Below, in pieces: positions 1 to 64,000 of a DNA stretch of 64,000 bases. Position 1 is the first letter of the stretch. Every line of letters starts with the position of its first letter. The stretch is from Bartonella alsatica (GTDB taxonomy: Bacteria; Pseudomonadota; Alphaproteobacteria; Rhizobiales; Rhizobiaceae), in assembly GCF_013388295.1 (NCBI RefSeq), contig NZ_CP058235.1:1528001-1592000 (forward strand), in the 5' to 3' direction. A program made the position numbers and the translations under genes. Below the pieces are notes generated by a model. It was not told the origin of the DNA and did not search any database. It was given only the letters and a program-made list of their open reading frames with translations.

Positions 1-1152
1 AGTAATATTTTTCAGCGTAATTTTCATGGAATGGCTTTTTTAGCGGTGATAACAATTTTTTCAGGGTGTAGTTCCAATACTCAGCGCTTCACTAATATTT
101 TCTCTCATCATGCGGTATCTACCCGTTCAAATATGTCTGCAACTATGCCTACAGATTCGCAAATGCTATCATACGGTGGTATGATAAAAAGTACTGAATT
201 GCCACCTATGGATCCGAGTAATGATTCATGGGCAGATGACGATAGTTCGTATATTTCCCAACGACAAGGTGGAGCTTCTCTTGATAGCCGGATCATGGGA
301 ACACCGCCACGCAATCTTGGAACCCTGTCTCGTTCACAAATGGATAATTCTCCTATTTTTCGACGAAACTCTTATATTGTTCAGAGTGGAGATACTCTGT
401 TGAGTATTGCACGGCAAATTGGAACCAGTGTTGAAGCGTTAAAATTAACAAATGGTATAAGCAATAATTCCATCTATATTGGTCAGGTACTTATGATCCC
501 TCAAAAGCGTACAGCAGCAACTTCAAATGTTCACAATGATGATCGGGTTGCATCAACACCAGAATCCTCATATCAGTTTCAAATCAGATCTTCCATAAAA
601 CACAAGAAGGATCTACCTTATAAAAATCCTATAACATCCGTACCTTCTGTAAAAATTAATAAGCCAAATGTTATGCAGAATTCTTCCAGTCAGATGCCCT
701 CACGGAGCTATGAAACAACTGCATTAGATACGGCGATGAATACGGATAATATTGTTACTCCGCAAGCCACAGGTATTGCTAAGATGCGTTGGCCAGTACG
801 AGGACGCTTATTAAGCCAGTTTGGTCAAAAAAAAGGAACAGCAACTAACCGCGGATTAGATATTGCTGTGCCTGAAGGTTCATCGGTAAAGGCAGCAGAA
901 AATGGTGTCGTTATCTACGCTAGTGATGGGTTAAAAGAGCTAGGCAATGTTGTTATGATTCGACATGAAAATAATATTATTACTATTTATGGATGTAACA
1001 GTAAGCTTGTTGTTAACAAGGGACAAAGAGTGCGACGTGGAGATGAGATTGCTAAATCAGGTGTTTCAGGGAATGTTAAAACTCCACGCGTTTATTTTGA
1101 GGTACGTAAGAATTCATTACCTGTTGATCCTATAAAATATTTAGAAAACTAA
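1..1152 (+). CDS. LysM-M23 (LytM-like) murein hydrolase activator lipoprotein, 5' end cut by window edge
   Basis: Envelope lipoprotein of the NlpD/DipM type, which normally activates or positions cell-wall amidases at division. The frame is open back to base 1; the first internal Met is at 31, and the residues before it (SNIFQRNFHG) look like genuine N-region sequence, so the true start is probably upstream of the window. Numbered from that Met: hydrophobic stretch with lipobox FSGC (Cys13), low-complexity linker, LysM domain about 114-158, second linker, LytM/M23 fold about 252-371. The zinc and catalytic histidines are missing: Asn273 stands in the first His position (Asp277 kept), Cys322 replaces the YxH histidine, and RVY 353-355 replaces HxH. 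It is therefore probably a non-enzymatic activator, as known for EnvC and NlpD. yajC follows after a 340-base gap. Confidence 0.85.
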   Translation, partial: SNIFQRNFHGMAFLAVITIFSGCSSNTQRFTNIFSHHAVSTRSNMSATMPTDSQMLSYGGMIKSTELPPMDPSNDSWADDDSSYISQRQGGASLDSRIMGTPPRNLGTLSRSQMDNSPIFRRNSYIVQSGDTLLSIARQIGTSVEALKLTNGISNNSIYIGQVLMIPQKRTAATSNVHNDDRVASTPESSYQFQIRSSIKHKKDLPYKNPITSVPSVKINKPNVMQNSSSQMPSRSYETTALDTAMNTDNIVTPQATGIAKMRWPVRGRLLSQFGQKKGTATNRGLDIAVPEGSSVKAAENGVVIYASDGLKELGNVVMIRHENNIITIYGCNSKLVVNKGQRVRRGDEIAKSGVSGNVKTPRVYFEVRKNSLPVDPIKYLEN

Positions 1153-1492
1153 TTTATGATAAATTTATTTTAAAAGCTTGTAGTTTATGTGGATTTTAGG
1201 CAAGCTTGAATACATAGTATGTCAATAGAAAAAATTGTTTTGTATCATTAATTTTTCCAGTTAGTAAGGACATTTATGTTTATAAAATATAGAAAGAGAA
1301 ATAAATCTGTTTCTTAAAAGTTTTTTCTTATTGCCTTCTATTTCTTAAGGATTTATCTCTTTATCTATAAAGCTGTGATTACATTGTGTCGTTGTCACTT
1401 TGTATGACAGATTCTCTAGGAAAGTTTTTTGAGCCGAAAGTTTATTTTAGTAGAGTGGGAAATACCTAAAGATTAATCTATAGGAGATAGAA
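1153..1492. other. Intergenic region upstream of yajC
   Basis: 340 bases of AT-rich DNA with no coding potential I can support. It ends in a good ribosome binding site (ATAGGAGATAG) just before the yajC ATG, and presumably carries the yajC promoter, though no clear -35/-10 pair was identified. Confidence 0.6.
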
Positions 1493-1945
1493 ATGTTTAT
1501 TACTAACGCTTATGCTCAAGTCACAGGCGGTGTTTCTAATGGGACCTCACTTATTAGCTTTGTCCCGTTGATTTTGATTTTTGCAATTATGTATTTTTTT
1601 ATCATTCGCCCCCAGCGTGCGCAGATAAAAAAGCGTCAGGAAATGCTTAATGCTGTGCGGCGTGGTGACACAGTTATAACGGGTGGTGGTATTATCGGCA
1701 AGGTTACGAAAGTTTACGATGAGAGTGGTGAATTAGAAGTTGAAATTGGTGGTGATATGCGTGTTCGCCTTATACGTTCAACGTTAACTGATGTTCGCGT
1801 TAAAGGAGCACCCATTGTAGAAAAAAAATCAAAACCCAATACTAAACCAAGAACACCACAAAAATTTAAATCTAAAAATAGAACAAAGGAAAGTGTAAAT
1901 ATATCTAAAGAGAAAAAAGCTGTATCAAAGGAAGACCAATCTTAA
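1493..1945 (+). CDS. yajC: Preprotein translocase accessory subunit YajC
   Basis: Small inner-membrane partner of the SecDF complex, which assists Sec-dependent export. 150 residues: a short periplasmic N-terminus, one membrane helix at about 20-40 (FVPLILIFAIMYFFIIRP) ending in the diagnostic RPQ motif, then the conserved cytoplasmic segment MLNAVRRGDTVITGGGIIGKV. The last 45 residues are a Lys/Ser-rich, low-complexity tail that makes it longer than the roughly 110 residues of the E. coli protein. The start is set by GGAG 8 bases upstream. In many Rhizobiales secD/secF follows directly; here no secDF is present before the next conserved gene. Confidence 0.93.
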   Translation: MFITNAYAQVTGGVSNGTSLISFVPLILIFAIMYFFIIRPQRAQIKKRQEMLNAVRRGDTVITGGGIIGKVTKVYDESGELEVEIGGDMRVRLIRSTLTDVRVKGAPIVEKKSKPNTKPRTPQKFKSKNRTKESVNISKEKKAVSKEDQS

Positions 1946-2426
1946 ACTATAGTTTTAGTTTATTACATTATTTTACAAAGTAATTTGATAGGAATGATTA
2001 GCTCTTATGAAGATATTCATTGGAGAGAGGGTAGTCGATAAAAGAACATGATTTCTTTTATTTCCTGCAAACTATTAAAAGCAGTTACTTTTGTAAAGAA
2101 TGATAACGGATTCTACTATCTTTTGAACAAGCTTGCTATTTTATGCATCAGAGGTTGCCTGTTTTTAATCAATAGGCTCGAGATAAGTTTCTCGATAAAT
2201 ATGTTTAAACGAATCAGATATTTGACAACATCTTACTACAACTTTTTTATAATATCTGAAGCAGATTTGCAATCTATTGCTTGCTGTGTTGTCAAAGCAG
2301 TACTTTGTAGGAAAGATTTTGCATCAATATTGCTATACGGGTTATGTTTATTATAGATCTTTTGCTGATTTTTAGAGAGGGAAGAAAAATGCAAATTGGG
2401 TTTTCAAAAATAAAGGATGCTTATTA
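1946..2426. other. Gene-poor gap where secDF would be expected
   Basis: 481 bases without a recognisable gene. A 102-codon open frame (2048-2356) has a Cys/Phe/Leu-rich composition, no ribosome binding site and no family resemblance, so it is not called. In related genomes secD/secF commonly sits between yajC and the Mth938-like gene; no SecD or SecF motif could be read here on either strand. Confidence 0.5.
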
Positions 2427-2813
2427 ATGTTTCATGCAATTCAAATTCGTGAAGCGCATTTTCCAGGACGTGCACCTATTGATGCTTATGGAAATGGTGG
2501 ATTTCGTTTTGCTGATATGTCACATAGAGGGTCTATTATTTGTGTACCATCAGGTATTTATGGTATTGATATGGTAGGGCCTATTCCTACTCAAGAGGAT
2601 ATAGCTCGTATTTTAGAAGAATCATCTGAGATTGAAGTTTTGTTAATAGGTACTGGAGTTCAATTATTGCGATTACCTGAAGAGTTACGGGTACTTTTAT
2701 GGGAAAAGCGTATTTCAACAGACACAATGAGTACAGGAGCAGCAGTGCGTACATTTAATGTTTTGTTGGCGGAAGATCGTGCAGTTGCTGCGTTATTGTT
2801 TGCGGTAGAATAA
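2427..2813 (+). CDS. Mth938-like domain-containing protein (DUF498/NDUFAF3 family)
   Basis: 128 residues covering the whole Mth938-like/NDUFAF3 fold. Visible landmarks are the N-terminal IREAHFPGRAPIDAYGNGGFRF segment, the central LLIGTGVQ strand-turn, the LRVLLWEKRISTDTMSTGAAVRTFNVLLAEDR block and a C-terminal VAALLFAVE. The biochemical role of bacterial members is not settled; the mitochondrial relative NDUFAF3 is a complex I assembly factor. The start ATG is the first in frame. Its usual rhizobial neighbours are yajC/secDF upstream and the squalene/phytoene synthase-like gene downstream. The latter is present at 3556, so the cluster is conserved apart from the missing secDF. Confidence 0.88.
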   Translation: MFHAIQIREAHFPGRAPIDAYGNGGFRFADMSHRGSIICVPSGIYGIDMVGPIPTQEDIARILEESSEIEVLLIGTGVQLLRLPEELRVLLWEKRISTDTMSTGAAVRTFNVLLAEDRAVAALLFAVE

Positions 2814-3555
2814 TATTTTATTTAATAAAATCATTGTTTTTTTTAACATAAAAGAATCCTTATAATTATTGGTTCTATTCAATTTTTTATTCCAATTCCT
2901 TATTTTAAAACTTTTTTACCGTTTCTATAGGCTGATCTTCGATCAGTATAACGCACGCTGCTCATTTATATTCCTCTACTACGTTTTTACCTTACACGCA
3001 TCGTATTTGAATTGTTCTAAACCAACAGGAAATGGCTATCAAATGTCTAATATCTCTAACAGCGCATCAGTGTTTTCAAATATTTTACTTTTTCTCTCAT
3101 TGAGTTCGTTTATAGTTTAGCACATGTGCTATTGAATATTTAAATATTGAAAGACAAACAGCTCTCCTTACTTATACGTAAAAGTGCCATACGCATGAGA
3201 TTTGAGTACTTATATCCCATACAGTTCAAAGTGATTATTACCTGATTTTTCATTTGAGTAGGAATGTGTGTACGAAGGATGTACTTTCATGGTCATTTTC
3301 TCATTTATTAACTTTATTCTCAAGTGGTTGCATTGTAGATTGTAGTCAACTTTTTAGAGAATAAAAATGCTTTTGGTGTTTGGTACGGATAAAAACATAC
3401 CTAGAAAAGAGTTTTTAGTTTATAATAATACATTTGATAGAGACACATTTAAAAAATTTATTTTCTTAGTTGTATTTTTTCGCTCTCCACTTTTAAATAT
3501 GAATAAAAATAGAATATGAATTGCTAAAAAAGGAAGTTAAGTAAGTGTTTATAAA
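2814..3555. other. Long intergenic region without supported genes
   Basis: 742 bases of AT-rich DNA. An 83-codon open frame at 2869-3120 has no recognisable motif or ribosome binding site and was rejected. Nothing on the reverse strand resembles a known family. It is probably decayed sequence typical of this genome type. Confidence 0.5.
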
Positions 3556-4422
3556 ATGGTAGATTTTCTTCCTTATTATTTTGATATTTTACGTGCCACA
3601 GATCGTGATCGTTATATGTCGGTTTTATTCGCACCTAAAAAAAAGCGCAGGGCATTGGCAGCTCTTTACACTTTTAATGTAGAAGTTTCTCGTATTCGCG
3701 AAACTGTCCACGATCCGCTTATTGGTGAGATACGATTACGCTGGTGGTATGATTGTATTGCTCATGGTGAAATGAAAAAGAGTAAAAATAATCCGATTTT
3801 GGAAGATTTATTTACAGCAATAACTCTTTTTAATCTACCTAAGACAGCTTTTTTACGTTACTGCAATGCACAGATTTTAGATCTTTATCACAATCCAATA
3901 GAAACTCTTCATGATCTCAAATTCTATTGTGGTGAAACAGCGAGTATAATTTTACAGCTTTCTTGTCAGATATTGGATCCTGATGTCGCACAAGATTTTA
4001 CAGATGTTTATAAACATGGAGGGATTGCTCAAGGATTAAGTGGTGTGTTACGTTTATTATCATTCATGCAATCTCGATATCAATATTATTTACCTGCTGA
4101 TATATTAAAGGCTGTAGGTGTAGATAGGAGAGATTTGGAGTCTTATCGTGTCAATAACGAACAAAAATGCCACATTATTGAAGCTATGGTAGCGTTATCA
4201 CGAGATCATTATATTAAGTTTTATGAATATTCTGGAGCTTTGCCTAGAATGCTTAGACCAGCATTTCTTCCATTAGCAATTATACCAGCTTCTCTTCAAA
4301 AAGCATTGCAGTTAGGAGCTACAGTTTTTCAAGAAAACGCAACTTTACCACTGATTCGTCGCTATTGGTTGATAACAAAAGCAGCGATAAGCGGTGATTT
4401 CCCAAAAATATTATTAGGATAA
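3556..4422 (+). CDS. Squalene/phytoene synthase-family protein, NDUFAF6-like
   Basis: 288-residue member of the all-helical trans-isoprenyl diphosphate synthase superfamily (SQS_PSY). Recognisable elements are the N-terminal DRDRYMSVLFAPKKKRRAL-LYTFNVEVSRIRETV segment, EIRLRWWYD, and the C-terminal RRYWLITKAA. True squalene and phytoene synthases carry an Asp-rich DxxxD motif for diphosphate/Mg2+ binding in the first block; here it reads NVEVSRIRE, as in the non-catalytic NDUFAF6 (C8orf38) group linked to complex I assembly. A respiratory assembly role is therefore more likely than carotenoid or hopanoid synthesis. ATG at 3556 was chosen as the first Met; the AGGAAG at about 3531 is far upstream, so the ribosome binding site is weak. 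Confidence 0.8.
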   Translation: MVDFLPYYFDILRATDRDRYMSVLFAPKKKRRALAALYTFNVEVSRIRETVHDPLIGEIRLRWWYDCIAHGEMKKSKNNPILEDLFTAITLFNLPKTAFLRYCNAQILDLYHNPIETLHDLKFYCGETASIILQLSCQILDPDVAQDFTDVYKHGGIAQGLSGVLRLLSFMQSRYQYYLPADILKAVGVDRRDLESYRVNNEQKCHIIEAMVALSRDHYIKFYEYSGALPRMLRPAFLPLAIIPASLQKALQLGATVFQENATLPLIRRYWLITKAAISGDFPKILLG

Positions 4423-5100
4423 AAGAATATTATTTTAGAATAGCAGAATCAGTAAAGCTCTTGAATGTAAGCGTATATTATGAATGCAAATCTTTTTTCC
4501 CATTTTGGCAACACTGCTAATGCGTAAATTCAGATGGTTTTCGAGCAGTTAAAAATTAGTTTATGGTGGAGAAGATGAAGTGGATTCTTTGCAGTGATTC
4601 TTCATTTTATTTAGGATTGTCCATTAGTATATGATGTAGAGTATACAAAAAGTAAGATCAAATTATAGAAATATATTAGCTGTTTTTTTATTGATAGTAG
4701 GATTTTAATACTCAGCGCTTAAATATATCTGTGATGTATCATTTTCCAATGCAGTATAATTTCTTTTTTATGAGCAAGACTATCTCTAATTGTTAAAGAA
4801 AACTGTAGTTGAAGATAGATATTCCATATATAAATTATAAGATTATAAATGATTACATTCTGTTATGAAAACATTTATAGAGTGGCCTACACGGGTTATA
4901 TTATTGCATTAAAAAACTATTCTTAAAATCATATTCACTACTTTTCTACAAATTTTCAAACTTACAAAAAACATTATTGTTTTTACAGACATTATTTACC
5001 CTTGTACTACAAGAAAAAGAAGCTCACATTGCTTTTTTAATATAGAAAAAGCTCTGTTTGCACTTTTGTCACCTAAATATCAAAAAACAGTTACTACATT
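4423..5100. other. Intergenic region between convergent genes
   Basis: 678 bases between the NDUFAF6-like gene and the 3' end of the foldase gene on the opposite strand. It is very AT-rich, with no open frame of note on either strand and no classical hairpin-plus-U-tract that I could pick out. Confidence 0.5.
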
Positions 5101-6990
5101 TTACTGGAGAGCGTTAAAGATTTGATGATAAGCAGTGCTATTAATTTCTAAAGGGTGTTCTTTATTGGCAACTTGTAGCATTTCTAGTTTGATATCTTCT
5201 CTTATCATCATATCTATATTAGCACGAATATCAGGTGAAAGAGTATGAGGTGTAATGTCTTTAGGTATGGTTACAGTCTTTATTTGATATACAATACGGT
5301 TTGTTGTAACTGGACCTTTTACTATGCCATAATGACCTTTTGGAGCAGAAAATAATGCTTTAACTCCTTCAACTCCGAAAATTTCAGACGAGTCTTGGCG
5401 CCGTAGAGCTTGTGTTGTTTGTTTAGAGACGCCAAGTGTATGGGCAAGAGAAACAAGACTTTTTCCTTCAGTAAGTTGTTTGAGAGCATTTTGAGCTTTT
5501 TTATCAAGAAGACTTTGAATTTTTTCACTCTTCCATCGAAGAAGTACATCTTGCTTAGCTTCTTCAAGTGTTCTATCACGAGCAGGGATAATTTTATCTA
5601 CTTTATACCAGAGGTAGCCACCTTTGGGGAGAGATAGGGGATCAAGATCGATACCTTCATTTGATTGATAAATAGCATTCAATAAAATATCTTTCTGGGG
5701 TAAATCTGTGAGTATTGTACCTTCAATTGTTTTACCTGTTTTATCAATGGTGATTGTACGGAGAGGTAAGTTATATTGGTCAGCAAGCTCTTTGAGAGAA
5801 GCTCCCTCAAAACGGGCATTTTCGATTGCTGTATAATTATTACGTATATTATCTATAGCACGACTTTGAGCGAGTGTTTGTCGAATATTTGTTTCTATCT
5901 TTTCAAAGGGAAGAGAAACTGAAGGTTCAATATGTGTTACACGGATGATTACAGGACCTTGTAAATCATTGATCACAGCGCTGATTTGCCCTTGTTTAAG
6001 ATCAAAAATCTCAGATGCTAGATTATTAGGAAGGTCACTTTTTGTTAGAGGCCCTTTTTTTATGCCATTGAGAGTTTTGTTTTCAGCTTTAACTAACGCG
6101 TCAAAACTCAATCCATCAGCTATTTTCTTTGCCGCATTATCAGCAGCTTCGCGTGTAGGGAAGCGCAATTCTTCAATTGTGCGTTTTTCAGGAGTCATAA
6201 ATCGTGAAGCATTTTGGGTATAATAAGCTCTCGCTTCATCTGCTGAAATATCTTCGGGTTTTACAGTCTCAGCTGATGTCATAGATAATAAAGAAACCAT
6301 GCGATATTCGGGGGTACGAAATTCATTTCTATGAGTTTCAAACCATTTTTGCAATGTTTCTTGACCAGGGGCAGAGATTGTTTCCTTTTCTTTTAAATCA
6401 ACAATGAGATAGTCGGCAATACGGGTTTCTCCCTGATAAAGAGCAAGCGCTTTATAAAAAAGATCTGGTGCTTTCATTCCGGATAGCGAAGCTGAAATGA
6501 GCTGTTTACGCTTCTCTTTTTGGGTGTAATAATCAAAAAAATTACTTTCGCTGATATGCAAATACTGAAGATAGTTACGAAACAAATTTAGGTCAAAGAC
6601 TCCATTTTTTTGAAACATATTATCAGCACTAAGAATGCGAGCTATTGCATCTTTTGAAAGATTAATTTTCATTTTACGCGCTTGTTCATCGAACAATACA
6701 TTATGCTGTAACTGTTTGAAAACAAAAGCAGGGATTTCATATTGCTGTATTTCATTTGGTGTAAACATTCGTCCAAGATGAGAGGCGAGTGCTAATCGTG
6801 AGCTTTGATCGGCTAGTGCAAGACGATAATTATCAATAGTTATTATGGACTTTCCAGAAGTAATAAGATCTCTTTCGCTCTTTGTGTGTAGCTGTGGTAT
6901 TCCCCATAAAAGGATGAAGCATAAGAGTAAAATAGCAAGGAAAATCCTGGAAACCCAAGAATTTGAAGCATTTCTTATGATGTCAAGCAT
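5101..6990 (-). CDS. PpiD/SurA-type membrane-anchored periplasmic peptidyl-prolyl isomerase
   Basis: 629-residue periplasmic folding factor of the PpiD type. One N-terminal membrane anchor at about residues 14-34 (VSRIFLAILLLCFILLWGIP) follows the typical MLDIIRNAS start. A SurA-N-like chaperone region spans about 40-220, a parvulin (rotamase) domain about 245-365 (AYYTQNASRFMTPEKRTIEELRF, then an FDALVKAE block), and a C-terminal SurA-like region follows. It assists folding of proteins emerging from the Sec translocon. It is divergently transcribed from tpiA, a pairing also found in rhizobial genomes. The parvulin domain looks poorly conserved at the active site, so chaperone activity may dominate, as known for E. 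coli PpiD. Confidence 0.85.
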   Translation of the reverse strand: MLDIIRNASNSWVSRIFLAILLLCFILLWGIPQLHTKSERDLITSGKSIITIDNYRLALADQSSRLALASHLGRMFTPNEIQQYEIPAFVFKQLQHNVLFDEQARKMKINLSKDAIARILSADNMFQKNGVFDLNLFRNYLQYLHISESNFFDYYTQKEKRKQLISASLSGMKAPDLFYKALALYQGETRIADYLIVDLKEKETISAPGQETLQKWFETHRNEFRTPEYRMVSLLSMTSAETVKPEDISADEARAYYTQNASRFMTPEKRTIEELRFPTREAADNAAKKIADGLSFDALVKAENKTLNGIKKGPLTKSDLPNNLASEIFDLKQGQISAVINDLQGPVIIRVTHIEPSVSLPFEKIETNIRQTLAQSRAIDNIRNNYTAIENARFEGASLKELADQYNLPLRTITIDKTGKTIEGTILTDLPQKDILLNAIYQSNEGIDLDPLSLPKGGYLWYKVDKIIPARDRTLEEAKQDVLLRWKSEKIQSLLDKKAQNALKQLTEGKSLVSLAHTLGVSKQTTQALRRQDSSEIFGVEGVKALFSAPKGHYGIVKGPVTTNRIVYQIKTVTIPKDITPHTLSPDIRANIDMMIREDIKLEMLQVANKEHPLEINSTAYHQIFNALQ

Positions 6991-7100
6991 CGTTCAATTC
7001 CATTTTTCAGCACGAGTTATTATCAAAGCAGTAATGGAATTTGCAATAAAGTAATGAAAGATGCAAGCTTAAAGACTTGCTTTCGTTTTATAATTTGATA

Positions 7101-7137
7101 CTTAAGAGATGAACAATGTATTATAATAGCTCTTAAG
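7101..7137. promoter_or_regulatory. 8-bp perfect inverted repeat around a TATAAT box upstream of tpiA
   Basis: CTTAAGAG (7101-7108) and CTCTTAAG (7130-7137) form perfect inverted arms separated by 21 bases. The spacer holds TATAAT at 7122-7127, a consensus -10 element, and the tpiA ATG follows at 7146. A TTGATA at 7095-7100 lies 21 bases from the -10, too far for a normal -35. The arrangement suits an operator or a hairpin at the start of the tpiA transcript. The function is inferred. Confidence 0.4.
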
Positions 7138-7145
7138 ATGAAAAT

Positions 7146-7919
7146 ATGCACCCCAATATTAGACCTTTGATTGCTGGAAATTGGAAGATGAATGGGACCG
7201 GTGAATCACTCGGAGAATTACGTGCCATTTCTGCAGGCATTTGTTCTGATTTAGGTCGTTTGTTTGAAGCACTTATTTGTGTTCCAGCAACACTTTTATC
7301 GCGTGCTTTTGAGACGTTGAGCAATGAAAACCTCCTTTTAGGGGGGCAAGATTGTCATTTTGATGACTATGGCCCTTATACCGGAGATATTTCAGCTTTT
7401 ATGCTTAAAGAAGCAGGAGCGAGTCATGTTATTATTGGCCATTCAGAACGTCGCACAGTTTATCAGGAAAGTGATGCAATTGTTTGCACTAAAGTACAAG
7501 CGGCTTGGCGAGCAGGTCTTGTTGCTCTTGTTTGTATTGGTGAAACATTGGAGGAACGTAAAAGTAATAAAGTGTTGGATGTTCTTACGCGACAGCTTAG
7601 GAGATCTTTGCCAGACGGTGCAACAGCAGAGAATGTTATTATCGCTTATGAGCCTGTATGGGCTATAGGTACTGGCAATGCAGCTACTTCAGCAGATGTC
7701 GCAAAAGTGCATAATTTTATTCGTGATGAGATGTGCTCTCGTTTTGGTGACGAAGGGAATAAGGTGCGATTACTTTATGGTGGGTCAGTAAAGTCATCTA
7801 ATGCATTTGAGCTTTTGAGTATTAGTCATGTTAATGGTGCTCTGATAGGTGGAGCAAGCTTAAAAGCAATTGATTTTTTAACTATTTGCGATGTTTATCG
7901 TAGATTATATTTGCCGTAG
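7146..7919 (+). CDS. tpiA: Triose-phosphate isomerase
   Basis: Interconverts dihydroxyacetone phosphate and glyceraldehyde 3-phosphate in glycolysis/gluconeogenesis. 257 residues, a full-length TIM barrel. Visible signatures are the substrate-binding lysine in AGNWKMNG (residues 10-17), the catalytic histidine in VIIGHSERR, the catalytic glutamate and flexible loop in AYEPVWAIGTG, and the phosphate-binding LLYGGSVKSSNA and GALIGGASLK segments near the C-terminus. It is divergent from the ppiD-like gene and followed by secG in the same direction, as in other Rhizobiales. No strong Shine-Dalgarno sequence precedes the ATG. Confidence 0.97.
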   Translation: MHPNIRPLIAGNWKMNGTGESLGELRAISAGICSDLGRLFEALICVPATLLSRAFETLSNENLLLGGQDCHFDDYGPYTGDISAFMLKEAGASHVIIGHSERRTVYQESDAIVCTKVQAAWRAGLVALVCIGETLEERKSNKVLDVLTRQLRRSLPDGATAENVIIAYEPVWAIGTGNAATSADVAKVHNFIRDEMCSRFGDEGNKVRLLYGGSVKSSNAFELLSISHVNGALIGGASLKAIDFLTICDVYRRLYLP

Positions 7920-7927
7920 ATTATAAT

Positions 7928-7948
7928 AGAGGAATCTCGGTTTCCTCT
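7928..7948 (+). other. Hairpin between tpiA and secG
   Basis: AGAGGAA and TTCCTCT pair around a 7-base loop shortly after the tpiA stop codon. No U-tract follows, so it is more likely an mRNA-stabilising stem or a weak terminator than a classical intrinsic terminator. Confidence 0.4.
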
Positions 7949-8008
7949 TGAGATTATATGTTATTTACGTGTAAATAGCCATGAACATTTATTTGAAGAG
8001 CAGGGTTT

Positions 8009-8464
8009 ATGCAAACAGTACTTATTATTATCCATTTTTTAGTTGTTATTACTTTGGTTAGTGTTATATTAATTCAACCTTCAGAAGGTGGCGGGCTTGG
8101 TGTGAGTAGTGGTTCTGGGTTAATGAAGATGCGTGGGTCCAGAAATCCGTTAACACGTTTGACCGCTATTTTAGCATGTTGCTTTTTTTTAGTGTCCGTT
8201 AGCCTTATTGTTGTGGGGAATATATCGAACTCCAATTCTGATATTCTTAAACGTATCCCAGCTAATTCAGAACAGAATTCTATAACTAAAGGGACTTCTA
8301 AAACGGCTCCATTATCAGATGGTGAATCACGGCCTTCTATTCTTGAACAACTAGAAAATGTTCCGATTTCACCGCAGGAACAGAAACAATCTACATATCC
8401 TGAAACTGACAATCCAGTTCCACTGATTCTTGAAAATCCAGTTCAGGATAACGGTACAAAATAG
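8009..8464 (+). CDS. secG: Preprotein translocase subunit SecG
   Basis: Small subunit of the SecYEG channel. 151 residues with two membrane helices, about 4-22 (LIIIHFLVVITLVSVILIQ) and 52-73 (LTAILACCFFLVSVSLIVVG), separated by the hallmark Gly/Ser-rich loop EGGGLGVSSGSG. After the second helix comes a long hydrophilic, Pro/Ser/Glu-rich tail (residues about 75-151) absent from E. coli SecG but common in Rhizobiales. It follows tpiA by 89 bases and ends before a strong intrinsic terminator, so tpiA-secG may form one unit. Confidence 0.92.
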   Translation: MQTVLIIIHFLVVITLVSVILIQPSEGGGLGVSSGSGLMKMRGSRNPLTRLTAILACCFFLVSVSLIVVGNISNSNSDILKRIPANSEQNSITKGTSKTAPLSDGESRPSILEQLENVPISPQEQKQSTYPETDNPVPLILENPVQDNGTK

Positions 8465-8488
8465 CCTTTTTAAGAGAGTATAAATTTT

Positions 8489-8520
8489 AAAAAAGGTGAT
8501 TTTTTCACCTTTTTTATTTT
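8489..8520 (+). terminator. Intrinsic terminator after secG
   Basis: AAAAAAGGTGA and TCACCTTTTTT form an 11-bp stem around a TTTTT loop, followed by an AT-only tract. A GTG inside this hairpin (8496) opens a longer pyrG frame, which is a further reason to reject that upstream start. Confidence 0.85.
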
Positions 8521-8591
8521 ATAGAAGAAAAATTGTTTCTTTTTGCATTTTTTGCTGGAAAAATCGTTATAAACTGCTTATCACCAAGCCC

Positions 8592-10220
8592 ATGGCACGT
8601 TATATTTTTATTACTGGTGGGGTGGTTTCTTCCCTTGGAAAAGGCATCGCAGCAGCGTCATTAGCGGCATTATTGCAGGCACGTGGCTATCGTGTGCGGC
8701 TTCGCAAACTTGATCCTTATTTAAATGTTGATCCAGGTACGATGTCACCTTATCAACATGGTGAAGTGTTTGTGACCGATGATGGTGCAGAAACTGATCT
8801 TGATCTTGGGCATTATGAGCGTTTTACTGGACGTTCTGCGAATAGCCAAGATAATATCACAACAGGACGTATTTATCGCAATATCATTGAAAGAGAACGA
8901 CGTGGTGATTATTTAGGGGCAACCGTTCAGGTTATTCCTCATGTTACCGATGAAATTAAGAGCTTCATTACTACCGGAAATGAAGAATTTGACTTTGTTT
9001 TGTGTGAAATAGGTGGAACCGTTGGTGACATTGAAGCAATGCCTTTTCTAGAAGCAATTCGTCAGCTTCATAATGAATTACCAAGACATAATGTTGTTTA
9101 TGTACATCTTACATTAATGCCTTATATTTCTTCGGCTGGTGAATTAAAAACAAAACCAACACAACATTCCGTCAAAGAATTACAATCAATAGGTATTGCT
9201 CCTGATATTTTGTTGGTGCGTGCAGATCGTCCTATTCCAGAAACAGAGCGATGCAAATTATCACTTTTTTGTAATGTTCGTTCGAGTGCAGTTATTCAGG
9301 CATTGGATATGCCAACGATTTATGATGTTCCCATAGCATATCATAAAGAGGGATTAGATTCAGAAGTTCTTTCTGCTTTTAGAATGAATCCAATACCTAA
9401 ACCAAAAATGGATCGTTGGGAAGATATTTCACATCGTATTCACCATCCTGAAGGGGAAGTGACAATTGCTGTTGTTGGGAAATATACAGGATTAAAGGAT
9501 GCTTATAAATCGCTAATTGAGGCGATTGCACATGGTGGTTTAGCAAATAAAGTAAAGGTTAATATTGAATGGATTGATGCGGAACTTTTTGAAAGAGAGG
9601 AACCTACATCCTATTTACAAAAAGTCCATGGAATTTTGGTTCCTGGTGCTTTTGGGGCACGTGGTGCAGAAGGAAAAATTCGAGCAATTCAATTTGCGCG
9701 GGAGCGTAAAGTTCCATTTTTAGGTATTTGTTTTGGAATGCAATTGGCCTGTATAGAAGCTGCACGCAATATTGCGCAGATTGAAAGTGCTTCATCAAGT
9801 GAATTTTGCGAAACAAAAAATCCGATAGTAGGTTTGATGACAGAATGGCTCAAAGGAGATGTTCTTGAGAAACGTACACAATTTAGCAATCTTGGTGGCA
9901 CAATGCGCCTTGGTGCTTTTGTGGCTGAATTAAAAGAAAATAGCCATATTGCTAAAATTTACGGAATGACAAGGATTTGCGAGCGACATCGTCATCGTTA
10001 TGAGGTAAATATTGATTATAAAGACAGATTAGAACAGTGTGGTTTAATTTTTTCTGGTATGTCTCCGGATGGTATTTTGCCAGAGATAATAGAATATGCA
10101 GATCATCCATGGTTTATTGGTGTTCAGTATCATCCAGAACTTAAATCACGTCCATTTGATCCACATCCACTTTTTTCTTCTTTTATTGAAGCCACTGTAG
10201 AACAAAGTCGTTTGGTTTAG
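8592..10220 (+). CDS. pyrG: CTP synthase
   Basis: Makes CTP from UTP, ATP and glutamine, the last step of pyrimidine nucleotide synthesis. 542 residues from the ATG at 8592 ([18 protein letters not shown]), the family's usual length and start; an upstream GTG at 8496 lies inside the secG terminator and is rejected. N-terminal amidoligase domain about 1-265 with the P-loop-like [10 protein letters not shown] and the Mg/nucleotide segment [21 protein letters not shown]-terminal class I glutamine amidotransferase domain about 290-540 with nucleophile Cys in GICFGMQ and the catalytic His-Glu in YHPE. The Shine-Dalgarno is weak (AAG in CACCAAGCCC). kdsA follows 35 bases downstream. Confidence 0.97.
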
Positions 10221-10255
10221 ATCATAAATTGGATTATTTACTTTTGAGGGATAAA

Positions 10256-12429
<2,174 letters not shown>

Positions 12430-12524
12430 TAGTGATGAGTGTAAAATTTTAAATTGTGATATCATTGAGTTTGTAAGATTTAACTGTAAGACATGTGCGC
12501 AACAATTTTATAGGTGTTAAAAAG

Positions 12525-12932
12525 ATGAGAGGTATAATTATTAGTCAGGATCAGGGGACTTATCTCGTCTCTGGCGATGATGGTAAGCGTTATCAGTTTG
12601 CGACTTGGGATTGGTTAGGAAAAAATCCACCCAGGGTGGGAGATACCGTTGATTTTATGTGTGAAGGGGATACTGTCAATTCTGTTTTTCCATTGTTGCA
12701 ACAAGATTCAAATTCTTCAAAAGTAATGTTAGCACTCATTTGTTGGTTCACTGGTATATTTGGTGTTCACCGTTTTATGGTTGGTAAAGTTAGAACTGGT
12801 GCTTTAATGCTTATTCTATCTTTAACACTTGCCGGAGTGATGATTACAGGGATTTGGACAATTGTTGATTTTATAGTTATTGTTGCTGGGAAGTTTACTG
12901 ACAAAGATGGGAAGAAAATTACACATTGGTAA
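12525..12932 (+). CDS. TM2-domain membrane protein (intact copy of a duplicated unit)
   Basis: 135 residues from ATG 12525 (preceded by AGGTG; the GTG at 12495 is rejected). Residues about 1-50 form a small beta-rich cytoplasmic region (GIIISQDQGTYLVSGDDGKRY...PRVGDTVDF) that could be OB/SH3-like. Residues about 70-125 are a TM2 domain: one helix (VMLALICWFTGIFG), the diagnostic GVHRF turn, then a second helix running into GIWTIVDFIVIVAG. The function of bacterial TM2 proteins is unknown. It is the intact partner of a tandem duplication: a decayed copy lies at 13321-13664, and each copy is followed by an ftsB-like sequence. The downstream gene in the ancestral unit was therefore ftsB. Confidence 0.8.
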   Translation: MRGIIISQDQGTYLVSGDDGKRYQFATWDWLGKNPPRVGDTVDFMCEGDTVNSVFPLLQQDSNSSKVMLALICWFTGIFGVHRFMVGKVRTGALMLILSLTLAGVMITGIWTIVDFIVIVAGKFTDKDGKKITHW

Positions 12933-13084
12933 CATGTTTTCCATTTCAAATAAAATGTAAAGAGTAAATAACATCATTATTTTTCTGTGGTTAATTTATT
13001 AAGTATATAATAATAAATTGCTATGATGTGTGTATTGAATGTTAAGGTATAATTATGCACAGTTGATTAAAAATATCAAAAAAA

Positions 13085-13290
13085 GACTGTGCTATTTTCT
13101 ATGAATAAAACGAGTATGCTAATTGTTTAAGCATGCTTTCTATTACCGCTTATAACGATGGAGAATTTTAAATTACTGGGATAATCCCAAGCTATTTTAA
13201 TTATCACATTTATTCTTGTGGATACGGATTGTATTTATCCGTTAATTTTACCCATATATTATCAAGTCAGCAAAAATTTCCTTATACGTA
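13085..13290 (+). pseudogene. Degenerate ftsB copy (first tandem unit)
   Basis: Aligns by eye with the start of the intact ftsB at 13843. The shared leader AGACTGTGCTATTTT precedes an ATG at 13101, and the core at about 13193-13242, containing TTATCACATTTAT, GTGGATACGG and TTGTATTTATCCG, corresponds to the YFSYHIYHGEYGLYSRS segment of FtsB. The frame is broken at once (ATG AAT AAA ACG AGT ATG CTA ATT GTT TAA) and by small insertions. The coiled-coil half is lost; similarity fades by about 13290, where the second TM2 leader begins. Confidence 0.8.
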
Positions 13291-13291
13291 A

Positions 13292-13664
13292 GTAACAATT
13301 TTATAGGTAGGTAGTAAGGAAGAAAGGTAAAATTATTGATTAGGATTAAGAGGCTTATTTTGTTTCGAGTAGCGATGGTAAACGCTATTAATTCGCAGCT
13401 TGAGATTGGTTAGAAAAAATACTCTGAGATGTGTGATGCCGTTGATTTTGTATATAAAGGTGATACTATTAATTTTGTTGTTTGTCTTTTAGTGTATTGG
13501 AGATCACCGCTTTATAATTGGTAAAATTGGAGTAAGTGTTTTGATGCTTAGTTCCATCTTTATCAGTTAGTGGGGGGCTGAGAGGTAGATCTTGCAAGTT
13601 ATTCGTCACTTATTTTAATAGGGAAATTTACTGACAAAAATGGATATAGAGATACAAAATAGTG
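13292..13664 (+). pseudogene. Degenerate TM2-protein copy (second tandem unit)
   Basis: Nearly the whole length of the TM2 gene at 12525-12932 can be recognised. The leader TAACAATTTTATAGGT (13292-13307) matches CAACAATTTTATAGGT before the intact gene; 13321 onwards matches codon by codon (GGTAAAATTATTGATTAGGA; AGCGATGGTAAACGC; GATTGGTTAGAAAAAAT; GATGCCGTTGATTTTGT), and the end matches at GGGAAATTTACTGACAAAAATGG. It has several in-frame stops, a lost ATG and internal deletions, including much of the first membrane helix region. It lies directly upstream of the intact ftsB, so it marks the ancestral TM2-ftsB order. Confidence 0.88.
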
Positions 13665-13842
13665 AATATCGAATATTATGATATAACAAAGATGATATGA
13701 CATGGCTTGTTAGAGCGGGAGTATTCAGTGTATAATAAGAAAGTGTTTACGTGTATGAATTTAGTAATGAGGTATTAATCAAAATTATGCATAGTTTGGC
13801 AGGAATATTAGGATAATTATACTGTAAAGACTGTGCTATTTT

Positions 13843-14160
13843 ATGTGGACTAAGCAGAAACGCAGATCACTCAAAATGTACTTTGTACTACCACTTATGA
13901 CAGTGGGAGTTTTAGGCTATTTCAGTTATCACATTTATCATGGTGAGTACGGGCTGTATTCACGGAGTGAAGTAAATCAACATATCGTCGAATTAGAAGA
14001 AGAACTTCATAAAGTAGAATCTGAGCGGATATCTATTGAAAAGCGTATTTCTCTTTTACGCAACGGACATATTGAAAGAGATATGTTGGATGAATATATT
14101 CGGAAGAATTTAAATTTTTCAAAGGCGAATGAACTGACAATTCTAATTCCTTGTAAATAA
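13843..14160 (+). CDS. ftsB: Septum formation initiator FtsB/DivIC-family protein
   Basis: 105-residue bitopic division protein of the FtsB/DivIC family, which in the FtsQLB complex links early and late divisome assembly. Residues 12-30 form a single membrane helix (MYFVLPLMTVGVLGYFSYH), followed by the conserved HGEYGL turn and a periplasmic coiled coil at about 45-75 (HIVELEEELHKVESERISIEKRISLLR), then DMLDEYIRKNLNF. It lies between eno and pdhA, the standard alphaproteobacterial position. A decayed paralogue of its first half lies at 13085-13290. Confidence 0.9.
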   Translation: MWTKQKRRSLKMYFVLPLMTVGVLGYFSYHIYHGEYGLYSRSEVNQHIVELEEELHKVESERISIEKRISLLRNGHIERDMLDEYIRKNLNFSKANELTILIPCK

Positions 14161-14300
14161 TATTAAAAGTAAATGAAAGATAACGTAATTTTAAAATGTT
14201 TTAAAACAACAGCCCTATGATAACGTTTGAGTTTTTTGATAATGCTTGTAACTTTTGTTCGTAAAGGTTATTCCTAAATAATCATAAAAGGGAGTTTAGT

Positions 14301-15341
14301 ATGGCAGAAAAATCTAAAAAAAGTTCTGCATCAACGGTGCACACTGCATTATCACACATCACAAAGAGAGCACCAATAGCGCATTTTATAAAAGAAGAAG
14401 AAATAGATGCTTATCGTAAGATGCTTTTAATTCGTCGCTTTGAAGAAAAGGCGGGGCAGCTTTATGGTATGGGGCTTATTGGTGGATTTTGTCATCTCTA
14501 TATTGGGCAAGAAGCTGTTGTTATTGGAACATTGAAGGCAGCAAAAGAAGGAGATCAGGTTATCACCTCTTACCGTGATCATGGACATATGTTGGCAGTC
14601 GGTATGAGTCCGCGTGGTGTTATGGCAGAACTTACAGGACGTCGAGGTGGATTTTCTAAAGGAAAAGGGGGGTCAATGCATATGTTTTCTAAAGAAAAGA
14701 ATTTTTATGGTGGGCATGGCATTGTTGGTGCACAAGTTCCGATTGGCTCCGGGTTAGCATTTTCGAATCAGTATCTTGGTAACGATAATGTGACACTGGT
14801 ATATTTTGGTGATGGTGCAGCCAATCAGGGGCAGGTTTACGAGAGTTTTAATATGGCTTCGCTTTGGAAGCTTCCTGTTGTTTATATTATTGAAAATAAT
14901 CAATATGCTATGGGAACATCAGTTGCGCGTGCGTCTGCAGAAACTGATTTTTCTCGTCGTGGTCTTTCTTTTGAAATTCCAGGTATTGTTGTTGATGGCA
15001 TGGATGTTCGAGCCGTAAAGGGAGCAGCTGATGAAGCAATTTCTTGGGCGCGTTCGGGTAAAGGGCCTATTATACTTGATATGCAGACCTATCGTTATCG
15101 TGGTCACTCTATGTCTGATCCAGCGAAATATCGCTCAAAGGAAGAAGTTCAGAAAATAAAAGAGGAGCATGATCCAATTGATCAGGTAAAGAATCGGCTT
15201 CTTGAACAAGGTTGGGCAAGCGAAGATGATTTGAAGTCTATTGATAAAGAAGTACGTGCGATTGTTGCAGATGCAGCAGATTTTGCACAAAGTGATCAAG
15301 AGCCAGATGCTTCTGAGCTCTATAGTGATGTTTTAGTTTGA
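14301..15341 (+). CDS. pdhA: Pyruvate dehydrogenase E1 component, alpha subunit
   Basis: TPP-dependent decarboxylase alpha subunit of the pyruvate dehydrogenase complex. 346 residues; a hydrophilic N-terminal extension of about 30 residues precedes the core. Signatures: [24 protein letters not shown], the [11 protein letters not shown] and GGSMHMFS active-site loops, the TPP motif GDGAANQGQ...IIENN, and the phosphorylation-loop-like [20 protein letters not shown]. The start ATG at 14301 has GGGAG 8 bases upstream. It is the first gene of pdhA-pdhB-pdhC, 16 bases ahead of pdhB. Confidence 0.97.
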
Positions 15342-15357
15342 TACGAGGGAAGCGAGT

Positions 15358-16722
15358 ATGTCTATTGATATTTTGATGCCTGCGCTTTCACCAACGATGG
15401 AAGAAGGTAAATTATCTAAATGGCTCAAGAAAGAAGGCGATAAAGTTAGTTCTGGTGATATAATTGCTGAAATTGAAACAGATAAAGCGATGATGGAAGT
15501 AGAAGCTGTCGATGAAGGCATTCTTGGTAAAATTTGCGTATTTGAGGGTTCTGAAGGTGTGAAGGTTAACAGTGTTATTGCGGTATTATTGGAGGAAGGA
15601 GAAAGTGTTGAAGATATTTCACAAACTACCGATTCTTTAACGCATAAAAAAACTGATGACAGATCTTTTTCTTCATCAAAACCAGAGCCTCTTGTTTTGA
15701 GTACTATTCCTGATTGTGATATTTCAGCGGGGACACAAATGGTTACGATGACAGTACGTGAAGCGCTTAATCAAGCTATGGCTGAAGAGATGCGGCGTGA
15801 TGAAACAGTTTTTCTTTTGGGGGAAGAAGTAGCGCAATATCAAGGTGCTTATAAAGTTAGCCAAGGCTTGTTAGAAGAATTTGGTGCGCGTCGGGTTATT
15901 GATACACCAATCACAGAACACGGTTTTGCAGGTTTGGCTGTTGGTGCTGCGTTTGGAGGGTTACGTCCCATAGTCGAGTTTATGACATTTAATTTTGCTA
16001 TGCAGGCGATTGATCAAATTGTTAATTCTGCAGCGAAAACCCGTTATATGTCTGGTGGGCAAATGACTGTTCCTATGGTTTTTCGTGGACCTAATGGTGC
16101 GGCTGCGCGTGTAGGCGCTCAACACTCTCAGTGTTATGCTGCATGGTATAGTCATGTGCCAGGTCTTAAAGTTGTTATGCCTTACAGCGCTGCAGATGCA
16201 AAAGGTTTACTGAAGGCTGCCATTCGTGATGATAATCCTGTTATTTTCCTTGAGAACGAGATTTTGTATGGACACCAATTTGAAGTTCCTAAGATAGATG
16301 ATTTTATTTTGCCTATTGGTAAAGCACGGCTTCATAAGCTTGGTCAGGATGTAACAATTGTTGCTTATGGGATTGGGATGCATTATGCGGTTCAAGCGTT
16401 ACCAGAAATTGAGAAACTTGGTATTGACGTTGAGTTAATAGATTTGCGGACTATTCGTCCGATGGATCTCTCGACAATTCTTACTTCTGTTAAGAAAACG
16501 GGTTGTTTAGTAACAGTTGAAGAAGGTTATCCTCAATCATCTGTTGGAACTGAGATAGCAACGCGGGTTATGCAGCAGGTATTCGACTATCTTGATGCAC
16601 CAGTTATTACTATTTCTGGCAAAGATGTTCCCATGCCTTATGCTGCTAATCTTGAAAAACTGGCTTTGCCCAATATTGCTGAAATTGTCGAAGCTGTTAA
16701 GGCTGTGACTTATAGAGCATAA
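15358..16722 (+). CDS. pdhB: Pyruvate dehydrogenase E1 component, beta subunit with N-terminal lipoyl domain
   Basis: 454 residues. Residues 1-80 are a lipoyl/biotinyl domain ([20 protein letters not shown]... ETDKA with the lipoylated Lys), almost identical to that of the E2 encoded next door. After a Ser/Asp-rich linker the E1-beta transketolase-like core runs from about 125 to the end ([65 protein letters not shown]). The fused lipoyl domain is typical of rhizobial and related alphaproteobacterial PDH and absent in most other bacteria. The start GCGAGTATG follows the GAGGGAAG ribosome binding site. Confidence 0.97.
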
Positions 16723-16736
16723 CGGAGGAAAGCACT

Positions 16737-18062
16737 ATGCCCATTAAAATTACAATGCCTGCGCTTTCTCCTACGATGGAAGAAGGGAATTTATCAAAGT
16801 GGAATGTCAAAGAAGGAGATAAGGTTTCCTCCGGTGATGTTATTGCTGAAATTGAGACGGATAAGGCGACAATGGAAGTTGAGGCTGTTGATGAAGGAAC
16901 AGTTGCTAAGATTGTTGTTCCTGCTGGAACGCAAGGTGTTAAAGTGAATACTTTAATCGTCGTTTTAGCAGAAGAAGGTGAAGATTTAGCTGAAGCAGCA
17001 AAGGTTGCAGAATCTTCATCCTCTTTTGCAATAAAAGAAACAGTAGAGGAAAAACAGACAGTTTCAAAGACAACACAGATATCTGCTATATCATCTACTC
17101 AGAAAGCAATACAGCAGGATAAAAAGGACATACGTCTTTTTTCTTCTCCTTTGGCGCGGCGCTTAGCAGCTCAGGCTGGTCTTGATCTATTATTTGTTTC
17201 TGGGAGCGGTCCTCATGGACGTATTATCAAGCGTGATATAGAAAGAGCTGTTAATAATGGTACTTTTAGGGATTCTTGTTCATTACAAAACGAACGACTT
17301 ACAATAGCAGGTGATTCTGACAAACAGATATTGCAATTGTTCAAAGAAGGTGAATACACATTTACACCTCATAGTAATATGCGTAAAACAATTGCCAAAC
17401 GTTTAGTTGAATCAAAACAAAAAGTTCCACATTTTTATGTGACGATAGATTGTGAACTTGATGCGTTATTGGAACTCCGTACGCAATTGAATACTGCTGC
17501 TCCAATAGTTAAAACCCAGGAAAGCTCCAAGCCTGCTTATAAGCTTTCCGTTAACGATATGGTGATTAAAGCTGTAGCACTTTCTTTAAAAGCGATTCCC
17601 GATGCTAATGTATCTTGGCTTGAAGGCGGAATACTTCATCATAAACACTGTGATATTGGGGTGGCTGTTTCTATTGCAAATGGTTTAATTACACCAATTG
17701 TTCGCCATGCAGAGGAAAAATCTTTGTCGATTATCTCCAATGAGATGAAAGATCTTGTAAAGCGTGCACGTGAACGAAAGTTAAAAATGGCAGAATATCA
17801 AGGAGGAACAACAGCTATATCAAATATGGGAATGTATGGTGTGAAAAGTTTTTCTGCTATTCTTAATCCGCCGCATGCGACGATTTTTGCAATTGGTGCG
17901 GGAGAACAACGTGCGGTTGTTAAAAATAATGCATTAGTGGTTGCGACAGTTATGTCGGTCACACTTTCTGCTGATCATCGTGCTGTTGATGGTGCATTAG
18001 CAGCAGAGCTTGCGCGGACCTTTAAAAATATGATTGAAAATCCACTGGCGATGTTAATTTAA
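16737..18062 (+). CDS. pdhC: Pyruvate dehydrogenase E2 (dihydrolipoamide acetyltransferase)
   Basis: Core acetyltransferase of the PDH complex, transferring acetyl from lipoamide to CoA. 441 residues: one lipoyl domain (1-80, lipoyl Lys in ETDKA), a Ser/Thr/Lys linker, a peripheral subunit-binding domain at about 137-172 (FSSPLARRLAAQAGLDL...GSGPHGRIIKRDIERA), and the catalytic domain at about 215-441 (TPHSNMRKTIAKRLVESKQKVPHFYVTIDC; C-terminal active site LSADHRAVDGALAAE with catalytic His and Asp). GGAGGAAAG precedes the ATG, 14 bases after pdhB. The next gene, lpdA, is 224 bases away. Confidence 0.97.
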   Translation: MPIKITMPALSPTMEEGNLSKWNVKEGDKVSSGDVIAEIETDKATMEVEAVDEGTVAKIVVPAGTQGVKVNTLIVVLAEEGEDLAEAAKVAESSSSFAIKETVEEKQTVSKTTQISAISSTQKAIQQDKKDIRLFSSPLARRLAAQAGLDLLFVSGSGPHGRIIKRDIERAVNNGTFRDSCSLQNERLTIAGDSDKQILQLFKEGEYTFTPHSNMRKTIAKRLVESKQKVPHFYVTIDCELDALLELRTQLNTAAPIVKTQESSKPAYKLSVNDMVIKAVALSLKAIPDANVSWLEGGILHHKHCDIGVAVSIANGLITPIVRHAEEKSLSIISNEMKDLVKRARERKLKMAEYQGGTTAISNMGMYGVKSFSAILNPPHATIFAIGAGEQRAVVKNNALVVATVMSVTLSADHRAVDGALAAELARTFKNMIENPLAMLI

Positions 18063-18286
18063 ACTGTTAAAAGTATTTCACCTCAATTGTGTGTGAATAT
18101 AGTATGTTAATATTAAAGAGGCGGATAAAGAAAGCTTGAATGGCGATATTGTGGCCTTTTCTGATCTGATAAAGATGTGTGTGATAAGTTTGGAATGAAA
18201 GATACAAGAAGATTCTGTTATGTTGTTTTTAGTTTTGAGCTTAGAGAATGCATATCTATTTTGTGTATATCCATGGAGGAATTACT

Positions 18287-19747
18287 GTGGCGAATCTTTA
18301 TGATGTGATTGTGATTGGCTCTGGGCCTGGTGGATATGTAGCTGCAATTCGTGCGGCGCAGTGCGGCTTCAAAACTGCGATTGTTGAGCGTGAACATCTC
18401 GGGGGGATTTGTTTAAATTGGGGTTGTATTCCAACCAAGGCACTTTTGCGTTCAGCGGAAATAAAGCATTTTGCTGAACATGCGAAAGATTATGGATTAA
18501 AAATTAACGGTTCAATTGAAGCAAGTATCAAGGATATTGTAGCACGTTCACGGGGAATTTCAGCGCGTTTAAATACTGGCATTGGTTTTTTGATGAAAAA
18601 AAACAAAATCGACATTATTTGGGGTGAAGCAAAATTAACCAAGAGAGCAAAAGGAAGCCAGCTTGCCGAAATTAAGGTTTCTTCATCGTTGAAAAAGATT
18701 ATGCAACCACAAAATCCAGTACCTAAAGGAACATTAGGAGAAGGAATTTATCAAGCAAAGTACGTTGTTATTGCAACTGGTGCACGGCCTCGTTCTCTTC
18801 CTGGGATTGAGCCAGACGGAAAGCTGGTTTGGACTTATTTTGAAGCTATGATTCCATATACTATACCGAAATCGCTTTTGGTAATGGGGTCAGGAGCAAT
18901 AGGTATTGAATTTGCTTCTTTTTATCACGATATGGGAGCTGAGGTGAGCATTGTTGAAATGATGCCTCATATTATGCCAGCCGAAGATGTTGAAATTTCA
19001 ATATTTGCCCGTAAACAGTTAGAGAAAAAAGGTATTCGCATTCTTACTGAAGCAAAAGTCACAAAGGTTGAAAAAGCTTCTGATTCTATCACTGCGCATA
19101 TTGATGTGGAGGGTAAGATAGAAACAATCACAGCTAATCGGCTAATTTCAGCTGTTGGAGTTCAGGGTAATATTGAAAATCTTGGATTAGAGGCATTAGG
19201 TATAAAAACTGATCATGGGTGCATTGTAACTGATGAATGGAGTTGGACAGGTGTGGAAGGTATTTATGCTATTGGTGATGTATCCGGTCCTCCTATGTTA
19301 GCACATAAAGCAGAAGAAGAAGGGGTGATATGTATTGAACATCTTGCAGGTTTGAAGAGTGTTCATCCGCTTGATAAAAGGAAAATTCCAGGATGTACAT
19401 ATTGTACACCACAGGTAGCTTCTATAGGCCTTTCAGAAGTGGCAGCGAAAGAAGCTGGTTATGATGTATGTATTGGTCGTTATTCCTTTTCAGCTAATGG
19501 TAAAGCGATAGCTTTGGGAGAAGATCAGGGATTAGTTAAAACTATTTTTGATAAAAAAACGGGACAGCTTCTTGGTGCACATATGGTAGGGGCAGAAGTA
19601 ACAGAATTGATTCAAGGTTTTGTTATTGCCATGAATCTTGAAACAACCGAGGAAGAATTGATGCATACCGTCTTTCCACATCCGACATTGTCGGAAATGA
19701 TGAAAGAAAGTGTATTGGATGCTTATGGGAAAGTTTTAAATGCTTAA
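18287..19747 (+). CDS. lpdA: Dihydrolipoyl dehydrogenase (E3)
   Basis: FAD flavoenzyme that reoxidises dihydrolipoamide with NAD+. 486 residues from a GTG start at 18287, chosen because GGAGGA (18275-18280) lies 6 bases upstream and the protein then begins MANLYDVIVIGSGPGG; the frame extends 13 codons further upstream without support. FAD-binding GSGPGGYVAAIRAAQ, redox disulfide GGICLNWGCIPTKA, NAD-binding GSGAIGIEFASFY, AIGDVSGPPMLAHKAEEEG, and C-terminal dimer-interface HPHPTLSE-type motif (FPHPTLSEMM). The segment around 140-165 (QNPVPKGTLGEGIY) is the usual insertion of the PDH-linked rhizobial enzyme. Confidence 0.96.
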   Translation: MANLYDVIVIGSGPGGYVAAIRAAQCGFKTAIVEREHLGGICLNWGCIPTKALLRSAEIKHFAEHAKDYGLKINGSIEASIKDIVARSRGISARLNTGIGFLMKKNKIDIIWGEAKLTKRAKGSQLAEIKVSSSLKKIMQPQNPVPKGTLGEGIYQAKYVVIATGARPRSLPGIEPDGKLVWTYFEAMIPYTIPKSLLVMGSGAIGIEFASFYHDMGAEVSIVEMMPHIMPAEDVEISIFARKQLEKKGIRILTEAKVTKVEKASDSITAHIDVEGKIETITANRLISAVGVQGNIENLGLEALGIKTDHGCIVTDEWSWTGVEGIYAIGDVSGPPMLAHKAEEEGVICIEHLAGLKSVHPLDKRKIPGCTYCTPQVASIGLSEVAAKEAGYDVCIGRYSFSANGKAIALGEDQGLVKTIFDKKTGQLLGAHMVGAEVTELIQGFVIAMNLETTEEELMHTVFPHPTLSEMMKESVLDAYGKVLNA

Positions 19748-19822
19748 TAGCTAATTGTATGAAAAATCTTATATTTTGTGATTTTTCATCGGCGTTCCAT
19801 TATTTAAAAGGCAGAGGCTTAA

Positions 19823-20785
19823 ATGGTTACGGTTGTTGATAGAGTTACAAATAGACATCTGCGTCATCCTGAAAAGGCGCATCGTCCGAACACAAGCATT
19901 CAAAAAAAACCAAATTGGATTCGTGTAAAAGCACCAACATCACAGATATATAAAGAAACGCATAATATTGTGCGCGTAAATAAATTGGTGACTGTATGTG
20001 AAGAAGCGGGGTGCCCGAATGTTGGTGAATGTTGGAGTCAGAAGCATGCTAGCTTCATGATTTTAGGTGAGATATGTACGCGGGCGTGTGCTTTTTGCAA
20101 CGTTGCAACAGGTATTCCGCTTGCAGTTGATGATAATGAGCCAGAGCGTGTGGCGGATGCTGTTGCACAGATGGAATTAAAACATGTCGTGATTACATCT
20201 GTTGATCGTGATGATCTTGCTGATGGTGGTGCAGAACATTTTGCGAAAGTTATTTATGCTATTCGGCGAAAAACTCCCAAGACAACAATTGAAGTTCTTA
20301 CACCTGATTTTCGCCATAAAGATGGAGCTTTAGAAACTGTTGTTGCTGCTAAACCGGATGTTTTCAATCATAATTTAGAAACAGTTCCTTCTAAATATTT
20401 AAAAGTTCGTCCAGGAGCGCGTTATTTTCATTCGATTCGGTTATTACAACGTGTTAAAGAACTTGATCCTACAATTTTCACAAAATCAGGAATTATGGTT
20501 GGGCTTGGGGAGGAGCGAAACGAAATTCTTCAATTGATGGATGATTTGCGTTCTGCTGATGTCGACTTTATGACAATTGGACAATATTTGCAGCCTACAC
20601 GAAAGCATCACCCGGTTATCCGTTTTGTGCCTCCTGAAGAATTTGAGTCTTTTGCCAGGATTGGTAAAGTGAAGGGTTTTTTACATATGGCTTCTACTCC
20701 TTTGACGCGTTCATCTCATCATGCGGGCGATGATTTCGCGATTTTGCAAAAAGCGCGTGATAAAAAATTTTCCTTACAGAGATAG
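19823..20785 (+). CDS. lipA: Lipoyl synthase
   Basis: Radical SAM enzyme that inserts two sulfurs into octanoyl groups on lipoyl domains, needed by the PDH proteins encoded just upstream. 320 residues. The auxiliary cluster motif [13 protein letters not shown] (residues about 61-73) precedes the radical SAM motif [30 protein letters not shown], the EVLTPDF segment, and the C-terminal [10 protein letters not shown] with its conserved Arg-Ser-Ser are also present. Length and start are normal. It lies 75 bases after lpdA and 2 bases before the COQ10-like gene, suggesting a lipoate/PDH supply operon. Confidence 0.97.
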
Positions 20786-20787
20786 TT

Positions 20788-21249
20788 ATGCCGACTTTTA
20801 CAACACATCGGCATATAGCTCATAGTGCTCGTGAAATGTTTGATCTTGTTTCAGATATTGAGCGTTATCCTGAATTTTTGCCAATGTGTGAAGCTTTAAT
20901 AGTCCGTTCTCGCAAAGAATGTGAGGGAAAGATATTGCTTCTTGCTGATATGACTGTTGGCTATAAGGTTATCCGAGAAATTTTCACGACCCAAGTATTT
21001 CTTCAGCCAAAGAGACATTTAATAGAGGTTAAATATATTGATGGTCCATTCAAATATCTTGAAAATCGCTGGGCCTTTCATGATATTGAGAATATCAATG
21101 CATGTAATGTAGAGTTTTTTATTGATTATGAATTTAAAAGCAAAATGCTTGGATTATTGATGGGATCAATGTTTGATATCGCTTTTCATAAATTTACTGA
21201 TGCTTTTGAAATGCGTGCTCATCAGATTTATGGCTTTCCGGTAATATAA
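20788..21249 (+). CDS. COQ10/RatA-type START-domain protein
   Basis: 153-residue single START/polyketide-cyclase domain of the COQ10 group. Landmarks are the N-terminal MPTFTTHRHIAHSAREMFDLVSDIERYPEFLP and the YIDGPFKYLENRWAF block in the second half. Mitochondrial Coq10 binds ubiquinone and is needed for efficient respiration; the E. coli relative RatA was described as a ribosome-association toxin. In an alphaproteobacterium next to lipA, the quinone-binding role is the better guess. It is translationally close to lipA (2-base gap). Confidence 0.85.
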   Translation: MPTFTTHRHIAHSAREMFDLVSDIERYPEFLPMCEALIVRSRKECEGKILLLADMTVGYKVIREIFTTQVFLQPKRHLIEVKYIDGPFKYLENRWAFHDIENINACNVEFFIDYEFKSKMLGLLMGSMFDIAFHKFTDAFEMRAHQIYGFPVI

Positions 21250-21341
21250 TTTATTTAGTTGACGTTTTTGCATGATACCTATTGTAAGTTATGGGCAGTA
21301 ATTATAGTAACATGAAATCTGGAAATTAGATATGGGGAGTT

Positions 21342-21830
21342 TCATTGCAGAGATTTCAAGATCATTTTAAAAGCATTTTCAACGGTTGCATAGCGGATAG
21401 CTTTGCGGTCAATATTACCAAATCGCATTTCTGTGTGTAGAGTTTTATGATTTTTGTAAGCAACTGCAAAATGCACAAGCCCCACAGGTTTATCGAGACA
21501 TGCCCCTCCTGGTCCAGCAATTCCTGTTACAGAGACAGCAATTCCTGCGTGTGAATATTTTAACCCACCTTCGGCCATTGCAAGAGCAACTTCTTTTGAA
21601 ACGGCACCATAGGATTTGATAAGTTGAGCGCATACACCAACAAGGCGTGTTTTAGCTTTATTTGAATAAACAACGAATCCACAATCGAGTACATCAGATG
21701 ATCCTGCAATATTAGTGAGATTTGCAGCAATAAGTCCCCCTGTACAAGACTCGACAGTTGTTAAAAGCAAACCTTTCCTGCGACAAGCAGTAAGGACTTT
21801 ACGTGCTTGTTTTTCACAAAAATATGTCAT
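21342..21830 (-). CDS. pncC: Nicotinamide-nucleotide amidohydrolase (stand-alone CinA C-terminal domain)
   Basis: 162 residues corresponding only to the C-terminal CinA domain, which deamidates NMN to nicotinate mononucleotide in pyridine nucleotide recycling. Motifs: [36 protein letters not shown], the [19 protein letters not shown] core with the active-site Gly-rich turn, and [10 protein letters not shown]. No MoaB-like N-terminal domain is present, so this is the short YgaD type, standard in Rhizobiales. Its ATG overlaps the ispDF stop (ATGA), indicating translational coupling. Confidence 0.93.
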
Positions 21831-23020
21831 TTGGGAGTTTCTCCTAGATAAAGAACGCTTGCTGTTGCGAAAGCCGCAATGCCTTCGCCACGACCAATAA
21901 ATCCAAGCTTTTCATTTGTTGTTGCTTTTATGGAAATTCGATCGGATGAAATTGTGAGCATATTCATGAGATTTTCTATCATTGCATGACGATAGGGGCT
22001 GATTTTAGGCTCTTCGGCGATCAGTGTGATATCAACATTGGCAATACGACCACCTGCTTGTTTAATAATATTAAGAGCATGACGTAAAAAAAATTCTGAA
22101 GATGCATTTTTCCATTGAGGATCAGAAGGGGGAAAATGTGTGCCGATATCCCCCGCTCCTCGTGTAGCGAGAAGGGCATCTGTTAATGCATGAAGAGCGA
22201 CATCAGCATCGGAGTGTCCATTTAATTTTTTATGAAAAGGAATTTTTATGCCACATAATATAAGAGAAGTTCCTTCCTCGAAAGAGTGAACGTCATAACC
22301 ATTGCCAATACGAATATCAGGAAACATTTGCATTTTTTTTTGGAGATATAAATGAGCGGTATCAAAATCTTCATGCCATGTAATTTTTATGTTGCTAGGA
22401 TCTCCAGGAATGGTACGCATGGGAATCCCAAACCATTCGGCAATTGCAGAATCATCAGTAAATTCTTTTTTGCAAACTTGTCTTGCTTTTTCATGGGCAG
22501 CTAAGATGTATTCGAAGGGAAAACACTGTGGAGTTTGTGCACTATAAAGATGAGTGCGTGGAACTGTTTCTAAAACATAATGTGCGTTATTTACGTGTTT
22601 GAGGGTGTCAGAGACAGCGAGAACGGGGAGAATACCTTCTTGGGGGGTTATTGTGGTATGAATTTTCTCGAGGAGTTGGTTTTCGATAAAGGGACGTGCA
22701 CCATCATGAATATGCACATATTGAGGCTTAAAATTTTTGAGTGCATGAAGTCCATGTAAAGTGGATATTTGACGCGTATTACCACCATCAATGATGATGA
22801 GGTGTTCTTTAAAATCAACAACAGCTTGCTCACAGATTTTATGGTCTTCTGGATGAATAACAAGAACAATTGTTGTAATAGCTGGATGCTGTAAAAAACA
22901 GCGCACAGTATGACAAATCACCGGCTCTTGGCCTAAAAGCCGATATTGTTTTGGAATTTTTTGTAGAGATTCTGCTCTTTCACCGCGTCCGGCGGCTAAT
23001 ATTATCGCTGCAATAGAAAT
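21827..23020 (-). CDS. ispDF: Bifunctional IspD/IspF isoprenoid enzyme, apparent ATT start
   Basis: Fused 2-C-methyl-D-erythritol 4-phosphate cytidylyltransferase (IspD) and 2,4-cyclodiphosphate synthase (IspF) of the MEP pathway. 397 residues if translation starts at ATT 23020. The IspD nucleotide-binding motif [19 protein letters not shown] lies immediately after this point, and no in-frame ATG, GTG or TTG exists upstream of it before a stop. AGGAGA (23032-23027) sits 6 bases before the ATT. IspD spans about 1-225 ([24 protein letters not shown]); IspF about 235-395 ([29 protein letters not shown] with zinc ligands, [27 protein letters not shown]). Starting at the GTG at 22921 would remove the CTP-binding loop. 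Confidence 0.9.
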
Positions 23021-23041
23021 ACTTAATCTCCTTTTATTATT

Positions 23042-23488
23042 TTAGTTTATTGTTTTATGATCGTCAATTTTTAATTGTTTTTGAAAAGTTGGGCGTTGTA
23101 AATCAGCAAGAGATATCACTGATAATACATCAAAAAAAGCGTTTAATGCTTTTTGAAGTGCGGTATTTAAGCCACAGAAATCTATCAATGGACAATTAGA
23201 TTCTGTGGTATCGAAACATTCTGCCATGGAAAAATTGTCTTCTGTTACTTTCACAACATCAGCCACCGAAATCTCTGCTGCAGGTTTAGCCAATTTAACA
23301 CCACCATTGCGTCCGCGTACTGTTTTTATAAATCCTGCTTCAACAAGTGGTTGGAGGATTTTAAATAAAAAAAGCTCGGAAACCGCATATGCCTTAGCAA
23401 TTTCTGGAATACGACTGAGAGATTCCTGATTATCTGCACAGTACATAAGCATCCGGAGTGCATAATTTGTCTGTTTGGTTAACCGCAT
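23042..23488 (-). CDS. rirA: Rrf2-family iron-responsive regulator RirA
   Basis: 148-residue Rrf2-type winged-helix repressor. The start ATG 23488 is preceded by AGAGGAGATGAG; an upstream start adding eight residues is less likely. The N-terminal half is the DNA-binding wHTH (MRLTKQTNYALRMLMYCA, RIPEIAKAYAVSELFLFKILQPL, TVRGRNGGVKLAKP). Three cysteines at 91, 99 and 105 match exactly the Fe-S ligands known for Rhizobium RirA, the global repressor of iron uptake genes under iron sufficiency. For a blood-borne, haem-dependent lineage this is a plausible master iron regulator. It lies upstream of ispDF in the same direction. Confidence 0.88.
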   Translation of the reverse strand: MRLTKQTNYALRMLMYCADNQESLSRIPEIAKAYAVSELFLFKILQPLVEAGFIKTVRGRNGGVKLAKPAAEISVADVVKVTEDNFSMAECFDTTESNCPLIDFCGLNTALQKALNAFFDVLSVISLADLQRPTFQKQLKIDDHKTIN

Positions 23489-23664
23489 CTCATCTCCTCT
23501 GTAAACTATCACTGAACATGCTTTATTTTAAAGATATTTTGCAAAATGTAGAAGTTTTTTCTTTATTTGATCAATTGATTTTAGTTTAAATGAGGTATTG
23601 GTATTGTCAATTTTTGTTACAAGAGGTTATATGTGGAAAATGGGATAGGTAATGTAAGCTAATC

Positions 23665-25920
23665 ATGAATACAACATCTGTGACGAATCTCCAAGATATA
23701 GGTCAAAATACTTATAAAGATGAGTTGTATCGCTTAAGTAAAGTGTATATCTTTTTAGGTATTACAATTATTGTGCTGGCTTTATTAACAGCATCTGTTT
23801 CGTTTATTCTTCTTATTGGGTTAACTCCTGTTGTTCCCAGTAGAACTGTAACCCTTATTCTTATAGGGATTAATAGTATCTGGGTTTTAGGGCTTGTGAT
23901 CATTGTTTTTTATGAGATGATCCCCATTATTCGTGCATGGCGCTCCAGGCGTGCAGGTTCCCGTCTTTATGTGCGTCTTGTTTCGTTGTTTGCACTTGTT
24001 GCCACAACGCCAGCTGTTGCTGTAGCTCTTGTATCGGGGCCTGCGCTGAATTTAGGGCTTGATCGATGGTTTGATACGACAACACGGCAAATTGTTGCTT
24101 CTTCTATCGATTTAGCGAATGCTTATGCGGATGAAATGCTACAAAATTTGAAAAATTTATCTTATGCTATGGCTTTTGCACTTGATAATAAAAAGCTTTT
24201 AGAGCGTAATCCAGCTGAGTATAGAGTGCAATTGACGCGTCATGCTATAGGACGCAATTTGCGTGGTGCATTTTTGTTAAGTTCAAGCGGAACTGTTTTT
24301 ATATCAAGCAATCTTGGTGATGAGGATAAATTGCCGATTCCTCCCTCCGATCTTATTGAACGTGCAACCAGGGCGAGGCCTTTTTCTTTTCAACCGGGGA
24401 TTCATGATTATTTTGGCATTATTTTAAGATTTACCAATATCCCAAACACATTTTTGTATTTGGTGCGCGACGTGGATAAAGGAGTTTTATCTGCTTTGCG
24501 TTTAACGGAAATCAATACAGATCGTTATCGTGATTTAAATGAAAATCGTCTTTTAACGCAAATAGCATTTGGTATGCTTTATCTGTGCCTTTTTTTTAGT
24601 TTATTCTTATCAGCTATTTGGGCTGGTATTGCTGTTGCTGATCGTTTAGTACGTCCTATACGTCTTCTTATTGCTGCTGCTGATGATGTAGCTTCTGGAA
24701 ATATGGAAGTTTTTGTGCCAGTACGTGCGAGGGATGGGGATATTGCGCAGTTATCGAAAACTTTTAATTATATGGTCAGTGAACTGAAAAGTCGGCGCAA
24801 TGAGTTGATTGCAGTTCGTGATCAAATTGATGAGAGACGACGTTTTTCTGAAGCTGTTTTGTCTGGTGTAACAGCAGGGGTGGCTGGTATTGATGATAAT
24901 GGAGATATTACAATTATCAATCGATCTATGGAAACAATGTTTAATATTCATTTTGAACAAGTTATTGGGCACAGTCTTTTATCGTTAAGTGCTGAAATTT
25001 GGCAAGTTTTTCAGTTTGCGCGTTCTTTAGAACGTAAAAATCATCGTGAACAAGTAACTTTAAGTGTGGCAGGACAAGAACGCGTTTGTAATGTGCAAAT
25101 TACAATGGAAGAAAATGATGGACAAGGTCAATCTTGGGTTCTAACGATTGATGATATTACAGACCTTGTTGCAGCACAACGCACATCGGCGTGGGCAGAT
25201 ATTGCACGCCGTATTGCACACGAAATCAAAAATCCACTTACACCCATTCAGTTATCGGCTGAACGTATTCGTAAACGTTATAACAAAGTTATTACACAGG
25301 ATCGAGAAGTCTTTGAGCGATGTATTGATACAATTATCCGGCAGGTTGGAGATATTGGGCGTATGGTTGATGAGTTTTCTTCTTTTGCGCGTATGCCTAA
25401 ACCGAAAATGAATGTTTTAGATATACGCGGATTACTGCGTGAAGCATGTTTCTTGATAGAGGTTACGCGACATGATATTCATTTTGAGCAAGATTTAGGA
25501 AGTACACCGCTTGTGGGAGCATTTGATAATCGCCTCATTGTGCAAGCTTTTTGCAATGTTATCAAAAACGCGAGTGAATCTATAGATTCAGTTTTACGAG
25601 AAGAGAATATCCGCGGGCACATTCTTGTTCGTTCTTACTATCAAGAAGAATGTGTGATTGTGGATGTTATTGATAACGGTAAAGGGCTTCCTAAAGAGCA
25701 AAGGCAAAAATTATTAGAGCCTTATATAACAACACGAGAAAAGGGAACAGGACTTGGATTAGCTATTGTGCGCAAAGTTATTGAAGATCATGGTGGTTCT
25801 ATGGAGTTGCATGATGCTCCGAGGAACTTTTATGAAGGTCGTGGTGCAATGATCCGTTTGATATTTCCGGTGGATGGAGCTAGGCAGGTAGTATTGCACC
25901 AGCCACAAGTCGTAAGATAG
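23665..25920 (+). CDS. ntrY: Nitrogen/redox sensor histidine kinase NtrY
   Basis: 751-residue membrane sensor kinase. Several membrane helices lie within residues about 25-110 (LGITIIVLALLTASVSFILLIG, VTLILIGINSIWVLGLVIIVFY, YVRLVSLFALVATTPAVAVALVS), followed by an extracytoplasmic sensor region and a further helix near 300-320. A HAMP domain (about 320-375: ADRLVRPIRLLIAAADDVASGNMEV), a PAS domain (about 395-495), HisKA with phospho-acceptor in IARRIAHEIKNPLTPIQLSAERI, and HATPase_c (NVIKNASESI, DNGKGLP, GTGLGLAIV) follow. In Brucella NtrY responds to redox state. ntrX follows after 9 bases. The ntrB-ntrC pair usually found just upstream in free-living rhizobia is absent. Confidence 0.94.
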   Translation: MNTTSVTNLQDIGQNTYKDELYRLSKVYIFLGITIIVLALLTASVSFILLIGLTPVVPSRTVTLILIGINSIWVLGLVIIVFYEMIPIIRAWRSRRAGSRLYVRLVSLFALVATTPAVAVALVSGPALNLGLDRWFDTTTRQIVASSIDLANAYADEMLQNLKNLSYAMAFALDNKKLLERNPAEYRVQLTRHAIGRNLRGAFLLSSSGTVFISSNLGDEDKLPIPPSDLIERATRARPFSFQPGIHDYFGIILRFTNIPNTFLYLVRDVDKGVLSALRLTEINTDRYRDLNENRLLTQIAFGMLYLCLFFSLFLSAIWAGIAVADRLVRPIRLLIAAADDVASGNMEVFVPVRARDGDIAQLSKTFNYMVSELKSRRNELIAVRDQIDERRRFSEAVLSGVTAGVAGIDDNGDITIINRSMETMFNIHFEQVIGHSLLSLSAEIWQVFQFARSLERKNHREQVTLSVAGQERVCNVQITMEENDGQGQSWVLTIDDITDLVAAQRTSAWADIARRIAHEIKNPLTPIQLSAERIRKRYNKVITQDREVFERCIDTIIRQVGDIGRMVDEFSSFARMPKPKMNVLDIRGLLREACFLIEVTRHDIHFEQDLGSTPLVGAFDNRLIVQAFCNVIKNASESIDSVLREENIRGHILVRSYYQEECVIVDVIDNGKGLPKEQRQKLLEPYITTREKGTGLGLAIVRKVIEDHGGSMELHDAPRNFYEGRGAMIRLIFPVDGARQVVLHQPQVVR

Positions 25921-25929
25921 GGGACTAGA

Positions 25930-27288
25930 ATGGTATCAGATATCTTAATTGTTGATGATGAAGCGGATATTCGTGAACTTGTTGCTGGTATTTTGAATGA
26001 TGAAGGCTATGAAACACGTGTTGCTTGTAACTCTGATGAAGCCTTAACTCAAATTAATGAGCGTATTCCAAAGCTCATTTTTTTAGATATTTGGTTACAA
26101 GGAAGTCGTCTTGATGGTTTGGCACTGCTTGATGAAATTAAAACGCGATATCCTGCTCTTCCCGTGGTCATGATCTCTGGTCATGGTAATATTGAGACGG
26201 CTGTTTCTGCTATAAAACGAGGGGCATATGATTTTATTGAAAAACCTTTTAAAGCTGATCGGCTTGTTTTGGTTGTGGAACGCACTCTTGAAAACTCAAG
26301 TTTAAAACGTGAGCTTTTAGAATTACGAAGGCGCTCGAATGAGACATTGGAACTTCTTGGAACATCGTCTGTTATAAAAAATTTGCGCCAAATCATAGAA
26401 AAAGTAGCACCAACAAATAGTCGCATTATGATTACGGGTCCTTCGGGAGCGGGAAAAGAGATGGTTGCACGTTCTATTCACGCACTTTCAACACGTTCGA
26501 ATGGGCCATTTGTTACAATAAATGCCGCAATGATTACTCCGGAAAGAATGGAAATAGAATTGTTTGGTAGCGAAATGGAGGGAGGAGTACGCAAAATCGG
26601 TGCATTAGAAGAAGCTCATGGTGGAATATTATATCTTGATGAAATTGCTGATATGCCACGTGAGACTCAAGGTAAAATTCTTCGAGTTTTGACGGGGCAG
26701 ACATTTGAGAGAGTTGGTGGTACGAAACGTGTTAAGGTGGATGTTCGCATCATTTCTTCAACGGCACAAAACCTTGAAAACCTGATTTCTGATGGGCGCT
26801 TTAGGGAGGATCTATTTCATCGTCTTTCGGTTGTTCCTGTTACTGTTCCATCATTATCAGCGCGTCGTGAAGACATTCCAGAACTTGTGCGTCATTTTGT
26901 TAAAACAATATCGCAGCAGGTTGGTATTAAGCCACGTGAGATTAGTGATGATGTGATAGCTATTTTACAAACGCATGCTTGGCCAGGTAACGTACGGCAA
27001 TTACGCAATAATATTGAGCGTCTTCTTATTCTTGCGCGTGACGGTGATGGTCCAATAACAGCGGAGTTTCTTCCTAGTGAAGTGAGCGATTCTTCGCCAC
27101 GCATTCAGATGGATTCAGATGAGAGTATAATGGATTTACCGTTGCGTGAAGCACGAGAATTGTTTGAAAAGAGGTATTTAGTAGCGCAGATTGGGCGTTT
27201 AGGTGGCAATATATCACGTACAGCTGAATTTATAGGTATGGAGCGTTCAGCGTTGCATCGTAAGCTTAAAGCGCTTGGAGTTTCTTAA
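25930..27288 (+). CDS. ntrX: Response regulator NtrX (sigma54-activator fold lacking GAFTGA)
   Basis: 452 residues: receiver domain 1-120 (DD at 9-10, phospho-acceptor Asp53, Lys of IEKPF), AAA+ domain about 140-380 (Walker A GPSGAGKE, Walker B GGILYLDEIAD, arginine-finger region FREDLFHRLSVVPV), and a Fis-type helix-turn-helix at the C-terminus (GGNISRTAEFIGMERSALHRKLKALG). The GAFTGA loop that contacts sigma54 is missing: after ELFGS the sequence runs EMEGGVRKIGALEEAHGG. This matches the alphaproteobacterial NtrX subgroup thought to act without sigma54. It forms an operon with ntrY, and trkA begins 4 bases after its stop. Confidence 0.94.
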   Translation: MVSDILIVDDEADIRELVAGILNDEGYETRVACNSDEALTQINERIPKLIFLDIWLQGSRLDGLALLDEIKTRYPALPVVMISGHGNIETAVSAIKRGAYDFIEKPFKADRLVLVVERTLENSSLKRELLELRRRSNETLELLGTSSVIKNLRQIIEKVAPTNSRIMITGPSGAGKEMVARSIHALSTRSNGPFVTINAAMITPERMEIELFGSEMEGGVRKIGALEEAHGGILYLDEIADMPRETQGKILRVLTGQTFERVGGTKRVKVDVRIISSTAQNLENLISDGRFREDLFHRLSVVPVTVPSLSARREDIPELVRHFVKTISQQVGIKPREISDDVIAILQTHAWPGNVRQLRNNIERLLILARDGDGPITAEFLPSEVSDSSPRIQMDSDESIMDLPLREARELFEKRYLVAQIGRLGGNISRTAEFIGMERSALHRKLKALGVS

Positions 27289-27292
27289 GATT

Positions 27293-28669
27293 ATGCGTGT
27301 TATTATTTGTGGAGCAGGACAGGTCGGTTATGGAATAGCAGAGCGTCTTGCTGCTGAAAATCACGATGTTACTGTTATTGATATTGAAACAAGATTGATT
27401 GAAAAAATTCGCGATTCATTAGATGTAAGAGGTTTTGTTGGTCACGGTTCTCGGCCTGAGGTCCTTTTGGCTGCCGATGCAGACAAAGCTGATATGTTGA
27501 TTGCAGTAACTTTATTTGATGAAGTTAATATGGTAGCTTGTCAGGTGGCACACTCATTATTTAATGTTCCAACAAAAATAGCACGTATTCGCTCGCAATC
27601 TTATTTAGAACCACGCTATAAAACGCTTTTTTCTCGAGAGAATATTCCAATTGATGTAGTTATTTCGCCAGAAGTTGAAGTAGGAGAAATGGTTCTACGT
27701 CGTATTGCTTTACCTGGTGCAATAGATGTTCTTTATTTTTGTAATGATGATATTGTTGCATTAGCTTTAGAATGTATGGAAGATTGCCCAGTTATTAACA
27801 CACCTTTGCGTCAATTAACGGAGCTTTTTCCCGATCTTCGCACAACAGTTACCGCTATTAAGCGTGGCTCAGAATTATTAATTGCACATTCAGAGACGCA
27901 ATTACGTGTTGGCGATGTGACCTATCTTGTTGCTGCTCGTGATCAGATGCGTCGTGCAGTTGGGCTTTTTGGTCATAAAGAACAAGATGCTCACCGCATG
28001 ATTATTGCAGGAGGTGGTCATATTGGTCTGTATGTTGCTCAGGCTATTGAAAAGCGCCTCCATAAATTAAGATTGAAGATTATAGAATCGCAGAGAGAGA
28101 GAGCACTCACAATTGCTGATCAGCTCAACAAAACAACTGTTTTATATGGAAACGTATTAGATCCAATGATTCTTCAGGATGCTAGAATTGATCAGGCTGA
28201 TTTAATGATTACATTGACCAATCAGGATCAGGTCAATCTCTTAAGTGCTATTATCGCTAAAAGATTGGGATGCAAAGCCAATATGGTGTTAATCAATAAT
28301 GTTGCTTACCAGGAGTTTAGCCGTGCAGTTGGTGTGGATGCATTCCTGAATCCACACAGTGTTACGATATCAAGAATTTTGCAACAAATGCGCCGTGGTC
28401 GTATTCGTGCTGTTCACTCAGTTTTTAATGGACAGGCAGAAATTATTGAAGCTGAAGTAATGCAAACGTCTTCATTGGTTGGTAAGTCGTTATCAGAGCT
28501 AGATTTATCAGATGGTTTAAGAATTGGTGCAATTTATCGCAACAAGACAATAATACAGCTTTCGGCAGATACGCGTATTCTATCTGGTGATCGGATAGTG
28601 ATTTTTTCTCTTATCGAGTATGTTCGTGATGTTGAACAGCTATTTCGTGTAAGCTTAGAATATTTTTGA
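27293..28669 (+). CDS. trkA: Trk potassium uptake regulatory protein TrkA
   Basis: Cytoplasmic NAD-binding gating subunit of the Trk potassium transporter. 458 residues from ATG 27293 (MRVIICGAGQVGYGIAERLA), 4 bases after the ntrX stop. Two tandem RCK units: Rossmann domains at about 1-120 (CGAGQVGYG) and about 232-350 (IIAGGGHIGLYVAQAIE), each followed by a TrkA-C domain (about 140-225 and 370-455). ntrY-ntrX-trkA is a conserved alphaproteobacterial order. No trkH membrane partner lies in the window. Confidence 0.95.
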   Translation: MRVIICGAGQVGYGIAERLAAENHDVTVIDIETRLIEKIRDSLDVRGFVGHGSRPEVLLAADADKADMLIAVTLFDEVNMVACQVAHSLFNVPTKIARIRSQSYLEPRYKTLFSRENIPIDVVISPEVEVGEMVLRRIALPGAIDVLYFCNDDIVALALECMEDCPVINTPLRQLTELFPDLRTTVTAIKRGSELLIAHSETQLRVGDVTYLVAARDQMRRAVGLFGHKEQDAHRMIIAGGGHIGLYVAQAIEKRLHKLRLKIIESQRERALTIADQLNKTTVLYGNVLDPMILQDARIDQADLMITLTNQDQVNLLSAIIAKRLGCKANMVLINNVAYQEFSRAVGVDAFLNPHSVTISRILQQMRRGRIRAVHSVFNGQAEIIEAEVMQTSSLVGKSLSELDLSDGLRIGAIYRNKTIIQLSADTRILSGDRIVIFSLIEYVRDVEQLFRVSLEYF

Positions 28670-28679
28670 TATATTGCCT

Positions 28680-29489
28680 ATGGATATTTGCACTTTTTGG
28701 TATAGGGGAAAATTAAGATTGATTGATAGGCTTTGTTTGTCTTCAATGGTTAAAACTGGGCAACGTGTTAAGCTTTTCAGTTATGATAAAAAAATAGATA
28801 ATTTACCTGCTGGTATTGAGTTGTATGAAGCCGAATCAATTCTACCGCACTCAGCAATTTACCGCCTTGACCCTAATTTTTCTGATGATAAACCAGGATG
28901 TACAATTGTTCAGTTTTCAGATTTTTTTCGTGTTATGTTGATGAAATATCAACAAGGTGTTTGGTTAGATACAGACGTTTACCTAGTTAAACAATTTCAT
29001 CCAGATGAGAATAAAGTTTGGCTTGCAAGAGAAAATGCTATAAGAGTGGGCGTTTCTGCACTTTATTTTCCGTTCGATAATCCTATTATAAAAGCATTTG
29101 AAGATTATTGGGCAGGTACAGAAATGGTTCCTAATTGGCTTGGGTTTAAACGTCGTGTTTGGAAACCATTCTGGTTAAAGAGGAAAAAAAAGCCGATTTT
29201 ACCAGGATATCTTGGAGTCACAATATTTGGCAATGATGGGATTTCACGATTAGCCAAACGGTATGGTTTCTTTCATGAAGCAAAGGAAAAGGAAACTTTT
29301 TATTATTGGACGGGACACAAAACTGAATACATCTTTGATCCAGTTTTTGGCGTTGAACCACTGGCAGATCCACGTTTGATAGGATTTCATATTCACAGAA
29401 AGACGAAGACCACTCAAAAACCTCAGAAAGGAAGCTTTTACCATTGGGCAGTATCTCGTATTCCTAATGCACATGATTTGTTCAGGTAG
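28680..29489 (+). CDS. DXD-motif glycosyltransferase (GT32-like)
   Basis: 269 residues from ATG 28680; a TTG two codons earlier is an alternative. The sequence opens with DICTFWYRGKLRLIDRLCLSSMVKTGQRVKLFSYD, typical of the sugar-binding-region DXD family, and the metal/nucleotide-sugar motif is VWLDTDVYLVK (DTD). Pairs of aromatic residues and the DPRLIGFHIHRK segment follow. No signal peptide or membrane helix is visible, so it is probably a cytoplasmic transferase acting on a lipid- or LPS-linked acceptor; donor and acceptor cannot be deduced. It follows trkA by 10 bases, an unexpected partner, and may be cotranscribed with ntrYX-trkA. Confidence 0.75.
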   Translation: MDICTFWYRGKLRLIDRLCLSSMVKTGQRVKLFSYDKKIDNLPAGIELYEAESILPHSAIYRLDPNFSDDKPGCTIVQFSDFFRVMLMKYQQGVWLDTDVYLVKQFHPDENKVWLARENAIRVGVSALYFPFDNPIIKAFEDYWAGTEMVPNWLGFKRRVWKPFWLKRKKKPILPGYLGVTIFGNDGISRLAKRYGFFHEAKEKETFYYWTGHKTEYIFDPVFGVEPLADPRLIGFHIHRKTKTTQKPQKGSFYHWAVSRIPNAHDLFR

Positions 29490-29629
29490 AGTTATTATTG
29501 CTATTTTAACCACTGGGATTTTAATCTTGCTTAAAGAGCATTGATTATGGCTTGTGTAAGAGGGTAATGTTAGCCTAAAGAACATTCGATGCGTAAAAAG
29601 CAATTGTTATATAAATGGAAAGTTAAAAC

Positions 29630-30253
29630 ATGAGTGATCTAATAAAAACAGCATTAAGCCTTGTGCCTATGGTTATTGAACAAACTAATCGTGGAGAGCG
29701 GGCCTATGATATTTTTTCTCGTCTTTTAAAAGAGCGGATTGTTTTTATTAATGGTCCCGTTGAAGATGGTATGGCGATGCTTGTTTGTGCACAATTGCTT
29801 TTTTTGGAAGCGGAGAATCCTAAGAAAGAAATTAGCCTTTATATTAATTCGCCTGGTGGTGTCGTAACATCTGGTATGGCAATTTATGATACTATGCAGT
29901 TTATCCGCCCCCCAGTTTCTACACTTTGTATGGGGCAAGCTGCATCTATGGGATCATTACTTTTAACAGCTGGAGCGAAAGGTCACCGTTTTACATTGCC
30001 TAATGCACGTATTATGGTACATCAACCATCTGGTGGTTTTCAAGGTCAGGCTTCAGATATTGAACGGCATGCCCAAGATATTATAAAAATGAAACGGCGT
30101 TTAAATGAAATTTATGTTCAACATACAGGTCAGGACTATGAGGTTATTGAGAAAACTCTTGATCGGGATCATTTTATGACAGCGGAGGAAGCTAAGCAAT
30201 TTGGCTTGGTTGACGATATTATACAATACCGTGCAGAAACCGAAAAAGGTTAA
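29630..30253 (+). CDS. clpP: ATP-dependent Clp protease proteolytic subunit
   Basis: 207-residue serine protease that forms tetradecameric barrels with ClpX or ClpA. Catalytic triad in place: Ser in [12 protein letters not shown], His in [15 protein letters not shown], Asp in [12 protein letters not shown]. The oxyanion-hole segment [18 protein letters not shown] is also present. The N-terminus [33 protein letters not shown] is the usual rhizobial form. It heads the clpP-clpX-lon-hupB series; 207 bases with a 24-bp tandem repeat separate it from clpX. Confidence 0.97.
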
Positions 30254-30278
30254 GAGTTTTTATAGAAAAAAGAACTAC

Positions 30279-30326
30279 TTTAATAGAAAGATTTTTGTAA
30301 AATTTAATAGAAAGATTTTTGTAAAA
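30279..30326 (+). repeat. Perfect 24-bp tandem duplication between clpP and clpX
   Basis: Two adjacent, identical 24-base units (30279-30302 and 30303-30326), each beginning TTTAATAGAAAG and ending TTTTTGTAAAA, lie 26 bases after the clpP stop. Perfect identity implies a recent slippage duplication. Partial similarity (TTTTTATAGAAAA) just upstream suggests an older, eroded third unit. Confidence 0.9.
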
Positions 30327-30460
30327 GTATCGCGAAAATAAGAGAAAAACATCTAAAGGTATTGTGGCACGCAGTTTTTTATATGTCTTATAGTTTTCTT
30401 TATGAAAAACTTTCTTTGAAAAGACGAAGTATTCATATATCGTGGTGAAAGGAAAGAGAA

Positions 30461-31735
30461 ATGAGCAAAATTGGCAATAGCGGGAACGAATCAAAAAACA
30501 CTCTCTATTGCTCGTTCTGCGGCAAAAGTCAACATGAAGTGCGTAAGCTCATCGCGGGGCCTACTGTATTCATTTGCGATGAATGTGTAGAGCTTTGCAT
30601 GGACATTATTCGTGAAGAAAATAAATCTTCTGGGATTAAGGCACGTGATGGTGTTCCTACTCCACAGGAAATTATAACAGTTCTTGATGACTACGTTATT
30701 GGTCAGCAATATGCAAAGCGTGTTCTTTCGGTTGCTGTCCATAATCATTATAAGCGACTTGCGCATCAGTCTAAGAGCAATGATATTGAGTTAGCAAAAT
30801 CGAATATTCTTCTTGTTGGTCCAACAGGGTGTGGTAAAACTTATCTAGCACAAACATTGGCGCGTATTATCGATGTGCCTTTTACTATGGCAGATGCAAC
30901 TACTTTGACTGAAGCGGGATATGTAGGTGAAGATGTTGAAAATATTATTCTAAAGCTTCTTCAAGCTGCTGATTATAATGTTGAACGTGCACAGCGTGGT
31001 ATTGTTTATATTGATGAAGTTGATAAGATTTCTCGGAAGGCTGACAATCCTTCTATTACAAGAGATGTTTCAGGGGAAGGTGTTCAGCAAGCATTGTTAA
31101 AAATTATGGAAGGTACGATTGCTTCTGTTCCCCCTCAGGGAGGGCGTAAGCATCCACAACAAGAGTTTCTTCAGGTTGATACTACAAATATTTTATTCAT
31201 TTGTGGGGGCGCTTTTGCTGGTTTGGAACGGATTATTTCAGGGCGGGGTGAAAAAACTTCTATTGGTTTTTCTGCTACTGTTAAAGCGCCTGATGAACGT
31301 TGTGTTGGTGAGATTTTTCGTGATTTAGAACCTGAAGATCTTATCAAATTTGGTTTGATACCAGAGTTTATTGGCCGTCTTCCTATTGTAGCTACTTTAG
31401 AGGATTTAGATATTAATGCCCTTGTTCAAATTTTATCACAACCAAAAAATGCGTTGGTGAAGCAATATCAGCGTCTTTTTGAGATGGAAAATGTCGAATT
31501 AGCATTTCATGAAGATGCTTTGCGGATTATCGCTAAGAAGGCGATTGAGCGTAAAACCGGTGCGCGTGGTTTACGTTCTATTATGGAGAAAATACTTCTT
31601 GAAACGATGTTTGAACTGCCAACTCTTGAAGGTGTTCAAAAAGTGGTCATTTCGAGTGATGTAGTTGATGGAAAAGCACGTCCTCTTTATATTTACTCAG
31701 AACGTGCAGAAGATAAGGAAAATGTATCAGCTTGA
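30461..31735 (+). CDS. clpX: ATP-dependent Clp protease ATP-binding subunit ClpX
   Basis: 424-residue AAA+ unfoldase feeding ClpP. N-terminal zinc-binding domain with CSFCGKSQ...CDECVELC (four Cys), AAA+ large domain with Walker [13 protein letters not shown], the pore loop [10 protein letters not shown], Walker [11 protein letters not shown], sensor/arginine-finger region EFIGRLP, the ClpP-docking IGF loop (SIGFSATV), and the small domain ending [33 protein letters not shown] precedes the ATG. Confidence 0.98.
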
Positions 31736-31913
31736 CGTTATGCGATATGAGAGGTGGTAATGAACACCATTTGAGGATGGATGTTTCTAGATATTATAGT
31801 CGTAATGCTTGATTTATATATACCCAGTTACCACTTCATGTATTGTGTAAAGCTAAGGTTTTCTAGGGTAGGCTTATGTAGTGGATAGATCATAGGCTCC
31901 AGAAAGGAGAATT

Positions 31914-34337
31914 ATGCAATATATTGATGAAAAGACAGATGAAGTAAGAGAAGAGATTTACGCTGTTTTGCCTCTTCGTGATATTGTTGTCTTCCCACAT
32001 ATGATTGTTCCACTTTTTGTGGGCCGAGAAAAATCAATTCGTGCTCTTGAAGAAACGATGGCTGTTGATAAACAAATACTGTTGGTTACACAAAAAAATG
32101 CTTCTGATGATGATCCAAAATCAGAAGATATTTATGATATCGGTACTTTTGCTAATATTCTTCAACTTTTAAAGCTTCCTGATGGAACGGTAAAGGTTTT
32201 AGTTGAAGGCACTGCACGTGCAAAAATTAGCCGATTTGCTGCGAGTGGAGATTATCATCAGGCTCTTGCAACTGTTACAGAAGAGCCTAGAGAGAATGAT
32301 GTTGAGATTGAAGCTCTTTCAAGATCAGTGATTGCTTATTTTGAAAATTACGTAAAACTGAATAAAAAGATTTCTCCTGAGGTTGTCAATGCTATTGGCC
32401 AGATTGATAATCCTTCTAAACTTGCCGATACAATTGCTTCTCATTTGATGATTAAACTTTCAGAAAAGCAGAAAATATTAGAGCTATTACCTGTACGCAA
32501 TCGTCTTGAACGCGTTCTTTCTTTCATGGAAGGAGAAATTTCTGTTTTACAGGTTGAAAAGCGTATTCGTTCGCATGTTAAACGGCAAATGGAAAAAAAC
32601 CAACGGGAATATTATCTCAATGAGCAAATGAAAGCTATTCAGAAAGAATTAGGTGCGGGTGATGATAGCCGCGATGAGCTCTCTGAATTAGAAGAACGTA
32701 TTAATAAGACAAAACTTTCGAAGGAAGCATACGAAAAAGCTGGGGCAGAATTGAGAAAATTGCGGAATATGTCTCCTATGTCTGCGGAGGCGACAGTTGT
32801 ACGTAATTATCTTGATTGGTTATTAGCAATGCCTTGGGGTAAAAAGTCGAAGATTAAAAACAATTTGGAATTTGCTGAAAAAGTTATGAATAATGAACAT
32901 TTTGGTCTTGAAAAAGTCAAGGAACGAATTGTTGAATATTTAGCAGTACAAAGTCGAGCATCAAAGATAAAAGGCCCCATTATTTGTTTATTAGGTCCTC
33001 CAGGTGTAGGTAAGACATCATTAGCGCGCTCTATTGCAAAAGCAACGGGGCGTGAATATGTTCGTATTTCATTAGGAGGGGTACGAGATGAAGCAGAAAT
33101 TCGTGGACATCGCCGAACATATATTGGCTCTATGCCTGGAAAAATTATTCAGTCTATGAAAAAAGCTAAAAAATCTAATCCACTTTTCTTGCTTGATGAA
33201 ATTGATAAAATGGGGCAAGATTTCCGCGGAGATCCTTCATCAGCTTTATTAGAAGTACTTGATCCTGAACAAAATGGTACATTTATTGATCACTATTTAG
33301 AAGTCGAATATGATCTTTCCGACGTTATGTTTATAACAACTGCGAATACACTTAATATTCCAGGACCGTTAATGGATCGGATGGAAATTATTCGTATTGC
33401 GGGTTATACTGAATATGAAAAAATGGAGATTGTTAGGCAGCATCTTTTACCAAAAGCATTAAGAGATCACTGTTTATCTAAAAAAGAGTTCAGCGTTTCT
33501 GATGGTGCAATAAAGTCGATTATTCAATTTTATACACGTGAAGCGGGAGTACGTAACCTTGAACGTGAATTAATGAAGATAGCACGTAAATCAGTTACAA
33601 AAATTCTTAAAACGCATCAAAAATCTATAAGGATTACAGAAGATAATATTAATGATTTTCTGGGTGTTAAACGTTATCACTATAATCAAATTGAAGGAGA
33701 AAATCAGATTGGTGTTGTTACTGGGCTTGCCTGGACAGAGGTTGGAGGGGAGTTATTGACCATTGAAGGAGTTATGATGTCAGGTAAAGGAAAGATGACT
33801 GTAACTGGAAATTTGCGCGATATAATGAAAGAATCAATTTCGGCAGCAGCATCTTATGTACGTTTTCGTGCAATTGATTTTGGTATTGAACCTCCGCTTT
33901 TTGATAAACGTGATATCCATGTTCATGTTCCAGAGGGAGCTACACCAAAAGATGGTCCATCAGCTGGAATTGCAATGGTGACAGCAATTGTTTCAGTATT
34001 AACAGGGATAGCAGTGCATAAAGATATTGCAATGACTGGTGAAATTACTTTACGTGGGCGTGTTTTACCAATTGGTGGATTGAAAGAAAAATTGCTTGCA
34101 GCTCTTCGAGGGGGTATAAAAAAAGTACTTATCCCTGAAGAAAATGCAAAAGATTTAATTGATATCCCCGACGATGTGAAAAATAATATGGAGATTATAC
34201 CAGTAAATCATGTAAGTGAAGTTCTTAAGCATGCCTTAGTTCGTTTCCCTGATCCTATTGAATGGACAGAGTCTCCTACAGTACCTGTACCTATTAGGAC
34301 AGAAAGCGATAGCGAAGGAATACAGATTGCACACTGA
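31914..34337 (+). CDS. lon: ATP-dependent Lon protease
   Basis: 807-residue cytosolic AAA+ serine protease for damaged and regulatory proteins. N-terminal substrate-binding domain (about 15-210: LPLRDIVVFPHMIVPLFVGREKSI), coiled coil, AAA+ module (Walker A LGPPGVGKTSLA, Walker B PLFLLDEIDKMG, AEIRGHRRTYIGSMPGKIIQ), and C-terminal protease with the Ser/Lys dyad in PKDGPSAGIAM and LPIGGLKEKLLAA. AGAAAGGAG lies 4 bases before the ATG. It sits between clpX (178 bases upstream) and hupB, the standard rhizobial order. Confidence 0.98.
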   Translation: MQYIDEKTDEVREEIYAVLPLRDIVVFPHMIVPLFVGREKSIRALEETMAVDKQILLVTQKNASDDDPKSEDIYDIGTFANILQLLKLPDGTVKVLVEGTARAKISRFAASGDYHQALATVTEEPRENDVEIEALSRSVIAYFENYVKLNKKISPEVVNAIGQIDNPSKLADTIASHLMIKLSEKQKILELLPVRNRLERVLSFMEGEISVLQVEKRIRSHVKRQMEKNQREYYLNEQMKAIQKELGAGDDSRDELSELEERINKTKLSKEAYEKAGAELRKLRNMSPMSAEATVVRNYLDWLLAMPWGKKSKIKNNLEFAEKVMNNEHFGLEKVKERIVEYLAVQSRASKIKGPIICLLGPPGVGKTSLARSIAKATGREYVRISLGGVRDEAEIRGHRRTYIGSMPGKIIQSMKKAKKSNPLFLLDEIDKMGQDFRGDPSSALLEVLDPEQNGTFIDHYLEVEYDLSDVMFITTANTLNIPGPLMDRMEIIRIAGYTEYEKMEIVRQHLLPKALRDHCLSKKEFSVSDGAIKSIIQFYTREAGVRNLERELMKIARKSVTKILKTHQKSIRITEDNINDFLGVKRYHYNQIEGENQIGVVTGLAWTEVGGELLTIEGVMMSGKGKMTVTGNLRDIMKESISAAASYVRFRAIDFGIEPPLFDKRDIHVHVPEGATPKDGPSAGIAMVTAIVSVLTGIAVHKDIAMTGEITLRGRVLPIGGLKEKLLAALRGGIKKVLIPEENAKDLIDIPDDVKNNMEIIPVNHVSEVLKHALVRFPDPIEWTESPTVPVPIRTESDSEGIQIAH

Positions 34338-34569
34338 TTCATTAAGCTCATTTGATACGGTATTTTCAAAGCAGCAGAAGGCATTTTGGTAGCTGTTTTT
34401 CCATTTATTTTGAATAAAAAACGAAAAATTCCGTGAATAACTGTGTTTATTGATAAAAAAACGATGTTTTGGATAAAAATAAGGCTTCTGTTTGCTGTAC
34501 TTTTTAATAAACTGACCGATAACACGGTTAAGTTGTGTTATCCGGTAATATAGGGAAAGGAAATATTTC

Positions 34570-34848
34570 ATGAATAAAAGTGAATTGGTTAACTCCATTG
34601 CTGAAAAGGCTGGTGTTTCGAAAGCGCAAGCAGGTTCTGTTGTAGATGCTTTTATTGCCTCTGTAACAGAGGCTTTGGCTTCAGGAGGAGACGTTCGTCT
34701 TCCAGGTTTTGGTTCTTTTGAAGTTTCTCATCGTGCTGCCACAAAGGGGCGTAATCCTTCAACTGGCGCTGAAATTAATATTCCAGCGCGTTCTGTGCCC
34801 AAATTTTCTGCAGGGAAAAGTTTAAAAGAAGCTGTTAATAAAAAATAA
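34570..34848 (+). CDS. hupB: DNA-binding protein HU
   Basis: 92-residue HU-family histone-like protein. The complete fold is visible: [28 protein letters not shown] helices, the [14 protein letters not shown] beta-arm entry, [29 protein letters not shown] with the intercalating Pro in the arm. GGGAAAGGAAAT precedes the ATG. The gene has its own intrinsic terminator directly downstream and 232 bases of upstream sequence, so it is probably an independent transcription unit. Confidence 0.97.
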
Positions 34849-34860
34849 TTTGAACAACAC

Positions 34861-34899
34861 TAAAAAAAACCCAGTTTTACTTATAACCGGGTTTTTTTA
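34861..34899 (+). terminator. Intrinsic terminator after hupB
   Basis: AAAAAAACCCAGTT pairs with AACCGGGTTTTTTT (one mismatch) around an 8-base loop and ends in a run of T residues, 13 bases after the hupB stop. Confidence 0.88.
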
Positions 34900-35374
34900 G
34901 AAGTATTCTCTTTTAAACTTCTCTACCTGAAGGATTACTATTATGTGTCGACTTTAAGGGCTATCGTTCTTTTAAAAGATCATTTTAGAGTTTTATAAAG
35001 CATTGGCGCGTAAAATATGTTTATTTGAATGCTTTCAATAAAATATTACAATATAGAGATTTCTGTAATTTGTAAAGATTATCTTAATCTCATTTTGGCA
35101 GCACATTACGGTGTTTTTGCAGAGTGAAAGCGATTAGAAAACTTATTATCAAGTATCTAATATAGATTCAGTTTTTCTTAGTTACTATGACAGATTTTAT
35201 GTTGGTACTTTTTTATACGCAATAAATAATTAGAAGATAGCATAGTGCTTATATGGCAGAGCAGTATCATAAAAAGAATTTAAGATGGTTTTTGTACGAG
35301 AATCAGCGCGACTTATTAAGTTCTTTTGAATAAGTTTGGAAACAAATAGTATATTTTCATAAAAAAGGATTATT
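34900..35374. other. Gap between convergent hupB and trmFO
   Basis: 475 bases of AT-rich sequence between the hupB terminator and the 3' end of trmFO. No open frame, RNA gene or convincing remnant was recognised on either strand. Confidence 0.5.
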
Positions 35375-36769
35375 TTATTCTCTCTCTGCTAACCATTGAA
35401 TACAATCATTTAGAGCTCTAGCCGTTATGGCTTGTTTTTTTGCTATTTTTTTTTCTTTGCTTGGCAAGTGTTTTCCTAAATACTTAATAGAATCGATAGG
35501 GGGAAAAAGTCCAAAATTGATATTCATTGGTTGAAAGGATTGTCTGTCTGTTTCTTCTATTACGATATGTCCACCTGTAATATGATTCAAGAGAGCTCCA
35601 AATGCTGTTGTTAATGGTGGTAAAGAAGGGCGATTATGGTAGTATTCAGCAGCGGCAAAACGTCCAGCGAGAAGCCCTATCGCAGATGATTCTACATATC
35701 CTTCACATCCAGTAATTTGTCCTGCAAAACGCAGCTTAGGTCTTTTTTTCAAACAAAGGGTCTGATCAAGAATGATTGGTGAGTTAAGGTAGGTATTGCG
35801 GTGAAGACCACCAAGGCGCGCAAACTCCGCTTTCTCAAGACCGGGGATCATTCTAAAAATGCGAATTTGTTCACCATATTTTAGTTTTGTTTGAAAGCCG
35901 ACCATATTATAAAGGGTTCCAAGCTTATTATCTTGGCGTAATTGGACAACGGCATAGGGTTTAACTTTGGGATTATGGGCATTAGTTAATCCCATAGGTT
36001 TCATAGGACCATATCTAAGGGTTTCAAGTCCGCGCTCGGCCATAATTTCAATTGGTAAGCATCCATCAAAATAGGGAGTTTTTTCAAAGTCGCGGAATTC
36101 TGTTTTTTCCGCATTTTTTAATGCTTGAACGAATGTTTCATATTGTTCTTTATTAAGGGGACAATTCAAGTAATCCTTTCCTGTTCCCTTAGGTCCTATT
36201 TTATCATAGCGAGACTGATACCAACAAATGTCTAAATCTATACTATCAGTATAGACAATAGGTGCGATAGCATCAAAAAAAGAAAGAGCTTCTGTTCCGG
36301 TTATTGTTTGTATTGCTTGAGTGAGTGCTGGTGAGGTAAGAGGACCAGTTGCAATGATAATATGATGCCAATCCTCAGGGAATTCTTTGATTTCCTCACG
36401 TTCTATTGTTACAAGAGGATGATTTTCGAGTGCTGTCGTAATGGTTTTTGAAAATTCATCACGGTCAACAGCAAGGGCGCTTCCTGCTGGTACTTTATTG
36501 GCATCTGCAGCCTTCATAATCAGCGATTTTGCCAGCCGCATTTCAGTATGTAAAAGTCCTACAGCATTTGTTGATGAATCATCGGAGCGGAATGAATTCG
36601 AACAGACAAGCTCTGCAAGCTTATCGGTTTTATGAGCATCAGATTTTTTTTGGGGTCGCATTTCATGCAAAATAACGGGGATTCCTGATTGGGCAATTTG
36701 CCAGCTTGCTTCACTGCCTGCAAGACCACCTCCGATGATATGGATTGGAGTATTGAGTATATTTAACAT
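35375..36769 (-). CDS. trmFO: Methylenetetrahydrofolate-tRNA-(uracil-5-)-methyltransferase TrmFO
   Basis: 464-residue FAD enzyme that makes ribothymidine at position 54 of tRNA using methylenetetrahydrofolate. N-terminal dinucleotide-binding motif [18 protein letters not shown], then the family blocks [54 protein letters not shown], and C-terminal [28 protein letters not shown]. The length is normal. It is transcribed towards hupB and away from tRNA-Leu, standing alone with no close operon partner. Confidence 0.96.
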
Positions 36770-36933
36770 AATTTGTTTTTAGCGGAAGCTGCTCTGTATG
36801 AAAAGGGTGGATTTTTTTTTGCATCATTAAGAATAACATGTATTTTGATTTTTAAATATATTTGTTTGCTTTTGTTCTTTAATTAATGGTATAGAAACGC
36901 CGCTTATATAAGGTTGCTAGTTTATAAGTTTGA

Positions 36934-37016
36934 GCGGATGTGGCGAAATTGGTAGACGCACCAGATTTAGGTTCTGGCGGGTGACCGTGGGGGTTCGAGT
37001 CCCTCCATCCGCACCA
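36934..37016 (+). tRNA. tRNA-Leu (anticodon TAG)
   Basis: 83 bases including an encoded CCA end. The acceptor GCGGATG pairs with CATCCGC; D-arm GCGAAATTGGTAGACGC; anticodon loop TTTAGGT gives TAG (reads CUN); a long variable arm (GGGTGACCGTGGGG region) typical of a class II leucine tRNA; T-arm GGTTCGAGTCCC. Confidence 0.95.
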
Positions 37017-37145
37017 AAGGAGTTTCTTGAGCACTGGAGGTATCTATGTGTCTGGAATTCCGCTTCGGTGAAACACCCAAGTGCTAGAATGTGATTATTA
37101 TCAGAGTGGGTTTATCCCTCTCCTCAGGAAAATAAAGGTTGTTTA

Positions 37146-38573
37146 ATGCAGGTTACCGAGACGCTTAATGAAGGACTGAAGCGCGAAATTAAGATCGTAG
37201 TTCCGGCGAGAGATTTAGAAGAAAAATTGAATGAACGATTGGATCATACCAAAGATAAGGTCAAGCTTAATGGTTTTCGTCCTGGTAAAGTACCAGCTGG
37301 ATACCTACGAAAGATATATGGTAAGTCTTTTATGGCGGAAATTCTCAATGAGATTGTTAGCGATGCATCTCGTTCTATTTTAGCTGATCGCAATGAACGT
37401 TCGGCGATGCAACCGAAAATTGATATAGATGAAGATGAACAAATTTTGGATGGAAAAGCCGATTTTGTTTTTAGTTTAAAATATGAAGTTTTACCAAAAT
37501 TTGAAATTAAGGACTTTGAACATATTGAAATTATCCGTGAAATTGCAGCTATTCCTGAACAAGAGGTTGATGATCAAGTAAAGCGTGTTCTTTCTTCTAC
37601 GCGTAAGTATTCACTAAAGAATGGTTCTTCTGAAGAAGGTGATCGTATTACAATAGATTATCTTGGTAAACTTGAAGGGGTTCCATTTGATGGTGGAGCA
37701 GATAGTGATGCACAATTGGTTCTAGGATCGAAGCAATTTATTCCTGGTTTTGAAGAGCAATTAGTTGGTGTAAAAGCAGGTGATAAGAAAACAATTTCTG
37801 TTAAATTCCCTGATAATTATAGTGCAGTGCATTTAGCTGGTAAAGAAGCAGAATTTGATATCACTGTTAAAGCTGTCTCTCAATCAGACGAGCTAAAAAT
37901 TGATGATGAAGCAGCACAAAAAGTCGGTTTGGAATCTCTGGATCGCTTACGTGAAGTTGTTCGTGGACAGATTGAAAGCCAATACGGTTCAATGACACGT
38001 CAAAAGGTTAAGCGTCAGATTCTTGATGCTTTAGATGCTGATTACAATTTTGAGATTCCTGAAGGACTTTTAGAAATTGAATTTAACAATATATGGGCTC
38101 AGGTTAATGATGATTTAAGAAAAGCTGGACGCAGTTTCGAAGATGAAGGGGTTACAGAAGAGCAGGCCCGGGAAGAATATCGTGTGCTTGCACAACGTCG
38201 TGTTCGTCTTGGTTTGGTACTTTCTGAAATTGGAATGAATGTTGGTGTTAAAATAAGTGAAGATGAGTTAAAAGCAGCGGTGTTTGATCAGGTGCGCCAG
38301 TATCCTGGACAAGAGAAAGAAATTATGGATTTTTTCCGTAATACTCCAGAAGCAGTTGCAAATCTACGTGCTCCAATTTTTGAAGAAAAAGTCATTGATT
38401 ATTTGCTGGAACGAATAAAGGTTATAGATAAAGAAGTGACAGTTGAAGAGTTAATGAGGGAATATGGTGAAACAGATTCAACGATAAAAAAGCCGGCAAA
38501 GAAAAAATCTGAGGTAAAAGAAAAAGCCGCAAAGAAAGTTCCAGTTAAGAAAAAGGTATCTAAAGAAAGTTAA
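37146..38573 (+). CDS. tig: Trigger factor
   Basis: Ribosome-bound chaperone and prolyl isomerase. 475 residues: ribosome-binding domain 1-115 with the signature GFRPGKVP (residues 44-51), FKBP-type PPIase domain about 155-245 ([20 protein letters not shown]...[18 protein letters not shown]), and the helical C-terminal chaperone domain. The last 25-30 residues are a Lys/Ala/Val-rich tail ([17 protein letters not shown]), longer and more basic than in E. coli. The start ATG 37146 follows AAAGGTTG. A strong terminator follows the gene. Confidence 0.96.
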
Positions 38574-38586
38574 TGTTTATCCAAAT

Positions 38587-38617
38587 AAAAAAGCCCGATG
38601 AAATCGGGCTTTTTTAT
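38587..38617 (+). terminator. Intrinsic terminator after tig
   Basis: AAAAAAGCCCGAT and ATCGGGCTTTTTT form a long perfect stem around a short GAA-containing loop, directly after the tig stop. Confidence 0.92.
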
Positions 38618-38698
38618 GAGTTTGTATTCTAAACTTGCACATAGAGTGGTTTTAGATTAGCCGTCAAGTATATTTAAAATGTTGATAGTGGATTGATA

Positions 38699-40198
38699 AT
38701 GGGCATCATTGATACGCGCACTCCTGATTCTAAACGTTTCATTTCTGGAGTTACAGGTGATTGGGAAGTCATCATTGGCATGGAGGTTCATGCACAAATC
38801 ATATCAAATTCAAAACTTTTTTCAGGTGCATCAACCAAGTTTGGTGCTGAGCCGAACAATCATGTATCGCTTATTGATGCAGCTATGCCTGGTATGTTGC
38901 CTGTTCTTAATCAGGAATGTGTTCGTCAAGCAGTCCGAACTGGTTTGGGATTAAAGGCACGTATTAATTTGAAATCTGTTTTTGATCGTAAGAATTACTT
39001 TTATCCAGATTTACCGCAGGGATATCAAATTTCTCAATTTCATTATCCAATTGTAGGAGAAGGAAAGATTATTATATCAGTTGGTCCGGATTCGAATGGT
39101 CAGTTTGAGGACATTGAAATTGGGATTGAGCGGCTGCATCTTGAACAAGATGCAGGAAAATCAATGCATGATCAGCATCCATCAATGTCTTTTGTGGATC
39201 TCAACCGTTCTGGTGTCGCTCTTATGGAAATTGTTTCTAAACCAGATATGCGCTCATCAGATGAAGCCAAAGCTTATATGACAAAATTGCGTACAATTGT
39301 TCGTTATTTGGGGACGTGTGATGGTAATATGGATGAAGGTTCTATGCGTGCGGATGTTAATGTATCAGTTCGTCGTCCTGGTGAAAGTTTTGGAACACGC
39401 TGTGAGATCAAAAACATAAATTCTATTCGCTTTATTGGTCAGGCGATTGAGTATGAAGCACGTCGTCAAATTGCGATTTTGGAAGATGGTGGTATCATAA
39501 ATCAAGAAACTCGGCTTTTTGATGCTGCGAAAGGCGAAACCCGGTCTATGCGTTCAAAGGAAGAAGCGCATGACTATCGTTATTTTCCTGATCCTGATCT
39601 TTTACCATTGGAATTTGATCAAGCCTTTGTTGATTCTTTAGCGGCTAAATTGCCCGAATTGCCTGATGATATAAAAACACGTTTTGTTGAAGAGATGGGA
39701 TTGACAGCCTATGATGCTTCTATTCTTATCACGGAAAAAGCCATTGCTGATTATTTTGAAAAAGTAGCACATGGGCGTGATGGGAAAACAGTTGCCAATT
39801 GGGTGATTAATGATCTTTTGGGTGCTTTAAATAAAGTTAATCGTGAGATTGAAGAGACACCGGTATCACCAGATCAATTGGGAGGCATTATTGATCTTAT
39901 TAAAGAAGGAACTATTTCTGGAAAAATTGCTAAAGATCTCTTTGAAATTATTTGGCATGAAGGTGGAGATCCACGTCAGATTGTAGAAGAACGCAATATG
40001 AAGCAGGTAACAGATATAAAGGCTATAGAGAAAGCTGTAGATGAAATTATTGCCAATAATTCTGATAAAGCTGCACTAGCAAAGCAAAAACCTGCTTTAG
40101 CTGGTTGGTTTGTGGGACAGGTTATGAAAACAACAGATGGTAAGGCAAATCCTCAAACTGTTAATGAATTGGTTAAAACGAAGCTTGGCATAGATTAA
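38699..40198 (+). CDS. gatB: Aspartyl/glutamyl-tRNA(Asn/Gln) amidotransferase subunit B
   Basis: 499-residue GatB, which with GatA and GatC converts misacylated Glu-tRNA(Gln)/Asp-tRNA(Asn) to the correct aminoacyl-tRNA. ATG at 38699; a TTG two codons upstream is less likely. Catalytic cradle domain: [119 protein letters not shown]. The C-terminal tRNA-binding YqeY-like tail ends [23 protein letters not shown]. gatA and gatC are not nearby. Confidence 0.97.
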
Positions 40199-40385
40199 GT
40201 TTTAAAGGAGGTAGAAGTAAGTTCATAAATATGATACTTTTATAGTTAAGAAATAATGAACTCATCTACGAAATGAAATTGCCAGTATCGTTACCAGTAA
40301 AATTTTTTCCCAGTAATTTCGAATATCATGGCAAGTTTATTCTAGCGATTAATCTCGTAATCATACTAAAGAAATGGACTAAGAG

Positions 40386-40784
40386 ATGGCTATTTTTTTG
40401 AAGCAAATTTTTACATGGTGGAATGGTAATACCATAAATACACGTTTCTTCACATGGTGTAAAGGAAAACGGATAGGGGAAGATCAGTTTGGGAATGTTT
40501 ATTATGAGGGAGGCACTCATAAGGATGGTTATCCGCACCGTTGGGTCATTTATAAAGATTATTCTGAAGCGTCTACTATTCCACCAGGTTGGCACGGCTG
40601 GATCCATCATCGCTATGATATTCCACCAACACAGGAGAATTATAGCCCATATAAATGGGAAAAGCCACATGTTGCTAATATGACAGGGACAACGGAAGCT
40701 TATCGTCCAAAAGGGGCAATTCCTTATAGCGGTGAGTGTTTTTGTGTGCATGAAGATTATGATGCATGGACGCCTAAAAAATAA
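40386..40784 (+). CDS. NADH:ubiquinone oxidoreductase subunit NDUFA12 homologue
   Basis: 132-residue accessory subunit of respiratory complex I, the bacterial counterpart of the mitochondrial B17.2/NDUFA12 protein found in alphaproteobacteria. Clear family blocks: TRFFTWCKGKRIGEDQFGNVYYEGG, RRWVIY-type segment (HRWVIYKDYSEASTIPPGWHGWIHH) and PYKWEKPHVANMTGTTEAYRP. No signal or membrane helix is visible. ATG at 40386 follows AAGAG. It precedes the DUF2155 gene, the usual rhizobial pairing. Confidence 0.93.
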   Translation: MAIFLKQIFTWWNGNTINTRFFTWCKGKRIGEDQFGNVYYEGGTHKDGYPHRWVIYKDYSEASTIPPGWHGWIHHRYDIPPTQENYSPYKWEKPHVANMTGTTEAYRPKGAIPYSGECFCVHEDYDAWTPKK

Positions 40785-40864
40785 AATATTTTGATGTATG
40801 TGCATTTTTTCTTATTTCGCTATATTTTATACATAAATTTTTTAGATTTGATTGATTTGATGTG

Positions 40865-41290
40865 ATGAGAGTTTTTTTACTGTTAGGATTAGGGCGTTTT
40901 TTTTGTGCTTTTTTCATGGGAGTTGTAATAGTCTTTTCCAAAGTTTGTGAAGTGCAGGCGGAACGTATTAGCAATAGAATTGCTGTTTTTTCTGGACTTG
41001 ATAAAATTACTGGTCGGACTACTCGTTTTGAGGTTTCTCTTGGAGAAGTTTATCAATATGGTGCTTTACAGGTAACTCCTCGGGTGTGTTATACGAGCTC
41101 CAAGGATGAACCAACCCGTACAACTGGTTTTATTGAAGTTAATGAGATTACATTAGATAAAAAGGTACGCCGTATTTTTACAGGATGGATGTTTGCAGAT
41201 AGTCCTGGTTTAAATGCTATCGAACATCCTATCTATGACGTGTGGTTAAAAGATTGCAAACAGGGTTCTCAGAATCTGTCCATTCAATGA
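40865..41290 (+). CDS. DUF2155 domain-containing exported protein
   Basis: 141 residues from ATG 40865 (an adjacent GTG at 40862 is equally possible). A hydrophobic N-terminus, residues about 3-30, acts as a signal or anchor (LLLGLGRFFCAFFMGVVIVFSKV), followed by the DUF2155 core: NRIAVFSGLDKITGRTTRFEVSLGEVYQYGALQVTPRVCYTS...IFTGWMFADSPGLNAIEHPIYDVWLKDC. Two cysteines may form a disulfide in the periplasm. The function is unknown. It is consistently found beside the NDUFA12 gene in Rhizobiales. In related genomes aat and accC follow; here the order is broken and rhomboid/rlmB come next. Confidence 0.88.
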   Translation: MRVFLLLGLGRFFCAFFMGVVIVFSKVCEVQAERISNRIAVFSGLDKITGRTTRFEVSLGEVYQYGALQVTPRVCYTSSKDEPTRTTGFIEVNEITLDKKVRRIFTGWMFADSPGLNAIEHPIYDVWLKDCKQGSQNLSIQ

Positions 41291-41861
41291 TCTTTTGTAT
41301 AAGAAGACAAATTATTGTTTTTTATTTTATAATATTCTTAGGCAGCTAAATATCGTTCTTAGAATGAGAATGGTTAGATGCCGAAAGTGGGGTTTGTTGG
41401 TGTTTTTACTTTTACATTTAAGAAGTAAATCATCTATTTTGCGTTTATAATATTTTTGTAAAAATGTTGACTATCAAATTGCTAAACTACAAGGCATCAT
41501 TATACTACAGAGAGAGTATACGTAAATTTATGGGATTTTTCTCCCATGATGATAGAGCCTTTTCTTTTTGATTAAGCAACATATTAGATAAATGAATAAT
41601 CAAAATTATGTTATCACCATAATAGAGATTTCTGTTGATTTAATGATTTCAATTTAGGTTTAGTATAGTGCAGTGATTTTATGAATGATGTTCTTAATAT
41701 TCATTTTTAAAAATATTTTGTACAAGATACAAGCATTTTCAGAGATATTTGGAGTTTAGGAATGGGAACAGAAAAGGGTTGAGTTTAAAGCTTCTTCATT
41801 ATCTAAATTGATATATCTATTTTGTGCAAAGAGCTATCAATTCTGTAGATTTATAGAGAGT
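41291..41861. other. Gap at the left flank of the tuf-rpoC block
   Basis: 571 bases of AT-rich DNA between the DUF2155 gene and the rhomboid gene. I could not read any remnant of aat (expected here by synteny) or another family. It contains short AT-rich hairpins only. Confidence 0.5.
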
Positions 41862-42599
41862 ATGAGATTTTATACAATGAAAGATGCCGGTCACCGATAT
41901 AATAATGTATTATTTTCTCCAAAACAATTTAAAGAACCATTAGTGAATGTCCCATTTATTATAGTTATTTTTATCACACTTTGTGTTTGTATTTATGTTG
42001 TTCCTCAATATTTTTTTTCTCGTCAACTCTATATTAAAAGCTTTGGTTTTTTTTCATTTACACCAGTATTATTTAAGGCTGAACCGTTAACATTTTGCTA
42101 TACCATTATTAGTTATTCGTTCATGCATAGTAGTTTTCAACATGTTGCTGTTAATATGGCTTGGCTTTTGGTTTTTGGGTCTCCTTTAATAAGGCATTTT
42201 GGTGGATTACGTTTTTTATTTTTTTGGATATTAACAGCCATTCTAGCTGTCTTGACTTATTTTGCATTTCACCAAGATAGTGCGTTATCACTTGTTGGTG
42301 CATCGGGTGTAGTGTATGGAATGGTGGGTGCTATTGCACGTTACGGTTTTCCTTTGAGCTATTTGGGGAGCAGTCCACAGAATGAAAGATTTTTAGGTCC
42401 TTTATTGTCTATCAAAAAAGCACTACGTTCAAGGAGTCTTGTTTTTGTAAGCGTATGGCTGGGTATTGATTTTATCATAGGCATTTCCTCTTTTTTATTT
42501 GAAGGCGATAGTGTTTCAATTGCGTGGGAGGCTCATATTGGTGGTTTTCTTTCAGGCTTTTTGTTGATTGGTTTTTTTGATATTTCACGGAAAAATTAA
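41862..42599 (+). CDS. Rhomboid-family intramembrane serine protease
   Basis: About 245 residues if it begins at ATG 41862; ATG 41877 or a TTG at 41808 are alternatives, and no start has a strong ribosome binding site. Polytopic, with roughly six membrane helices. Catalytic features are intact: SFMHSSFQHVAVNMAWLLVFG (HxxxN-type helix 2), nucleophile in LVGASGVVYGMVG (GASG), and the catalytic His in EAHIGGFLSGFLL on the last helix. Substrates are unknown; bacterial members cleave membrane-tethered proteins. It is convergent with rlmB, whose 3' end lies only 3 bases away. Confidence 0.87.
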   Translation: MRFYTMKDAGHRYNNVLFSPKQFKEPLVNVPFIIVIFITLCVCIYVVPQYFFSRQLYIKSFGFFSFTPVLFKAEPLTFCYTIISYSFMHSSFQHVAVNMAWLLVFGSPLIRHFGGLRFLFFWILTAILAVLTYFAFHQDSALSLVGASGVVYGMVGAIARYGFPLSYLGSSPQNERFLGPLLSIKKALRSRSLVFVSVWLGIDFIIGISSFLFEGDSVSIAWEAHIGGFLSGFLLIGFFDISRKN

Positions 42600-42602
42600 A
42601 AA

Positions 42603-43433
42603 CTACGATCTAAGATATTTATGAGCTGCATAAAGCGCTATCGTTGCTGCGTTTGAAACATTTAATGATTTAATATTTCCAGGCATATCAAGGCGTGTTA
42701 ATGCACAGACGGTTTCACGTGTTTTTTTACGTAAACCTTTTCCTTCTGCGCCTAAAACAAGAGCAATTTTTTCGCCTGTTAATACAGTTTCTAGAGGAGA
42801 TTCGCCTTCGGAATCGAGTCCAAAGCTGATAAAACCTGCTATATGAAGTTCTCGAAGTGTTTCGGCGAGGTTTTGTACGGTGATGTAATTAATCAATTCC
42901 AAAGCTCCAGATGCGGCTTTAGCAAGAACTCCACTTTCTTTGGGTGAGTGACGACAAGTAGTGATAAGAGCTTCAGCTTTAAATGCAACGGCAGAGCGCA
43001 TAATCGCACCGACATTATGTGGATCGGTAATTTGATCCATTACGATGATAAGATCGGTATTTATTAGTTCAGACAGTTGGCATGGTTTGAGGGGTTCGGT
43101 TTCCACAACAATTCCTTGATGAACTGCATCATTTCCAACAAGCGCATCAAGTTGTTTGGGTAAGCATAATGTAACAGGGCAAGGTAATTCTGATTCGGGT
43201 ATATTTAATCGTTTTAAGGCATTGGGTGTAACATAGAGAGATCCAAAAATTCTTTTTGGGTTTTTTAAAGCGGACTGAACTGCATGAATACCATAAAGAT
43301 AGATTTTTCCTTGTTGCAAGGGAGCAGCTTCCTTTTTCAGGCGCGTGGTAGGTCGAGAAGAGAAGCATTTAGTGTCGCGATATCGGCGACGTAAATGAGC
43401 ATAATAAGAATTTTTCGATATTTTGTCTTTCAT
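42603..43433 (-). CDS. rlmB: 23S rRNA (guanosine-2'-O-)-methyltransferase RlmB (SpoU family)
   Basis: 276 residues. An N-terminal basic extension (residues 1-45) precedes the substrate-binding domain (IYLYGIHAVQSALKNPKRIFGSLYVT) and the SPOUT methyltransferase fold (about 125-276) with motif 1 IIVMDQITDPHNVGAIMRSAVAF, motif 2 ALVLGAEGKGLRKKTRE and motif 3 LDMPGNIKSLNVSNAATIALYAA. It methylates G2251 in the peptidyl transferase region of 23S rRNA in E. coli. It is divergent from the tRNA-Tyr/tRNA-Gly/tuf unit. Confidence 0.92.
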   Translation of the reverse strand: MKDKISKNSYYAHLRRRYRDTKCFSSRPTTRLKKEAAPLQQGKIYLYGIHAVQSALKNPKRIFGSLYVTPNALKRLNIPESELPCPVTLCLPKQLDALVGNDAVHQGIVVETEPLKPCQLSELINTDLIIVMDQITDPHNVGAIMRSAVAFKAEALITTCRHSPKESGVLAKAASGALELINYITVQNLAETLRELHIAGFISFGLDSEGESPLETVLTGEKIALVLGAEGKGLRKKTRETVCALTRLDMPGNIKSLNVSNAATIALYAAHKYLRS

Positions 43434-43639
43434 AGCTTCTTTATAGCGTTTTAGTTGCAGAAATAGATAAAAAAAAACTGTGATTTAAAAATTATTAGCA
43501 GGAAATTTGTACAGAATTGTATTTATTCTGTTGACAGATACGATAGTAATCGTCATAACCGCCCCGCAGCCCATTAAATTGAATGGGTGATGAGAGTTGG
43601 TTGTCATGATGCCTCGTCGCGCAACTTTGCCGATGTAAT

Positions 43640-43723
43640 GGAGGGGTGCCCGAGTGGTTAAAGGGGGCGGACTGTAAATCCGTTGCGTATGCTACGTTGG
43701 TTCGAATCCAACCCCCTCCACCA
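43640..43723 (+). tRNA. tRNA-Tyr (anticodon GTA)
   Basis: 84 bases with encoded CCA. Acceptor GGAGGGG pairs with CCCCTCC; D-arm GCCCGAGTGGTTAAAGGG; anticodon arm GGACTGTAAATCC gives GTA; class II long variable arm; T-arm TTGGTTCGAATCCAA. Confidence 0.96.
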
Positions 43724-43750
43724 TTTATCGTAAGGAGAGTTAATACGTAT

Positions 43751-43824
43751 GCGGGTATAGCTCAATGGTAGAGCAGCAGCCTTCCAAGCTGAATATGCGG
43801 GTTCGATTCCCGCTACCCGCTCCA
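43751..43824 (+). tRNA. tRNA-Gly (anticodon TCC)
   Basis: 74 bases with encoded CCA. Acceptor GCGGGTA pairs with TACCCGC; D-arm GCTCAATGGTAGAGC; anticodon loop CTTCCAA gives TCC; T-arm GCGGGTTCGATTCCCGC. It lies 27 bases after tRNA-Tyr and presumably shares its transcript with tuf downstream. Confidence 0.96.
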
Positions 43825-44007
43825 AATAGTTGCTGTTGATTAGGCGAGTGAGTATGATGGAAGGATATGTTCATCACAATGGGGCGGGGTTTCCCGTCTT
43901 AAGAGTTGTGATGGTTGGGCTGATATAGCAGGTCGGTTTTAATTCAGTTCTACAGGCCTGCTCTTAGTATAACAAAACAAAAGAACAAAAGTAAGAGATT
44001 AATAGAG

Positions 44008-45183
44008 ATGGCAAAGAGCAAATTTGAACGTACGAAGCCGCATGTTAATATAGGAACGATAGGTCACGTTGATCATGGGAAGACCTCGTTGACAGCAGCG
44101 ATTACGAAATATTTTGGTGAATTTAAAGCGTATGACCAAATTGATGCTGCACCAGAGGAACGTGCACGCGGAATTACCATTTCTACAGCGCATGTTGAGT
44201 ATGAAACAGAGAAACGGCACTATGCACATGTTGATTGCCCTGGGCACGCGGATTATGTAAAAAACATGATCACAGGAGCAGCGCAGATGGATGGAGCGAT
44301 TTTGGTTGTTTCTGCTGCTGATGGTCCGATGCCTCAGACACGTGAACATATTTTGCTAGCACGTCAGGTAGGTGTTCCGGCGATTGTTGTTTTTCTTAAT
44401 AAGGTTGATCAAGTTGATGATGCTGAGCTTTTGGAGCTTGTTGAGCTTGAAGTGCGTGAGCTATTGTCAAAATATGACTTTCCCGGAGACGATATACCGA
44501 TAGTAAAAGGTTCTGCGTTAGCAGCTCTTGAAGATAAAGATAAAAGCATTGGGGAAGATGCAGTTCGTCTTTTGATGAGTGAAGTTGATAATTATATACC
44601 GACACCTGAGCGACCAGTTGATCAGCCATTTTTAATGCCGATAGAAGATGTTTTTTCAATTTCAGGCCGTGGGACGGTTGTAACAGGTCGTGTTGAGCGT
44701 GGTGTTATTAAGGTTGGTGAGGAAATCGAGATTATTGGCATACGTCCGACTTCTAAGACGACGGTTACAGGTGTTGAAATGTTCCGCAAGCTTTTAGATC
44801 AAGGTCAAGCAGGAGATAATATTGGAGCACTGCTTCGTGGGGTTGATCGTGAAGGGGTTGAGCGTGGACAGGTTTTGGCAAAGCCTGGTTCGGTTACTCC
44901 TCATACAAGATTTAAAGCAGAGGCCTACATTTTAACAAAAGATGAAGGAGGGCGTCATACTCCATTTTTCACGAATTATCGACCTCAGTTTTATTTCCGT
45001 ACTACGGATGTGACGGGAATTGTTACACTTCCAGAAGGAACGGAGATGGTTATGCCTGGTGATAATGTTGCGATGGATGTCTCTTTGATTGTTCCGATTG
45101 CAATGGAAGAGAAGCTTCGCTTCGCTATTCGTGAAGGTGGTCGTACTGTTGGTGCAGGTATCGTTTCTAAGATCATTGAGTAA
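44008..45183 (+). CDS. tuf: Elongation factor Tu
   Basis: 391-residue GTPase that delivers aminoacyl-tRNA to the ribosome. G1 [10 protein letters not shown] (Ser in place of the more common Thr after Lys-Thr), G2 region [16 protein letters not shown]3 [13 protein letters not shown]4 NKVD, G5 GSALAALED. Domains 2 and 3 are complete, ending [16 protein letters not shown]. The tRNA-Tyr/tRNA-Gly-tuf-tRNA-Trp-secE-nusG order is the ancestral tufB locus. No second tuf copy lies in the window. Confidence 0.98.
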
Positions 45184-45228
45184 ATAAAGGTTAGTGAAAA
45201 GTGCCTTTGCTGTTAAAGGTGTAGAGTT

Positions 45229-45304
<76 letters not shown>

Positions 45305-45332
45305 GAGAGGGGTAAGATCTTAGCTGTGAGGG

Positions 45333-45355
45333 AGTAGGTTTTTAACTACTTTTTC
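45333..45355 (+). terminator. Possible weak intrinsic terminator after tRNA-Trp
   Basis: AGTAG and CTACT pair around an 8-base loop and run into TTTT, with another T-run shortly after. The stem is short, so read-through into secE is likely. Confidence 0.4.
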
Positions 45356-45509
45356 GCTTTTTTTGGTCTGGGGCTTGTTTTTTTGTGCGTGAATCGGTAT
45401 TGAGTAGAAGATGAAGAAGTTGCATAAGGCTGAAGATTGGCTTTTCGCGTTTTTATCCTATTTATTTTTTGTAGATTACAATAAGGTTAGAAAGAGTGTA
45501 GAGTAACTG

Positions 45510-45722
45510 ATGGCATCCAAAACCAATCCAATTACATTTTTAAAGCAGGTTTATGCAGAAACAGTTAAAGTGAAGTGGCCTACACGACGTGAGACAGTAA
45601 TCTCGACTGTGATGGTGCTATTGGTGACTACATTAGCTTCAGCTTTTTTTTTCATTGTGGATCAGGTTATGCATTTTGGTGTTTGGCGGGGTATTGATCT
45701 TCTAAAATATCTTTTTAGTTGA
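45510..45722 (+). CDS. secE: Preprotein translocase subunit SecE
   Basis: 70 residues, the short single-helix form of SecE in the SecYEG channel. The amphipathic segment NPITFLKQVYAETVKVKWPTRRE carries the conserved KVxWP(T/S)R motif, followed by one membrane helix (TVISTVMVLLVTTLASAFFFIVDQV) at about 30-55. Its stop is 20 bases before the nusG start. Confidence 0.95.
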   Translation: MASKTNPITFLKQVYAETVKVKWPTRRETVISTVMVLLVTTLASAFFFIVDQVMHFGVWRGIDLLKYLFS

Positions 45723-45742
45723 TAGTGCAAGGAAGTGTGACT

Positions 45743-46273
45743 GTGGCTGCTCGTTGGTATATTGTTCAAGCATATTCAAATTTTGAAAAGAAGGTAGCGG
45801 AAGCTATTGATAAGGAAGCAAAGCAGAAGAAGCTTGATCATTTGTTTGAAAAGATTTTTGTTCCCACAGAACGTGTTGTAGAAGTTCGTCGTGGGCGTAA
45901 AGTTGATACTGAGCGGAAATTTTTTCCTGGTTATGTTCTTGTTTGTGCTGAGTTGACAGATGAGGTTTATCATCTCATTAAGAATACTCCTAAAGTGACA
46001 GGTTTTTTGGGAGCAGAAGCGCGTCCTGTTCCTATTTCTGATCGAGAGGTTGAACAAATTCTTAAACAAGTCCAAGAAGGGGTTGAATCTCCAAAGTCTT
46101 CTGTGTTGTTTGAGGTAGGAGAGCAAGTTCGCGTCGCTGACGGTCCTTTTATTTCGTTTAATGGAGTTGTGCAAGAGGTTGAAGAAGAGCGCTCTCGTCT
46201 TAAGGTAGAGGTGTTAATTTTTGGGCGTCCTACGCCTGTTGATTTAGAGTTTAATCAAGTTGAAAAACTCTGA
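45743..46273 (+). CDS. nusG: Transcription termination/antitermination factor NusG
   Basis: 176 residues from the GTG at 45743, chosen because AAGGAAG lies 7 bases upstream and the product then starts MAARWYIVQAYSNFEKKV, the standard rhizobial N-terminus. NGN domain about 1-110 (FEKIFVPTERVVEVRRGRKVDTERKFFPGYVLV, HLIKNTPKVTGFLG) and KOW domain at the C-terminus (FEVGEQVRVADGPFISFNGVVQEVEEERSRLKVEVLIFGR). It binds RNA polymerase and couples to Rho or ribosomal protein S10. Between secE and rplK. Confidence 0.96.
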   Translation: MAARWYIVQAYSNFEKKVAEAIDKEAKQKKLDHLFEKIFVPTERVVEVRRGRKVDTERKFFPGYVLVCAELTDEVYHLIKNTPKVTGFLGAEARPVPISDREVEQILKQVQEGVESPKSSVLFEVGEQVRVADGPFISFNGVVQEVEEERSRLKVEVLIFGRPTPVDLEFNQVEKL

Positions 46274-46403
46274 TTAAACTTAAATTAAGTAGTGGGAGGT
46301 GATTTATGGCTTTTGTCGTCTTAAAGATCCGAACCACTTCACTGCAGCGGGTAGCGGGCAAGATGAATTGTCAGCATACCAGTAAAATTAAAGGCAGATT
46401 GTT

Positions 46404-46832
46404 ATGGCAAAGAAAAGTATAGGTCAGCTCAAGTTACAGGTTCCTGCAGGGGCTGCTACTCCATCTCCACCGATTGGTCCAGCTCTTGGTCAACGGGGTA
46501 TTAATATCATGGAATTCTGTAAGGCGTTTAATGCGGCTACACAGGAAATGGAGAAGGGAGCACCGATCCCAGTAGTTATCACCTATTATCAAGATAAGTC
46601 TTTTACCTTTTCTTTAAAGACGCCTCCTGTATCGTTTTTTTTGAAAAAGGAAGCAAATTTGAAATCTGGCTCAAAAGAGCCTGGTAAAGTATCTATAGGA
46701 AGCATTTCTCGTGATAAAATTCATTCAATTGCACAAGCAAAGATGAAGGACCTTAATGCAAATGACATTGAATCAGCAATGCGCATGATTGAAGGTTCTG
46801 CTCGCTCTATGGGCTTGGAAGTGGTGGGCTAA
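46404..46832 (+). CDS. rplK: 50S ribosomal protein L11
   Basis: 142 residues, complete: N-terminal domain with the proline-rich [30 protein letters not shown] motif that binds thiostrepton-type antibiotics, and C-terminal 23S rRNA-binding domain ([45 protein letters not shown]). rplA starts 4 bases after its stop codon. Confidence 0.98.
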
Positions 46833-46836
46833 TATT

Positions 46837-47535
46837 ATGGCAAAAATAGCAAAGAGAATAAAAAATATCCGAAAAGATATTGATTTTGATAAACTTTACG
46901 CTTTAAAAGATGCAGTTTCGATGGTTAAAGAGCGTGCAGTTGCTAAATTTGATGAAACAATTGAAATTTCAATGAACTTAGGTGTTGATCCTCGTCATGC
47001 AGATCAAATGGTTCGGGGTGTTGCTCATTTGCCTAATGGAACAGGGCGGAATATTCGTGTTGCCGTTTTTGCACGTGGGGATAAGGTTCTTGAAGCTAAA
47101 GCTGCTGGTGCTGACATTGTGGGAGCTGAAGATTTGTTTGAAAGCATTAATGGAGGGACGATAGATTTTGATCGTTGTATTGCAACACCGGATATGATGC
47201 CTCTTGTCGGTCGTCTTGGTAAAATTTTGGGGCCGCGGAGTTTGATGCCGAATCCGAAAGTCGGTACAGTGACACTCGATGTTGCTGGTGCTGTTAAGGC
47301 TTCTAAAGGTGGTGCTGTTGAATTTCGTGTTGAAAAAGCTGGTATTGTACATGCTGGTATCGGTAAGGCTTCTTTTGGGGTTGAGAAAATAGTAGAAAAT
47401 ATTAAAGCTTTTGCGAGTGCTGTTGTTAAAGCTAAACCGCAAGGTGCAAAGGGTGAGTATATTAAGCGTATTGCAGTTTCTTCGACCATGGGGATTGGAA
47501 TTAAAGTCGAACCTTCAACTGTTCGTTCAGAATAG
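46837..47535 (+). CDS. rplA: 50S ribosomal protein L1
   Basis: 232 residues from ATG 46837 ([27 protein letters not shown]); the frame extends upstream into rplK but homologues start here. Signatures: [22 protein letters not shown], the conserved [19 protein letters not shown] loop, and [22 protein letters not shown]1 protein is known to autoregulate the L11-L1 mRNA. A 368-base untranslated leader separates it from rplJ. Confidence 0.98.
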
Positions 47536-47639
47536 GTTTTGACAGATTTATGATTTTATTTTGGGGTATGTAAATATCGAACTTGTATTTTAAGGTATCG
47601 ATTTTTTATTGGCAGTGAGTTATCTAGGCTTTATCAAGC

Positions 47640-47903
47640 TTAAGTTATACCGGAAGAAATTCCGGAATATCCTGTCCGAGATTGTGGGTGATACTATTTG
47701 AAGTATCTTAATCGAAAAAAACCCGCATGAGACTGGGGTAAAAACTGAGAGTTAAAAGACTTAAAGGGTTTGAGCCAGGGTTGCCTTTGATCGCTGTGCG
47801 TGAAAAAGGGGACAGGAACCTCATCGATAGCATAAGGTATTTTATGTTATCAAAGGTAACCAACAGGTTTGTTAAAAGCAAATCTGTTAAATGGAGAGAG
47901 ACA
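47640..47903 (+). promoter_or_regulatory. rplJ mRNA leader (probable L10 autoregulatory leader)
   Basis: The 368-base gap between rplA and rplJ contains a structured-looking leader: CCGGAAGAAATTCCGG hairpin (about 47650-47665), then GGGTGATACTATTTGAAGTATC and further paired stretches up to the ribosome binding site. In most bacteria this position holds the L10(L12)4-binding leader that controls rplJL by feedback. Assignment rests mainly on position. Confidence 0.55.
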
Positions 47904-48422
47904 GTGAATAGAGCGGAAAAACGCGAATTTGTTACATGGCTTAACGAGGCTTTTCAAAAGTCTGGTTCTGTTGTTGTTGCACATTATTCCGGTCTGACAG
48001 TTTCACAGATGAACGATCTTCGTTCGAAAATGAGTGAAGCTGGCGGGGCCGTTAAAGTCGCCAAAAACCGTCTTGCTAAAATCGCTCTTCAGGGCACGGA
48101 ATCTGAATCTATAGCGAGTCTATTTACTGGACAGACGCTTATCGCTTATTCAGAAGATCCAATTACAGCACCGAAAGTTGCTGTTGATTTTGCGAAAAGC
48201 AATGACAAATTTGTCATCCTAGGCGGTTCAATGGGTGCAACAAGTTTAAGTGTAAATGCTGTGAAGTCATTGGCTTCATTACCTTCACTAAACGAATTGC
48301 GAGCAAAACTTTTAGGTGTAATTTCTACTCCTGCAACCCATATCGCACAGGTTGTTAATGCACCTGGTGGTCAGGTTGCACGTGTCATTGGGGCATATGC
48401 TCAGAAGAATAAGGCGGCTTAA
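47904..48422 (+). CDS. rplJ: 50S ribosomal protein L10
   Basis: 172 residues from the GTG at 47904, supported by GGAGAGAG directly upstream and by the family N-terminus [18 protein letters not shown]; an apparent start at 47781 lies in the regulatory leader. Conserved blocks: [43 protein letters not shown] and the C-terminal helix that binds L7/L12 dimers. rplL follows after 100 bases. Confidence 0.97.
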
Positions 48423-48522
48423 GGCTGTTTTGTACTCATGTATGGAAGAGCTTTGGTGCTTTTCTATTTTTTGAATAAGTTTAAAACAATGGTTCAAATC
48501 TTTTAATTGAAGGAATTTTAAA

Positions 48523-48894
48523 ATGGCTGATCTAACGAAGATCGTTGAAGACCTTTCTAATTTGACTCTCTTGGAAGCTGCAGAGCTTTCTAAGTTGCTT
48601 GAAGAAAAATGGGGAGTTTCAGCTGCTGCTCCTGTAGCTGTTGCACCTGTTGCTGGTGCTGCTGCTCCAGTTGCTGAAGAAAAAACAGAATTTGATGTTA
48701 TTCTTGTTGAAGGTGGTGCACAAAAGATTAATGTTATTAAGGAAGTTCGCGCCCTTACTGGACTTGGACTTAAAGAAGCTAAAGATTTAGTTGAAGGAGC
48801 ACCTAAACCTATTAAAGAAGGGGCTTCTAAAGAAGAAGCAGAAAAGATTAAATCTCAGCTTGAAGCTGCTGGTGCTAAAGTTGAACTTAAGTAA
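48523..48894 (+). CDS. rplL: 50S ribosomal protein L7/L12
   Basis: 123 residues: N-terminal dimerisation domain ([29 protein letters not shown]), Ala/Val/Pro-rich hinge, and C-terminal factor-binding domain ([48 protein letters not shown]). It makes up the ribosomal stalk that recruits EF-Tu and EF-G. GAAGGAA precedes the ATG. Confidence 0.98.
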
Positions 48895-48903
48895 ATTTTA
48901 TTC

Positions 48904-48941
48904 TATCGGCGGGCATTTATGTTCGCCGATTTTCTTTCTCT
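48904..48941 (+). terminator. Hairpin after rplL (terminator or attenuator before rpoB)
   Basis: ATCGGCG and CGCCGAT pair around a GGCATTTATGTT loop, followed by TTTTC and TTTC. Its place between rplL and rpoB matches the attenuator known in other bacteria that sets the ribosomal-protein to RNA-polymerase ratio. Confidence 0.7.
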
Positions 48942-49180
48942 TGAAAAGAAGGAAGATAATCAATGAAAAACTTTTCCCAACAGTTCTGTAGTTGTTGTGG
49001 ATGTAGGTTTTATTCTAGTTTTCTCATTGTAGAGCTCAATAAATGGAAGGCTTGTATTATGGGAAAAATTGATGGTGCCTATTAATCGGGTATCAAGTGA
49101 ACTGGTCTGCATGTGCAGGTTAATGACATAAAGCTTTCAAGGTTTAGTTTACCTTGAAGAGTAAAAATCAAGGAGCGACG

Positions 49181-52100
49181 ATGGCTCAGACCCTAGCGAT
49201 GATGTCTCAATTCAATGGTCGTAAGCGCGTACGCAAATTTTTTGGTAAGATTCCTGAAGTAGCAGAGATGCCGAATCTTATTGAGGTTCAAAAAGCGTCA
49301 TACGATCAGTTTCTTATGGTTGAGGAGCCGAAAGGTGGACGACCAGATGAAGGTTTGCAGGCTGTTTTTAAATCGGTATTTCCTATTTCGGACTTTTCCG
49401 GTACAGCTATGCTCGAGTTTGTTGGTTATGAATTTGATTTACCAAAATTTGATGTTGAAGAATGTCGTCAACGTGATTTGACTTATGCTGCACCGTTAAA
49501 GGTAATATTACGTTTAATTGTTTTTGATGTTGATGAGGATACTGGCTCGAAGGATATTAAAGATATTAAAGAGCAGGGTGTTTATATGGGCGATATGCCT
49601 TTAATGACGTCGAATGGTACCTTTATTGTTAATGGTACGGAACGTGTTATTGTTTCACAGATGCATCGTTCTCCTGGTGTCTTTTTTGATCACGATAAAG
49701 GTAAGTCACATTCATCAGGAAAGTTTCTTTTTGCTGCTCGTGTTATTCCTTACCGTGGCTCTTGGCTTGATATTGAATTTGATGCTAAGGACATCATTTA
49801 TGCCCGTATTGATCGGCGACGTAAGATTCCTGTTACGAGTCTTTTGATGGCATTAGGTATGGATGCATCAGATATTTTATCGACGTTTTATAATAAAGTT
49901 ACTTATGAACGTGATGGAGATGGATGGCGTATTCCTTATTCTGTTGATCGCTTTAAGGGAGTGAAGCTTGTTTCTGACCTTATAGATGCAGACAGTGGTG
50001 AAGTTGTTGCTGAAGCCGGTAAAAAGCTAACGGTTCGTGCTGCAAAGTCTTTAGCTGAGAAAGGTCTCAAGGCGGTTAAAGTTAGTGAGGAAGATTTATT
50101 AGGGTGCTATCTGTCGGAAGATATAGTTAATTACCAGACAGGTGAGATTTACCTTGAAGCTGGTGATGAAATTGATGAGAAAATATTAAAGATATTGCTT
50201 GATGTTAATGCAAATCAAATCAATATCCTTGATATTGATCACATGAATGTTGGGGCATATATCCGTAATACTTTAAAAGTGGATAAAAATGAAAGTCGAC
50301 AGGATGCATTGTTTGATATTTACCGGGTAATGCGTCCAGGTGAGCCACCAACAATGGATACAGCAGAAGCTATGTTCCATTCATTATTTTTTGATCCAGA
50401 GCGTTATGATCTTTCCGCTGTTGGGCGTGTTAAGATGAATCTGCGTATGGATCTTGATTGTCCAGATACGGTTCGCACTTTACGTCAAGAAGATATTCTT
50501 GCTGTTGTTAAGATGTTAGTTGAGTTGCGCGATGGTCGTGGGGAAATTGATGATATTGACAATCTTGGTAATCGGCGCGTTCGTTCCGTTGGGGAATTGA
50601 TGGAAAATCAGTATCGCATTGGTCTACTTCGTATGGAGCGTGCAATAAAAGAGCGTATGTCATCGGTTGAAATTGATACAGTCATGCCACAGGATTTGAT
50701 AAACGCAAAACCTGCCGCTGCAGCAGTTCGTGAATTTTTTGGATCATCGCAATTATCGCAGTTTATGGACCAAACCAATCCGTTATCAGAGATCACCCAT
50801 AAGCGCCGTCTTTCTGCTCTTGGACCAGGTGGTTTGACTCGTGAACGTGCAGGTTTTGAGGTTCGTGATGTACATCCTACGCATTATGGTCGTATTTGTC
50901 CGATTGAAACGCCGGAAGGTCCTAATATTGGTTTGATTAATTCCTTAGCAACATTCGCGCGGGTTAATAAATATGGTTTTATTGAAAGTCCATATCGTAA
51001 GATTATTGATGGTAAAGTGACAACAGAAGTTATTTATCTGTCTGCTATGGAAGAATCAAAGCATTATGTAGCTCAAGCTAATTCTTCATTGGATGTTGAA
51101 GGACGTTTTACAGAAGAGTTTGTTGTTTGTCGTCATGCAGGTGAAGTTTTAATGGCGCCGCGGGATCATGTAGATTTGATGGATGTTTCACCCAAACAGT
51201 TGGTCTCGGTAGCAGCAGCCCTTATTCCATTTTTAGAAAATGATGATGCGAATCGTGCGTTGATGGGATCAAACATGCAGCGTCAGGCAGTTCCGCTTAT
51301 ACGTGCTGAAGCACCATTTGTTGGTACGGGAATGGAATCAATTGTTGCTCGCGATTCAGGTGCAGCCGTTAGTGCAAAGCGTGGCGGTATTGTTGATCAA
51401 GTTGATGCAACCCGTATTGTTATTCGTGCGACAGAAGATTTAGATCCTTCAAAATCTGGTGTTGACATTTATCGTTTACAGAAGTTTCAGCGTTCTAATC
51501 AATCTACTTGTATTAATCAGCGTCCTCTCGTACATGTTGGAGATCGAATAGAGAAGGGAGATATTATTGCAGATGGGCCCTCTACGGATCTTGGTGATTT
51601 AGCTCTTGGGCGGAACGTTCTTGTGGCTTTTATGCCTTGGAACGGATATAATTACGAAGATTCCATTTTGTTATCTGAACGCATTGTTGCTGATGACGTC
51701 TTTACTTCGATTCATATTGAGGAGTTTGAAGTTGCAGCACGTGATACAAAACTTGGTCCTGAAGAAATTACACGAGATATTCCTAACGTTTCCGAAGAAG
51801 CTTTAAGGAATCTTGATGAAGCTGGTATTATCTATATTGGAGCTGAGGTTCAGCCTGGTGATATTTTAGTGGGCAAGATTACACCAAAAGGTGAGAGTCC
51901 TATGACACCGGAAGAAAAACTTCTGCGTGCAATTTTTGGGGAAAAGGCTTCAGATGTTCGTGATACTTCTATGCGAATGCCTCCTGGGACTTTTGGGACT
52001 GTTGTTGAGGTTCGTGTTTTTAACCGCCACGGTGTGGAAAAAGATGAACGTGCGATGGCAATTGAACGTGAAGAAATTGAGCGTTTAGCTAAAGATCGTG

Positions 52101-53332
52101 ATGATGAGCAGTCAATTCTTGATCGTAATGTTTATGCACGTCTTGCAGATATGTTGATAGGTAAAATTGCCGTAGAAGGTCCAAAAGGCTTTTCGAGCAA
52201 TAAGGAGCTTGACAATGCGATAATGGAACGTTACCCGCGCTCGCAATGGTGGCAATTTTCTGTTGAAGATGAAAAGCTTCAAAGTGAAATTGAGGCTTTG
52301 CGCAAGCAATATGATGAATCAAAAGAAGCATTGCAACGACGCTTTATGGATAAAGTTGAAAAAGTCCAAAGAGGCGATGAAATGCCACCTGGTGTTATGA
52401 AAATGGTGAAAGTTTTTGTAGCTGTGAAGCGCAAAATCCAACCAGGTGATAAAATGGCAGGGCGTCATGGTAACAAGGGGGTTGTATCACGTATTCTTCC
52501 CGTAGAAGATATGCCATTTCTTGAAGATGGAACTCATGCGGATATCGTATTAAACCCGCTTGGTGTACCTAGTCGTATGAATGTTGGTCAAATTCTTGAA
52601 ACACATCTTGGTTGGGCGTGTGCAGGTATGGGCAAGAAGATTGGAGATTTGATCGAGGCTTATCAAGAAACTGGTGATATACTTCCTTTGCGTCAGCGGA
52701 TTGAAAATTTTATTCCTGATAATGGACGAAATGAGCCAATACGTCAGTATGACAATGAAAGTCTTTACAAATTAGCGCTACAGATGAGAAAAGGAGTTTC
52801 AATTGCAACGCCTGTTTTTGATGGGGCCCATGAAGCTGATATCAATACAATGTTGGAAGATGCAGGTTTGGATAGTTCAGGACAGGTTACGCTTTATGAT
52901 GGTCGTACTGGTGAGCCTTTTGATCGTCCGGTGACGGTGGGGTATATTTACATGTTGAAATTGCATCACCTTGTGGATGATAAAATTCATGCACGTTCAA
53001 TTGGGCCATATTCGCTTGTTACACAACAGCCATTAGGTGGTAAGGCGCAATTTGGTGGTCAGCGTTTTGGTGAAATGGAGGTTTGGGCACTTGAAGCTTA
53101 TGGTGCTGCATACACTTTACAGGAAATGCTTACAGTGAAATCGGATGATGTAGCTGGTCGAACAAAAGTTTATGAAGCAATCGTGCGCGGTGACGATACG
53201 TTTGAAGCGGGTATACCGGAAAGCTTTAATGTGTTGGTAAAAGAAATGCGTTCATTGGCTCTTAATGTAGAACTTGATGATGCACGTGAACTTATTGCAA
53301 GGCGGGCATTATCTGATACAGCAGAACAATAA
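49181..53332 (+). CDS. rpoB: DNA-directed RNA polymerase subunit beta
   Basis: 1383 residues from ATG 49181 (AAGGAG 5 bases upstream; [22 protein letters not shown] is the rhizobial N-terminus). The rifampicin-binding cluster reads [20 protein letters not shown] then [12 protein letters not shown], with the positions equivalent to E. coli Asp516, His526 and Ser531 all in the susceptible form. Downstream come the fork and active-site segments ([46 protein letters not shown]) and the C-terminal clamp ([33 protein letters not shown]). No frameshift or gap. Confidence 0.98.
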
Positions 53333-53337
53333 TTTAA

Positions 53338-53362
53338 AGAGCGCACTAAAAAAGTGCGCTCT
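53338..53362 (+). other. Perfect 10-bp hairpin between rpoB and rpoC
   Basis: AGAGCGCACT and AGTGCGCTCT pair perfectly around AAAAA, starting 6 bases after the rpoB stop. The following GATTATC is not a U-tract. It may be an RNase III-type processing site or mRNA-stabilising stem rather than a terminator, given that rpoC must be expressed with rpoB. Confidence 0.65.
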
Positions 53363-53504
53363 GATTATCTTGAAAAACTAAATCAAGAAACTTCTATAAG
53401 ATAGCGCAGACAATTTAAAAAGTAAAAATAGGTTTTAAATAAGATCTGTGATAAAACTAATGAGATATTACAACAGGTTCTAAGAATCTTTGAAGGAGAA
53501 CAGC

Positions 53505-56500
53505 ATGAACCACGAGGTCATGAATCTTTTCAATCCTCAAGCACCAGCACAGACATTTGACTCTATTCGTATTTCCATTGCGAGTCCTGAAAAGATTTTA
53601 TCTTGGTCGTATGGTGAGATCAAGAAGCCTGAGACTATTAATTATCGGACTTTTAAGCCGGAGCGTGATGGTCTTTTTTGTGCACGTATATTTGGCCCGA
53701 TTAAGGATTATGAATGTTTATGCGGTAAATATAAACGCATGAAATATAAGGGCATTATCTGTGAAAAATGTGGTGTAGAGGTTACTCTTTCGCGCGTACG
53801 CCGTGAGCGTATGGGACATATTGAGCTTGCGGCACCTGTGGCTCATATTTGGTTCCTTAAATCGTTACCAGGACGCATTTCTACACTTTTAGATTTGACT
53901 TTGAAGGATATTGAGCGAGTTCTTTATTTTGAAAATTATATTGTAACAGAACCAGGGTTGACATCTCTTAAGCTTCATCAGCTTCTTTCTGAAGAAGAAT
54001 ATATGCTTGCTATTGATGAGTTCGGGGAAGATCAGTTTACTGCTATGATTGGTGCTGAGGCTATTTACGAACTTTTAGCAAGCATGGAGTTAGAAAAAAT
54101 CGCGAACGATTTGCGTGTTGAATTATCTGAAACAACTTCGGAATTAAAGCAGAAAAAATTAATCAAACGACTTAAAATTGTTGAGAATTTTCTTGAATCT
54201 GGCAATAAACCAGAGTGGATGATTATGAAAACAATTCCAGTTATTCCACCGGATTTACGTCCATTGGTTCCACTTGATGGGGGGCGTTTTGCGACGTCAG
54301 ACCTGAACGATCTTTATAGGCGGGTTATAAATCGTAATAACCGATTGAAACGACTTATTGAGTTGCGTGCTCCTGGAATTATTGTGCGCAATGAAAAGCG
54401 TATGGTGCAGGAAGCTGTTGATGCATTGTTTGATAATGGTCGGCGTGGGCGTGTAATTACTGGAGCAAATAAGCGTCCGCTCAAGTCTCTTTCAGATATG
54501 CTCAAGGGTAAACAAGGACGTTTCCGTCAAAACTTACTTGGGAAGCGTGTTGATTATTCTGGGCGTTCTGTTATTGTGACAGGTCCTGAATTGAAATTGC
54601 ATCAATGTGGTCTTCCCAAAAAAATGGCTTTGGAATTATTTAAGCCATTTATTTACGCTCGGCTTGATGCGAAAGGGTATTCGTCAACTGTAAAACAGGC
54701 AAAGAAGCTTGTTGAAAAAGAGCATCCGGAGGTTTGGGATATTTTGGATGAAGTTATTCGTGAGCATCCTGTTTTGCTCAATCGTGCACCAACATTGCAC
54801 CGTTTAGGGATCCAGGCTTTTGAACCTATCTTGATTGAAGGCAAAGCTATCCAGCTTCATCCGTTGGTGTGTACCGCTTTTAATGCGGATTTTGATGGTG
54901 ATCAGATGGCGGTTCACGTTCCACTTTCTCTTGAAGCACAGCTTGAAGCCCGTGTTTTGATGATGTCGACCAATAATATTCTTCATCCAGCCAATGGTGC
55001 CCCAATTATTGTTCCATCACAGGATATGGTTCTTGGTCTTTACTATCTTTCGATCGTGACTGAAAAAGAACCGGGAGAGGGGATGGCTTTTGCCGATATG
55101 GGTGAGCTCCATCATGCTTTGGAAAATAAGATTTTAACTCTTCATACGAAGATTAAAGGCCGTGTTAAAAATATGGGTAAGGATGGAAAAGAGGTTTCTA
55201 GACTTTACGACACAACACCTGGCCGTTTGATTATTGGAGAACTTTTGCCGAAAAACCCCAATATTTCATTTGATATTGTCAATAAAGAAATGACTAAAAA
55301 GAATATTTCTAAAATGATTGATCAAGTTTATCGGCACTGTGGACAGAAAGAGATAGTTATTTTTTGTGATCGTATTATGCAGCTTGGCTTTTCGTATGCT
55401 TGTCGTGCGGGGATTTCATTTGGCAAGGACGATATGGTTATCCCTGATAGCAAGTCGCGTTTGGTTGCAGAAACGGAAGCTTTGGCTAAAGAATATGAAC
55501 AACAATATAATGATGGCCTGATTACGCAAGGTGAAAAATATAACAAGGTTGTAGATGCGTGGGGTAAATGTACGGATCGCGTTGCGGATGAAATGATGAA
55601 ACGTATTCAAGCAGTTGAATTTGATCCAAAAACAGGACGTCAGCGTCCAATGAATTCAATTTATATGATGTCACATTCTGGTGCGCGTGGTTCTGCTAAC
55701 CAGATGAAGCAGTTGGCAGGTATGCGCGGATTAATGGCAAAGCCATCAGGTGAAATTATTGAAACCCCAATTATTTCAAACTTTAAAGAAGGGCTAACAG
55801 TTAACGAATACTTTAATTCGACTCACGGTGCTCGAAAAGGGCTTGCTGATACTGCGCTAAAAACAGCTAACTCTGGTTATTTAACACGGCGTCTTGTTGA
55901 TGTTGCCCAGGATGCTATTATTTCAGCGGTTGATTGTGGTACTGCAAAGGGGCTAACTATGCAGCCGATTGTTGATGCAGGGCAAATTGTCGCATCTCTT
56001 GGGCAAAGAATTCTTGGTCGCACAGCGCTTGTTGATATTTTGCATCCAGTCTCTGGAGAAGTTATCCTTGAAGGTGGAGCAATGATTGAGGAAGCTGATG
56101 TTGCTAAGATTGAAGAAGCCGGAATTCAGTCAGTTCAAATTCGCTCTGCTTTAACATGTGAAACACGTCTTGGTGTTTGTGCTAAATGCTACGGTCGTGA
56201 TTTGGCACGTGGGACACCAGTTAATCAGGGGGAGGCAGTTGGTGTTATTGCTGCTCAATCCATTGGTGAACCGGGAACTCAGCTTACTATGCGAACCTTT
56301 CACTTAGGAGGAACGGCGCAAGTTGTTGATTCATCTCATTTAGAGGCTTCTTATGAAGGCATCGTAGAGATTCGTAATCGCAATGTAGTTCGTAATTCTG
56401 AAGGTCATTTGGTGGTCATGGGACGTAATATGGCTATCCTTATAAAAGATGAGGCTGGAAAAGAGCGTGTAGTGCATCGTGTTAGTTATGGTGCGCATAT

Positions 56501-57716
56501 TTTTGTTGATGATGGTGACGTGGTTAAATGTGGCCAACGTATAGCAGAATGGGATCCCTATACACGTCCGATTTTAACTGAAGTTGAGGGGTATGTAGGC
56601 TTTGAGGATATGATTGATGGTTTATCAGTTACTGAAACAGCCGATGAATCTACAGGTATTACCAAGCGTTTGGTGATTGATTGGCGTGCTAATCCGCGTG
56701 GCGCTGAGCTAAAACCAGCCATTATTATTCACGCAGATAAAAAGGGTAACACCATTGCTAAATTGCATAAGGGAGGTGAAGCCCGTTACATGATGTCAGT
56801 GGAAACTATTCTTTCTGTTGAGCCTGGTTCTCATGTTAAAGCCGGTGATGTTATTGCTCGCTTGCCGATGGAAAGTGCTAAGACAAAAGATATTACAGGT
56901 GGTTTACCACGTGTAGCCGAGCTTTTTGAAGCGCGGCGTCCAAAGGACCATGCTATCATTGCTGAGGTCAGTGGTACAATACGATTTGGGCGTGGTTATA
57001 AAAATAAACGTCGTATTATCATTGAACCAAATGATGAAAAGTTCGAGTCCGTAGAATATTTGATTCCAAAAGGAAAATTGTTTCATTTTCAAGAAGGTGA
57101 CCAGATTGAAAAAGGAGATTATATCCTCGATGGTAATCCGGCACCTCATGATATCTTAGCAATTAAAGGTGTTGAAGCTTTAGCATCTTATCTTGTTAAT
57201 GAAATTCAAGAAGTTTACCGTTTGCAAGGTGTTTTGATTAATGACAAGCATATTGAAGTGATCGTTCGTCAAATGTTGCAAAAGGTTGAAATTACTGAAT
57301 CTGGAGATTCTGGTTATATTCCAGGTGATAATGTTGACCGTATTGAATTAGATGAGATCAATGATAATTTGATTGCAGAAGGGAAGAGACCTGCATCTGG
57401 TAATCCTATCCTTCTTGGGATTACAAAAGCTTCTCTTCAAACTCCCTCTTTTATTTCGGCAGCATCATTTCAGGAAACAACAAGGGTGCTTACGGAGGCA
57501 GCAGTTTCTGGTAAAATTGATACTTTGCAAGGTCTTAAGGAGAATGTTATTGTCGGTCGTCTTATTCCTGCAGGTACAGGTGGTACGATTGCTCAAATTC
57601 GTCGTATCGCTGCAGTTCGTGATGATTTAATTGTAGATGAACGACGCAAATCTAGCAATAATGAGATAGCTAAGGCTATGTTGACAAATATGGTAACTGA
57701 AACAGTTTCTGAATAA
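53505..57716 (+). CDS. rpoC: DNA-directed RNA polymerase subunit beta'
   Basis: 1403 residues from ATG 53505 (GAAGGAG upstream; [31 protein letters not shown]). N-terminal zinc ribbon [20 protein letters not shown], lid/rudder region, the catalytic Mg motif [16 protein letters not shown], bridge helix and trigger loop ([22 protein letters not shown]), second zinc site ([16 protein letters not shown]), and C-terminal omega-binding end ([43 protein letters not shown]). It is followed by an intrinsic terminator, not by rpsL-rpsG-fusA as in most alphaproteobacteria. Confidence 0.98.
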
Positions 57717-57746
57717 TTTGAGCTTGTGCTAAAAAGAGTATGAAGA

Positions 57747-57779
57747 AAACGCTCGAATTTTAAATTCGGGCGTTTTTTA
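57747..57779 (+). terminator. Intrinsic terminator after rpoC
   Basis: AAACGCTCGAATTT pairs with AAATTCGGGCGTTT (one G-T wobble) and runs into TTTT, 30 bases after the rpoC stop. It ends the tuf-rpoC transcription region. Confidence 0.9.
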
Positions 57780-58256
57780 GAACTCAGAAGAAAATGGTTA
57801 TATTTTTAACATTCTTGATAGCTTATTGTATCTTTTTTATAATGATATTCATTTTTCCTTTGTTTAATTTATAAAATTTCTTATTTATGCTATTAAATTA
57901 AAGAGTTCATTTTCAGGACATTTAAAGCTGAAAATTGCCTAAGGTAATAGGTAGCGATGGTTTAAAGGAGAAGAGTAACTTATCTGAAAAATGAGGTAAC
58001 AACTTGTTTTGAATGTTTTTTATTGATGTTTTCTATAAAGCTTGAAAAGGCATCATAAGAAAAGATCAAAAATCTTTTTTGTAATCCAGAAATTGAGTTA
58101 TTTTTACTATACAATGTTTAAGTAAAGAGAAAGCTTCGTATTTCTTTATATTTAAAAGTTCAGGAAAGTAGAGTGTAAAATACTAACTAAAAGTTTATAG
58201 AAAACAGATATATTTCTAATAACGGTATGGTTTATAAAAATAAAATGGGAAAGTGT
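57780..58256. other. Gene-poor region right of rpoC
   Basis: AT-rich sequence with many stops in all frames and no remnant I can name. Part of a stretch of about 1.9 kb without intact genes between rpoC and tRNA-Thr. Confidence 0.5.
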
Positions 58257-58465
58257 ATGAATATTATTCAATTGGTTAATTGACACGTGAATTTTCAATA
58301 CATACTCTGTCTTTGCGTTATTATGGAGAAAAGGGGTTTTTGTGTCTTTCTAGCGTGGTGACACACGGCTTAAATGTCTCCAAGCCGTTTAGCTAGAGTT
58401 TAAGCATTATATGGGTGGTATAATGCAACAAAGTAAATGCGATGTCGAGAAAACATCGCCAAAAA
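58257..58465 (+). pseudogene. Probable remnant of a MerR-family regulator
   Basis: Conceptual translation with frameshifts gives NIIQLV, then from 58280 LTREFSIHTLSLRYYGEKGF, then from 58354 RGDTRLKCLQAV and, after a stop, LEFKHYMGGIMQQ. The block REFSIHTLSLRYYGEKGF resembles the MerR wHTH consensus (xxxxFxVxxxTLRYYExxGL), and RGDTRL-K resembles the following wing and helix. At least two frameshifts and a stop separate the pieces, so no protein can be made. Identification rests on the short motif and is moderate. Confidence 0.45.
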
Positions 58466-59353
58466 TGTCTTAGATTACAAGAAAAAACTTGATTTGGAGG
58501 CATGACAAACAAAGTCCACTATTATAGGGCTTTATCATCCTTATCAATAAATCAAGATAGAGAACGCTTATGAGAAAAGATGTTGGATAAGCAATCATCT
58601 CCCTTAATCGTAGTATATTGCAGCCCACTAAGCTATGATATAACTGGACGTAATAACCGGTTGAGGTATATTACATAATTATTAAGACTATGATAAATGA
58701 ATTATCAGACAAAAAGTTTGAATATTTCCAAAACATTCTTGAAACTGCATTTTTCGTAAAGCATCCCGTAGGCACAGTTAATCAGGTGTGTGAAAGCTTA
58801 TGGGAATAAATTTTGCTCATGAGGAGAAAGTTTTATATGAATAATATTTCCATGAAAAATGGTGGGAAACACTATTTACATTCCCAAATCGTACCAATTT
58901 TAAACGGCATTGAATATTAAATTTATGCTGAATCTTTTTTAGATTCTAATATTATTTTTTTAACAAAAACCTGCTAAATATTCAATTATTAATAATCTAA
59001 ATGGTGAGATTACGAACCTGTTTTAACATGTTTAAAATCATTTTAGTGATTAAACCCAAAAACTAGAATAGTTTGTTTGTTCGAGACTTTTATTTTTTTA
59101 ACTTGCGGCTATTGAAACTCGAAGTTTGTTCAAGGTTGAAAGAAGCTAGCAAGGTTTTTATTTCTATAATATTGTGTCATGTATGATTTAAATGATTATA
59201 GATCTTTTAACTTTGGAAGAAAAATGCCTACAGCTTTTAATCTTGATAAGCCTTTAGCAAGAATGAGGCGTATTGGGCAGAAATTTCTTGATATGACTAT
59301 ATAAAACTTTTGATGTTTCAGACAGTTTATTTTATTTGAACTCTTTTTATCTT
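58466..59353. other. Gene-poor region with unassigned remnants
   Basis: No intact gene. A short open stretch near 58690-58809 (reads INELSDKKFEYFQNILETAF) has a protein-like composition but matches nothing I know. Near 59190 a short LLTLEEK segment is too small to identify. Confidence 0.4.
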
Positions 59354-59531
59354 ATGAAGAAAAAGTGTTATAGTTTTGGAAATTATATTGAAGGTGATTT
59401 TGTAACAATGGAAAAGATCTTTAAAAATATCCAAAGCAGATTTGTCTTGAGTCTGAATGATTGTGATTTGGTGCGAGAGACCTTTTAAAGATTCCGATTT
59501 TTAAAAAGTAGAGATATTTTAAGCATCTGAT
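59354..59531 (+). pseudogene. Probable 3' remnant of a D12-class DNA adenine methyltransferase
   Basis: From the ATG at 59354 the frame reads MKKKCYSFGNYIEGDFVTME, then KIFKNIQSRFVLSLNDCDLV and RETF before TAA at 59486; beyond the stop RFRFLKSRDIL continues in frame. The SRFVLSLND..LVRETF block resembles the conserved C-terminal motif of D12 (PF02086) N6-adenine methyltransferases (GRFxLSLNDxPEVRExF), and the preceding Y-FGN-EGDF fits its CExDYG-type stretch. The catalytic N-terminal and DPPY regions are absent. Such enzymes are often carried by prophages or restriction systems. Confidence 0.42.
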
Positions 59532-59681
59532 ACGGTTAAAAAAATATCTCGAATAAAGGTTCTGATTTGTAGTAATTGAAAGACATATTTGGGAATCCTA
59601 TTCCCCTCTTGCTTATTTAAGAATCCTTCATATTTAAAAATTCTAATAAAAATAACAGGCTATGCGCAATATAAAAGCGTA

Positions 59682-59757
<76 letters not shown>

Positions 59758-59941
59758 ATAATAACCACGTAGGGAGTAGCACAAACTCACAAAAAGGAAA
59801 ATAGAAAATTACCAATTTTTTAAAACTTTTATCACAAATTATAAAATAATCAGTTTCTTTATTTTCTACCATACTTTACAGTAGTATTGTTATAATACTT
59901 CATAGAGAAGCGTTAGTAAGAGTTATCATTTTGTGATCGGA

Positions 59942-61300
59942 TCACGAATTTGAAGAAGTTGGTTGCTTAGATAGATATTTTTCTAGCCAATGAATATTAT
60001 AATTGCCATCTGTGATATCTTGATTGTTAATGAGATCGCGAAAGAGAGGCAATGTAGTTTTAATCCCATCTACTACAAATTCATCTAAAGCACGTCGTAA
60101 ACGCATCATGCATTCTAAACGAGTTCGTCCATGAACAATTAGCTTTCCAATCATACTATCATAATAAGGAGGAATTCGATAACCTGAATAAGCGCCTGAA
60201 TCAACGCGAATCCCTAAACCTCCAGGTGTATGAAAATGTGTGATGATTCCTGGTGACGGTGTAAAGGAAAGAGGATCTTCCGCATTAATACGACATTCAA
60301 TAGCATGACCAGAGAAGCAAATGTCTTGTTGTGCAACTGACAGTTTTCTGCCTGATGCAATATGAATTTGTTCATGGACTAAATCTATGCCTGTAATTGC
60401 TTCAGTTACAGGATGTTCGACTTGTAAACGTGTATTCATTTCAATAAAGTAGAATTCACCATTTTCATAAAGAAATTCAACAGTACCAGCTCCACGATAT
60501 CCGAGTTGTGCACAGGCAGATGCGACAATATCACCAATTTTTTTTCGTTCAGTTTCATTAAGAGCAGGTGATGTAGCTTCTTCCCATATTTTTTGATGAC
60601 GTCGTTGAAGTGAACAATCGCGTTCTCCTAAATGAATAGCATTCCCTGCTCCATCACCTATAACTTGAATTTCGATATGACGGGGCTTTTCTAGATATTT
60701 TTCAATATAAACTGCATCATCACCAAAAGCTGCTTCTGCTTCCGAGCGGGTTGTTTTGAGAGCTAAAGAAAACTCTTGTTCAGAGTGAACAACTTTCATA
60801 CCGCGTCCACCACCACCGGCAGAAGCTTTAATAATAACTGGATAACCAATTTCATGAGCAGTGCGTAAAGCGTCTGCTTCTTCAGTGACAGCTCCATTTG
60901 AACCGGGAACTACAGGAATTCCGAGTTTTTTAGCAGTTTTCTTTGCTTCGATTTTATCACCCATAATTCGAATATGCGCAGCTGTAGGGCCGATGAATAT
61001 AATATTATGGGCTTCTAGAACATCGGCAAATTTTGCATTCTCAGAAAGAAAACCATACCCGGGATGAACAGCATCAGCTCCTGTAATTTCGCACGCCGCA
61101 ATAATTTGATGAACACTTAAATAAGAATCACGTGCTGGGGGAGGACCAATACAGACACTTTCATCAGCAAGACGAACATGCATTGCATCAGCGTCAGCAG
61201 TGGAATGAACGGCTACGGTTTTTATACCTAATTCTTTGCAAGCTCGCAGAACGCGAAGAGCAATTTCTCCCCGATTAGCAATGAGGATTTTTCGAATCAT
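59942..61300 (-). CDS. accC: Acetyl-CoA carboxylase biotin carboxylase subunit
   Basis: 452 residues; carboxylates biotin on AccB using ATP and bicarbonate, the first step of fatty acid synthesis. ATP-grasp enzyme: N-terminal [40 protein letters not shown] lid [14 protein letters not shown], catalytic region [35 protein letters not shown], metal ligands [18 protein letters not shown], and the C-terminal [22 protein letters not shown] ends ([13 protein letters not shown]). It lies 14 bases after accB in the same direction. Confidence 0.97.
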
Positions 61301-61314
61301 AGTTGTCTCTCGCT

Positions 61315-61803
61315 TTATTCAACAATAATAAGTGGTTCACCAAATTCAACGGGTTGGCCATCTTTAACAAAAATAGTGGTCACCGTTCCTGAGCGTGGTG
61401 ATGGAATTTGATTCATCATTTTCATTGCTTCAATGATGAGTAACGTTTGTCCTTCAGAAACATTTTGTCCTATTTCTACAAAAGGCTGTGCACCTGGCGA
61501 AGGTGCAAGATAGGCTGTTCCGACCATTGGAGATGTTATGGCGTCTTTAGATTTGTCTTCTTGTATAGGAGCTGCAGTCGTTTGGGCAGGGGAAGAAGTT
61601 AGGGCAACACTAGGGGAAAGAGGCGTATAAATTGTTTGTTCAGGAGTAACTGAAGCATTTTGACGTGATACACAGATACGAAGCCCTCCCTGTTCAAGTT
61701 CAATATTCGTTAAGTTTGTATCATTTAAAATTTCAGCAAGGTCACGAATAATTTTTGTATCAATTGCATTATATTTTGCCGCTTCCATTTTTTTTATTGC
61801 CAT
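61315..61803 (-). CDS. accB: Acetyl-CoA carboxylase biotin carboxyl carrier protein
   Basis: 162 residues from ATG 61803 ([20 protein letters not shown]); a longer start at 61839 is possible, but a GGAG motif then lies within the coding region. The N-terminal region (about 10-55) is the conserved AccB helical/beta segment [24 protein letters not shown], followed by an Ala/Pro/Ser-rich linker, then the biotinyl domain (about 80-162) with biotin attachment IIEAMKMMN. It is cotranscribed with accC. In related genomes aroQ and a dsbA-like gene precede it; only the dsbA-like gene is present here. Confidence 0.96.
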
Positions 61804-62056
61804 TTTATTTCTAACTCCTTGATCAATGAAGATCGTCATTATTTAATTCTTATGACTGAATATCTCTAGACTACGGATGACCCTTAAAGGCTTTTATTAA
61901 AAGCTATTTACTTTATTTAAATTATACTCTGCAATCTTAAGTCAGTATCTGTTATACGAAATTGCATTTATAAGTCTGTTATCAAAAAAGAGAAAGCATA
62001 AAATCATTTCCTTGACGGTATTCTTCAATAAAGTTGACGAGGTAAAGAAAAGATAT

Positions 62057-62929
62057 TCACTGTATATTTTCTATGGACTCTTTTAATATATCTTGGCTCA
62101 CAGCTCCGATGAGCACTTTATCACCAATGATATAAGAAGGTGTTCCTGTAATATTAAGTTGAGAGGCGATTTGAATATTCTCTTTAAAGGCATTTTGAAG
62201 ATTAGAATCTTTTATTGCATTGCGCAGTCTTTTTTCATTTGCTCCTAATGAAACTGCTATTTCTATGGCTTTAGCTTCATTCGCACGACTCTTATTATTT
62301 AAGAGCGCTTTATAAAATTGAGGATATTTCTCTGGAAATTGTTTTCGAAAAGCATAAGCAACAGTGTGCGCTGCCATAGAATCAGGACCTAGAACTGGTA
62401 AATCTTTGATGATAACTCGTAGATCTGGGTTCTCTTTTATTAAGTTTTCTATGTATGAATAGGATATTTTGCAATATCTGCAATTATAATCGAAAAAATC
62501 AACCAGCATTCTTTTACCATTTGGATTTCCAAAAACAGCATCATGAGGGGAGTAAAAAATTTCTTTTTTTAACGAATTAATAATTAAAGTTTGGTTTTCG
62601 GAATTTTGCTTACTTCGCTTTTCCAGCTTTTCTTGAAGGATCAGCTGCATTTCAATTATAATTTCTGGATTAGTGAGTAAATAATCTTTTATAATTTTTT
62701 TAATATCATGATCATCGATATATGGTGTAATCTTCTTCTTGAGTTTAAGTAAAAAAGCAGGATCTTCCAAAAGCTGTTTCTTAAGATTTTCCAAGTTCAG
62801 ATAATTTGCTGTTTTTTCATTTGATATCGCATTTGATAAACAATATGAAAAGAATACAGTACTCAATATAACTATTGCTAAAAATTTTGCAATGAGCGTT
62901 GTTTTTGAGTGTTGAGATTGATAGATCAT
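62057..62929 (-). CDS. DsbA-like thiol:disulfide oxidoreductase
   Basis: 290-residue exported thioredoxin-fold protein. Residues about 10-35 are a signal sequence (LIAKFLAIVILSTVFFSYCLSNA), followed by a charged helical extension (about 40-125) of the type seen in rhizobial DsbA-like proteins, then the DsbA/DSBA-thioredoxin domain (about 130-285) with redox motif DFFDYNCRYCK (CRYC) and cis-Pro loop NITGTPSYIIGDKVLIGA. The CxYC motif and GTPSYIIG fit the ScsC/Com1/BdbD-type branch. It probably forms or isomerises disulfides in periplasmic proteins. It lies upstream of accB in the same direction with a 253-base gap. Confidence 0.88.
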   Translation of the reverse strand: MIYQSQHSKTTLIAKFLAIVILSTVFFSYCLSNAISNEKTANYLNLENLKKQLLEDPAFLLKLKKKITPYIDDHDIKKIIKDYLLTNPEIIIEMQLILQEKLEKRSKQNSENQTLIINSLKKEIFYSPHDAVFGNPNGKRMLVDFFDYNCRYCKISYSYIENLIKENPDLRVIIKDLPVLGPDSMAAHTVAYAFRKQFPEKYPQFYKALLNNKSRANEAKAIEIAVSLGANEKRLRNAIKDSNLQNAFKENIQIASQLNITGTPSYIIGDKVLIGAVSQDILKESIENIQ

Positions 62930-63272
62930 TTATATGCCTTTATATTGCTATTGTAGGATTGAGTGAACTATATGAAAACTCTTGCTTATATGCAATAAAG
63001 CATTTATCTATAGTGTGTATTTAGTCGTTTACAAAGAAAACATTAATTTTTTTCTTTAAGAAGATTTCATAATGATGCATATTTGCGATGATTATGTTCT
63101 TTAACGGCTGAAATATGCTGTTTTCATTTATGAGATATCCAAAATATTTTTATATATTTATTATGGAAAAAAGTACGTTAATAATCCAGTTAAGAACACT
63201 TGTATTGACTTTTTACTGTTATTTTATTGATTACAGTAAAACAAATTAAATTGAATGATAAAAAGTAAAATT
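62930..63272. other. Divergent intergenic region between dsbA-like gene and glpD
   Basis: 343 bases holding the promoters of both genes. The glpD side contains a perfect inverted repeat described separately; no RNA gene or further ORF is visible. Confidence 0.6.
63205..63241 (+). promoter_or_regulatory. Operator-like inverted repeat at the glpD promoter
   Basis: TTTTACTGT (63211-63219) and ACAGTAAAA (63233-63241) are perfect 9-bp inverted arms with a 13-base spacer. The left arm directly follows TTGACT (63205-63210), a good -35 element, so a bound dimer would cover the -35 to -10 region. The glpD ATG is 31 bases downstream. A glycerol- or carbon-responsive repressor site is an inference. Confidence 0.5.
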
Positions 63273-64000
63273 ATGAAAAGCACAACGCATTATGATCTGT
63301 TTATCATTGGTGGAGGGATAAATGGGTGTGGGCTGGCAAGAGATGCAGCTGGACGCAAGTTTAAGGTGGGGTTGGCGGAGAAGGATGATCTTGCCTCTGG
63401 GACATCAAGTGCATCGACAAAGCTTATTCATGGCGGTCTTCGTTATCTTGAACACTGTAAGTTTAGATTGGTTCGCGAAGCATTAAAAGAACGCGAGATT
63501 ATTTGGCGTATGGCTCCACATATTGTGCGTCCTTTGCGCTTTCTTCTCCCTTATCATAAAGGGTTGCGTCCTGTTTGGATGTTGCGTTTTGGACTTTTTC
63601 TTTATGATTATTTAGGCAATTGGAATCAAAAGCTATGGCGTAGTAAAACAATTAATTTTTCAAAAAGTTTTCACTCTATACTTAAGGAAGAGTATCGTAA
63701 AGGTTTTGAATATTCTGATGCAAGAGTAGATGATGCGCGTTTGGTTATTGCTAATGCTCGTGATGCAGAAAAGCAAGGTGCTGATATAAAAGTACGAACA
63801 GAAGTTCTCTCTTTAAAGAGAAAAGAAAAAAAATGGTTTATAATTCTTCGAAATAAATTAAGTGGTAAAGAATATTGTGTCACGGCTTCTTATGTTGCAA
63901 ATATGACGGGCCCTTGGATTAATCATATTTTGGCAAACGTATTAGATTGTAAAGAGAATCCCCCCGTACGACTTGTCAGGGGATCTCATATTCTGGTTCC
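63273..64000 (+). CDS. glpD: Glycerol-3-phosphate dehydrogenase (quinone-linked), 3' end beyond window
   Basis: Membrane-associated FAD enzyme that oxidises glycerol 3-phosphate to dihydroxyacetone phosphate and passes electrons to ubiquinone. The visible 242 residues start MKSTTHYDLFIIGGGINGCG and include the FAD-binding GGGINGCGLARDAAGR, the LASGTSSASTKLIHGGLRYLE block, the substrate region FEYSDARVDDARLVIANARDAEKQGA, and NMTGPW (the family usually has NATGPW). The frame is open to the end of the window. ATG 63273 was chosen over nothing better; there is no strong Shine-Dalgarno sequence. It is divergent from the dsbA-like gene. Confidence 0.95.
   Translation, partial: MKSTTHYDLFIIGGGINGCGLARDAAGRKFKVGLAEKDDLASGTSSASTKLIHGGLRYLEHCKFRLVREALKEREIIWRMAPHIVRPLRFLLPYHKGLRPVWMLRFGLFLYDYLGNWNQKLWRSKTINFSKSFHSILKEEYRKGFEYSDARVDDARLVIANARDAEKQGADIKVRTEVLSLKRKEKKWFIILRNKLSGKEYCVTASYVANMTGPWINHILANVLDCKENPPVRLVRGSHILV

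Follow-up and report, generated by a model that had tools for sequence, protein, structure and literature searches.

The eno-pdhA interval of Bartonella alsatica, a bacterium of rabbits, contains one intact and one broken copy each of a TM2-domain gene and of ftsB. How did an arrangement arise in which the two intact genes are separated by two broken ones? The interval was analyzed within a 64,000-nt stretch of DNA, herein referred to as the window, which lies in a closed Bartonella genome of 1,659,117 bp. The original prediction had listed, in this order, intact TM2, broken ftsB, broken TM2, and intact ftsB, and all four were found in their places by Pfam search, open reading frames, and alignment (Table 1). 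It had explained the order by tandem duplication of a TM2-ftsB unit of about 0.8 kb, followed by reciprocal loss of ftsB from the first unit and of TM2 from the second. The observation was confirmed; the interpretation proved half right.

Table 1. Features of the eno-pdhA interval in the B. alsatica window.
Feature	Position	Strand	Evidence
eno (enolase), left flank	11161..12429	+	ORF list; eno 5' of ftsB and pdhA in 74/80 loci
Unit 1: TM2 leader, TM2, spacer, and ftsB 5' half	12478..13280 (ends approximate)	+	Self-alignment; also leaders and junctions in 21 multi-unit genomes and ftsB half-profiles
TM2 leader, conserved AACAATTTTATAGGT	12501..12515	+	Direct repeat D7; leaders in relatives
TM2 copy 1, intact, 135 aa	12525..12932	+	Pfam TM2 PF05154, E 1.5e-13
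ftsB' fragment, interrupted by stops: leader and about the first 165 of the 315 nt of ftsB	about 13084..13280	+	Self-alignment; half-profiles
Duplication junction: ftsB codon about 53-58 joined to TM2 leader	13276..13293	+	End of self-alignment; same type in relatives
TM2 copy 2, decayed	about 13294..13664	+	Sequence; repeats; tblastn
Functional ftsB leader AGACTGTGCTATTTT	13828..13842	+	Direct repeat D6; similar leaders in relatives
ftsB, intact, 105 aa, DivIC/septum formation initiator family	13843..14160	+	PF04977, E 1.2e-14
pdhA, right flank	14301..15341	+	ORF list; PdhA in 71/71 genomes

The product of TM2 copy 1 scored 51.1 bits against PF05154, above the gathering score of 27.9, and matched no NCBIfam family at E 0.1. 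The ftsB product was likewise above the gathering score of PF04977 (54.3 bits vs. 28.9) and missed the cut-off of the NCBIfam FtsB equivalog (15.7 vs. 101). In protein searches of the whole genome, TM2 matches were found only in these two places and an ftsB match only once. TM2 copy 2 of the window has no start codon at the aligned place, contains four stops within the first 32 codons, and has a net deletion of about 60 nt.

One TM2-ftsB block is present twice, in diverged form, as window segments 12501-13276 and 13294-14002. Their colinear alignment includes 480 identities, 195 mismatches, and 133 gap positions, and the self-alignment score is 156, compared with 17.6 ± 2.3 (maximum 26) for 200 dinucleotide shuffles. 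The pairwise alignment of the two halves, which the original prediction had proposed as a check, gave one colinear diagonal with offsets of 725-795: 793-795 at the start of TM2, 733 at its end, 744 at the ftsB leader, and 725 inside ftsB. The leaders claimed to be common to both copies of each gene are real: AACAATTTTATAGGT is present twice, at 12501 and 13294 (direct repeat family D7), and AGACTGTGCTATTTT stands before both ftsB copies (family D6). The locus is thus a direct tandem repeat of one genomic segment, as in partial tandem gene duplication. One feature had been missed, namely that the ftsB remnant of the window consists of the first half of ftsB alone and the repeat stops there.

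A PdhA search matched all 71 Bartonella genomes, and the eno-pdhA intervals of the 70 others were compared with the window. Numbers of units, assigned by us from tblastn and interval length, were two in 22 genomes, three in 16, and one in 29; three genomes were without TM2 and one, B. australis (G005), had an array of its own. The interval is 1092-1262 nt long in single-unit genomes (15 genomes outside the deep outgroup), 1850-1987 nt in the 22 two-unit genomes, and 2718-2820 nt in 13 of the 16 three-unit genomes, the others being G021 (2331 nt), G033 (2997 nt), and G030 (3068 nt, with N). The deep outgroup, which we take to be bee-type, accounts for 14 of the single-unit genomes; TM2 was not detected in the compared stretch of one of these (G059). 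The ancestral order was found in undivided relatives, represented by 11 single-unit genomes outside the clade described below and by those deep-outgroup genomes (13 of 14) that have one TM2. In the eno and pdhA tree, the 38 two- or three-unit genomes and four single-unit genomes form one clade (100/100). This 42-genome clade is herein named lineage 4 because B. alsatica is placed in that lineage in the available text of PMC7441241. The proposed tandem duplication of about 0.8 kb was therefore substantiated both by a self-alignment far above shuffles and by two or three units in 38/71 genomes. The comparison of this interval among Bartonella, also suggested with the original prediction, yielded the expected single-unit genomes, but two complete units were found in no genome tested.

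Among 80 loci kept from a wider search, 67 have eno-ftsB-pdhA without a TM2 match, seven, all from Bartonella, have TM2 between the genes, and the remaining six are without an eno or ftsB match. Since TM2 was found between eno and pdhA only in Bartonella loci, it likely entered this interval within the Bartonella line, at the sensitivity of that search. All 65 named TM2 relatives (among 80 TM2 relatives in the protein database) are from Bartonella. The single TM2 gene is broken in the single-unit loci L129 (G042) and L133 (G041), and TM2 was not found in the eno-pdhA interval of G001, G006, and G007; TM2 therefore looks dispensable. Three close relatives in the deep outgroup (G058, G060, and G059; loci L137, L138, and L140) have about 3 kb of extra sequence before ftsB. 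Another of the loci (L080), on a contig titled Bacillus subtilis SK6B4, carries an alphaproteobacterial eno-ftsB-pdhA locus with coordinates and identities equal to those of Pseudochrobactrum L041, and is probably a mislabelled or contaminated record.

For location of the breakpoint, half-profiles were built from functional ftsB genes of 41 clade genomes, the 5' half spanning nt -60 to 174 and the 3' half running from nt 175 into the ftsB-pdhA spacer. G030, which contains 1751 N, did not enter the half-profile, open-frame, and leader tests; the half-profile search covered the other 37 multi-unit genomes. The 5'-half profile detected 50 internal remnants in 36 of these genomes (E<1e-3) and none in G033. 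The remnants end at nt 132-170, including 39/50 at nt 156-166, the profile itself stopping at nt 174. Because the 5' profile cannot reach beyond that point, the search with the 3' half is the stronger test. It found no match in internal units of any of the 37 genomes up to E 10, and a shorter 3' profile gave one match with E 8.7. In a control, the 3' half of functional ftsB was detected in 32/32 single-unit or TM2-less genomes; four of these had contributed to the profile. No pairwise alignment with the complete ftsB gene extends past nt 197, apart from three weak matches (scores 23.5-25.5; G053, G054, and G065) that overlap the last TM2 copy, the one in G065 reaching nt 231.

In 21 genomes, the ftsB' fragment passes straight into a TM2 leader starting some 40-50 nt before TM2. 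This leader contains in the relatives what we take, from the motif, to be an AGGTGG-type ribosome site. No clear microhomology was found at the original duplication junction. Retention of the 5' half in 36/37 genomes and of the 3' half in 0/37 indicates that the right end of the duplication most likely lay within ftsB, and that the first ftsB copy was most likely truncated at birth by the breakpoint, not lost later. A truncated copy without homology past a common point in ftsB is the pattern of partial tandem gene duplication; the missing 3' half gives no sign that both units were complete at some time, as reciprocal loss implies.

The second TM2 is open in 18/37 multi-unit genomes, including five two-unit and 13 three-unit ones, and nine changes between its open and decayed states were found on the tree. 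Thus, the losses are neither symmetric nor paired and, judging from the reading frames, only TM2 copy 2 decayed, repeatedly. The third TM2 is open in 11/16 three-unit genomes, and in some genomes three diverged TM2 genes persist. A common ftsB endpoint across the clade is accordingly found together with a decayed second TM2 in B. alsatica and open second or third TM2 copies elsewhere.

In the TM2 tree, for which the bootstrap had not settled, copies 2 and 3 form one clade (97/84) with copy 3 nested in copy 2; three-unit arrays therefore likely arose from two-unit ones. In the three-unit clade, pooled dN/dS values, calculated without pairs with dS under 0.05, were 0.17 for TM2 copy 1, 0.29 for copy 2, 0.53 for copy 3, and 0.08 for ftsB, and single copy-3 pairs reached 1.41. 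By these estimates, constraint on the extra TM2 copies is relaxed, yet dN/dS is below 1 overall. Copy 3 of G065 (L155) has a dS of only 0.031 to G054, vs. 0.722 for ftsB and 0.807 for TM2 copy 1; on these distances, the block of TM2 copies 2 and 3 in G065 looks horizontally acquired from the three-unit group.

Copies 2 and 3 are positioned outside the copy-1 clade of lineage 4, beside other lineages, which at face value means an earlier duplication; an origin of the duplication inside lineage 4 was not rejected on the TM2 tree (p-AU 0.265). In the species tree, the single-unit genomes G070, G032, and G015 are unplaced. In AU tests, neither a single clade of the duplicated genomes (p 0.221) nor a duplication after these three genomes had split off (p 0.149) was rejected. 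The fourth single-unit genome of the clade, B. koehlerae (G023), is sister to G022; about 0.63 kb is missing from it, the tail of TM2 copy 2 is kept, and the ends of the deletion lie at two GCATTTA stretches. These traces mark B. koehlerae as a secondary return to one unit; for the clade's other three single-unit genomes, too, such a collapse is likely. B. australis has a different history. Its locus (L139, 1300-3300) contains a TM2 array, the unit of which includes a piece of the 3' end of eno, recognized by a 23-nt match at 1353, 2061, and 2792. No ftsB remnant was found in this array by ftsB alignment, and its TM2 copies are sisters (99/89, TM2 tree). By unit composition and phylogeny, B. 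australis amplified TM2 separately, in a second, independent amplification.

Leader spacing provides an additional record of the event. For functional ftsB, this spacing is 29-32 in 37/42 clade genomes and 16-19 in all nine scorable genomes among the 15 from other non-outgroup lineages, the leader in the 42-genome clade being about 12 nt longer than in undivided relatives. For the ftsB' fragments, it is 18-20 in 27/34 first copies and 19 in 12/13 second copies. Exceptions are a longer leader in ftsB' of G022, which may perhaps reflect conversion, a score of 33 in G049, one value of 14, and 3/34 ftsB' that were not scorable; for ftsB' of the window, the script gave 47, and the spacing by eye is about 20. 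The short leaders of ftsB' compared with the long functional ones suggest that the duplication likely predates growth of the functional leader. The long functional leader is also present in the single-unit genomes G070, G015, and G023, as well as, by eye, in G032, which the script could not score; descent of these genomes from duplicated ancestors is therefore likely. The original prediction also placed ftsB in the promoter context of the second unit. This is formally true, but the leader and the pdhA side of ftsB resemble those of undivided relatives, and the predicted promoter change concerns the extra TM2, not ftsB.

The ftsB' leader was found between TM2 copies 1 and 2 in 34/38 multi-unit genomes (G010, G021, G030, and G033 were not used). 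Since the unit starts only 40-50 nt before TM2, the extra TM2 has little upstream sequence of its own. A copied leader upstream of a duplicated gene is the arrangement known from promoter capture, and we infer that this leader acts as a promoter. Divergence was analyzed in 34/38 multi-unit genomes (without G021, G030, G033, and G034). Among the 17 genomes whose TM2 copy 2 is open, columns diverge on average by 0.318 in the spacer, 0.165 in the ftsB' leader, 0.273 in the ftsB' body, and 0.179 in the first TM2 codons. The difference between leader and body was reached by 2 of 20000 column shuffles, and by 17 of 20000 for nine thinned genomes; these shuffles ignore linkage between neighbouring columns. 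In the 17 genomes with a decayed copy 2, the values are 0.253 for the leader vs. 0.338 for the body (51 of 20000 shuffles); conservation of the leader there fits recent decay and would not be specific to the promoter reading. This pattern suggests that a copy of the ftsB promoter may have been captured by the extra TM2, and the ftsB' leader is predicted to be a kept promoter.

Two other causes of the low leader divergence were considered and rejected. Gene conversion between ftsB' and ftsB disagrees with the spacing of the two leaders (18-20 in 27/34 ftsB' vs. 29-32 in 37/42 functional genes), and A+T-rich composition disagrees with the spacer, which is equally A+T-rich by eye and diverges most. 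Two terminator-like sites were found on the + strand inside ftsB' of the window, at 13177 and 13224; they would speak against read-through in B. alsatica, where the extra TM2 is dead. A consensus promoter scan (17 sites vs. 11.5 ± 3.8) was uninformative.

The history proposed here starts with one tandem duplication of about 0.8 kb, which most likely began some 40-50 nt ahead of TM2 and ended near codon 55 of ftsB, and which would have occurred in an ancestor of Bartonella lineage 4, presumably by recombination at very short or no homology. The first ftsB copy would have been cut short at birth, and the TM2 copy alone was likely born whole. Unequal exchange between units would have produced three-unit arrays in some species, and deletion would have brought a few species back to one unit. 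The copied ftsB leader is predicted to serve as the promoter of the extra TM2, with the dead ftsB body transcribed as an untranslated leader. In B. alsatica, the extra TM2 is now a pseudogene, the first TM2 and the last ftsB doing the work. The account as a whole, from a duplication ending in ftsB through later TM2 decay, arrays, and collapses to a leader as promoter of the extra TM2, is considered here to be quite probable.

The common endpoint would also be predicted by duplication of a whole unit, if one deletion before the radiation had removed the 3' half of ftsB together with the spacer and TM2 copy 2 had then decayed lineage by lineage. A deletion of similar scale is known at this locus, that of B. 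koehlerae relative to G022. However, two events are needed where one suffices, and the intermediate was found in 0/37 genomes, so this sequence of events appears unlikely. Reciprocal loss from two complete TM2-ftsB units, as originally proposed, is what the B. alsatica sequence alone looks like. Internal units are without the ftsB 3' half in 37/37 genomes, however, and TM2 copy 2 is open in 18/37, so that loss was neither reciprocal nor shared; decay of TM2 copy 2 in the window stands, whereas the ftsB of unit 1 was likely truncated by the breakpoint, and reciprocal loss is very improbable.

Several independent duplications of the same region in different species would have a precedent in B. 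australis, where the repeated unit contains the eno 3' tail and ftsB remnants were not detected. An ftsB endpoint common across the 42-genome clade and a single clade of TM2 copies 2 and 3 (97/84; 96/82 in a second analysis) leave this explanation hardly any credence. The ftsB' fragment could instead be functional itself, for example as a short membrane peptide tuning the divisome. In 5 of the 45 fragments scored, a stretch of 45 or more codons, counted whatever its frame relative to ftsB, is open from a start codon near the old one; 40/45 have none. The body also evolves fast (0.273 and 0.338, the corresponding part of functional ftsB having medians of 0.091 and 0.115), and a function of the fragment itself is extremely doubtful. 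A duplication that ended inside ftsB is preferred here.

The AF2 model of TM2 copy 1 (pLDDT 74.8, pTM 0.43) contains five strands followed by helices. In a Foldseek search with this model, nothing was found at E 0.001 or better; the best solved matches were cold-shock/OB domains, with 1c9o on top (E 5.7e-3). TM2 copy 1 is predicted to consist of an OB/cold-shock-like N-terminal domain and a helical hairpin. Membrane placement would follow from the TM2 family, and the protein might, as a guess from the model, be a membrane-anchored binder of nucleic acid or ligand. A tentative extension, which may well turn out to be wrong, is that the half-copy of ftsB survives in lineage 4 since its leader drives the extra TM2, and that it thereby founded a genus-specific family of membrane proteins with an OB-like domain; the gene would have been amplified in tandem twice independently, with a breakpoint in ftsB in lineage 4 and in eno in B. 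australis.

Divergent resolution, or reciprocal loss of duplicates, is a known concept. The B. alsatica locus resembles it in having one working copy of each gene in different units, and differs in two respects: the loss of TM2 is confined to some genomes, and the extra ftsB was most likely incomplete from the outset. Partial gene duplication is a recognised structural class of duplicates in the available text of PMC3449122, where, as here, a breakpoint inside a gene leaves a copy truncated from the start. Unlike the class as outlined in that text, the partial ftsB' rides with a complete TM2 copy, and beyond it, the event, with its common endpoint, was traced here across 38 genomes. The available text of PMC11111574, which cites Anderson and Roth 1978 and Blount 2012, describes promoter capture by tandem duplication; there too, the junction sets a gene downstream of a neighbour's copied promoter without long homology. 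As far as described there, those laboratory cases were selected for expression, whereas capture is predicted here from conservation of the leader. Both kinds of event are therefore already known, and the interest of this locus lies in its clean breakpoint and the hint of a promoter. In the literature search, no title or abstract opening described the locus, and none joined Bartonella with the TM2 domain or the septum formation initiator.

The locus provides a clean bacterial example of how a single duplication, with its boundary inside a neighbouring gene, can leave both a dead fragment and a live paralog. The fate of this paralog can be read across 38 genomes, where it was kept, tripled, exchanged between species, decayed, or deleted. 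The case also shows that reading reciprocal loss from a single genome, without comparison to its relatives, is misleading. Should the ftsB leader indeed drive the extra TM2, the locus would represent a natural, long-kept promoter capture by duplication.

Additional conserved stretches were seen before functional ftsB. A TTAATCAAAAT-TGCAT-like stretch is located upstream of the gene in most genomes, by eye. About 50 nt upstream of ftsB lies a TTAATCAAAATCATGCAT-like stretch (window 13775-13792), possibly a regulatory site; by eye, it is conserved in most of the 71 genomes, including the deep outgroup.
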